Assembly: GCA_019118885.1 (NCBI GenBank)
Contig: DWYB01000054.1
Span: 1 to 36,979 of the forward strand
Direction: 5' to 3'
Source of the DNA: Candidatus Mediterraneibacter surreyensis
Lineage (GTDB): Bacteria > Bacillota > Clostridia > Lachnospirales > Lachnospiraceae
DNA length: 36,979 nucleotides
This document shows positions 1 to 36,979 of the stretch, in pieces (the stretch's first letter is position 1; every line of letters starts with the position of its first letter). Made by a program: the position numbers and the translations under genes. Below the pieces are notes generated by a model. It worked only from the letters and a program-made list of their open reading frames with translations. It was not told where the DNA came from and searched no databases.

Positions 1-14
1 GTTTTACTATTCAT
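1..14 (-). CDS. Start of a gene running off the left edge (partial)
   Basis: An ATG at 14-12 on the minus strand is preceded by AAGAGGTATCTGAA, which is an SD-like AGAGG with 8-base spacing. A good promoter lies about 60 to 85 bases upstream. Only four codons plus part of a fifth (Met-Asn-Ser-Lys) are inside the window, so no function can be given. The combination of promoter, SD and ATG makes a real gene start more likely than chance. Confidence 0.5.
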
Positions 15-71
15 TTCAGATACCTCTTGTATTTTTAGATTTTACCAACTCGCCAGGTCAGTAATAATCTA

Positions 72-100
72 AATTTACTTGAGGTATTTTCTTTGGTCAA
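72..100 (-). promoter_or_regulatory. Sigma-A type promoter for the gene at the left edge
   Basis: The minus strand reads TTGACC (100-95), a 17-base spacer, then TAAATT (77-72). The predicted transcript start near 65 gives a leader of about 50 bases before the ATG at 14. It lies just after the end of the decayed GT39 copy, so it would separate the left-edge gene from the glycan block. Confidence 0.55.
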
Positions 101-109
101 CTCCTTGAT

Positions 110-855
110 TTAAATTATACAGGAAGCTTTCCACATCATTATCATAAATATAACTGTCAGAATAAAACGGATTTTATGGGCAAACAATTCCTGGCTGATG
201 ATGCTTAAGTAACTGGCGATTTTTCTGCTGATCCCAGATACGTTCTGCAGATTTTGATACGCCTCTGCTCCCCGACCGGAATCTGTTCCCAGAATCTTAC
301 GGAACTATCTAGAAAAATGATCCAGACCAATCCCAGGGATGCCAGCATTGTTACGATATAAAAAGCAACCGCTTCCAATACTTGTTGAACATCAACCATA
401 CAGTATACCCTAATGACAGAAAAGCGCCTATAATTGCAAAATAATACTGCGTGAAAAAGCCCAAAAACGTCACGAGCAGAATTGCTGCAAGTTTCCGGAA
501 ATTCTGCCTGTTTTCGACAATCATACAACTATGCAGATATACAGATGCGATGCCCCAGTATCGTTGTAATTCCATAATAAAAAATATTGGGGATAATTCC
601 AAACCACTTACTAAAACTTCCTGAAAAGCATGAACAGATCGTATGAAGAACAATATAAAACAACGGCGGATGTACATCCATGTTCCAACGCTCCATCTGA
701 ATACAAAAAAGGATGGTAATTTGAATTAGCCAGGCCATATGACCAGATTTCATCTACAAAAAAGCCTGCCTTTTGATTTGCCAGAATAACACAAACAAAA
801 TCTGGAAGGCTAAAATAGTTCCTAAAAATATCCATCTGTACTTTCGTAATCTCAC
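110..855 (-). pseudogene. Decayed, truncated tandem copy of the GT39-like membrane glycosyltransferase
   Basis: Pieces of one protein appear in order but in shifting frames. The start is a GTG at 855 with AAGGAG upstream, followed by a first membrane segment. A frame change leads to VDEIWSYGLAN, matching GDEVFTYGLSN of the intact neighbour at 928-2502. Another frame gives DVHPPLFYIVLHT, matching DVHPPLYYALVHT. A third gives NFRKLAAILLVTFLGFFTQYY, matching the neighbour's FYRRLYAVTTLGILTHYY. Near 110-270 the frame reading RGAEAYQNL and SQELFAHKIRFIL matches the neighbour's RGAEAASNL and NGQLFGNLGIVL. Frameshifts, internal deletions and loss of roughly the C-terminal 40% make it non-functional. 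It directly follows the intact gene, so it is a decayed tandem duplicate or an older paralogue. Confidence 0.85.
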
Positions 856-927
856 ACGCTTTAATACTCCTTATATCCGAAATTTAAGAACAATCATCTG
901 ACGATACAGGTAACGCGCAGATGTGAC

Positions 928-2502
928 TTAACTGCTGCGATTATTTTCAATCACATATGATGTAGTGTAAGAATAATTCCCTATCCTTTCAATTTTGATT
1001 CCTTCTCCATAAATCGATTTCACCTTTTCAAATACAGCATCCTGATCGCATGTATTAATGACAGAAAACACAATGCCATCTTCTTGTTCCAGATTCCATG
1101 TATCCAGCAGTTCAAGATTCTTCTGCGAGACAAAGACCACAGAACGATAGTTGCGTACCTCATAAAAAGATGGCTGCACCTTCCATCCCTGCCAGGTATC
1201 ATCATAAATATAAACACAGAGATGGCCGGACAAATTTTCCGCACGCTGGAGCAATGCCTCCGAATCTCTATATAGATACGGCCATTGGCAGAACCATAGC
1301 CCTGCTGCTGTAAGAATGACAAACCCTCCGACCATTACGGCCGCCGCCCGCTTTTCCGATAAAATACTGGGCCCGATTACATAGAGGGCATATGCCCCAA
1401 GCAGAAACACCATGGGATAAATCGGCTGGAGATAACGATCAGAAATATACGCAGCTATTTTCGATACCAGAAGAAAATAACATAAACTTGGAATCAACAG
1501 TAAAAATATTCTTTTCTCCGCCTGTATCTTCCGGCCTCTTTTTTTTCTGATTACAACAGCCAGAATAAAAACAAACGCCAGAACAATCCCCAGATTTCCA
1601 AAAAGCTGTCCATTCACAAAATCAAAAAATGTTTTCAGCCGTTCCAGATAATCGGAAAGTGTCCCGCCCGCCAAATTGGAAGCCGCTTCCGCACCTCTCT
1701 GGCCCCCAAAAATATGCTGCAGCATGCGCGGAAAAACTGCGATTGCCGTGGCACCGCCCAGAGCCACTGCCGCACAGAATTTTCCTATGTTTTTGTATTG
1801 TTTTTCCGTCAGAAGTATCACACAGAAAACACAGGCAAGAAAAAACAGATAGATCAAAAAGTAATAATGTGTCAGAATTCCCAGTGTGGTAACTGCATAG
1901 AGTCTCCTGTAAAACTTTTTTGATCCTCCTTCACGAAAATATCTGACAAGAAGGTATGTGGCAAGACAGCACCAGAACATTGCCATAACATACATCCGCA
2001 GATAAGAAACGGACGACAGCATCCCAGCCGAACACATAAAAAATACTGTTGTGAGAAAGGCATATATCTTTTTTCCAAAAATCTCCATGGAAAGAAAAAA
2101 GGCACAAAAAATCAGAAGCACTCCGAACACAACATTAACGCTTCCGGCAAACCACACACTATACTGTCCCGGAAAAAAGGAACTGATGGTATGAACAAGG
2201 GCGTAATAGAGCGGCGGATGTACGTCCGCTTCCTGATTTTTCCATACATTTCTGTAATCAAACTGATGCCCCGGTTGGACCTGCATATATTCGTTCCACA
2301 AGATATCCGCCGGAGTATACACGGTTCCTTCCTCTGCCTTGATGTTAAAAGTATGAATGTACGGATGATTTGATAAACCGTATGTAAATACCTCATCGCC
2401 GTGCAGATTTGTCTTATTTCCTAAAACGAATGCCGCAAGTGCTATAAAAACTGCTGACAAAATGATTAAAATAATCCTGTCTCTCTGATTGATATGATCC
2501 AT
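928..2502 (-). CDS. GT39-like polytopic membrane glycosyltransferase
   Basis: This is a protein of about 524 residues with many hydrophobic segments, resembling the GT39/ArnT/PMT-like superfamily. These enzymes move a sugar from a polyprenyl-phosphate donor to an acceptor on the outer face of the membrane. The first membrane helix (residues about 9-27) is followed by an acidic GDE motif at 35-37 (Asp36-Glu37), the usual catalytic position in the first external loop. DVHPPLYY follows at 93-100. The ATG at 2502 is chosen because AGGGAG lies 7 bases upstream; the open frame extends to a TTG at 2538 with no SD. It follows the secreted transglutaminase/FN3 gene by 134 bases and precedes a broken copy of itself. 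The donor and acceptor are unknown. A role in decorating the glycan or a surface protein is inference. Confidence 0.85.
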   Translation of the reverse strand: MDHINQRDRIILIILSAVFIALAAFVLGNKTNLHGDEVFTYGLSNHPYIHTFNIKAEEGTVYTPADILWNEYMQVQPGHQFDYRNVWKNQEADVHPPLYYALVHTISSFFPGQYSVWFAGSVNVVFGVLLIFCAFFLSMEIFGKKIYAFLTTVFFMCSAGMLSSVSYLRMYVMAMFWCCLATYLLVRYFREGGSKKFYRRLYAVTTLGILTHYYFLIYLFFLACVFCVILLTEKQYKNIGKFCAAVALGGATAIAVFPRMLQHIFGGQRGAEAASNLAGGTLSDYLERLKTFFDFVNGQLFGNLGIVLAFVFILAVVIRKKRGRKIQAEKRIFLLLIPSLCYFLLVSKIAAYISDRYLQPIYPMVFLLGAYALYVIGPSILSEKRAAAVMVGGFVILTAAGLWFCQWPYLYRDSEALLQRAENLSGHLCVYIYDDTWQGWKVQPSFYEVRNYRSVVFVSQKNLELLDTWNLEQEDGIVFSVINTCDQDAVFEKVKSIYGEGIKIERIGNYSYTTSYVIENNRSS

Positions 2503-2558
2503 TTTTCTTCTCCCTGTATTCACCGATTTTCCGCTCAACGAATATATTGCTGATAGCA

Positions 2559-2603
2559 GATCAGACTGAGCAGCCGCCTTTTAAATGGCAGTTCAGTCTG
2601 ATC
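2559..2603 (-). other. Long inverted repeat (hairpin) between secreted-protein gene and GT39 gene
   Basis: The arms 2559-2569 and 2593-2603 form a perfect 11-bp stem (GATCAGACTGA / TCAGTCTGATC). Inner CTGCC/GGCGG pairing extends it towards the loop. No T-run follows on the minus strand, so it is not a classical intrinsic terminator. An mRNA 3'-end stabiliser or partial attenuator is possible. Confidence 0.6.
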
Positions 2604-2636
2604 CATCCTTTTGCGAGGGTTCATCCAGAGGAACAG

Positions 2637-4580
2637 TTACATACGGATGCTGACAGGCTCAGAATATTCACCAAACACAGTATTTCCGCCTGCCTCTGAA
2701 TATGCTCTCACTTTATAATAGTACGTTTTTCCGCTGTCGAGATCCGTATTTGTATAAGATACGACATCACTTTGCCGGACAACTTTTACGATGGAATATC
2801 CACCGTCTTCACTCTCTGACCTCCAAATCTGATATCCCTGTGCGCCGTTTACCGCATTCCACGCCAGCAATGCACGTCCCTCTCTGGGACTGCTGACCGC
2901 GAGCAGCGGTTTTTCAAGCATTACAGCAACAGAAATATCATCTGAGTAAGCGCCATACACAACATTTCCTTCCCGGAACATGTATGCACGCATCCGATAA
3001 ACGTATTCTTTTCCTGCTTCCAGCCCCGTATTGCTGTATGCAGTCTCTTCACACTGTCCAAGCGCCTGTTCCTCTTCTCTCGCGCCGATGATCTTGACAA
3101 TGCGGAAGCTACCGTCATCCTCCTGACGCCAGATCTGATAACCGTGTGCCCCTTCCACCTGCTCCCACCGGATTCGGATCCGGCTGGAAGAATTACTGTA
3201 AGGATTGTCAAACTGCACCGCTGCCGGCATATAGTTTACCTCTGAGAACGCGGAATATACTTTGGAATCGTCATCATTGACAGCAAACGCACGTACTTTA
3301 TAGTAGTAAGTTTTTCCCGGTGTGAGTCCTGTGTTTGTATACTCGACCGTATTTCTGTCACGGATTGTTTTTGTCAGCGTCCATAATTCTTCTGCCGCGT
3401 CAGGATCCTCGGAGCGAAACAATTCATATCCCTGCGCGCCTTCTGCCGTCGTCCAGGTAATCTTGGCTGTCGTCTGCTGTTTGCTGTAAACAGACACAAT
3501 TTCCGGAGTAGCCAGTTCATCGATCTGCGTGAACTGATAGTCTTCTGTTCCCATAGGATACAGTTCATAAAACTCCTGGGTAGTGTACTCATCATCTCTT
3601 ACATGCCCCTCAAAATTCTGATCACATTTCAGGAAGTAGCTATATGCGCTTTGTCCTGCATCCCACGTGGTATCCGCATTATAATAAAGCCCGTTGATTT
3701 CTACGATATTCCAGCCGTGTGGTTCCTGATTGCCCGTTCCTGAAACGATCCGATTGTCAATTCCCAGTTCCAGAGCCATTCGGTAAAACAGAAGAGCATA
3801 TCCCTGACACACCGCTTTTCCGTCGACAAGAGCCGCATATGCAGTATATTTGAGTTTGTAATCCTGATCATTCAAATTATCATAATCGTAGGATGTGTGC
3901 TGACAGATATAATCATAAACCGCCTTAATCTTATGATAAGTACCGCTATCATATACATCGAGTTTATCAAGAACTTTCTGCACCTGTTCATCTACTGTCA
4001 TTTCCTGTTCATACGTTGTGTAATACGTGTATGTATAGGTAAATGTCATATACGTCATATTGTCTTCCGCAGATGTGCGCAGTTCTCCTTCCGCGCTCCA
4101 GCCGCCATACTGCCATCTCAGATAATCTCCTTCCTGGGGATCTCCGGTATGAGTCAGCGCCTGCTCTGCGATCTCCCTGAGAATGCCGTCCTGATATTCC
4201 GGCGCCTGATAATATACAACGACCGTTTCCTGACGCTGTTTCATTGCTTCGCGGATCTGCTCCCCGGCTTCTTCTACGGTATCCGCATACTCTGTCTCAC
4301 TGTACAGATCAATTCCCGGCTGCGCCGCAGGAGTTTGTTTCAGATCCTCTTCCGTCAATACTCCCCGGTACAGAGGGTTCACGTAAACATCTTTTACCTG
4401 ACTGGTTTTCTCTTCCGCCACAGTATCCGCTGGTACTGCGCCACTGTTGTTCTTATCGGAACTTTCCTCTGATGACACGGAAGACTGCGCCGGCACAGCG
4501 CCAAAAGCTTCCGCGTTCGGGAGCAAAACCAACGTCAATACCAATAAGAATACTACCCATTGTTTCATTTTCACTTTCAT
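2637..4580 (-). CDS. Secreted transglutaminase-like protein with three FN3 domains
   Basis: This 647-residue protein begins with a Sec signal peptide: a Lys-rich start, then hydrophobic VVFLLVLTLVLL, with likely cleavage near residue 28. A Ser/Glu-rich linker follows. The transglutaminase-core/cysteine-protease fold carries the full triad: Cys258 in GKAVCQGYA, His288 in EPHGWNIV and Asp303 in YYNADTTWD. Three FN3-like modules follow from about residue 355, each with WxxxxGAxGYxxxR and YYYKVRAY-type strands. No LPXTG, SLH or other anchor is visible at the C-terminus. Such folds can crosslink, cleave amide bonds or only bind peptide; the activity here is unknown. The ATG at 4580 lies 3 bases after the flippase stop, so it is probably cotranscribed with the glycan genes. 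Its FN3 triplet is paralogous to that of the 1458-residue protein at 10401-14777. Confidence 0.88.
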   Translation of the reverse strand: MKVKMKQWVVFLLVLTLVLLPNAEAFGAVPAQSSVSSEESSDKNNSGAVPADTVAEEKTSQVKDVYVNPLYRGVLTEEDLKQTPAAQPGIDLYSETEYADTVEEAGEQIREAMKQRQETVVVYYQAPEYQDGILREIAEQALTHTGDPQEGDYLRWQYGGWSAEGELRTSAEDNMTYMTFTYTYTYYTTYEQEMTVDEQVQKVLDKLDVYDSGTYHKIKAVYDYICQHTSYDYDNLNDQDYKLKYTAYAALVDGKAVCQGYALLFYRMALELGIDNRIVSGTGNQEPHGWNIVEINGLYYNADTTWDAGQSAYSYFLKCDQNFEGHVRDDEYTTQEFYELYPMGTEDYQFTQIDELATPEIVSVYSKQQTTAKITWTTAEGAQGYELFRSEDPDAAEELWTLTKTIRDRNTVEYTNTGLTPGKTYYYKVRAFAVNDDDSKVYSAFSEVNYMPAAVQFDNPYSNSSSRIRIRWEQVEGAHGYQIWRQEDDGSFRIVKIIGAREEEQALGQCEETAYSNTGLEAGKEYVYRMRAYMFREGNVVYGAYSDDISVAVMLEKPLLAVSSPREGRALLAWNAVNGAQGYQIWRSESEDGGYSIVKVVRQSDVVSYTNTDLDSGKTYYYKVRAYSEAGGNTVFGEYSEPVSIRM

Positions 4581-4583
4581 TTC

Positions 4584-6020
4584 TCAAAATTTCCTTTTCC
4601 TGATGATTGATTTTAACATTTCTCTGTTCCTTTGATAGGTATACACGCCAGACATCACCACATACATTCCGCCTCCTGCAAGAATTTCGACACAAATTGC
4701 AACAACAGTATCACTGATCACACCATGAAGTATACTGATCACCAGAAACATAACTGCTCCAAAAGCAAAATAAAAAAACGTATCTCTGAGATAACGCGTA
4801 ACCTCTAACTTTTTTCTTACCATTACCGTCTGACTGACACATACCGTCCCTTCCGCGCATACCGTTCCTACGATCGCCCCGAGGGCTCCAAAGGCAGGAA
4901 TCATGCTCAGATTTACAGCCAGATTTACAGCGGCTCCAAGTACAACAGAAATAATATAACTCTTATCCTCATGATTGGGAATCAGATACTGTGTCCGTAT
5001 GACATTTGCCCATGCAATAAATGGCACCGTCGGCGCCATAACCCTGATCAGCAGAACACACTTTTCGTACTCATCACCGAGAAAAAGCGGAACGAAATCC
5101 TCCGCGATTCCGGCAATCCCAAACATCATTCCCGCAGCAAGGAACATCGCAAACACCATAGACTGACGGATATACTGACCGCTTTCCCTGGTCTTTCCCT
5201 TTGCCGCAAGATTTGACATTCTTGGCAGCATCACAGTGCCAAGAGCAGTAATCACTCCGGTCGGAATGTTCAGAATCTTGGAGGCACCTTCATAATATCC
5301 CACTTCACTCATTGTACTCATCTGACCCAGCATCACTTTGTCCATCATCGTATAAAGGCTCACGGCTATAATTGGGATAAAAAGTATCAGTTCCGGCAGA
5401 ATATGCTTTTTCAAGGCGCTGAATTTTGGCCGGCGCCAGTCTACCAGTTTTCTCAGGTAAAGCCATAAATATCCCTGAGAGCATAACGTTCCCAACGTCA
5501 TAATTAACGCATATTTCCACAAGTCACTGCGTTCTTTCACAAAGACAAATACACACAGAAGATCGATCACCCGAATAACAATGTTTCGTGTAACCGTGAT
5601 CTTAAATTTTTCAACCCCGAAAAAAAGCCAGCTGATATCCAGCATTCCGGAAAATACATAAATTCCCTGGATCAACGCAACCAGGCGGTATATCGGCTCT
5701 TCCGTCCATGCATAGCAGAGATACACAAGCAGCGCCAGGGCCGAGCAAAGAAACTGAAGTCCGTAAATCTCCCAGAACACGCGGCTGAGCACCTCCCGGT
5801 TTTCCCTTACGGCAGCAACACTTCTGTTTCCGTAATTTTTTACTCCCAGCATGGCCGCAAGCATAAAGTAATTTGCTATTGTATAAGTATATGTATACGT
5901 TCCCAGCCCTTCAGAACCCAGGATTCTGGAAATATAAGGAGTTGTAATCAGCGGGAGTATAATGAGCAGAATCTGATATACCACATTATACATAAAATTC
6001 TTCTTAATGGAACTACTCAT
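4584..6020 (-). CDS. Wzx-like polysaccharide flippase
   Basis: This is a protein of about 478 residues with 12 to 14 hydrophobic segments. Its N-terminus, NVVYQILLIILPLITTPYISR followed by ILGSEGLGTYTY, is the standard opening of oligosaccharide flippases of the MOP superfamily (PST family, PF01943/PF14667). It should move undecaprenyl-diphosphate-linked repeat units across the membrane. The ATG at 6020 has GAGG about 9 bases upstream and overlaps the stop of the preceding Wzy-like gene as ATGA, so translation is probably coupled. The longer frame from a TTG at 6038 is less likely. Substrate specificity cannot be read from sequence. It is the closest paralogue in family terms of the flippases at 26963 and 17815. 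Confidence 0.92.
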   Translation of the reverse strand: MSSSIKKNFMYNVVYQILLIILPLITTPYISRILGSEGLGTYTYTYTIANYFMLAAMLGVKNYGNRSVAAVRENREVLSRVFWEIYGLQFLCSALALLVYLCYAWTEEPIYRLVALIQGIYVFSGMLDISWLFFGVEKFKITVTRNIVIRVIDLLCVFVFVKERSDLWKYALIMTLGTLCSQGYLWLYLRKLVDWRRPKFSALKKHILPELILFIPIIAVSLYTMMDKVMLGQMSTMSEVGYYEGASKILNIPTGVITALGTVMLPRMSNLAAKGKTRESGQYIRQSMVFAMFLAAGMMFGIAGIAEDFVPLFLGDEYEKCVLLIRVMAPTVPFIAWANVIRTQYLIPNHEDKSYIISVVLGAAVNLAVNLSMIPAFGALGAIVGTVCAEGTVCVSQTVMVRKKLEVTRYLRDTFFYFAFGAVMFLVISILHGVISDTVVAICVEILAGGGMYVVMSGVYTYQRNREMLKSIIRKRKF

Positions 6021-7273
6021 TGTATCTTTCCTCTGCAATAATAAAACAACGCAACAAGATGCTCAACAAATGTTTTTCTCTGCTCCGTACTCTCTTCCTG
6101 TCCGCTGAAAAAATATTTATTCCATGCGATCCACAGCGGAAACTGATAATATATATCCAGCATATATCTTTCTGAAATCCCGAAAACCGCAAGTATGAAA
6201 AGGCTTACCGCCAGCTTTTCATTTCTCTTTTTCAGCGAAAGATTCAACGCCTGAAAATATATCGCCAGGAACATTCCGCCCGGGATAATTCCATAATAAA
6301 GCAAGGCTCTCATAAATGAATTATCCAGTATGAGTTTTGACGTTTCCGAAGTCTGCGCTTCGATCGAACTGACAAAGGGAAGCGCCTGTCCAAAGAGAGA
6401 CAGCCCGAATTCCTTCAGACAATAACTGGCATACTGAAACCTTTTTGTAAACACACTGTCGACAAGCTGCCAGAACGCGGATTGATCCGAATAAAAAACC
6501 GTTCCCAAAATGCTGATGAAAATCATCAAAACAAATCCCAGAAGAAAAAGTTTGCGAAAAGAAGGAAAATGCAGAAGCCGGGAACGTTTTTTCCGCACAA
6601 GATACATGCCGAAAATAATCAGCAGAATAACGATCATCCCGGTACGGCTGATCGCATAGCGAAAAGTGAGAAGTGCGATCACTGTCCACACAATGACATC
6701 CCAAAGCTTCAGCCTTTTATACCGCAGGTAGAACCACGCCAGACAGACCACCGCGACATTGGCAGCCAGTACATTTCTGTGGCAGAAACCATATGTATTA
6801 TAGAATCCCACTTTGTCATCCTGATAATAAATTGCCGTAAGCAGTCCGATCCTCCAGAAGAATAATGTCAACAGAAGTGCAGCCGCTTTTATGACAGCAA
6901 ATACCATTACCAGCCTGCGCGGCGATTCACCTTTGGCAGCCAGCATGATGATAAAGAACTCCATAAGAGCAAAGTCTCTGCTTCCCAGCACACTTCCCAG
7001 CGCCACAATCCCAATCAAAATCGCACAGATGCATTCATCCTTCCTAAAGGTTGAAAACAAAGCGATTTTCCCAATCAGAATAAGGTAAAGCAGATTCCTG
7101 AACAAATACATTCCATTTAGCCAGACCGCTTCCGAATAAATAACGGATGTATTTTCTATGCAGTGTATCACTAAAAGCAGCACAAAACCACACCAGAAAA
7201 TAAGATCCGGCACACCGCTTTTCACAAGCTGTGAATATTTTTGAGCAATCGATATTTTCTTCTGTAACAGCAC
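6017..7273 (-). CDS. Wzy/O-antigen-polymerase-like membrane protein
   Basis: This 418-residue protein is almost entirely hydrophobic, with about 10 to 12 membrane segments. It fits the poorly conserved Wzy polymerase/O-antigen ligase class. The GFCHRNVLAAN segment and a late external-loop motif LDNSFMRALLYYGII resemble equivalent positions in the two Wzy-like proteins at 28410 and 29669. It likely polymerises repeat units on the outer face. The GTG at 7273 has AAAGGA 8 bases upstream. It overlaps the flippase gene by four bases and follows the GT2 gene by 5 bases, which is the usual polymerase/flippase pairing. The family call rests on topology and context rather than catalytic residues. Confidence 0.8.
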   Translation of the reverse strand: MLLQKKISIAQKYSQLVKSGVPDLIFWCGFVLLLVIHCIENTSVIYSEAVWLNGMYLFRNLLYLILIGKIALFSTFRKDECICAILIGIVALGSVLGSRDFALMEFFIIMLAAKGESPRRLVMVFAVIKAAALLLTLFFWRIGLLTAIYYQDDKVGFYNTYGFCHRNVLAANVAVVCLAWFYLRYKRLKLWDVIVWTVIALLTFRYAISRTGMIVILLIIFGMYLVRKKRSRLLHFPSFRKLFLLGFVLMIFISILGTVFYSDQSAFWQLVDSVFTKRFQYASYCLKEFGLSLFGQALPFVSSIEAQTSETSKLILDNSFMRALLYYGIIPGGMFLAIYFQALNLSLKKRNEKLAVSLFILAVFGISERYMLDIYYQFPLWIAWNKYFFSGQEESTEQRKTFVEHLVALFYYCRGKIQ

Positions 7274-7278
7274 GATAA

Positions 7279-8292
7279 TTATCCTTTCAACATCTCCGAA
7301 AACAGTTCCTTGTCATAATCAGCGAGATCATAACTCACCTTCCTGTACATTTTACCAGAGTTTCTCTTTTTTATAAACCATTTAATTTTTTCGTAACTGT
7401 CAAAAAGGTGGCACCTGCTCAAACAAACAAGAAGCTTTTCTTTTTTGTTCAGATTTCTGTACTGTTTCAGTTCAGAAATCAACCAGACTATGTGTTCTTC
7501 TTTTCCTGATTTGCAAGCAGTATACAGGAGCGCACTGCATTGCCCTGCGTAATATCGCTTTTGTTCTTCTTCCGTCATTTTCTTCAATTCTCCGCCAAAT
7601 TTATCCATAAAATGTCTCTTGGTTTTTAAAAACCGTTCAAAATCCGGCGCATTCGAAAATCCGTCCATTGCTTTCACGATCTGAATTTCCCTGATCCTGA
7701 ATACCTTGCTCTGCGAGAACAGCCGTACGCCAAATTCTATATCCTGATGGCGCAGAAAGCTTTCATCAAAACCGTTGATCTTACGGATCAGATGAGTTCT
7801 GGCGAACAGATTGCTTCCCGTACCCAGCGCTGTCTCCGACATAAACAACGCCTTCACCATATCGCCGGAAGGCGGGAGGACGACCTCCCAGCAGATCCCG
7901 CTCCGCACCTTCAGTACTCCGCACAGCACGCTTCCGTATTCCGGATTCTTTTCCAGAGCGTCCACACACTTCCTGATATGGTCCCCGAAATAGATATCGT
8001 CATTATCCAGAAAGGCAATGTATTCCCCGCCGGCGCTTCTGATCCCCGTATTTCTCGCGGCGGCGCCATTTCGATTTTCCGGATGCTTCAGATACAAGGC
8101 CTGCGGATACCGTTCCATCACTTTCTCTGTTTCCTGCCGCGCTTCGCTTTCCGGCGGATTATCATCTACAACAATCAGTTCAATCTCCGGGTACGTCTGA
8201 TGCAGAACGCTTTCAATTGCCCGGGGCAGATATTCCACGTTATTAAAAGTTGTAATAATTACACTGACAAGCGGTTTTTTCTTTTTTTCCAT
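7279..8292 (-). CDS. GT2 family glycosyltransferase (GT-A fold)
   Basis: This is a cytoplasmic GT-A transferase of about 337 residues. The N-terminal VSVIITTFNNVEYLPRAIES and ELIVVDDNPPES form the nucleotide-sugar binding strand-loop-strand. RNGAAARNTGI and the DxD-type FLDNDDIYF metal-binding motif follow at about 100. GSNLFAR and RHQDIEF occupy the acceptor and catalytic-acid region. The ATG at 8292 is preceded by GGAG with 6-base spacing; the frame extends to a TTG at 8304 that overlaps this SD. It sits between the Wzy-like gene (5-base gap) and a GT4 gene. It shares the DDN and GGEYIAFLD-type motifs with the GT2 at 9390, suggesting related but distinct sugars. The donor is unknown. Confidence 0.9.
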   Translation of the reverse strand: MEKKKKPLVSVIITTFNNVEYLPRAIESVLHQTYPEIELIVVDDNPPESEARQETEKVMERYPQALYLKHPENRNGAAARNTGIRSAGGEYIAFLDNDDIYFGDHIRKCVDALEKNPEYGSVLCGVLKVRSGICWEVVLPPSGDMVKALFMSETALGTGSNLFARTHLIRKINGFDESFLRHQDIEFGVRLFSQSKVFRIREIQIVKAMDGFSNAPDFERFLKTKRHFMDKFGGELKKMTEEEQKRYYAGQCSALLYTACKSGKEEHIVWLISELKQYRNLNKKEKLLVCLSRCHLFDSYEKIKWFIKKRNSGKMYRKVSYDLADYDKELFSEMLKG

Positions 8293-8339
8293 TCTTTTCT
8301 CCAATGTTTAAACATTTTGTGACAACTCCATCAGATGAA

Positions 8340-9386
8340 CTACAAAATATGTCTGCTGATCTGTTTCATCACAGCTTCCGGTGTATATTTTTCCGCTTCC
8401 TGCAGGCAGTTTTTCTTCATCTGAAAAATCTCATCCGGATGCTCCACCGCATAACAGATGCGTTCTGTAAGAAGCCCGCTGTTCCTCCAGTCATAGCAGT
8501 ACCCTGTGACCCCCTCACGCACCAGTCTTTCATTAAAATGCCAATTGCTGGCAATCACAGGGATGCCTGCCGAAAATGCGTCGATAATTGTCCCAGGCAT
8601 CCCTTCTCCCTGATATACACTGGGAAACAATAACATAAAGCTGTTTTTCAGGACATGCACACTCTGGTCAAACGGAACACATCCCTTATAAAATACACAT
8701 TCCTGAAACCGGTCCAGTATCTCCGAAAACGCCTTACGGTAAGACTCTTCAACCGGTCCGTAAATGTACAGAATCACTCTTCTCCTTCCAGAGCGCCGGT
8801 TCACTTCTGCAATGGACTCCGCCGCTGTCTCTATCCCTTTTTCTTTTATAACCCGGCTGAACATCGTAAACAGAAATGGTTCCGTCCGCGGAAAAACAAG
8901 TTCACTGGCCGGTAAAATATTCAGCCTTTTAAAATTGGGCAGAACTTCTGTATTGTCTATCCCGAGTTCCTGAAGTCTCTGCTCCATTTCCGGAAGTTCT
9001 ACCCAGTTTACTTTAAAACGTTTCAGCTGTCTGACCAGCGCCGGGCTTCTTTCAGCCTCGTCGGGAAGAGCGCCGCCGATCACGTCATGATACAATTCTC
9101 TATGAAAAAAGGCATTTATTCCTGTAAGTACCGGAAAGAAAAATTTCCGTCCGTTTCTGGAAAGAAGGACAAAAAAATACTTACATTCCGTAAAAGCCTT
9201 TAATGTCCGAAATAAAATAGAAAAAAAATGTTTTTTATACTGATAAGTGTCAATACAGACGACTTTTCTGTCTGGAAAATCTTTCTTAAGTTCTTCAAAA
9301 AGTATCTTTGTCTTAACTGTCTGTCCGTCCAGAAGTTCTGTGTCTTCTGCGATACGGCCGATTACTGCAATACCATTTTTTTTCAT
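8340..9386 (-). CDS. GT4 family glycosyltransferase (GT-B fold)
   Basis: This is a 348-residue GT-B enzyme. The N-terminal acceptor domain includes HDVIGGALPDEAERSPAL and leads to VLPNFKRL, the interdomain region. The C-terminal domain begins with FLFTMFSRVIKEKGIETAAE. It carries VYQGEGMPGTIIDAFSAGIPV, where the second Glu of the EX7E motif is replaced by Asp. The ATG at 9386 has AGGAG 7 bases upstream and starts 3 bases after the stop of the GT2 at 9390, so these genes form one translation-dense operon. The Asp substitution is tolerated in some GT4 enzymes. The sugar is unknown. Confidence 0.9.
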   Translation of the reverse strand: MKKNGIAVIGRIAEDTELLDGQTVKTKILFEELKKDFPDRKVVCIDTYQYKKHFFSILFRTLKAFTECKYFFVLLSRNGRKFFFPVLTGINAFFHRELYHDVIGGALPDEAERSPALVRQLKRFKVNWVELPEMEQRLQELGIDNTEVLPNFKRLNILPASELVFPRTEPFLFTMFSRVIKEKGIETAAESIAEVNRRSGRRRVILYIYGPVEESYRKAFSEILDRFQECVFYKGCVPFDQSVHVLKNSFMLLFPSVYQGEGMPGTIIDAFSAGIPVIASNWHFNERLVREGVTGYCYDWRNSGLLTERICYAVEHPDEIFQMKKNCLQEAEKYTPEAVMKQISRHIL

Positions 9387-9389
9387 TGA

Positions 9390-10307
9390 CTATCTCCTAA
9401 ATTTTGAACGGATATACCGCACGGCTTCTTTCAGACACAATACAGGAGAACATTTTACAGTGATCATTGCATACCTGACTGCCTGCAGCACTCTTTTGCT
9501 GCGCATAGAAGAAAACGCAAGCACCGCATAATGACGGAATTTCACATACCTGCGTTCTTTCGGAGTCAATATATGAAAATATTTATGCTTCAGTTCATAG
9601 AGCATATTTTCGCCTTTTACTTTGTTATCCCCCAGCGAAATCCGCTTTCCTCTGTGGAGATACTGAATCACATATGCTCCCGGGAGGTAACTCATCTTCA
9701 TGCCGCTCTCGATGCAGCGCAGCATCAAAATAAAATCCTGTCCTGAAGGCACTTCTCCAAATCCCTCTGTTTCCAGCAGCTTATCCCGCCGAAACATGTA
9801 GGCGGCAGTCGGCGCGATGGAATGCAGGATATGCGCCTTGAGCAAGCCTTCCCGGCTGTAATCCCTCGTATAATCCAGAGAGCGGTACTCCACCTGTTTC
9901 TCATTTTCTCCGAACCATCTGATATCATGGTAACTTCCATCCAGCTGATTTTTCTGCATGAAGGTCACCTGCCGTTCCAGTTTCTCCGGAAGATATCTGT
10001 CATCATCATCCAAAAAAGCTACATATTCTCCATGACACTGCTTCAAAGCATAGTTTCTCGCTGCTCCTCCGCCGGTTTTTCCGGCCGTTTTTATGCAGAA
10101 GAAATTTTCCCGTCCCAGATATGGCTGCAGAATACGGCGGGTGTCTTTCTCAAAAACACTTCCGGGAAGATTGTCGTCAACTACGATCACCTCGATATTT
10201 TTCCAGGTCTGGGCATATATAGAATCCAAGGCCCGCGGCAACAGAGTACTTCTTTCATACGTTGGTACAATTATGCTGATAAGAGGTTGCTTATTGTCAT
10301 TTGCCAT
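9390..10307 (-). CDS. GT2 family glycosyltransferase (GT-A fold)
   Basis: This 305-residue GT-A enzyme has SIIVPTYERSTLLPRALDS and EVIVVDDN at the N-terminus, GGGAARNYAL near residue 80, and a metal-binding VAFLDDDDRYLPEKL at about 95-105. SGQDFILML holds the catalytic-acid position. The ATG at 10307 has AGGA 9 bases upstream. It is the first glycosyltransferase after the very large secreted protein, separated by 93 bases that hold two hairpins. It probably adds one sugar of the repeat unit exported by the flippase at 4584. The donor is unknown. Confidence 0.9.
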   Translation of the reverse strand: MANDNKQPLISIIVPTYERSTLLPRALDSIYAQTWKNIEVIVVDDNLPGSVFEKDTRRILQPYLGRENFFCIKTAGKTGGGAARNYALKQCHGEYVAFLDDDDRYLPEKLERQVTFMQKNQLDGSYHDIRWFGENEKQVEYRSLDYTRDYSREGLLKAHILHSIAPTAAYMFRRDKLLETEGFGEVPSGQDFILMLRCIESGMKMSYLPGAYVIQYLHRGKRISLGDNKVKGENMLYELKHKYFHILTPKERRYVKFRHYAVLAFSSMRSKRVLQAVRYAMITVKCSPVLCLKEAVRYIRSKFRR

Positions 10308-10330
10308 ACTAATTTTTCCTTTTACATATA

Positions 10331-10381
10331 CTGCCCCTCACGTATATGAGGGGCAGCAATATTCAAGTATCTTTGATACTT
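10331..10381 (-). other. Two consecutive hairpins after the large secreted-protein gene
   Basis: The first on the transcript is AAGTATC-AAA-GATACTT (10381-10365). The second is a strong perfect 10-bp GC-rich stem CTGCCCCTCA / TGAGGGGCAG with a 6-base loop (10331-10356). Neither is followed by a U-tract on the minus strand, so efficient intrinsic termination is not expected. Transcript stabilisation or partial attenuation between a highly made secreted protein and the downstream glycosyltransferases would fit. Confidence 0.6.
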
Positions 10382-10400
10382 TTTATTAATTTTTAACCGA

Positions 10401-13400
10401 TCACTCTACGGTGACGCTGATCACGTTGGATTCCTGTCCGAAGGTGATCTTTCCATCCACATCCGTATAAGCAGCGACTTTGAAATAATACGTCTTTCCG
10501 CTTTCCAGATCTGATTTCGTGTAAGAAACGGTATCGCCGCTGTTGATCATTTTGGCAACCGTATAGTCGCCGTCTTCGCTCTCAGCCATCCAGATACGAT
10601 ATCCGTCTGCTCCTGCGACAGCTTCCCATGCAAGATTTGCACGTCCTGCGCCTGCAGCAGTTCCGGCAAGAGTCGTTGCTTCTGACAGAGTTGCGATCGT
10701 CATCTCATCGGTATACGCGCTGTACACCAGTGTTCCATCCTCTTTGATCGTGACTGCACGCATCTTGTAGGTGTAGGTCTCACCTGGCGTCAGATCCACG
10801 TTGCTGTAAGCGGTGATCGCCTGGTCTTTGATAACCTTTACGATCTTATACTCACTGTCATCCGCGCCGGCATCTTTTCTCCACAACTGGTATTCTGTCG
10901 CGCCGTCTACCGGCTGCCATACAAAACGGATACGGGTCGGGAGATTGCTGTATGCATTGTCTACTACAATCGATGACGGCATATAGTCAACTGCTGAGAA
11001 TTCCGAGAAGATTTCTTTGTCTCCCTTATACGCGCGGACTTTGTAGTAGTAGGTCTGTCCGACTGTCAGTCCTGTATTGGTATACTGAACGGTTTCCGGA
11101 TCTGTGATCGTCTTTGTCAGCGCCCAGTCTTCCTCTGCAGCGTCCGAGCTGGTTGCACGCCACAGTTCATATCCGTCTGCGTTTTCCACCTGATTCCAGG
11201 TAACCTTTGCGCTTGTCTGCACTCTGCTGTATACAGACTCGATTTCCGGAGCCACCAGGGCATTCGGATCAAGTTCCCCGCACTTGGTACATTTGCCGTT
11301 CACATAATTGTGATCTCCAGCTTCCCAGGTAGTTGTTGTGCTTACGGAATATGCATGGCCTTCCGCTTCGCCTTCCGCCGTATACGTAGATGTCACGCCT
11401 TCTGCACAGGTACCCTCTGCACTGGTCAGCGATGCCTCTGCAGTTACGGCTGCTTCAAGCGCCGCGCTGATGGTTGCATCATTCATCAGCAGATCAAGAG
11501 TTTCTTTTCTTTCATTGCATACAGAAGAGCATACAAGATTGGAGAATGTTACGGAAGAGAAATCCTCACTCCACTGCGGGTCAGCGGCTGTATAGGTATG
11601 GCCTGCCGTCGCTACCGCCTCATCATAGATTGCCTTATCCTCTTCATACTGTGCCAGCAGTTCCTGATATTCTTCCTCGGTGACATAAGAATTCTGCTTC
11701 GGCTCTGTCGGCTCAGCGATATGGAATCCGCAGACTGCGCATACATAAGTATCGCCGCTGTTCCAGTTTTCATTCTCATCCTTGGTATAGTACTCTTCTG
11801 AGAACAGAATGTAATGATGTCCGTCGTATGCGGAATCTTCATCCACTACACGGCTTTCCGCCTCAATCGCTCCGCAGGTCGTGCAGCGGTCTTCTGTGAA
11901 ACCGTCGCGTCCGCAGTAAGGATCAACCGTTACTGTGCTGTACTCATGCGTGTCGCCGGCAAAATGAGCCATATCCAGGGTTTCTGTCGCATTTGCAACC
12001 CACATAAACTCAGCATTGTCATTGATCTCACGCTTATACCCCAGCTGTTCCAGCATATCGTCGGAGATTCCCTGATCCTCCATCATCTGAGCGGCAAACT
12101 CATTGTAATCCGGATTATAGTTGCTCTCCTCGAATTCATATCCGTAGCTGGACGAATCCGTGTAGTCATGTGGATCTCTTCCTGCAATATAGGACAGGTT
12201 CGTAGCAATATCCACATAAAGTGTTCCGTCGCCTTTGAGCGTCATACCTGCGATCGGATGATTCTCAAAAATGAATTCCGGCTCTTCTGCGCTGTTGTCC
12301 ACATCGAAGCCCATAGCGCCGAACACTTCTGTTTTGTCTCTTACAACATTAACTGTGTTATATTCTTTTACTTCGGCAACTGCACCGGTAGCAAGATCAT
12401 AACTCAGAATACTGTTGGAAACATTGAAATACAGCTTTTCTCCATACAGAACCGGAGTCGTATGGATCGCCGGATATACGGACTGTTCTTCCACAAAGTT
12501 TGCGTACAGTTCTGTCAGCATCTCATTCGCTTCCATCTCGCCTGTTTCCGGATTGTAAACCGTTACAGAATCACCAGAATTGAAGTCGATCAATGTCTCA
12601 TAATCGGTATCTCCGTCGCCAAGATCCGTGTCTGTCATTTTATGGCGCACGATCTTATAGACAGCGTCTTCAATATCCATCTCCTGGTAATTTCCCTGAC
12701 TGTTGTTGAACTCTCTCAGCATCTCCAGCAGATCGGTGGAATCATACATATAATAGATATATTCGCCGTCGGAGTATACGTTGCTGACAACACGGGTCAC
12801 CCAGCTGCCTTCGTAATCACTGCTTGTATAATCTTCATTCACTGTAGTGCCATCGCAGTCTGCATACAGCGTCTTGATTTCGGAATAATTTCCGTCAAAC
12901 ATCTCTGCGAGAGAAGAATGGCTGATCATGAAATATGTATGGTTCATATAACCGTTCGTTTCCACACGGTCGCGATTCATAACCTCTGAGAATACGTCTG
13001 TATAACAGGGATCCACATAGTACCACTTGCCGTCAATCTTTACCGCATTCCAGAAGTGATCGGAACTGAAATCCGGCTGCGGTTCGCCATACATGCTTAC
13101 GCTTGCGTTGAAGGTGATTCTTACAAGATCGACATTGTAATTCTGGCTGATGTCCAGATTGCCGTTTTCATCATAGTAAAGATCTGCCGCTGTCTTCCAG
13201 TTAGAAGCAACATTGATATCTGTCGCACCGTCTTTTAGGTAGATTTCCGGATACATGCACTGCATTAGGTATGCAAATGCCTTTGCGTATCCCATACATA
13301 CAGATTTTCCTTCTGCAAGGGCACCGATGTGGTTTCCTTCCCAATATCCGAGGATACCATCGGTCAGTCCGGCTGCCGCCTGCTGGGTATAAACATCAAT

Positions 13401-14777
13401 CGCCTGATTCGGAGTCATATTTCCAAGATCCGGGATCTGGGTATCCATGATCTGCGTATACGCACTCTCTACCGCTGCCTGTCCTTCTTCAGACGCAAGA
13501 TAGCCGTTTACCTGTGTCTCCATCTGTGCGGCAACCTCTTCTCCGCCCAGATTGCTTACAACATATGCGCGCGGATCCGCTGCAATCGCCTCGGCATTAT
13601 CTGTCATATACTGTTTCGCATAAGCGCTGACCTCTTCCTCTGTTGCATCAGGATTCTCTGCCTGATACTGCTGTGCTACAGCGTTCTGGATTGCATTCTG
13701 CCAAATGGCAAGTCCAACCTGCTGTTCCGCCACTGTACGGAACTGGCTCTGAAACTGTGCCTCGATCTGCGGACGGTACACTGCTTCCATTGCAGCGTAA
13801 ATCTCATCATAATGCTCGTTCTGCTGCGGATCTTCCGCCGTCATGACCGGCTCGTCGCCCATCTGGTTCATGATATAGGACATATCAAACGTGTTGTTCT
13901 GAGACAGCCAGGTGTTCAGCGCCATGATCTTCTGAACGTCCGTCTGCGCTCCGGAGTTATTTACTGCCTCCAGCGCTTCATCTCTCTTTGTACGGATCAT
14001 TTCTCCGTAGTACTCAATGCCGAACTGATCCCCGTACAGGAAGTTCATGATCATACCGGTCAGGTCGTCATAGGAATAATTTCCGCTTCTTACATCCTCA
14101 ACGGAAACGCCTGCCAGAGTAAGCATCTCGCCGAGTACGCCCAGACCGTCTTCTCCGTTGTCATTGAACTGAAGATAGAACGGACTCTGTACGCCGAGCA
14201 CGTCGGCATTGTCCTGCCACTGCTGCTGGTACTCACTGTACATACCCAGAACTGTCTGGATCTGCTCCTCCGTCAGCGGAACGGATTCTCCGTCCGCGTT
14301 GAGGACCTTGATGTTCTGCAGTTCTTCCTTGATCGTGGCGATCTCCGGATCACTCTCGTCAACAGAATTCAGTTCCTCTTCCGTCAGCTGCATCTCGTTG
14401 ACGTTGATCTCCGGCGCCTCGATTTTGGACGCATCGATCGTGAAAGTGGAAAGGCTGTCGTTGATCGTGATCGTTGTGTCCTGTGCCTGTTCCGCCGGCT
14501 CTGCAGTTTCCTGAGGAACTTCTGTGTTTTCCTGCGTTTCTTCCGTTGTTTCCGGAGCCGAAACCGCTGGATCCTGCTGTGTCTCTTCTGCTGTTTCCGG
14601 CGTTGCTTCGCTGCCCTGCTCTTCCGTTGCCTCCGGCACTGCAGCGTTTTCCTGCTCTGAAACCACCGGAGCCGCAGCGTTATCAGGGACAGTCGCAAAC
14701 ACCGGCGTCGCCATGAGACTCAGGGTCATCGGAACTGTGATAAACAGACTCAGAAATCGCTTTGAGTTTCTCTTCAT
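10401..14777 (-). CDS. Very large secreted transglutaminase-like protein with His/CxxC modules and FN3 triplet
   Basis: This is a protein of about 1458 residues. It begins with a signal peptide (KRNSKRFLSLFITVP onwards, cleavage near VFA), then a Glu/Thr/Gln/Pro-rich linker and a long acidic region. A transglutaminase-like core carries Cys494 (GKSVCMGYAKAF), His574 (SDHFWNAV) and Asp589 (YYVDPCYTD), all present and in order. Four Cys-bearing segments follow at about residues 960-1180: CGRDG...CTTCG, CAVCG, CSSVC and CTKCG. Each follows a His-x-Tyr or His-Tyr element, as in His/CxxCG repeats of clostridial surface proteins. The C-terminus holds three FN3-like modules paralogous to those of the protein at 2637. 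No LPXTG or SLH anchor is visible. The ATG at 14777 has AAGGAG 9 bases upstream; the frame opens at a TTG at 14807. The substrate is unknown. Its position at the head of block A suggests a role at the glycan-coated surface. Confidence 0.85.
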   Translation of the reverse strand: MKRNSKRFLSLFITVPMTLSLMATPVFATVPDNAAAPVVSEQENAAVPEATEEQGSEATPETAEETQQDPAVSAPETTEETQENTEVPQETAEPAEQAQDTTITINDSLSTFTIDASKIEAPEINVNEMQLTEEELNSVDESDPEIATIKEELQNIKVLNADGESVPLTEEQIQTVLGMYSEYQQQWQDNADVLGVQSPFYLQFNDNGEDGLGVLGEMLTLAGVSVEDVRSGNYSYDDLTGMIMNFLYGDQFGIEYYGEMIRTKRDEALEAVNNSGAQTDVQKIMALNTWLSQNNTFDMSYIMNQMGDEPVMTAEDPQQNEHYDEIYAAMEAVYRPQIEAQFQSQFRTVAEQQVGLAIWQNAIQNAVAQQYQAENPDATEEEVSAYAKQYMTDNAEAIAADPRAYVVSNLGGEEVAAQMETQVNGYLASEEGQAAVESAYTQIMDTQIPDLGNMTPNQAIDVYTQQAAAGLTDGILGYWEGNHIGALAEGKSVCMGYAKAFAYLMQCMYPEIYLKDGATDINVASNWKTAADLYYDENGNLDISQNYNVDLVRITFNASVSMYGEPQPDFSSDHFWNAVKIDGKWYYVDPCYTDVFSEVMNRDRVETNGYMNHTYFMISHSSLAEMFDGNYSEIKTLYADCDGTTVNEDYTSSDYEGSWVTRVVSNVYSDGEYIYYMYDSTDLLEMLREFNNSQGNYQEMDIEDAVYKIVRHKMTDTDLGDGDTDYETLIDFNSGDSVTVYNPETGEMEANEMLTELYANFVEEQSVYPAIHTTPVLYGEKLYFNVSNSILSYDLATGAVAEVKEYNTVNVVRDKTEVFGAMGFDVDNSAEEPEFIFENHPIAGMTLKGDGTLYVDIATNLSYIAGRDPHDYTDSSSYGYEFEESNYNPDYNEFAAQMMEDQGISDDMLEQLGYKREINDNAEFMWVANATETLDMAHFAGDTHEYSTVTVDPYCGRDGFTEDRCTTCGAIEAESRVVDEDSAYDGHHYILFSEEYYTKDENENWNSGDTYVCAVCGFHIAEPTEPKQNSYVTEEEYQELLAQYEEDKAIYDEAVATAGHTYTAADPQWSEDFSSVTFSNLVCSSVCNERKETLDLLMNDATISAALEAAVTAEASLTSAEGTCAEGVTSTYTAEGEAEGHAYSVSTTTTWEAGDHNYVNGKCTKCGELDPNALVAPEIESVYSRVQTSAKVTWNQVENADGYELWRATSSDAAEEDWALTKTITDPETVQYTNTGLTVGQTYYYKVRAYKGDKEIFSEFSAVDYMPSSIVVDNAYSNLPTRIRFVWQPVDGATEYQLWRKDAGADDSEYKIVKVIKDQAITAYSNVDLTPGETYTYKMRAVTIKEDGTLVYSAYTDEMTIATLSEATTLAGTAAGAGRANLAWEAVAGADGYRIWMAESEDGDYTVAKMINSGDTVSYTKSDLESGKTYYFKVAAYTDVDGKITFGQESNVISVTVE

Positions 14778-14996
14778 TTTCACATACTCCTTCCATTGAA
14801 ATATCAAAATCAGTAGGCCTTCTTGTCACCTATACATGCTGCCGAATATACAGCGGTCCCGCTGACTGAACTGCTGTCAAATATCCCGTAATACCCACCG
14901 CATAAACTAAGAGGCATACTAACGTAAGAATACCACCAAACGTACAAAATAGCAAGCAATACCTAAGCAAATTTTATAAGAATTCATGTCCTAAAT
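14778..14996 (-). promoter_or_regulatory. Spacer upstream of the large secreted-protein gene
   Basis: This 219-base gap lies between the acyl carrier protein stop and the ATG at 14777, and is the likely place for a block A promoter. I see a TTGACA at 14880-14875, but no -10 box at a normal distance. A perfect 6-bp inverted repeat CAGCGG-TC-CCGCTG (14851-14864) lies between it and an AT-rich TATATT. This could be an operator or simply a small hairpin. No U-tract terminator follows the carrier-protein gene, so readthrough from block B is possible. Confidence 0.35.
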
Positions 14997-15236
14997 TCAG
15001 TCCAAAATTCCGCCGACAAGGCGGCACAAATCTCCCGCTGTACGTATTTCCCTCAGAGAAGCTGCCGGAATGGTGATTCCGAATTCTTCCTCAAGATCAC
15101 ACAGCATAACGTACACTTCCACCGAAGCAAGCCCCATGTCTTCATACAGCAGGGTATCCTCCGAAATTTCTTCCTCTGTTTCGGTTGACTCCCGAATGAC
15201 TTCAAATACCCTCTTCCTGATCATTTCCTCTTTCAT
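14997..15236 (-). CDS. Acyl carrier protein (phosphopantetheine carrier)
   Basis: This is a small acidic four-helix carrier of about 79 residues. The prosthetic-group attachment motif is DMGLASVEV with Ser38, which replaces the usual DSL by LAS but keeps the Ser and following hydrophobic/acidic pattern. LCDLEEEFGITIPA is the typical helix-II end and loop. The ATG at 15236 is favoured because AAGGGGTGA lies 8 bases upstream, overlapping the stop of the ligase gene; a GTG at 15248 is possible. It directly follows an AMP-dependent acyl ligase and an acyltransferase-3 gene. It therefore probably carries the acyl or aminoacyl group activated by that ligase rather than serving bulk fatty-acid synthesis. 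It is not obviously DltC. Confidence 0.85.
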   Translation of the reverse strand: MKEEMIRKRVFEVIRESTETEEEISEDTLLYEDMGLASVEVYVMLCDLEEEFGITIPAASLREIRTAGDLCRLVGGILD

Positions 15237-15244
15237 CCTGCCGT

Positions 15245-16723
15245 TCACCCCTTTCCGTATCGTATCAGTTTTCCCATACTCGTTTTATCGATCGGTTCTT
15301 CCAGAAAATGGATCACCTGGATCTGACTGTACACCGGCACCGACCTGTTATATTCTGCAATCTCTTCCCGGATCTTTTGCCGGATCTGTTCAGCTTCTTT
15401 GGCCGTGCACTCTGCGGGATATCTCGGGAAAACGGATACCGCGATCAGATCCCCTTCCGCTTTCACAAGAGCCTCGCCGATCTCTTCCCAGCGGTACAAT
15501 TTCTTTTCAATGGCTTCGGGACTGATATTTTCCCCGTTGGACAGTATAATAAGATTCTTTTTCCGTCCGGTCAGGTACAGATATCCTTCTTCGTCCATCC
15601 GGCACAGATCCCCGGTTGCATACCAGCCTTCGCGCAGCACTTTCCCGGTTCCCTCTTCATCGTCGTAATATCCCATCATCAAAGACTCGCTGCGGAGATA
15701 TAATTCGCCGCCAGCTATTTTCACATCCAGGCCGGCCGGCGGTTTTCCGATCGTATCCGGACGTTCCTCTGTCATTTCCCACAGAAATCCGATCGCCCCT
15801 GCCTCGGACGCTCCATATCCCTGCAGCACCGTAATATCATGTTCCAGAAAAATCCGAAGGAATTCCGGACGAAAATCCGCTCCGCCGCAGTTGAGCAGAT
15901 GCAGGTTCCATCCCAGAAGTCTTCCGTTGGGGCCGCCGTTTTTTATCTTTCGCGCCAGCATCCGCAGCATAGACGGTACGATAAATACATAATCCGGCTG
16001 CAGTTCTTTCAGATACTGGTAGAAATACTTCTGTTCTTCACCGATACATACCTCCGCTCCCAGAAACAGCGCATTCAAAGACGAGGAAAAACCCGAAAGG
16101 TGATGAAAGGGGAGAACAGCCAGGATGGAATGAAATTTTTTGTCATTGATATTATGACAGATTCCCGCGGACAGGCCATGCTCCGACATCATGACTGCTT
16201 TGCTGGTCGCCGTTGTGCCGGAAGTAAAAAAAATGCATCCAAGATCCTCTCCTCTTTTTCGAACCTTTTTTTTACTTTCCCTGCCGGATCTGCAGGTTTC
16301 CCTGACCTTTTCAAACGACAGGATTTTCACACGTTCCTCAAGCGCTCTGCAGCGCTCTTCCACTTCCGGCGCTCTTTCAAAAAAAAGCGCCTCCGCTTCC
16401 ACTCTTCCGACTCTCTCTTTCAGTTCCTCTTCATCCAGTTCACGATCCAGAAGCACCGCTACCGATCCGGACCAGAACACTGCACATAGGCAGACCATCC
16501 ACCAATAACTGTTCCGTCCCATGAGCCCAATATGTTTTCCTGACAGACCCGTATCTTCTATCAGAAAAGCAGTCCGGCGAATGTCTGAAAAAAACTGTTC
16601 ACAAGAAATATCTGTGACACCCAAATCGCTCATAAACCGGAAGACACGCCGCCCCGCCAACCGCCCTTCCAGCTGTTCCAGCACCTCCCGCATTGTCTCT
16701 GCTCTCTGCATCTCATCCTTCAT
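15245..16723 (-). CDS. AMP-dependent acyl ligase (acyl-ACP/CoA synthetase family)
   Basis: This ANL-superfamily adenylating enzyme has about 492 residues. The A3 P-loop is TSGTTATSK at 167-175. YGASEAGAIGF is the A5 acyl-binding motif. YATGDLCRMDEEGYLYLTGR is A7/A8 with the hinge RKK. The A10 catalytic lysine is Lys485 in KTSMGKLIRY. All catalytic parts are present, so it should adenylate a carboxylate and load it as a thioester, most likely onto the carrier protein encoded immediately downstream. The ATG at 16723 has AAAGGTGA 8 bases upstream; a GTG at 16735 is the longer alternative. The gene lies 31 bases after an acyltransferase-3 gene. The acid (fatty, hydroxy or amino acid) cannot be told from the sequence. 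Confidence 0.88.
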   Translation of the reverse strand: MKDEMQRAETMREVLEQLEGRLAGRRVFRFMSDLGVTDISCEQFFSDIRRTAFLIEDTGLSGKHIGLMGRNSYWWMVCLCAVFWSGSVAVLLDRELDEEELKERVGRVEAEALFFERAPEVEERCRALEERVKILSFEKVRETCRSGRESKKKVRKRGEDLGCIFFTSGTTATSKAVMMSEHGLSAGICHNINDKKFHSILAVLPFHHLSGFSSSLNALFLGAEVCIGEEQKYFYQYLKELQPDYVFIVPSMLRMLARKIKNGGPNGRLLGWNLHLLNCGGADFRPEFLRIFLEHDITVLQGYGASEAGAIGFLWEMTEERPDTIGKPPAGLDVKIAGGELYLRSESLMMGYYDDEEGTGKVLREGWYATGDLCRMDEEGYLYLTGRKKNLIILSNGENISPEAIEKKLYRWEEIGEALVKAEGDLIAVSVFPRYPAECTAKEAEQIRQKIREEIAEYNRSVPVYSQIQVIHFLEEPIDKTSMGKLIRYGKG

Positions 16724-16754
16724 ACGATCTTTCACCTTTTCTTTTTTCTGACTG

Positions 16755-17825
16755 TTACAATCCTGCGCCGCGCAGTTTTTTCCTTTTTAATTTCCCGGCT
16801 GCCCAAAAAACAAGTTTGTAGATCAGGTACATCACCGCGCACCGGCCCAGAAAACAGATTCCTACGCCCAGCCACGGATACCCGGAAAAGAGTCCTGCCA
16901 CCCGATACCACGGAAAAATGATTTTTTCATACGCATGGAAACAGACAATCCAGATGGAATGAAATCCGACTTCCTCAAGAAATCCCGTCAATTTTCCGTG
17001 AGGTTCACGCCGCATAAACGCCGCATAGATCCTAAGAATCAAAAAGCCTGCGCAAAAAGAACCTGCCACGTCCAGAAGACCGAGTCTCCACTCACACGCT
17101 ACAATGTTCACTCTTCCAAACGCACTGGTAATGAGAAAAACTGCCAGGATAGCAGTCCAGGCTTCCCATGAAATCTTCTTTTGCAGCAAATTCCTTTTCC
17201 GCATATAGTCTCCGACCGCCAGATATCCGACCGCCAGAAGTCCCATGGGCAGACAATACGGCCATACATGAGAAATCAACGTCAGAACATATCCTGCAGC
17301 CACACAACATACCACACAGAAAACCTGCAGTCTCTGCGATTTCAGGCCCGTAATGCCGTTATATAGAACCCATCCCTCAAAAAGTGCCAGAACAAACCAG
17401 AAAATGCTCACAGACTCCACCGGTATCCCCAGGATCTCTCCGCCGCCTTCTGCGTTCAGTCCAAGCAGATAGGTGAACACCAGTTCTCCGCCGTGCTTCC
17501 AAAAGGAACGCCGCTCCACAACGGCAAGCGCCAGTTTCGTCACCAGAACTGCGGCTGCCACACGAATGTACGGGCGAAGCAAAAGTTTTCTCTGTATGGA
17601 GAAACACTTCCGGAAACTTCTTCTGAAAAATCCGAATCCGCTGATCATGAAAAAAGCCGCCATGATCCCACCGCCCACAACGCTCCCCATTCCGGAAAAA
17701 ATGCCTGTCTTTTCTTCCATCCGGTACAGATTCATGGTATGTCCGAGTATGATCAGAAACATTCCCAGGCCTCTTGCCAAATTAAAATATCCCAGGCTCA
17801 ATCCCTTTTTCTGCTCACCCTTCAT
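16755..17825 (-). CDS. Acyltransferase-3 family membrane protein (glycan O-acyltransferase type)
   Basis: This 356-residue protein has about 10 membrane segments. The N-terminal LSLGYFNLARGLGMFLIIL followed by GHT matches the acyltransferase-3/fucose-4-O-acetylase type, with the conserved first-helix Arg and catalytic-type His. FHSIWIVCFHAYEKIIFPWYR is a typical late membrane/loop segment. Family members transfer acetyl or other acyl groups to sugars across the membrane. The ATG at 17825 has AGGAG 6 bases upstream and overlaps the flippase gene end by 11 bases. Placed directly upstream of an acyl ligase and a carrier protein, it is the obvious candidate to use their thioester, although most family members use acetyl-CoA. 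The acceptor is presumably the block B glycan. Confidence 0.85.
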   Translation of the reverse strand: MKGEQKKGLSLGYFNLARGLGMFLIILGHTMNLYRMEEKTGIFSGMGSVVGGGIMAAFFMISGFGFFRRSFRKCFSIQRKLLLRPYIRVAAAVLVTKLALAVVERRSFWKHGGELVFTYLLGLNAEGGGEILGIPVESVSIFWFVLALFEGWVLYNGITGLKSQRLQVFCVVCCVAAGYVLTLISHVWPYCLPMGLLAVGYLAVGDYMRKRNLLQKKISWEAWTAILAVFLITSAFGRVNIVACEWRLGLLDVAGSFCAGFLILRIYAAFMRREPHGKLTGFLEEVGFHSIWIVCFHAYEKIIFPWYRVAGLFSGYPWLGVGICFLGRCAVMYLIYKLVFWAAGKLKRKKLRGAGL

Positions 17826-19269
17826 TGGTCTCTCCTTTTCTTATCTGACGCAGGAGTCTGTATAACTTCTTTCTGGAAAAACAGACTGCCGCGATAATCA
17901 GCAGCAATACAAGATAGCGCACATTTCCCAGCCGGTACAGCGCCATAACCGCAAAAGACATCAGAAAAATCCCGGCAGATACCGCTGCCAAAAAACGTTC
18001 ATCCAGAATTCCGCCGGCGATATGATGTACTCTGCAGATCCGCCTCATCAGGAGATAGTGCAGCAAAGCCAGGAGCATGTAAGAAAATAAATTCACCCAT
18101 CCCGCCGCATAGTATCCAAACACCTGAATCCCCGCAAAATTCAGAACAATATTCACCGCAGAACACAAAACAGAGATCAGAGAAATCCCTCTGTTTTCTC
18201 CATAGTACATTTCCACGCTCGCGAACAGCATGTACAGGAATGAAAAAAACACACCGGCCGATACCGGCGCAATGATCCAGACTGCTTCCATATATTCTTC
18301 TGTCGCCATGATCCTTACAATATCCGGCGCCAGCAAACCTGCCAGCAGCGTAACCCCGCCGACTAATATGCATATCTGCGACGTCATACTCCTTATTTCC
18401 CGAACCTTTTTTTCTTTCAGTTTCTTATAAATCCAGGGATAGAGAGAGCCGTTGACAGAAGAAATCGCCAGCTGCACAATCGTCGCCGCCGAGTACGCAA
18501 CGCCATAGACGGCTGCTTTCCCACTTCCTTCAAAGTAATTGATCAGAATCCGGTCCGACTGTCCCATCACCATCTGGGAAATATAGTAAAAAATCAAAGG
18601 AAGATTAAATCCGAGGGCGAATTTCCAGTACTCTTTCTTATAAAAAGTCTTTCCTCTGACAAGAAGAACCACCGCGGACACCATACCGAACAAACTCTGA
18701 ACAATCACAAAACCGCCGATTCGGGCCTCCGCTTTGTAACTCGTATTGAGTACCGCCAGCACCGTGACGACAAGATTCAGTACTGTGCTGAGCACTGTGA
18801 CGATCACCGGTTTCCGGTATTCAAAATCAAACCGCTGTCTGTTTGTCCACAGCATCAGAGCCGGCTGAAACATCAGCTGTACAAACATCAAAAGCATGAG
18901 GCGGCGGTCCAGACCCGTGACGGGATCGATCCATCGGTTTACAAGATGATAAATTCCGAACATCACCGCGGTTAAACTCATGACCAGGCCCATCACCGAA
19001 GATGTGTAACCGTCTTTATCCTCTTCATACCGGATCAGACCATTGTTCAGGCCTTCGTATGGAATTTTCAGAGAAGTAAATAATACAAAAACCTCGAACC
19101 AGGCAAAATAGACATTGCAGATTCCATATTCCTCCGTTGTCAGAAGCCGGGTAAAGACAGGAACCGTCAGGAAAGATAAGCCTCTCTGCAGAAAATTGCA
19201 GAAAGTAAACCAGACAGAATTCCTGACTGCCGGAGACATTTTATTATATTGTTTTCTCAGATGATCCAT
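17815..19269 (-). CDS. Wzx-like polysaccharide flippase (block B)
   Basis: This is a protein of about 484 residues with 12 to 14 membrane segments. SVWFTFCNFLQRGLSFLTVP and VFTRLLTTEEYGICNVYFAW form the standard flippase N-terminus (polysaccharide biosynthesis/MOP superfamily). It differs from the block A and block C flippases in opening sequence and so likely handles another lipid-linked glycan. The ATG at 19269 is chosen for an AAGTGA-type SD 8 bases upstream; a GTG at 19281, touching the stop of the Stealth gene, is the longer alternative. The 3' end overlaps the acyltransferase gene by 11 bases, which implies coupled translation of exporter and acyltransferase. There is no Wzy gene in this block. 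Confidence 0.9.
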   Translation of the reverse strand: MDHLRKQYNKMSPAVRNSVWFTFCNFLQRGLSFLTVPVFTRLLTTEEYGICNVYFAWFEVFVLFTSLKIPYEGLNNGLIRYEEDKDGYTSSVMGLVMSLTAVMFGIYHLVNRWIDPVTGLDRRLMLLMFVQLMFQPALMLWTNRQRFDFEYRKPVIVTVLSTVLNLVVTVLAVLNTSYKAEARIGGFVIVQSLFGMVSAVVLLVRGKTFYKKEYWKFALGFNLPLIFYYISQMVMGQSDRILINYFEGSGKAAVYGVAYSAATIVQLAISSVNGSLYPWIYKKLKEKKVREIRSMTSQICILVGGVTLLAGLLAPDIVRIMATEEYMEAVWIIAPVSAGVFFSFLYMLFASVEMYYGENRGISLISVLCSAVNIVLNFAGIQVFGYYAAGWVNLFSYMLLALLHYLLMRRICRVHHIAGGILDERFLAAVSAGIFLMSFAVMALYRLGNVRYLVLLLIIAAVCFSRKKLYRLLRQIRKGETNEG

Positions 19270-19281
19270 TTGCCGATTCAC

Positions 19282-20283
19282 TTACCTTTTTTCGAACTCA
19301 GACATATCCGGAAAGATAGTCTCAAAACATTCCGACAACCGTTTTCTTACCACCTCAAAGTCAATATCCGTTTTGCTGTCATTGAGACATACCGCATGAT
19401 ATTTCTGCTTTTTCAGGCTTCTGCAGATCTCCTCCAGATCATCTTCCCACAGTTCAAAGTGATGTCCCCACCGGGCACTGCGGACTGCAAAATTTCCCTC
19501 ACAGATCTGCCAGCACTTAAACAGCCAATGAGTCACATCCGATTTGGACCGGAAACGATGGGCTCCGCATGCTTCCAACTTTTCCCCTTCCTGTCCCCAC
19601 ACCCGAAAAAAGGTTTCTTTTAAATAGGAAGAAGGGAGATGGGAATCCCGAAAGCATGAAAAATACTGAAAAGGAAGCAAAAGAAAATTTCTGATCAGGC
19701 CGCTTCCATATACCGGCGCAAAAAATTTTCCCATATTTTTCCGAAGCACTTTCTTCTTATTAAAATGTCTGTTGATTAATGCAAAATTATTGATCTGCAT
19801 GTGAGGCAGACAGTCTTCCGGCCCCGGAGTTGTCACGAGATCCATCACTGCCGAATCACACGGAAGACCTTTTCGAAAAAAATCCTCCGGTTTCACCGGA
19901 GCAGTCAGATACATATCATCATTGAACAGGACAAAATGTTCTCCCAGATCCGGGATCTGATGAAGCCATAGTTCAATGACATTGGAATTAAATGTAGGCA
20001 GGTATCTCTTTGGAATATATTCTTCATGTCTCACCAAACGCAATTTGGGATGCTCCCGGTTTATCCAGTTCGGTACCTGTCCATTTGTCACCAAGAATAC
20101 ACGGTTGACCCAGGGAGCATACCGTTCCACACCACGGAACCAGTATCTCAGCAGCCCCCATTCCCGGAAACGATTTTCATCCGTCCCATTATTGTCTTCC
20201 GGCGCTGAGAAATATTCTCTCTGCCGCTGCCATTCCGGATCGGAACCGTCCACCCACAGAATCACAAAATCAATCTTATCCAT
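19282..20283 (-). CDS. Stealth family sugar-phosphate transferase
   Basis: This 333-residue protein has the diagnostic Stealth conserved region 1 at the very start (DFVILWVDGSDPEW, residues 5-18). CR2 follows (LLRYWFRGVERYAPWVNRVF, then LVTNGQVPNWI, FNSNVIELWLHQIP and HFVLFNDDMYL). CR3-like sequence ends with PHMQINNFALINRHF. Stealth proteins (as in meningococcal CpsA/XcbA and human GlcNAc-1-phosphotransferase) transfer sugar-1-phosphate from a UDP-sugar, making phosphodiester-linked glycans. The ATG at 20283 shares its A with the TAA stop of the upstream GT4 gene (TAATG). In an operon with a flippase and two GT4 enzymes, it suggests that the block B glycan contains sugar phosphodiester links. 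Confidence 0.9.
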   Translation of the reverse strand: MDKIDFVILWVDGSDPEWQRQREYFSAPEDNNGTDENRFREWGLLRYWFRGVERYAPWVNRVFLVTNGQVPNWINREHPKLRLVRHEEYIPKRYLPTFNSNVIELWLHQIPDLGEHFVLFNDDMYLTAPVKPEDFFRKGLPCDSAVMDLVTTPGPEDCLPHMQINNFALINRHFNKKKVLRKNMGKFFAPVYGSGLIRNFLLLPFQYFSCFRDSHLPSSYLKETFFRVWGQEGEKLEACGAHRFRSKSDVTHWLFKCWQICEGNFAVRSARWGHHFELWEDDLEEICRSLKKQKYHAVCLNDSKTDIDFEVVRKRLSECFETIFPDMSEFEKR

Positions 20284-21503
20284 TATTTTCCCACATCCTC
20301 ATGGCAAGGTTTATATATTTCGATTATTTTTTCTCCATACTTCTCAATCGTGTCAAATTCCTTTGCTTCACAGAAAGAAGCGTATCTTTCCGGCGCGTCG
20401 CTGTTCCAGATCTTCCGGATCGTCTCTGCAAGAACTGTCTTATTTCCCGCGGGAAAAAGCCATCCCGTTTTTCCCGCTTCGATCAGTTCAGGAATCCCGC
20501 CCCGTCTCGCGCCAAGCACAGGTCTCCCATTTGCAATGCTTTCCATCACGGAAAGCGGGCAATTTTCATTACATTCTGACGGACAGACGGTAAATCTCGC
20601 CCCTCTGATGGCCTGATCCAATTCGTCTTCTCCGAGAAACCCGAGATTTTTCAGATTTCTTTCACGTCCGACCAATTCCGCAAGAGGACCGCTCCCTGCA
20701 AACGCAAAAGGGATATCTTTCAGTTCCCTGCATACATCCAGAAGCATCCGAATTCCTTTTTCTTCGGAATATCTCCCAAAATAAAGGATATATCCGCCCT
20801 TCTTCTTTTTCTTTTTTTCTATGGAACGCACAAAGTTCTGAAGATATACGGTTTTGGATGCCAGATCCGGATCTGTATCCAACATTCCTTTCATAAAAAG
20901 AGAAGGACAGATCACTGCGTCCATAGTTCTGTAAATTTTCCTGGATTTCCAGTAAAATGCTTCGGCGGTTCCCAGGCAGCTTCTGAGCAGAGAACCGTGA
21001 ATACATCTTGTCCTGACACAATTCATATATTTCCCGCCAAGACATTTCTCACAGGTCCGGTGGCGGAGAGGATCATACAGGTAATGGTTCGGGCATATCA
21101 GCTGCGAATCATGTGCGGTATAAATAATCCGCAGCGCCTTTTTTTGCCTGCGCCGATACTCCTGTGCCGCTACAAGGATGGACGGAGTCAGCTGATAATT
21201 GAAGTTATTAATATGAAAGATGTCTGGCTGGAACTCATCTAGAAGTATTCGGATCTTCTTTTTGGCATCTCCGGAATATATCACATTCCAGGGATTCACC
21301 ATATTGGTCATTATCCCTTTTCTGTGAAAATCCACCGGAGCAGTATAAATTCCTTTTTGGTTGCCTACCAGATTGTCTGCATGATACATTCCGAAATATT
21401 CTACCTGATGCCCCTGTTCTTGCAGATATTGTCCCAGTTTAAGCATATAGATCTCTGCCCCGCCAGCCGGATAGAGAAATTTATTTGTCATTAATATTTT
21501 CAA
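20283..21503 (-). CDS. GT4 family glycosyltransferase with Cys-rich insert
   Basis: This is a GT-B enzyme of about 406 residues. The N-terminal domain begins KILMTNKFLYPAGGAEIYML and includes FHINNFNYQLTPSIL. A Cys-rich insert (TCEKCLGGKYMNC, then CVRTRC) around residue 150 is common in this GT4 subgroup and may bind a metal. The C-terminal domain has YILYFGRYSEEKGIRMLLDV and the EX7E motif in CNENCPLSVMESIANGRPV. The start is uncertain. A TTG at 21503 has AAGGCGG about 8 bases upstream and gives the usual short N-terminus; the frame extends to a TTG at 21536 and an ATG lies at 21491. It ends in a TAATG overlap with the Stealth gene. The donor is unknown. Confidence 0.88.
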   Translation of the reverse strand: MKILMTNKFLYPAGGAEIYMLKLGQYLQEQGHQVEYFGMYHADNLVGNQKGIYTAPVDFHRKGIMTNMVNPWNVIYSGDAKKKIRILLDEFQPDIFHINNFNYQLTPSILVAAQEYRRRQKKALRIIYTAHDSQLICPNHYLYDPLRHRTCEKCLGGKYMNCVRTRCIHGSLLRSCLGTAEAFYWKSRKIYRTMDAVICPSLFMKGMLDTDPDLASKTVYLQNFVRSIEKKKKKKGGYILYFGRYSEEKGIRMLLDVCRELKDIPFAFAGSGPLAELVGRERNLKNLGFLGEDELDQAIRGARFTVCPSECNENCPLSVMESIANGRPVLGARRGGIPELIEAGKTGWLFPAGNKTVLAETIRKIWNSDAPERYASFCEAKEFDTIEKYGEKIIEIYKPCHEDVGK

Positions 21504-21542
21504 TTTGTTTTCCGCCTTACACTCTCTGATTTCCAATGACTT

Positions 21543-22652
21543 TTAACGGTATAATTCCAGTGTCTTATCCGTAATGGTTTCCCAGTCATATTTTTCATGG
21601 GAGAGACCTTTCATCTTTCTTCTGGTAATCTCTACAGCCTCCGGATGATCACACAAATACTGCAGATTCTGTCTCAGGTCTTCTTCATCACGTTTTTTAA
21701 ACAAAACTCCATTTCCTTCCATCACTTCCATGCATTCCGGAATATCGGAACACAAACAGGCACTGCCATAACTCATGGCTTCCAGAAGACTGATCGGCAT
21801 TCCTTCAATTTCCGATGGAAGACAGTAAAAATAGCAGTTGGAATATAATTCTTCCAATTCTTCTTTCTGAACAAAATCCGTAAAAAGAATTCTCGTATCC
21901 GCCTGTGCCATTCTCTGCAGCATTCTGTAAAAGTTTCGGGTATCTGATATACCGCCCGCGATTACAAGTTTCTTTTCTGTAGCAGTTTTTAAAAATGCAG
22001 AGATAAGCATTTCCAGTCCTTTTTCCGGTACAATTCTTCCCACAAAAAGAATATATCCGTCCCTTTGAAGCCCCCACTTTTTTCGTATTTTTCCTGCTTC
22101 TCTCAAAACAGGGTGGTCCATACCATTCGGTATAATAACGGTTTCCCGGTGGTATGTTTTGCAAAAATACTCCTGCATTGCTCTGCTGAGCACTATAATC
22201 CTGTCCGCAGAGCCAACAGCAATTCTTTCCCCCAGTTTCAGATAGCCCGAAGCAAAACTCCCCCACTTTCTGCGCTGCCAATCCAGGCCGTGAATTGTCA
22301 CTACCGTCCGGATTCCAATCAAATGCGGAAGGAAAGACAAGACCGCAGAGCCTTCTGCATGGTAGTGAATGCAATCATATTTTTCAGGAACCGCGCGTAT
22401 CGTGGCCATGATAGAGCCCAAAGCTGCTGAAACCCCCCTGATATCTGGAACTGATATTTCACAGATATGAACACCCTTAAAATTCTTATATTTCACTTTT
22501 CTCTCTGCTGCCCTCAGTCCTCTGCGGCAACAGTTATACAGCGTCACTTCATGTCCACGTGCAGCCATCCTCACGGCAAGCGCTTCTACAGCAACTTCAA
22601 TCCCGCCGACTCTTGACGGCACCTCTTTTTGGCCGATCATTGCGATCTTCAA
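21543..22652 (-). CDS. GT4 family glycosyltransferase (first gene of block B)
   Basis: This 369-residue GT-B enzyme starts KIAMIGQKEVPSRVGGIEVA, an opening typical of the rhamnosyl/galactosyl GT4 subgroup. VVTIHGLDWQRRKWGSFA lies in the acceptor domain. YILFVGRIVPEKGLEMLISA starts the donor domain, and the EX7E motif is in SEIEGMPISLLEAMSYG. The start appears to be a TTG at 22652, with AGGAAAGG upstream; an ATG at 22640 would remove four residues. A strong promoter lies about 55 bases upstream, so this gene heads the block B transcript. In many loci this family adds the second sugar to the lipid-linked primer, but the sugar here is unknown. Confidence 0.9.
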   Translation of the reverse strand: MKIAMIGQKEVPSRVGGIEVAVEALAVRMAARGHEVTLYNCCRRGLRAAERKVKYKNFKGVHICEISVPDIRGVSAALGSIMATIRAVPEKYDCIHYHAEGSAVLSFLPHLIGIRTVVTIHGLDWQRRKWGSFASGYLKLGERIAVGSADRIIVLSRAMQEYFCKTYHRETVIIPNGMDHPVLREAGKIRKKWGLQRDGYILFVGRIVPEKGLEMLISAFLKTATEKKLVIAGGISDTRNFYRMLQRMAQADTRILFTDFVQKEELEELYSNCYFYCLPSEIEGMPISLLEAMSYGSACLCSDIPECMEVMEGNGVLFKKRDEEDLRQNLQYLCDHPEAVEITRRKMKGLSHEKYDWETITDKTLELYR

Positions 22653-22706
22653 TCTCTCATTACCTTTCCTTACTCGATATCTGTCATACCGTCTTGCATG
22701 ATTGAC

Positions 22707-22735
22707 ATTATAGAATAAAACGCCAAAATATACAA
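22707..22735 (-). promoter_or_regulatory. Strong sigma-A promoter for block B
   Basis: The minus strand reads TTGTAT (22735-22730), a 17-base spacer, then a consensus TATAAT (22712-22707). Transcription would start near 22700 and give a leader of about 48 bases before the GT4 start at 22652. It lies just downstream of the terminator of the preceding gene, marking the boundary between two transcription units. Confidence 0.75.
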
Positions 22736-22811
22736 TAGCGAGCTCTCAAAACAGTGGTCAGTCGGTAATCATTCCTAACGGTCCAGACGGCAGAACCCCA
22801 CAAAATCAGGA

Positions 22812-22848
22812 CAAAAAACAGAGGCACAATTTTCATTGCACCTCCGTT
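22812..22848 (-). terminator. Intrinsic terminator after the AMP-binding gene
   Basis: The stem 22821-22830 / 22835-22844 pairs GAGGTGCAAT with ATTGTGCCTC (10 pairs, two of them G-U) around a 4-base GAAA loop. On the minus strand it is followed by a run of six T (22817-22812). The A-rich stretch on the other side is short, so it is best read as a one-way terminator. Confidence 0.8.
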
Positions 22849-22899
22849 TTCCGGCACACTACATTTTTTTCACTTTCCGTGTATCCCGTCAGCCGCTGA

Positions 22900-24669
22900 T
22901 TATGCTCTTGCTTCCTGCTGTGTCTTTTTATTATAAGACTGCTGAAATCTCTTTGTCAAAAGTTCCTTTGTCAAACCAATACGGTTCGTCTTAAAGTGGA
23001 AGAACGGACGCTCATCAATCTCAATGATCTCTATCGGCTGCATATAGTCGTCCAGGCAATCCCTTACTTTTCCTTCGATATCTTTCACTGTGTAACCATC
23101 TTTCAGAACTACGTACAGATACGGGAGGAAACATCCGGTATGCTCTCCGTCTGGAACCAGTACAAAAAATTCATCATCGATGCCTTCAATATTGGCATCA
23201 GCAACAACGTTCTCCATCGGTAAAGTCGCCAAATCTCCGCCACCATAGCGAGGCGCTTTTCCTCTTGTCTGAACATAAATAACGCCGTCTTCATTCATAT
23301 ATCCTATATCACCAGTATGAAGCCATGTTCTTCCATCTGCATGTACCTGCAAAGCCTTCGCTGTCGCTTCTGGATTATCATATCCAAGCATCAATCCAGG
23401 ACCACTGATGCAGACCTCCCCCATCTGATTATATGTAAGTTCATTCTGCGTATCCGGCTCAAAAATGCTGATCACATTATAAAGCAACGGAACACCCACA
23501 TTCCCGTTGCCCATCGGATGTGGAGTCATAGGAAGAGTCACATTGGAACCTGCCTCGCTGTTTCCGTAGCCGGTTGTAAAGCGTATATTACAATTGTGGT
23601 CTTTCAAGAACTTCTGCGCTCTCAGCATCTGATTATTGTTGTAGGATTCCGAGCCTGCACCTGCCGCCGTCAGATGGGACATATCATAATCATTCGGAAT
23701 ACGTCCATTACGCATAACAGTCTCAATAAACATAGGGATCAACGGCCAGGAATTCGGACGGTAACGCATCATTTCAAGATCAACGTCCTCCACCGCACAA
23801 TACGGATCCAGCATCAAAAGCTTATTGGATGACAACGGCATAAGTGTCATGGAAACTACTACAGCAACCAAGCACGGCGGAAGAGCCGTTACAAGCCACG
23901 TCGGACGATATCCCTCTCCGCCCGCATAGAAATTCATCTGAGCGACAACAGCAATCATCGTGTATGCCGAGTGGATCACCTGCTTGGACGGGCCAGTAGA
24001 ACCGCTGGTATAAGCACGGAACAGCGGCCGGTTAATATCTGTGGGCGCATCGACCTCACCTGTATAATCTTTTCCAAGCGCCAGGAATTCATCCCAGGTC
24101 ATCGTCTTGGATCCATGGGCTCTCTCTTCCGGATACTTCCTGTCAAGATTTTCTCTCACATAGTCTGGCATATTCTCACGGTTACAGGAATAACACGCAT
24201 CCAGAAGAACTACTTTTTCAACGTCTGTGTCAGATAAAAATCTTCCCAATTCTGTCTGAGACATATAATCCTGTGCAATCATCGCTTTTGCACCTGAATC
24301 ACTTACCGCTTCCACGTTCTCTCTCAATGTATTGTCACGGCAGAGTAATGATGCACCAATCTGCTCTGCTCCCAAAAGGATATAGAAAAACTCTGGCACA
24401 AGAGAAAGAAAAACCGGAATCTGATCACCTTTTTTAAATCCCAACGCCTTTAAAGAACGCGCCACTGCTTCTGACTGTTCAAAAACGGTCTTCCAGGAAA
24501 TTTCTGTTCCATAAAATTCCATAGCCGCAACATCTTCTCCGGGACAATTTCTCTTAAGATACTCTTTAACGGTACATTGAGGAATTTGAATCTTTCTCAG
24601 TGGCTCCGGATAATATTTCATCCATGGGCGATCAACGCTTGGTTTCCCTGTCATGCTTGTATTACTCAT
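22900..24669 (-). CDS. AMP-binding (ANL superfamily) protein with altered A10 motif
   Basis: This is a 589-residue acyl-CoA-synthetase-like protein. The P-loop is TSGSTGPSK at 221-229, YGNSEAG is A5, and WLHTGDIGYMNEDGVIYVQT is A7. The hinge/A8 region reads RGKAPRYGGGDLATLPMENV instead of the usual GRxxDxIxxxGxxIxPxE. The expected A10 G-K-I/L near the C-terminus reads FKTNRIGLTKEL, so Arg563 seems to replace the catalytic Lys. Adenylation may therefore be weak, or the protein may use a preformed adenylate or thioester chemistry only. The ATG at 24669 has AGGAG upstream at a rather long 11 bases. It has its own terminator and lies 155 bases after an XRE-type regulator on the same strand. The substrate is unknown, and a glycan link is not shown. 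Confidence 0.82.
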   Translation of the reverse strand: MSNTSMTGKPSVDRPWMKYYPEPLRKIQIPQCTVKEYLKRNCPGEDVAAMEFYGTEISWKTVFEQSEAVARSLKALGFKKGDQIPVFLSLVPEFFYILLGAEQIGASLLCRDNTLRENVEAVSDSGAKAMIAQDYMSQTELGRFLSDTDVEKVVLLDACYSCNRENMPDYVRENLDRKYPEERAHGSKTMTWDEFLALGKDYTGEVDAPTDINRPLFRAYTSGSTGPSKQVIHSAYTMIAVVAQMNFYAGGEGYRPTWLVTALPPCLVAVVVSMTLMPLSSNKLLMLDPYCAVEDVDLEMMRYRPNSWPLIPMFIETVMRNGRIPNDYDMSHLTAAGAGSESYNNNQMLRAQKFLKDHNCNIRFTTGYGNSEAGSNVTLPMTPHPMGNGNVGVPLLYNVISIFEPDTQNELTYNQMGEVCISGPGLMLGYDNPEATAKALQVHADGRTWLHTGDIGYMNEDGVIYVQTRGKAPRYGGGDLATLPMENVVADANIEGIDDEFFVLVPDGEHTGCFLPYLYVVLKDGYTVKDIEGKVRDCLDDYMQPIEIIEIDERPFFHFKTNRIGLTKELLTKRFQQSYNKKTQQEARA

Positions 24670-24779
24670 TATTCTTTCTTCTCCTTTTTCCGTTTCTTTT
24701 TTTCCGCCTAACTTTTCGGGACCTGATTATCATATCACACAATTTTTGGAACCCCCACAGAATAATTATGAATAAAAAT

Positions 24780-24818
24780 GAAAAAAAACATTACGTTGAG
24801 AATTTTGATGAATTCTCA
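24780..24818 (-). terminator. Possible terminator after the XRE-type regulator gene
   Basis: A perfect 8-bp stem TGAGAATT / AATTCTCA with a 6-base loop (24797-24818) is followed on the minus strand by ACGTAATG and then a run of eight T (24787-24780). The 8-base gap before the T-run weakens the call. The hairpin starts just 7 bases after the stop codon. Confidence 0.45.
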
Positions 24819-24824
24819 CTCATA

Positions 24825-26294
24825 TCAGAGCTTATCGTTCTCCACAATACCATTCAATACATGTTCTACATTGGCGATGATCTCCATTTTGTCAGTGATC
24901 AGCTTCTCGTTGTTCTCCCAGCATAACTCAAACATTCTTTCAAATGCCTCTTTCATATCCATACGGTTGATCACAAACATATTATTGTATTCACCACTCA
25001 GGCGCAGATGTGAAACCGTATCGTTGAGAAAAATGCACTGACCGGTACAGTACTCGATATCCGAGATCAGTCTTCCAGAAACCATCCGGATTTCTATCTC
25101 TTTACGGTTTCTGCACAATTCCAAAAAATACTGTATGCACGATGTAACCTGACTCTTTGTCAGGCGAACTTTATAGTTATAAAAGTCAATGTTATTATCC
25201 ACCACAAGATCATAGATCGCGGTTCGGTATATTAGAATCCTGATATATGATCCCTCTATGATCTTTTTGGTCATTCGGTGAATTTTTCTCAGTTCAGGAA
25301 TATTCAAGATGCCTTCGTCAGCCTTTTCTCTCAACTCCTCAACAATCTCATTAAAAATATTTTCCGGCAGAAAATGCTCAGTAAAATGTCCGATTACCCA
25401 CTTCTGTTTCAAAGCAAGCATCGCATGAACATACATGTGATTTTCAAGTATCTCCCGCATGGTAACTCTGCGGAACAGCAAATGATCTCGGTTACAAAAT
25501 CCCATCAGATTGCGATACAACGCATGACAAATATCTGCATCCTCGCTGACAACCACCGAAATGCACCGGTCCTCACTCACCAGAAACCCAGACATTGCAT
25601 AATCGTCTTTCACCACAAAAATACTTCTACCCGCCGCCTGAGAGCATTCATATAACCGCAAATCAATACAACTGTTTCTCTCCAGCATATTTACCAGATA
25701 GATAACATCATATACGTAGTGCAGCCGATTCGGCTGCATATTGACTAAAACAGAATAATGTACTTCCTGATACCATTTCCCCGTGGGTACATGTTTGTTT
25801 TTATCTTCGGCGATCTGCAACTGATACTCCCTCTCCATCGAGAAAATGTCCATGCACGCCACTATATCAAGGCCACTGACACGGCGCAAAACAGGATGAT
25901 GCATCCTGGATATGTACTGTGAAAGCTTCAATTCCGGAAAAAAGAGCGTTTTGGGAACGATCTCCACTCCCGAACTGTCCTGAAACTCTCTGACATAAAA
26001 ATATTCCGCTTCCAGATGGTCCAGAATTGCCTGCTTCAATTCTTCGCAGGTAACTACCTGATAATCTGCCTGCAATCTTTTTTGGGCGTCTTCTCCGCAT
26101 CCGTTTACTACGCATTCACTGATACCCTTTAAAATCTTTTTTTCATTTTTTTCCGAGGGAATCATCTGACCGCTTGTCCACTTACTAATATAAGAAACAT
26201 CATACTGCAGTTCCTGAGCAAGTGTATAGTTTTTGACATCTGCCACCGACATTAAGTGTTTCAGCAGTTTACTGAATCTGTTTTTCTCTGCCAT
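24825..26294 (-). CDS. XRE-type helix-turn-helix regulator with a large C-terminal sensory region
   Basis: This is a 489-residue protein. The N-terminal 60 residues form a helix-turn-helix (NYTLAQELQYDVSYISKWTS, then GQMIPS), typical of XRE-like regulators. The remaining 420 or so residues are mixed alpha/beta without membrane segments or a motif that I can name. The region about 120-330 may be a ligand- or effector-binding domain. The ATG at 26294 has AGGAG 12 bases upstream. The gene lies upstream of and codirectional with the AMP-binding gene, so it is the likely regulator of that gene, of itself, or of block C. Repeated AAAAAGTGAA sites in its own leader are candidate operators. The target is inference. 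Confidence 0.75.
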   Translation of the reverse strand: MAEKNRFSKLLKHLMSVADVKNYTLAQELQYDVSYISKWTSGQMIPSEKNEKKILKGISECVVNGCGEDAQKRLQADYQVVTCEELKQAILDHLEAEYFYVREFQDSSGVEIVPKTLFFPELKLSQYISRMHHPVLRRVSGLDIVACMDIFSMEREYQLQIAEDKNKHVPTGKWYQEVHYSVLVNMQPNRLHYVYDVIYLVNMLERNSCIDLRLYECSQAAGRSIFVVKDDYAMSGFLVSEDRCISVVVSEDADICHALYRNLMGFCNRDHLLFRRVTMREILENHMYVHAMLALKQKWVIGHFTEHFLPENIFNEIVEELREKADEGILNIPELRKIHRMTKKIIEGSYIRILIYRTAIYDLVVDNNIDFYNYKVRLTKSQVTSCIQYFLELCRNRKEIEIRMVSGRLISDIEYCTGQCIFLNDTVSHLRLSGEYNNMFVINRMDMKEAFERMFELCWENNEKLITDKMEIIANVEHVLNGIVENDKL

Positions 26295-26353
26295 ACCGTT
26301 ATTTCTCTCCTAATCGCACGTTCTTTACTTTCAGGCATTTTTCATCGACAAAT

Positions 26354-26395
26354 TTCACTTTTTTTATTTTTTTGTCTTTCAAATTCACTTTTTGG
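26354..26395 (-). repeat. Direct repeats AAAAAGTGAA in the XRE-gene leader
   Basis: Two copies of (A)AAAAAGTGAA(A)TTTG occur on the minus strand, with cores at 26354-26363 and 26384-26393, exactly 30 bp apart (about three helical turns). An inverted relative (CCACTTTTTTTCATTTTTC on the minus strand) lies near 26424-26443, and another AAAAAGTGAATT copy at 26809-26819. The helical phasing ahead of a DNA-binding regulator gene suggests operators, but poly-A bias could also produce this. Confidence 0.4.
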
Positions 26396-26486
26396 TACTA
26401 TTCATGCGAGCTTCTTCCTTGGCAGAAAAATGAAAAAAAGTGGAGCAGCCCTAAATCATGAACAATATCAACTTCAACTTTTTTTC

Positions 26487-26515
26487 ATTATATACCAATT
26501 AGGCTTTTATGAAAA
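26487..26515 (-). promoter_or_regulatory. Likely promoter for the XRE-type regulator
   Basis: A consensus TATAAT at 26492-26487 is preceded by a 17-base spacer and a weak TTTTCA -35 (26515-26510) on the minus strand. This predicts a leader of about 185 bases containing the AAAAAGTGAA repeats, which is unusually long for a regulator gene. A promoter closer to the ATG cannot be excluded. Confidence 0.45.
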
Positions 26516-26810
26516 GCAATGTCATAAATTGTTCATAAAAAATGCCGTCCACATCTTTGTCCACACAAAAGCAATTTTTTGCTTCGCACTTTTCTTGAAT
26601 GCTTTTATCAAAATTTCTGACAAATCAAAGACTACAGCGTCACTCTGGAAAGCAGACAGACTCTGGAAACCTCAAAACTATCCAAAAAGGTATGCCCCAC
26701 ACCGAACATTCAAATAACGCTTAGAAATTGAACGATTTCATTCATCTCATATAATCAATACCATGTTCCAAGCCAATGTATCATGTTCCACTAAAATTCT
26801 AGATCTTAAT

Positions 26811-26968
26811 TCACTTTTTCATTTTTCCTGTCATTTCATCCTGATCCATGCAATAGCACTCAAAGACATAAATCAAATAGTTGTCTCCCATCGGCACGGC
26901 ACTTCCTGTATTATACAGAATATCTGCAAAAACTGCACAAGAAAGGCCACAGAATATCCAGATCAAAA
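26811..26968 (-). pseudogene. Short coding-like remnant downstream of the block C flippase
   Basis: In the frame -1 to the flippase, about 50 open codons run past its stop and read LLIWIFCGLSCAVFADILYN then TGSAVPMGDNYLIYVFEC and YCMDQDEMTGKMKK, ending in TGA. The composition looks protein-like: a hydrophobic stretch, then an acidic/Lys tail. There is no good start or SD. An ATG inside would give a 26-residue peptide with AGGA 11 bases upstream. It is either the 3' remnant of a lost gene or chance. I do not recognise a family. Confidence 0.3.
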
Positions 26969-28420
26969 GAAATTTCTTATTTTATCGAATATCTGATCGA
27001 CGATCTCAATTACTGTTTTTTCTCTGGTGATAATCAGCACAATCCCATAGCTTCCAAAGAACAAAACCGCCGACACCGCCAAACAGAAAAACGCATTGGA
27101 CGAAAAATGAATCACCCATAAACTGCACAAACTGCCGATCACGACCGCTAGCGCAATCTTTAAATATGAGATTTTTCTCAGAACAAGGAGAATCTGCTCC
27201 CGCATAGCAGCCACCTGTACACAAAGCACAGCAAACTCCGCCAATACAGTGCCTATTGCAGCACCTGCAGCACCCATCCGGGGGATCAGGAGAGAATTTA
27301 CGATAATATTTACAATAGCTCCCGCAATTTCAGAACACAATACCTGCTTTTCTCTACCTAAAGGCACAAGCATCTGTAGTCCAATAATATTGGTAATTCC
27401 GATAAAGATTAATGTCGGCATGATCAGCTGCATTGGAAACACAGCGTTCTCGAACGCACTTCCCGAAAGAAGAGCAATGGACGGTTTCGCAAATAGAATA
27501 AAATAAATGCACATCGGAACCGAGATCAGAAACACAAAGTTAAGCGCCTTTTTAGCGATCTGCCGGAATTTCTCCTTTTCTCCCACCTCAATATAATAGG
27601 AAACCCTCGGCAGTAATACAGTCCCTAATGATGTGACAAAACTAACAAGAATATTTTTAATTTTGACAGCAGCATCGTAATATCCATTCTCCGTCGTCCC
27701 CCGCATGAAGCCAAGCATTACATTGTCCATATTCGTATATACTGTTGTAGCAATGGACATGGCAAAGAAGATAGAGATTGGTTTCAGATGCTGTCGGAAA
27801 TTGTACCCTCCCACCGGATGCAAATAAATATACTTTCTGAGATTCAGAAAATTTAAAACATTGGACCCTGCGGCTGCAAAGATGGTAATTCCGCCGTAAA
27901 TAACATAATCCTCTTTTTCATGGATCAAAAGAAACATTGCAATCAACGCAATAAATTTAAAGACAATCGAACGTATTGTGATATAGCTGTACTGTTCCAG
28001 ACCTTTATACAGCCATTCCACACCGATCGTATTAAAAAGTATCAAGCTTCCCATAACGATATACAGTAGTTTCTCCTGGCGAAACTGCGGAATCCAATAC
28101 AGAGAACATCCAAACGCAAGATAGACGAAGAGACAGGTAATCATATTAATCAAAAGAATCTCCTGTACTGTCCTTGATAACTTTTCCTTGTCGTCGCGCA
28201 CCTTTGCGCATGCCCGGATTCCATACGTAGGAACCCCCAGCTGTGCAAACATCGAAAAGTATGTGATCACAGAGTTTGCAAAAGATACCGTTCCGATCCC
28301 AGACGGCTGCAGGATTCTGGACACATAAGGATATGTAACGATCGGAAAGATCATTGCAGACGCTGTCAGAATGCTATTCATAATAAAATTAAATTTTACA
28401 GATCTAACCTTATTTTTCAT
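26963..28420 (-). CDS. Wzx-like polysaccharide flippase (block C)
   Basis: This is a 485-residue membrane protein with 12 to 14 hydrophobic segments. The N-terminus FPIVTYPYVSRILQPSGIGT followed by VSFANSVITYFSMFAQLGVP is a classic oligosaccharide flippase (PF01943/PF14667) signature, shared with the block A flippase. It should export the undecaprenyl-linked repeat unit made by the glf/GT2/GT4/DUF4422 set. The ATG at 28420 has AGGA 9 bases upstream and overlaps the end of the Wzy-like gene by 11 bases. It is the last clear gene of block C. No terminator is obvious behind it. Confidence 0.92.
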   Translation of the reverse strand: MKNKVRSVKFNFIMNSILTASAMIFPIVTYPYVSRILQPSGIGTVSFANSVITYFSMFAQLGVPTYGIRACAKVRDDKEKLSRTVQEILLINMITCLFVYLAFGCSLYWIPQFRQEKLLYIVMGSLILFNTIGVEWLYKGLEQYSYITIRSIVFKFIALIAMFLLIHEKEDYVIYGGITIFAAAGSNVLNFLNLRKYIYLHPVGGYNFRQHLKPISIFFAMSIATTVYTNMDNVMLGFMRGTTENGYYDAAVKIKNILVSFVTSLGTVLLPRVSYYIEVGEKEKFRQIAKKALNFVFLISVPMCIYFILFAKPSIALLSGSAFENAVFPMQLIMPTLIFIGITNIIGLQMLVPLGREKQVLCSEIAGAIVNIIVNSLLIPRMGAAGAAIGTVLAEFAVLCVQVAAMREQILLVLRKISYLKIALAVVIGSLCSLWVIHFSSNAFFCLAVSAVLFFGSYGIVLIITREKTVIEIVDQIFDKIRNFF

Positions 28421-29672
28421 TATACTGTTTCCTTTTTCTCTGCCACAGAATCACTGCTTGTTTCAAGGTGCGACATGTATCTTTTACTTTCCAGAATACA
28501 ACGGATTCTTCACCGTCCTTATAAAAATATGCACCGATCAGCAGCAAAAACGGATTGTACCACGCCATATACAGCTGCGGATCCGATATACTGTGCGCCG
28601 CCAGGAAGAAGCCGCAGATCAGCAACATGGCATCCTTCTCCTTCAATGCTCTCCCCATCATATAAGTAAATCCTGCACATAACAATGCCAAAATAACTAT
28701 ACCATAGTTGATCGCCACATTCATGTAGGCGCAATCTACATACATATACGGATCCGGTCCGTCAAACTCCGTGTTCCACGTAAGCATCTGCCCAAGGATC
28801 GAAATTCCATACTGATCATACGCCTGCTGCCCCAGCGATAAACGATTCGTCATTATACTATTGATTTTCGGGAAAATCCAGCTTTCCCAACGGAATGCCA
28901 GAATGGCCTCGATAGAAATAAATCCAAAAATAAAGAATACATAATGCAGAAATTTTCGAATCTTCGCACACTCCATCCATTTAGAGGAAATCCTCTCCGT
29001 AAAAAACACAGCCCCCAGCACCAGAAATACCATAGCAAAAATCGTTTTCGTGTTTGTCGTAAGATAAAAGAATATGTTGATCAAAATGATCGCCACATAC
29101 GGAAAGACTTTCATCTTTCCTTTCTTTATATAGAGATACATGAGAACCATATGGAAAAAGTAATTCGCAGACAGTGTTGTGTAGTTATATCCCAGATAGT
29201 ATCTCGGTGAACTATCCATTCTCAAGATCGTCTCGTTGGGCAGTATCCCATTGAGATAGCTCAGAAGAATGAAGATCATCAGCACACATTCAACAGCAAA
29301 CGACAATTTGATTAAATCTTTCCATTTCTGATTTCCGGCAGCAATCATAAACAGGATCGTAAAAATGATACGGAACAATCCCGTATTCACAGCAGAAATC
29401 AGAACGCAGACTCCGCATAAAAGGAGCATTGGCAGCTTACTTACAGTAAATTTGTTTCTTAGCAGATGAATTCCGATCAGCACCAGACAGATCATATTTG
29501 TCATTTCAAAGATACTCGGAAAATAAGCGAATGATTCATATGCGGAATCAACTAAAATATTCATGCCAAACCAAATTGTATACGAAAAGTAAAATAAAAA
29601 GTTTCCTCTCCCAATATCAATATCCCACAATTTTTCCTTTTTTACGCTCAATTCTCTCACAGTCTCATTCAT
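28410..29672 (-). CDS. Wzy-like polymerase (second of a tandem pair)
   Basis: This is a 420-residue protein with about 11 membrane segments. It matches the O-antigen polymerase class by topology: a central large external loop with DSSPRYYLGYNYTTLSANYF and a late loop with VDCAYMNVAINYGIV. The latter resembles IDCSYASIILNYGIV of the upstream neighbour and LDNSFMRALLYYGII of the block A protein. The ATG at 29672 has AGGAG 6 bases upstream and overlaps the upstream stop as ATGA, so translation is coupled. It probably polymerises, or ligates, the block C repeat unit. Which of the two tandem proteins is the polymerase is not evident. Confidence 0.8.
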   Translation of the reverse strand: MNETVRELSVKKEKLWDIDIGRGNFLFYFSYTIWFGMNILVDSAYESFAYFPSIFEMTNMICLVLIGIHLLRNKFTVSKLPMLLLCGVCVLISAVNTGLFRIIFTILFMIAAGNQKWKDLIKLSFAVECVLMIFILLSYLNGILPNETILRMDSSPRYYLGYNYTTLSANYFFHMVLMYLYIKKGKMKVFPYVAIILINIFFYLTTNTKTIFAMVFLVLGAVFFTERISSKWMECAKIRKFLHYVFFIFGFISIEAILAFRWESWIFPKINSIMTNRLSLGQQAYDQYGISILGQMLTWNTEFDGPDPYMYVDCAYMNVAINYGIVILALLCAGFTYMMGRALKEKDAMLLICGFFLAAHSISDPQLYMAWYNPFLLLIGAYFYKDGEESVVFWKVKDTCRTLKQAVILWQRKRKQYNEK

Positions 29673-30973
29673 ATTTTTCTCCTGTCACGTAATCGTATTG
29701 CTTTTTTATAAAATATTCCATCTTTCTTCTTATATTTTTTCACCCTGGGAGGCCTTGAATACATCAATGGTGCCATTAAAAACAGTAACGTATTCGCCTG
29801 CAATTCTATTAGTCTTGGCTCAATAAAACAGTACGCTAAAACCACAAAATATAAAAAGCATTTATCATAATGTCTTTTCTTTCGCAGGTCCTTTCCGACC
29901 AGAACCAGCAAAACCATAATTCCGACAAATACGACAATTCCATAATTAAGTATAATAGAAGCATAGGAGCAGTCTATAAAATTATAAATCCCTTCAAAAG
30001 AATTCGCATCAGGGTTCCCGCCAAAGCCTATCCATTCAATATTGTTGCCAAACCAATGAATCCCGTATTTTTTTACTGCATCTACTACCAATTGAATTCT
30101 GCTGGTAAGCAAGGTATTGATAATTTGTGTAGGCCGATACTGTATCGTGGAACACAGCACCACTAATATAAGCACCAGATACACTGCAAAATAATCATAT
30201 ATATTCGAAAGAACAGAATGTATTCTTTTATATGATTGAATTTTTTTTATAAAGATACTATCCGCATGCAAAATATGTTTTTTTTCATTTATGACTTCGA
30301 TAAGAATAATAAGCGATACAGCGAGAAATCCGGTTCTCACATCTGTCAGAAGGAATAACAAAAAGTTTATTAATTCTAATAAAAAAGCCTCCTTCAGTTC
30401 GATCCTTTTCTTTTGAGACCAAAATTTTAAGATGATGATAAAAAAGAAATAATTAAACGCTACACTTGGATAAATATATCCTAACGCATGCCGAATATAA
30501 TTCCCACCTCTTTCAAAGAGTAAATCCGGAAGCAAACCAACGGAAGAGCAAAATACAACAAATATGCTCAATGCCACCTGAACATAGAATGTATATTGAA
30601 AAATTTTATTTTCGCTGATTCCCTTAGATGCCAGAAGAAAAGCAAAAACAAAAAGTAATGATCTTTCATCCGCTATCATAGAAACTACAAACAGCAGACC
30701 AAAAATAACAAAATACTTTACTGCGCATAAAACACTATCATAATCCCACTTAAAAAACTGTTGGCCTTCTTTTCTATCTTTAAGATACTGTTCCAGTAAA
30801 TCTAAAACAATTTTTATACCTGCTCCCGCAAAAGATATGTAACGGAGCATAACAAACACTCGAAACAAATTGCTGTTATAATTATACATGGTTGTCTGAA
30901 AAACTGTAGCGATCAGATACATAAAATACGAGCACCAAAAAATCAGCACTCTAAATGACATTAATCTATACAT
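29669..30973 (-). CDS. Wzy-like membrane protein (first of a tandem pair)
   Basis: This is a protein of about 434 residues with about 11 membrane segments. GGNYIRHALGYIYPSVAFNY and IDCSYASIILNYGIV correspond in position to segments of the next gene, so the two are distant paralogues. The DNA is more AT-rich than in block B. The ATG at 30973 is chosen because AAGGAG precedes it by 5 bases; the open frame extends to a TTG at 31048 without SD. It follows the DUF4422 gene by 58 bases and overlaps its own neighbour by ATGA. It may be a second polymerase, a ligase, or a polymerase for a variant linkage. Confidence 0.78.
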   Translation of the reverse strand: MYRLMSFRVLIFWCSYFMYLIATVFQTTMYNYNSNLFRVFVMLRYISFAGAGIKIVLDLLEQYLKDRKEGQQFFKWDYDSVLCAVKYFVIFGLLFVVSMIADERSLLFVFAFLLASKGISENKIFQYTFYVQVALSIFVVFCSSVGLLPDLLFERGGNYIRHALGYIYPSVAFNYFFFIIILKFWSQKKRIELKEAFLLELINFLLFLLTDVRTGFLAVSLIILIEVINEKKHILHADSIFIKKIQSYKRIHSVLSNIYDYFAVYLVLILVVLCSTIQYRPTQIINTLLTSRIQLVVDAVKKYGIHWFGNNIEWIGFGGNPDANSFEGIYNFIDCSYASIILNYGIVVFVGIMVLLVLVGKDLRKKRHYDKCFLYFVVLAYCFIEPRLIELQANTLLFLMAPLMYSRPPRVKKYKKKDGIFYKKAIRLRDRRKI

Positions 30974-31031
30974 GTTTTCTCCTTCCAGTGACACCATAAA
31001 TCTCTGATATACTTTCAATTTTCTCACAACG

Positions 31032-31802
31032 TTATGAATATCTGGCAAAAATATACCTGTTTTTATAGCGTCGCAAGAAAATTCTTATTCTCTCGTCAAT
31101 TCTCATCTCTGTATTCACAGTTCTCAATTCCTTCACGTTTAACTTCTTATACATTACCCACACATTCAAAAGCCGTTCCGACATAAAGCCAAAGATCCTC
31201 TTCTGATAGTCGGTATAATCCTTATCGTCCACCTGTGTTTCCAACTGAAATAGAATCCCAAACAGCCACTCACAGTACTCATCGAACAGTTCCTTTCTGC
31301 AGATCATCATATTGTATAACCAGGAACGATTCTGACTAAAGTATTCACGAAACGCCGGCATACAATCCGGATAGGTTTCCTTTATAATCTTCTCGACACG
31401 TCTCAGATCTTTTTCCAGACCAGACACCATGTAGTATTCTTCCCATGCAGTCTCCTTCAACCATTCTCGCTTTGGCAGAATGATATCATAGCTCTGCAAA
31501 ATCTCCCCGATTTCCGCTCCATCCAGAAAGTATGCAGGATTCAACGAAAACTTTGCCGTGGAAAAATATCTTCTGTAATGAACCAATCCCGTAACATCAC
31601 TTTTTTTATCATTTTTCCAAATCCAATACAGACCTGTCAGTTCACAGTAATTTGGATTTTTATGCGAAATATTATCTCCAGAATCATCCCGAAGATATCC
31701 AAAGCTTTCCTTGCCTTCGGCTCCTACCTGCAGAACAGAATAATTCTTCAGAGAAAACTGTTTCATTTTTTTATGTGTCGCTATATATATATTTACATCC
31801 AT
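31032..31802 (-). CDS. DUF4422 family glycosyltransferase
   Basis: This 256-residue protein of the DUF4422 (capsular polysaccharide) family starts VNIYIATHKKM. It has the family core GYLRDDSGDNISHKNPNYCE then LTGLYWIWKN, VTGLVHYRRYFS, and a late YNMMICRKELFDEYCEWLF. The family is found widely in capsule loci and is generally taken as glycosyltransferases, with few members tested. The ATG at 31802 has AGGA 10 bases upstream, and a 61-base gap separates it from the GT4 gene. It is clearly homologous to the DUF4422 protein at 33919, sharing SISWKNPYYCELTGLYWMWKN-type sequence, so the two may add the same or related sugars. Confidence 0.85.
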   Translation of the reverse strand: MDVNIYIATHKKMKQFSLKNYSVLQVGAEGKESFGYLRDDSGDNISHKNPNYCELTGLYWIWKNDKKSDVTGLVHYRRYFSTAKFSLNPAYFLDGAEIGEILQSYDIILPKREWLKETAWEEYYMVSGLEKDLRRVEKIIKETYPDCMPAFREYFSQNRSWLYNMMICRKELFDEYCEWLFGILFQLETQVDDKDYTDYQKRIFGFMSERLLNVWVMYKKLNVKELRTVNTEMRIDERIRIFLRRYKNRYIFARYS

Positions 31803-31863
31803 ATCACTTTCATCCTAATCTATCTGCTTTAATGTTACAATCATATTTGAGAACACTGGTATT

Positions 31864-33000
31864 CTAACCATTTGCATTCCCGTTCATGGAAAGATAATAA
31901 TTTTCAAGTTGTCTCGCTGCAGCCTTAATCTCGTAACCCTGTTCTTTTATCTCCTGCGTAGTATTCCGCCGTACGAACATCGTCTGATTTTTCAATATGC
32001 ACTCCGCCCACTGTTCCGCCGGATCCTTAAGACTCAGATAAAAAGCCAGATCTTTAACAGGAAGCTCTCTTGCAATATTATCCGACAAGTAGACGGGAAG
32101 TCCCGTCGCCTGCGCCTCCACTCCGACAACCGGAAGCCCTTCAAAAAACGAGGGCATCAGAAACAGATCCATCATATTCAGCAGTTCTGGAATATCGCTG
32201 CGTAATCCTAAAAAGTGTACAGAATTCTGAATTCTCAATTTTCCAGCTAATTGTTCACATTCTTGCCTTAATTCTCCCTCACCAATCAAAAACAGGTCAC
32301 TTTCGGGATTCTTTCTGTGTAATTGTTGAAACACTTCCAGAATAAATTTATGGTTTTTCTGTACTTCAAATCTTCCGACATGACCGATAACCAATCTGTC
32401 TTCTACAGAAAACTGCTTTCGATACTTTTCTCTTGCCTCCGGAAGATAGCAGAATCTTTCTGTATCTATCGCATTTTTTATGACTTTATATCTCTTTTTT
32501 CTGATAATCCGTGCGGGAAACTTCCATTTCGCTGCCAAATGGGAACACGCAAAATAATCCGTGGGATATTTCATCAGATATGGTACGGACAAAATTTTAA
32601 TGACATGATATTTGAGATCAGCAAATCCGCCGCAATGAGAATGCACAATAATATTTTTCACACCCATATCATGCGCAATTTTGGAGCCTTCCATCAGCGC
32701 ATAGGTGCTCCCGGAATGAAAATGTACAGTGTCATAATGATGATTCGTCAGAAAATCAGACACACACTTTTTAAAAACCTGATTATTTTTTTCTCCGAAT
32801 ACATGATCATAATGATAAATGTGCCCGCCTAACCGTTCGACTTCCTCTTTTAACTTCCTATTGTCACAGGTAAACGGAGTCAGAAAGTCAAACTGAACTT
32901 TTTTGCGATCTACATTTCTGTACATATTCATGATGAAACTTTCCTGACCGCCATTTGCAATCGGCTCACGGAAAATCTCCAATACTCGTATTTCCGACAT
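31864..33000 (-). CDS. GT4 family glycosyltransferase (block C)
   Basis: This 378-residue GT-B enzyme begins RVLEIFREPIANGGQESFIM, the opening of the EpsF/capsule GT4 group. YDTVHFHSGSTYALMEG and IIVHSHCGGFADLKY lie in the acceptor domain. LVIGHVGRFEVQKNHKFILE starts the donor domain, and the EX7E motif is SFFEGLPVVGVEAQATGLPV. The ATG at 33000 lies 7 bases after the stop of the GT2 gene, with a weak GAGG at long spacing. It transfers one sugar of the block C repeat unit; the donor is unknown. Confidence 0.9.
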   Translation of the reverse strand: MSEIRVLEIFREPIANGGQESFIMNMYRNVDRKKVQFDFLTPFTCDNRKLKEEVERLGGHIYHYDHVFGEKNNQVFKKCVSDFLTNHHYDTVHFHSGSTYALMEGSKIAHDMGVKNIIVHSHCGGFADLKYHVIKILSVPYLMKYPTDYFACSHLAAKWKFPARIIRKKRYKVIKNAIDTERFCYLPEAREKYRKQFSVEDRLVIGHVGRFEVQKNHKFILEVFQQLHRKNPESDLFLIGEGELRQECEQLAGKLRIQNSVHFLGLRSDIPELLNMMDLFLMPSFFEGLPVVGVEAQATGLPVYLSDNIARELPVKDLAFYLSLKDPAEQWAECILKNQTMFVRRNTTQEIKEQGYEIKAAARQLENYYLSMNGNANG

Positions 33001-33007
33001 TTTCTTT

Positions 33008-33901
33008 CTAGTTCCTCTCTATATACTCTACTGACGGCCGAAATTTCAAACCTTCGACAGATGCACCTATAATAATCTTGATTTTTTTCCATTTATAACC
33101 ATCGGATTTCAGAATCACTCTTGCGATATGAAATGCTATCTTGCTGATCTGATACAGTTTTCGGCTAAAATTTTCTTTTCTTGCTATATATACCTCATTT
33201 CGATATGCGTACCGGTAACGATCCATTCTGGAAACATCGTCCGTGGCAATATTCGACCCCTCATTATTTGCCGTCTTGTGCAGAACTACACTCTCCGGAA
33301 CATAATAGCATGTATATTTTTCAGATATTCTGCGCGTATATTCCACATCATCCCCCCAAATAAAGAACTCTTTAATCGGAAGACCTATTTGAAAAACAAC
33401 ACGTGACGGCAAAAATAAAGACACAAAAGTAGCCTGACGACATTTCGTGAATTTTTTTCCATTCACTACTTCAGAACCCATAAACTTCTGCTCATTCATC
33501 CGGCATACATTTCCATCTTTCCAAACCGCCTTGCTGGACAGAAAACCAAAATTTCCTTTTGTATCCTTCCCTGCCTGTACCAACGTCAAAAGCGCATCCT
33601 TTTCAGGTATTGTATCATCGTCCATGAGCCAAATATAATCATACTTTCTGCTGACCGCCTCTCTGACAGCCACGTGAAACCCGCCGGCTCCTCCAAGATT
33701 AGCTCCTGTGTTGATATACTGTATCTTTCCCTGACAAATCAACTCTTCAAGCTCCTGTCTCGTACCGTCCGTACTAGCGTTATCTACAATCAAAATGTCC
33801 ACCGGATATGTCTGTTCCAGCACCGCGCCGACACACTCAGACAGTAATTCTTTTCGGTTATAAGTAACCACAACCGCTGCAATCCGGAGTTCTTCTGTCA
33901 T
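33008..33901 (-). CDS. GT2 family glycosyltransferase, galactofuranosyl/rhamnosyl type
   Basis: This 297-residue GT-A enzyme has IAAVVVTYNRKELLSECVGA and DILIVDNASTDGT at the N-terminus. GANLGGAGGFHVAVREAV and DYIWLMDDDTIPEKDAL follow, holding a DDD metal-binding site near residue 95. WGDDVEYTRRI near 195 holds the catalytic-base Asp. This arrangement is typical of the GlfT/WbbL group that adds galactofuranose or rhamnose. With glf two genes upstream, galactofuranosyl transfer is the best guess, but this is inference. The ATG at 33901 has AGGG 8 bases upstream; gaps to both neighbours are under 20 bases. Confidence 0.88.
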   Translation of the reverse strand: MTEELRIAAVVVTYNRKELLSECVGAVLEQTYPVDILIVDNASTDGTRQELEELICQGKIQYINTGANLGGAGGFHVAVREAVSRKYDYIWLMDDDTIPEKDALLTLVQAGKDTKGNFGFLSSKAVWKDGNVCRMNEQKFMGSEVVNGKKFTKCRQATFVSLFLPSRVVFQIGLPIKEFFIWGDDVEYTRRISEKYTCYYVPESVVLHKTANNEGSNIATDDVSRMDRYRYAYRNEVYIARKENFSRKLYQISKIAFHIARVILKSDGYKWKKIKIIIGASVEGLKFRPSVEYIERN

Positions 33902-33918
33902 CTCATTTTCCCTACTTT

Positions 33919-34698
33919 CTAAAAACTTGTATCATATTTTTTGCCGGAAAATTTGGCTTTCAAAAAAGAGAACACTTTATTCCTCCAGTTGATCTTCTCC
34001 ATATTAATCACCGACACCTCTTGATAAACATAACCTTTTTTTTCTATCCATACATCCATCAGAAGCTCACTGACTCTGCCGAACAGCCGCGCCTGAAACG
34101 GATCATAGTTTTTATAATCTACTTTCCTCTCCAATTCTCCAAGAATATCAAAAAGCCAGCGACAATATTCGTCACACTTTTCCCTGGACATAATGAACAT
34201 ATTAAACATATGTCCATAAGTACGCTTCATGACAAGATCAAAAGACGATACGTATTCCGGATACTTTTTTTCCAGAATTTCTCTGGTACAATCCAGGTGT
34301 TCCGCATAATGGGTGTGAGCATAGTGGGTATACAAACTTTCTATATAATATTTTCTCTTTTTCGGTAATATAATATCATTGTCCTTCAGAATCTCCTGCA
34401 TTTCCTCTTCCAACAATATACGGGTAAATCTGTCCCCTGGACAGCCCTTCTGTTTCCCAGCAAAGTATCTACGATACTGTACCAATCCCATATAATCGGA
34501 ATCTACATTTTTCCACATCCAATATAATCCTGTCAACTCACAATAGTAAGGATTTTTCCATGAAATACTCTCTCCTGTATCATCCCCTGCAAAGCCGATA
34601 TCTCTGCCTAGCTGTCTTCCCACATGCAAAGGCAGATAACATTTCTCATGTGGCATTCTGTATTTTTTGTGCGTAGCAACGATCACAGTAATCTTCAT
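33919..34698 (-). CDS. DUF4422 family glycosyltransferase
   Basis: This 259-residue member of the same family as the protein at 31032 starts KITVIVATHKKYRMP. The core is DDTGESISWKNPYYCELTGL then YWMWKN, YMGLVQYRRYFAG, and a late FNMFIMSREKCDEYCRWLFD. The first ATG base at 34698 is the last base of the TAA stop of glf (TAATG), so translation is directly coupled to the mutase. That coupling suggests that it may use UDP-galactofuranose made by that enzyme, although the family has few characterised members. Confidence 0.87.
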   Translation of the reverse strand: MKITVIVATHKKYRMPHEKCYLPLHVGRQLGRDIGFAGDDTGESISWKNPYYCELTGLYWMWKNVDSDYMGLVQYRRYFAGKQKGCPGDRFTRILLEEEMQEILKDNDIILPKKRKYYIESLYTHYAHTHYAEHLDCTREILEKKYPEYVSSFDLVMKRTYGHMFNMFIMSREKCDEYCRWLFDILGELERKVDYKNYDPFQARLFGRVSELLMDVWIEKKGYVYQEVSVINMEKINWRNKVFSFLKAKFSGKKYDTSF

Positions 34699-35795
34699 TA
34701 CTTAATTTTCTCCCACATATTCATCGCAGACTCAATCACTTTATCCATATCATAATACTTATATTCTCCGAGACGACCGCCAAAAATCACATCTTTCTCT
34801 TCCCCTGCCTTTTCTGCATATTTCTGATAAAGCACCTGATTTTTTTCATCATTCACAGGATAATAAGGCTCCATACCCTCATTCCAATCTCTAGAGTACT
34901 CTTTAGAAATCACCGTCTTAGGCTGCGTCCCAAATTCAAAATGTTTGTGCTCTATCACACGAGTGTACGGTGTCTCTCGATCTGTATAATTGACGACGGC
35001 AACTCCCTGATAATTTTCTGTGTCCAGAACTTCCGTCTCAAAGCTTACAGTCCGGTATTCCAGCTTTCCGAAGCAAAAGTCATAGTAAGCATCAATGGCG
35101 CCAGTATAAATTGTTTTATCTCCCATCGCCATATATTTTTCACGATTTTCCAGAAAGTCTATCCCTGTCCAAATCTCCGCCCCTTCAAAAAGTTTTTCGA
35201 TCAATACATTATATCCGCCGATGGGAATTCCCTGATACAGATCGTTGAAATAATTATTATCATAAGTGAAACGTACCGGAAGCCTTTTAATAATGAAGCT
35301 GGGCAGATCTTTGCAGTCTCTTCCCCACTGCTTTTCCGTATATCCTTTCACCAATTTCTGATAAATATCGGTTCCAACCAACTTGATTGCCTGTTCCTCC
35401 AGGTTGCGCGCCTCTCCTGATACACTGGCTCTCTGCTCGTCAATCTTCGCTTTTGCTTCGTCAGGAGTATGAACCCCCCATATCTTGCTGAATGTATTCA
35501 TGTTGAAAGGCAAGTTATAAATTTCGCCCTTATAATTGGCAATCGGCGAGTTTGTATAACGATTGAATTCTACCAGGGAATTCACAAAATCCCATACCTT
35601 TTTATTGCTGGTATGAAAGATATGCGCGCCATATTTATGTACATGGATTCCTTCCATATCTTCACAATACACATTTCCGCCTATGTGATTTCTCTTTTCA
35701 ATCACCAAACATTTTTTTCCTCCCTGACGCGCGAAATAATTCATTACACCGGAATACAGACCGCTTCCCACAAGTACATAATCGTAATGTTCCAT
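34698..35795 (-). CDS. glf: UDP-galactopyranose mutase
   Basis: This 365-residue FAD flavoprotein interconverts UDP-galactopyranose and UDP-galactofuranose in the cytoplasm, supplying UDP-Galf for the block C glycan. The N-terminal Rossmann motif is YVLVGSGLYSGV, followed by CLVIEKRNHIGGNVY and HKYGAHIFHTSNKKVWDF. The family signature GYTEKQWGRDCKDLP lies at about 170, and RFTYDNNYFNDLYQGIPIGG contains the substrate-site Arg and Tyr. FGGRLGEYKYYDMDKVI is the C-terminal FAD-binding end. The length is normal for the family. The ATG at 35795 has AGGAG 8 bases upstream. It follows the decayed sugar transferase and is the first intact gene of the block. Confidence 0.97.
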   Translation of the reverse strand: MEHYDYVLVGSGLYSGVMNYFARQGGKKCLVIEKRNHIGGNVYCEDMEGIHVHKYGAHIFHTSNKKVWDFVNSLVEFNRYTNSPIANYKGEIYNLPFNMNTFSKIWGVHTPDEAKAKIDEQRASVSGEARNLEEQAIKLVGTDIYQKLVKGYTEKQWGRDCKDLPSFIIKRLPVRFTYDNNYFNDLYQGIPIGGYNVLIEKLFEGAEIWTGIDFLENREKYMAMGDKTIYTGAIDAYYDFCFGKLEYRTVSFETEVLDTENYQGVAVVNYTDRETPYTRVIEHKHFEFGTQPKTVISKEYSRDWNEGMEPYYPVNDEKNQVLYQKYAEKAGEEKDVIFGGRLGEYKYYDMDKVIESAMNMWEKIK

Positions 35796-35837
35796 CCTCT
35801 TCTCTCCTATTTTTCTCCAACTCTTTTAAAATAACAA

Positions 35838-35877
35838 CGCTTCATACTGAGGCGGCGTTTATGACACGCTTCATACT
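35838..35877. repeat. 12-bp direct repeat between glf and the decayed sugar transferase
   Basis: ACGCTTCATACT occurs twice with a period of 29 bases (35837-35848 and 35866-35877). The right copy touches the stop of the pseudogene. It may be a footprint of the deletion or duplication events that broke that gene; no function is evident. Confidence 0.45.
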
Positions 35878-36653
35878 ACAGAAATTCATCCACAGTAGGC
35901 GGTCTCGTGACCACTCCCGTAATCGCCAGTCCCACCAACGCGCCTAATATATCTGTAATCCCCATTTCTTCAAACTCTTTCATGTAACTTCCAGGGAATT
36001 CTCCGTTGAATAAGAGATATTGATATACGCAACGTCAACAACTTCTTTTCGGGCATGTTCAAACAAATCTTCCAATGTCGCAACGACAGAAAAACCGCCA
36101 ACGATCTCGCCTCTGCAATCCTCATCCAGAATCGCAATACACACTGCATACGGGCAAAATTCCTCGGACTCTTTTAACTGACTCAGCACCTTCTGCACAC
36201 GGTCACTCGTCGTAACCAGATACATATGCTGCTTCCCGCCCAATGCATACTGTCTTTTCAGAATCTACTTAGCCGCCAAATGACCTGCATACATTAATAT
36301 TACACAAAACAGTAAGCAGCCATACATCTCTTGACAGAAAATCCATTTGTCGCATGAGAAAAAATAACGGCCAGCACGGCAGATACAAAGATATTGATTT
36401 TCATGACATAAACAATTTCTTCACATTTGTCACGCTGTATCAAATACTGATTCATATTAAAAAATATGAATACACAAAAATAGGCCAAAAAAAACCAGTC
36501 ATAAATTCCCAATCGCATCATTGATTGAAAGATTCCTTGAATTTGGTCTGAATTTCAGCCTAAAAAACCCGCAAACAGATAACTAACCACAAGACACACC
36601 GTATCAATAATCATCAAAAGCAAATTCTGAAATTTCTGTCTTTGTTGATACAT
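35876..36653 (-). pseudogene. Broken undecaprenyl-phosphate sugar-1-phosphate transferase (WcaJ/polyisoprenyl PGT type)
   Basis: The pieces follow the order of a membrane phosphoglycosyl transferase that would prime glycan synthesis. An ATG at 36653 (AGGAG 10 bases upstream) starts YQQRQKFQNLLLMIIDTVCL with a first membrane helix. An in-frame TGA occurs after about 32 codons. The same frame continues through two more membrane segments to KRCMAAYCFV and a stop. Another frame reads YLVTTSDRVQKVLSQ, AILDEDCRGEIVGGF and VDVAYINISYST, the central CoA-binding-like domain. A +1 shift then gives FEEMGITDILGALVGLAITG joined directly to TRPPTVDEFL and a stop. In intact relatives the stretch between LVGLAITG and TRPPTVDE holds most of the catalytic domain, so there is an internal deletion as well. 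It heads block C. Confidence 0.85.
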
Positions 36654-36685
36654 TGCAGAAACTCTCCTGATTTCTAGATTTTTAC

Positions 36686-36714
36686 ATTATACTTGAAGAT
36701 TATTTTAGCATATC
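36686..36714 (-). promoter_or_regulatory. Candidate promoter of block C
   Basis: A consensus TATAAT at 36691-36686 on the minus strand is preceded by a 17-base spacer and a poor -35 (GATATG, 36714-36709) in an AT-rich stretch. It would start the transcript about 25 bases before the ATG at 36653. The weak -35 may mean an activator or an upstream promoter outside the window. Confidence 0.5.
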
Positions 36715-36880
36715 CAAAATTAAACCGCAATATATTATGCGTTAGAAACCACACTAAACGCATGAACGGTTTTCCCTCCCAAAGATTACATTCTTTTTTA
36801 ATGACAAAGTTTCTTTGTGTACACCCATTCTTACGTAAACTGTGGTACAATTCTTTAGGAAAGTATCAGATTCAGAGCGA

Positions 36881-36916
36881 GAAAAAGAGCAGCCCTGAGT
36901 AAAAACGGACTGCTCT
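36881..36916 (-). terminator. Intrinsic terminator or leader attenuator upstream of block C
   Basis: The stem 36886-36895 / 36907-36916 (AGAGCAGTCC with GGGCTGCTCT, one G-U pair) has an 11-base loop. On the minus strand it is followed by TTTTCTC. It would stop transcription arriving from the right, about 190 bases before the block C promoter. It may end an upstream gene outside the window or act as a regulated leader terminator. Confidence 0.7.
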
Positions 36917-36979
36917 GAATGTGATTCTTTCCAATTGTACCAATTCGCGGACGGTCAGCCACAGAACTATGGGATTTGT

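Follow-up and report, generated by a model that had tools for sequence, protein, structure and literature searches.

Gene content of the locus

The window, the whole 36,979-nt stretch of DNA analysed here, carries four packed minus-strand genes that encode a flippase, an acyltransferase-3 (AT3, PF01757) protein, an AMP-forming acyl ligase and a carrier protein (Table 1). A sequence-only reading had recognised the last three as consecutive genes set tightly behind the flippase. The minus-strand open reading frames, their Pfam matches and their spacing agree with this: the flippase and AT3 genes overlap by 11 nt, and a 19-nt gap separates AT3 from the ligase gene, which shares 4 nt with that of the carrier. 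All proteins of the AT3-ligase-carrier cassette in the window score above the Pfam gathering thresholds. Misannotation is ruled out by these profile scores, together with the conserved residues and the recurrence of the genes described below.

Table 1 Features of the flippase and cassette genes (positions in the window)
Feature	Position	Strand	Remarks
Wzx-type flippase, 488 aa	17815..19281	-	PF01943 82.9 bits; directly upstream of AT3
AT3 membrane acyltransferase, 356 aa	16755..17825	-	PF01757 41.9 bits (gathering cut-off 31); stand-alone, without SGNH domain
Codon of Arg18, first residue of R/K-x10-H motif	17772..17774	-	R or K in 20/21 cassette AT3 rows
Codon of His29, R/K-x10-H histidine	17739..17741	-	Present in 21/21 cassette AT3 rows
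Codon of Gln78, column of first Arg of RxxR	17592..17594	-	Near start of third long helix of model
AMP-forming acyl ligase (ANL superfamily), 496 aa, GTG start	15245..16735	-	PF00501 153.5 bits (cut-off 29.9); C-terminal PF23562 31.1 bits (cut-off 20.8)
ATP-binding P-loop TSGTTATSK, residues 171-179	16199..16225	-	S172, G173, K179 invariant in 18 aligned ligases
Codon of Lys489, A10 catalytic lysine	15269..15271	-	Near-invariant (90% or more), 18-row ligase alignment
Dedicated acyl carrier protein, 83 aa from GTG, 79 aa from later ATG	14997..15248	-	PF00550 33.5 bits (cut-off 20.8)
Codon of Ser42, phosphopantetheine attachment site	15123..15125	-	GLASVE; Ser invariant in 14/14 aligned cassette carriers

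The ligase had been described as having both a P-loop and an A10 lysine. The P-loop with K179 and the A10 residue K489 are conserved across the aligned ligases and bear this out. In the other ligase encoded in the window, no A10 lysine was seen. The best NCBIfam models for the cassette ligase are MenE (180 bits, cut-off 330) and long-chain-fatty-acid ligase (167 bits, cut-off 476). Both scores fall below the curated cut-offs, and we rejected assignment of the protein as either MenE or FadD; the earlier label of a fatty-acyl type holds as an approximation and not as an established class. Structural alignment with the acyl-ACP synthetases PDB 8i8d, 8jyl and 8hsy gives about 19-20% identity. Three ligases that are ~32-33% identical to that of the window carry a PP-binding domain in the same polypeptide, and at 11 of 11 annotated loci of a further related group the ligase has a carrier ORF as its neighbour. 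Relatives of 31-33% identity, found in many congeners, were considered as further copies of the same system and set aside: the 11 annotated loci hold a Condensation protein and a carrier, not an AT3. The ligase tree was likewise discarded as proof of co-evolution, with the cassette ligases not resolved as one clade.

The carrier was reported as a 79-residue protein with an attachment serine, which matches the product of the later start codon and the invariant Ser42. It has a net charge of -11, and its attachment motif lacks the Asp of the usual DSL, with Ala preceding the Ser. Unlike a fatty-acid-synthase ACP, it is without DSL and scores 37.7 bits against the NCBIfam acyl_carrier model (cut-off 70.45); its score against the DltC model, 20.9 bits, is also below the cut-off (68). 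The genome is 90% complete, and the sole PF00550 match found in it besides the cassette carrier is a fatty-acid-type ACP that keeps DSL (GADSL), reaches 89 bits with acyl_carrier and is encoded with a PF02504 gene of fatty-acid synthesis on one side and a ribonuclease III gene on the other. One PPTase and no DltA-type ligase were found in this genome. The carrier profile that we built recovered 15 of 15 cassette carriers and, from outside its building set, a fatty-acid-type ACP.

The predicted structure of the AT3 protein is helical (pLDDT 82.7). No Pfam family other than PF01757 matched it, solved structures gave no sequence match at E 1, and the model gave no Foldseek match at E 0.001. The R/K-x10-H motif of transmembrane helix 1 is intact, with Arg18 and His29. 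The RxxR motif, on the cytoplasmic face of transmembrane helix 3, is not: Gln78 and Leu81 occupy its two Arg positions.

Recurrence of the cassette

Genomes were searched for conserved AT3-ligase-ACP triplets, the co-occurrence on which the sequence-only reading depends, and these were found both in congeners and in other genera. The full triplet, in the same order, is present in all five congeners that hold a close ligase (57 searched; 60-63% identity). One further congener, G042, has a divergent form whose AT3 scores 27.9 bits with PF01757, below the gathering score. The cassette is present in the named strain Mediterraneibacter catenae SW178. Two MAGs named Blautia (L142, L149) keep the order too, and further genera of the same family show several arrangements. 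AT3-ligase-ACP is the order in the window, L031-L035, L142 and L149; L099 and L101 read AT3-ligase-ACP-AT3, L100 AT3-AT3-ligase-ACP and L104 AT3-ACP-ligase. At L103, AT3-ACP is accompanied by two ligases about 3-5 kb away. L049 reads AT3-SGNH-ACP-polytopic ORF-ligase, and the AT3-ligase-ACP set of L106 adjoins an ABC exporter. No ligase was found within about 24.5 kb at L102, and at L143 and L150 the contig stops after the ligase, which leaves the carrier out of view. All counts of cassette presence across genomes are lower bounds, since only part of the candidates in each genome was scored.

The flippase is the next gene upstream of AT3 in the five close congeners and in L142, L143, L149 and L150. 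L100, L102, L103 and L104 lie outside any recognisable glycan operon, with neighbours (partly read by eye) such as GAPDH and a permease, so the acceptor at these loci may be another. We considered an SGNH partner as a common component of the cassettes and set it aside: one phmmer query with the SGNH protein of L049, which could miss remote SGNH proteins, matched only L049 itself among 17 cassette loci. Beyond the family, 398 genomes sampled across the phylum returned only the genome of the window and G594, whose AT3 has Lys at the first RxxR column and no ligase or carrier that we could find on its 16-kb contig. No published report of an AT3-ligase-carrier set was found in searches of one open-access library.

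We read 107 AT3 places in 11 genomes. Twelve are cassette members, all with a carrier close by. At the other 95, no carrier ORF occurs within the flanks read, which span about 1.5-2.5 kb unless a contig end intervenes (2 of 30 loci in one set are shorter, and one AT3 has only about 1.3 kb on one side). The gene set is not a chance assembly, because the triplet recurs in congeners, Blautia MAGs and other genera and none of the 95 other AT3 places has a carrier ORF within the flanks read. The first AT3 profile matched 14 genomes, 5 of which hold an AT3 without an adjacent carrier.

An AT3 lineage with an altered RxxR motif

The cassette AT3s form one side of a branch (21 rows, support 100/98) in which every member is carrier- or ligase-linked; L143 and L150 are included. 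Across the branch, 22 sister AT3 rows show no carrier in the 1.5 kb read on their flanks, a span that contig ends shorten in some cases. Two loci, L168 and L178, yielded no ORF and were dropped. At the sister locus L111, represented by the AT3 ORF adjoining the profile match and not by the match itself, a carrier ORF lies about 6 kb from the AT3.

The first RxxR position is Lys or Arg in none of the 21 cassette AT3s (19 Gln, 1 Leu, 1 Thr). It is basic in 45 of 50 other AT3s, made up of 20/22 sister and 25/28 background rows and leaving out BG_L115, a mis-picked ORF. It is also Lys or Arg in 57 of 62 further background rows, some of which are fragments; 7 of 63 regions in that set gave no AT3 ORF by profile. 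The alignment thus reads as a loss, in the cassette lineage, of the basic residue at the first RxxR Arg; the change lies on a single lineage, so that the 21 rows count as one event. The second position is basic in only 5 of 22 sister AT3s, and at column 80, two positions past the first RxxR column, a basic residue is kept in 19 of the 21 cassette rows. The AT3 of L106 has neither R/K18 nor the Gln. One study reports RxxR as essential in known AT3 enzymes and suggests that conserved cytoplasmic Arg residues meet the acetyl-CoA donor (PMC9833829).

Proposed route and alternative readings

Together, these observations make it likely that the locus encodes a system in which a carrier-fed AT3 acylates an exported glycan. 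The ligase would adenylate a carboxylic acid with ATP and pass it to the phosphopantetheine arm of the carrier. The acyl-carrier would then dock at the cytoplasmic mouth of AT3, the place where CoA would dock in ordinary AT3 enzymes, and the AT3 core, with its intact R/K-x10-H motif, would move the acyl group across the membrane, where a hydroxyl of the glycan brought out by the neighbouring flippase would be esterified. In one variant, the final transfer probably falls to a separate SGNH protein. Carrier loading, the hand-over from carrier to AT3 and the acceptor are probably as outlined. A fatty, branched or aryl acid is a more probable cargo than an amino acid or acetate. The logic is best read as that of Dlt with AT3 in place of MBOAT. 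A Dlt-like route through a thioester-fed AT3 had been proposed for these genes, and it gains support from the conserved co-occurrence of the three genes, whose absence would have refuted it, from an AT3 subfamily that tracks the carrier, from the lost basic residue of RxxR and from the ligase-carrier fusions. Against it count the confinement of the RxxR change to one lineage, the basic residue kept at column 80, cassette ligases that do not form one clade, the distant ligases of L103 and the lack of a ligase found at L102, and the AT3s without an adjacent carrier in 5 of 14 genomes. The same proposal called such an AT3 unusual, which fits a review where AT3 donors are argued to be acyl-CoA rather than ACP and the named AT3 enzymes use acyl-CoA (PMC9558356).

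That precedent is also an argument for an ordinary arrangement in which the ligase makes acyl-CoA, AT3 uses it and the carrier serves another enzyme or buffers acyl groups. The nearest curated models of the ligase, both of CoA ligases, and the basic residue retained at column 80 point the same way. We nevertheless hold this to be unlikely, if the least so of the alternatives: carrier and AT3 stay together despite changes in gene order, the carrier tracks a single AT3 lineage in which no member has a basic first RxxR residue, and ligase relatives occur as fusions with carriers. The carrier-to-AT3 route could instead run as proposed with an amino acid as cargo, as in two characterised carrier-fed envelope routes, Dlt with D-alanine and Alm with glycine (PMC12148441, PMC12930378). 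This ranks next and is also unlikely, given a ligase that scores best with MenE and FadD-type models and reaches 99.7 bits with the amino-acid adenylation model, far below its cut-off of 317. Solved relatives of the ligase include MenE, 4-coumarate, FadD13 and acyl-ACP ligases; luciferases and aryl-, acyl-CoA and acyl-ACP ligases give the best sequence matches, and NRPS chains come only near the end of the 60 listed.

Related ligase-carrier pairs beside Condensation-domain proteins in the same genus, and the cassettes of L100 and L102-L104 outside recognisable glycan operons, raise the prospect that ligase and carrier feed another, soluble acyltransferase acting on a lipid or sugar precursor while AT3 works separately. 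However, one phmmer query with the Condensation protein of L036 gave no match among the window ORFs, and the partner common to the cassettes is AT3 itself; we judge this arrangement improbable and place it below the other two. Chance or hitch-hiking of three unrelated genes in one glycan operon would suit the patchy distribution, with the close form in 5 of 57 congeners plus the divergent G042, yet it is scarcely credible against recurrence with reordered genes in other genera and a count of zero nearby carriers at 95 other AT3 places.

Returning to the carrier-fed AT3, we lean, with somewhat less confidence than for the route as a whole, towards a switch of donor in this lineage from acyl-CoA to a dedicated acyl-carrier, with loss of the first basic residue of the CoA-linked RxxR. 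This would supply the missing AT3-carrier combination, which would join MBOAT-CoA (PatA), MBOAT-carrier (Dlt) and AT3-CoA (OatA) in envelope acylation. Two sources (PMC9558356, PMC9833829) treat donor binding by AT3 proteins, and the passage of the acyl group through the membrane, as open questions. A natural carrier-donor subfamily with an altered RxxR would predict that the first RxxR residue helps to select CoA, and a protein donor could hold an AT3 enzyme for structural work. If the route is real, a cell could attach an acid without maintaining it as a free CoA ester, and surface glycans of gut Lachnospiraceae would carry an acyl group that could affect immune recognition, phages and mucosal colonisation.

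Comparison with known systems

DltABCD shares with the proposed system an adenylating ligase, a small dedicated carrier, a membrane transferase and an extracytoplasmic acyl ester. In D-alanylation of teichoic acid the donor is the carrier thioester and not CoA (PMC12148441). The transferases differ: that of the window is an AT3 (PF01757) and DltB is an MBOAT, and the two folds are described as distinct in PMC9833829. The ligases differ as well, that of the window being of acyl/aryl type, with no DltA model among the best 25 of its 96 NCBIfam matches. DltD is an SGNH partner, and no window ORF matched the L049 SGNH protein in one phmmer query, which a remote SGNH protein could escape.

AlmEFG, which places glycine on lipid A in Vibrio cholerae, is a Dlt-like route with a different transferase; AlmG belongs to another acyltransferase family than AT3. 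Its cargo, glycine, and its acceptor, lipid A, set it apart from the proposed system, and the likeness lies in a ligase-loaded carrier that feeds an acyltransferase (PMC12930378). In the sphingolipid pathway of Rhodobacteria, the CoA-synthetase-like AasR loads only its own AcpR, which feeds serine palmitoyltransferase, as set out in PMC9386255; this is a proven parallel for a dedicated carrier that supplies a type of enzyme usually regarded as dependent on acyl-CoA. Unlike the proposed route, the acceptor is serine, no acyl group crosses a membrane and no AT3 takes part.

The stand-alone or SGNH-linked AT3s Oac, OafB, OatA and ExoZ are PF01757 proteins like that of the window, which lies in a glycan locus and has R/K-x10-H intact; unlike them, it is paired with a ligase and a carrier, and it departs from the other AT3 rows aligned here in a first RxxR residue that is not basic. 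The three solved acyl-ACP synthetases resemble the window ligase in fold and in the predicted ability to charge a carrier. AasS is an acyl-ACP synthetase. The Vibrio harveyi acyl-ACP synthetase is grouped with enzymes that charge the housekeeping ACP (PMC9386255); the window ligase, unlike it, has a dedicated carrier encoded next door.

The cassette and its recurrence

Four minus-strand genes in the window run head to tail, encoding a flippase, an AT3 membrane acyltransferase, an AMP-forming ligase and a small carrier protein. The flippase and AT3 genes overlap by 11 nt, a 19-nt gap separates AT3 from ligase, and ligase and carrier overlap by 4 nt. This packing, together with Pfam matches above gathering score, confirms the gene set proposed by the sequence-only reading. 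The predicted AT3 structure consists chiefly of long helices (pLDDT 82.7), and that of the ligase matches acyl-/aryl-CoA ligases and acyl-ACP synthetases.

Features of the window and of related loci
Feature	Location	Strand	Remarks
Flippase	window 17815-19281	minus	PF01943 above gathering score
AT3, 356 aa	window 16755-17825	minus	PF01757 above gathering score
Ligase	window 15245-16735	minus	PF00501 and PF23562, both above gathering score
Carrier	window 14997-15248	minus	PF00550 above gathering score
Surface-type protein, 1468 aa	window 10401-14807	minus	fibronectin III match
Second AMP-binding protein, 589 aa	window 22900-24669	minus	upstream end of glycan operon
Protein with weak HTH match	window 24825-26294	minus	adjoins second AMP-binding protein
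Ligase-PP-binding-Condensation fusion	L045 6167-9784		
Ligase-PP-binding-Condensation fusion	L046 6684-10289		
Ligase-PP-binding-Condensation fusion	L047 3825-7430		
Condensation protein, free carrier and ligase	L036 7570-11850		
Tandem AT3 protein, 670 aa	L161 1498-3510 (G282)		two profile matches, one open frame

A close ligase (60-63% identity) occurs in 5 of 57 congeners searched; all five keep AT3, ligase and carrier in the window's order, after a flippase and before a large surface-type protein. Among the congeners sharing this operon are contigs named Mediterraneibacter catenae, M. guildfordensis and M. stercoripullorum. The cassette also appears in this order in two Blautia-named MAGs (L142, L149), in L142 without the surface protein, and at two further loci (L143, L150) AT3 and ligase are visible before the contig ends. 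A sixth congener (G042, locus L049) has, in another glycan locus, a divergent set with the order AT3-SGNH-ACP-polytopic ORF-ligase; Pfam gave no match for its polytopic ORF.

An AT3 profile searched over 392 genomes of the order matched 14. A carrier lies near the AT3 in nine (G000, G019, G421, G364, G290, G426, G218, G178, G415), and no adjacent carrier was found at the AT3 in five (G054, G153, G337, G388, G443). Gene order varies from genome to genome. Three cassettes (L099, L100, L101) have two AT3 genes per ligase and carrier, as if two acceptor sites shared one acyl supply. Across a phylum sample of 398 genomes, the profile matched just the host genome and G594, on whose contig neither ligase nor carrier was found. 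All cassettes observed fall within one family, Lachnospiraceae judging by named members. Co-occurrence of the three genes is conserved in the five close congeners, in the Blautia MAGs and, with reordered genes, in further genomes.

Carriers track one AT3 lineage

As a control, we collected 107 AT3 places in 11 genomes (E up to 1e-10). Twelve are cassette members, each with a carrier close by. At the remaining 95, no carrier ORF appeared in the flanks read, which spanned 1.5 kb for 30 of them, ~2.5 kb for 64 (in 63 regions) and a wider stretch for L105. The carrier profile recovered 15/15 cassette carriers, plus a fatty-acid-type ACP not used in building it. In a 41-AT3 tree, the 21 cassette AT3s form one side of a branch (support 100/98), a grouping unchanged, at 100/98, when 22 sister and 6 background AT3s were added. 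The G594 AT3 branches beside them.

Two AT3 papers (PMC9558356, PMC9833829) describe R/K-x10-H and RxxR as conserved, essential motifs and propose that the acetyl-CoA donor is contacted by conserved Arg residues. Cassette AT3s keep R/K-x10-H (His 21/21, R/K 20/21). The first RxxR Arg column, Gln78 in the window and equated with OafB Arg71 by motif rather than by alignment to OafB, is basic in 0/21 (19 Gln, 1 Leu, 1 Thr). It is K or R in 20/22 sister, 25/28 background and 57/62 further background rows. Fisher's exact test gives 1e-13 (0/21 vs 45/50), although the rows are related and hence amount to one change on one branch. As read from these sequences, loss of the basic residue is a single change, retained since. 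A basic residue two positions later persists in 19/21 cassette rows; the second RxxR position is basic in just 5/22 sister AT3s.

Ligase and carrier relatives

Within the ligase's group in the genus, a carrier ORF adjoins the ligase in 11/11 annotated loci, and a Condensation protein lies beside them in 11/11 (phmmer; PF00668 in the three Pfam-scanned, L036, L041 and L048). Chains of ~1,200 aa at L045, L046 and L047 unite ligase, PP-binding and Condensation domains. Because these relatives are fused to a PP-binding domain in one chain, there is strong support for ligases of the cassette kind being carrier-charging enzymes. The ligase tree did not resolve cassette ligases as one clade. In all 16 cassettes read, the residue before the attachment Ser is Ala, Ser or Thr, never the Asp of DSL, and cassette carriers are therefore distinct from fatty-acid ACP.

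A gene for an ABC transporter lies near the L045-L047 fusions, each of which is a minimal NRPS-like enzyme. L036 and similar loci (L037-L044, L048, L050) have separate proteins, with an alpha/beta hydrolase adjoining in 10/11; this is an uncharacterised small acyl-condensation pathway present in many congeners. Its ligase was not found by PF00501 search of the 90% complete host genome.

PF00550 recovered two carriers there: that of the cassette and an ACP with GADSL, whose gene sits between those for a PF02504 fatty-acid-synthesis protein and ribonuclease III. PF00501 recovered four ligases: that of the cassette, a second in the window, and two with C-terminal PF14535, one of which, scored against NCBIfam, matched PaaK best, below its cut-off. 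Since these are the carriers and ligases found, no DltA/DltC pair was detected at 90% completeness. One PPTase was found.

A candidate carrier-fed route

The most likely route, on genomic grounds, is that the ligase would charge the carrier, the charged carrier would feed the AT3, and the AT3 would export the acyl group to a glycan. The probable cargo, judging by the relatives of the ligase, is a fatty, branched or aryl acid. According to PMC12148441, Dlt pairs an MBOAT enzyme with a carrier thioester, PatA an MBOAT with acetyl-CoA, and OatA an AT3 with acetyl-CoA; the cassette, known here from its genes, resembles a fourth combination, AT3 with carrier. An AT3 review (PMC9558356) makes the case that the donor is acyl-CoA 'rather than' ACP, so the cassette goes against a stated view and may change the accepted one. 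Sphingolipid synthesis offers a proven parallel: there, serine palmitoyltransferase is supplied by a carrier and a ligase dedicated to it (PMC9386255). Recurrence, the carrier-tracking AT3 lineage, the RxxR change and ligase-carrier fusions all lend support to the Dlt-like, carrier-fed AT3 first suggested for this locus. Carrier-fed envelope acylation is known; an AT3 as its transferase would be a new variant.

Other features of the operon

The surface-type protein, encoded next after the carrier gene here and in the five close congeners, may display or remodel the glycan. A polytopic, polymerase-like ORF matching no Pfam family lies between a Stealth gene and the flippase in 9/9 relatives with the operon (L031-L035, L142, L143, L149, L150); it is absent at window 19281/19282, and no window ORF matched it. 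G282 encodes a tandem pair of AT3 domains in a single protein. No A10 Lys was seen in the second AMP-binding protein of the window. This protein is kept at the operon's upstream end in three MAGs (L142, L143, L149), and in G016 (L157) it is duplicated, with copies around the HTH gene.
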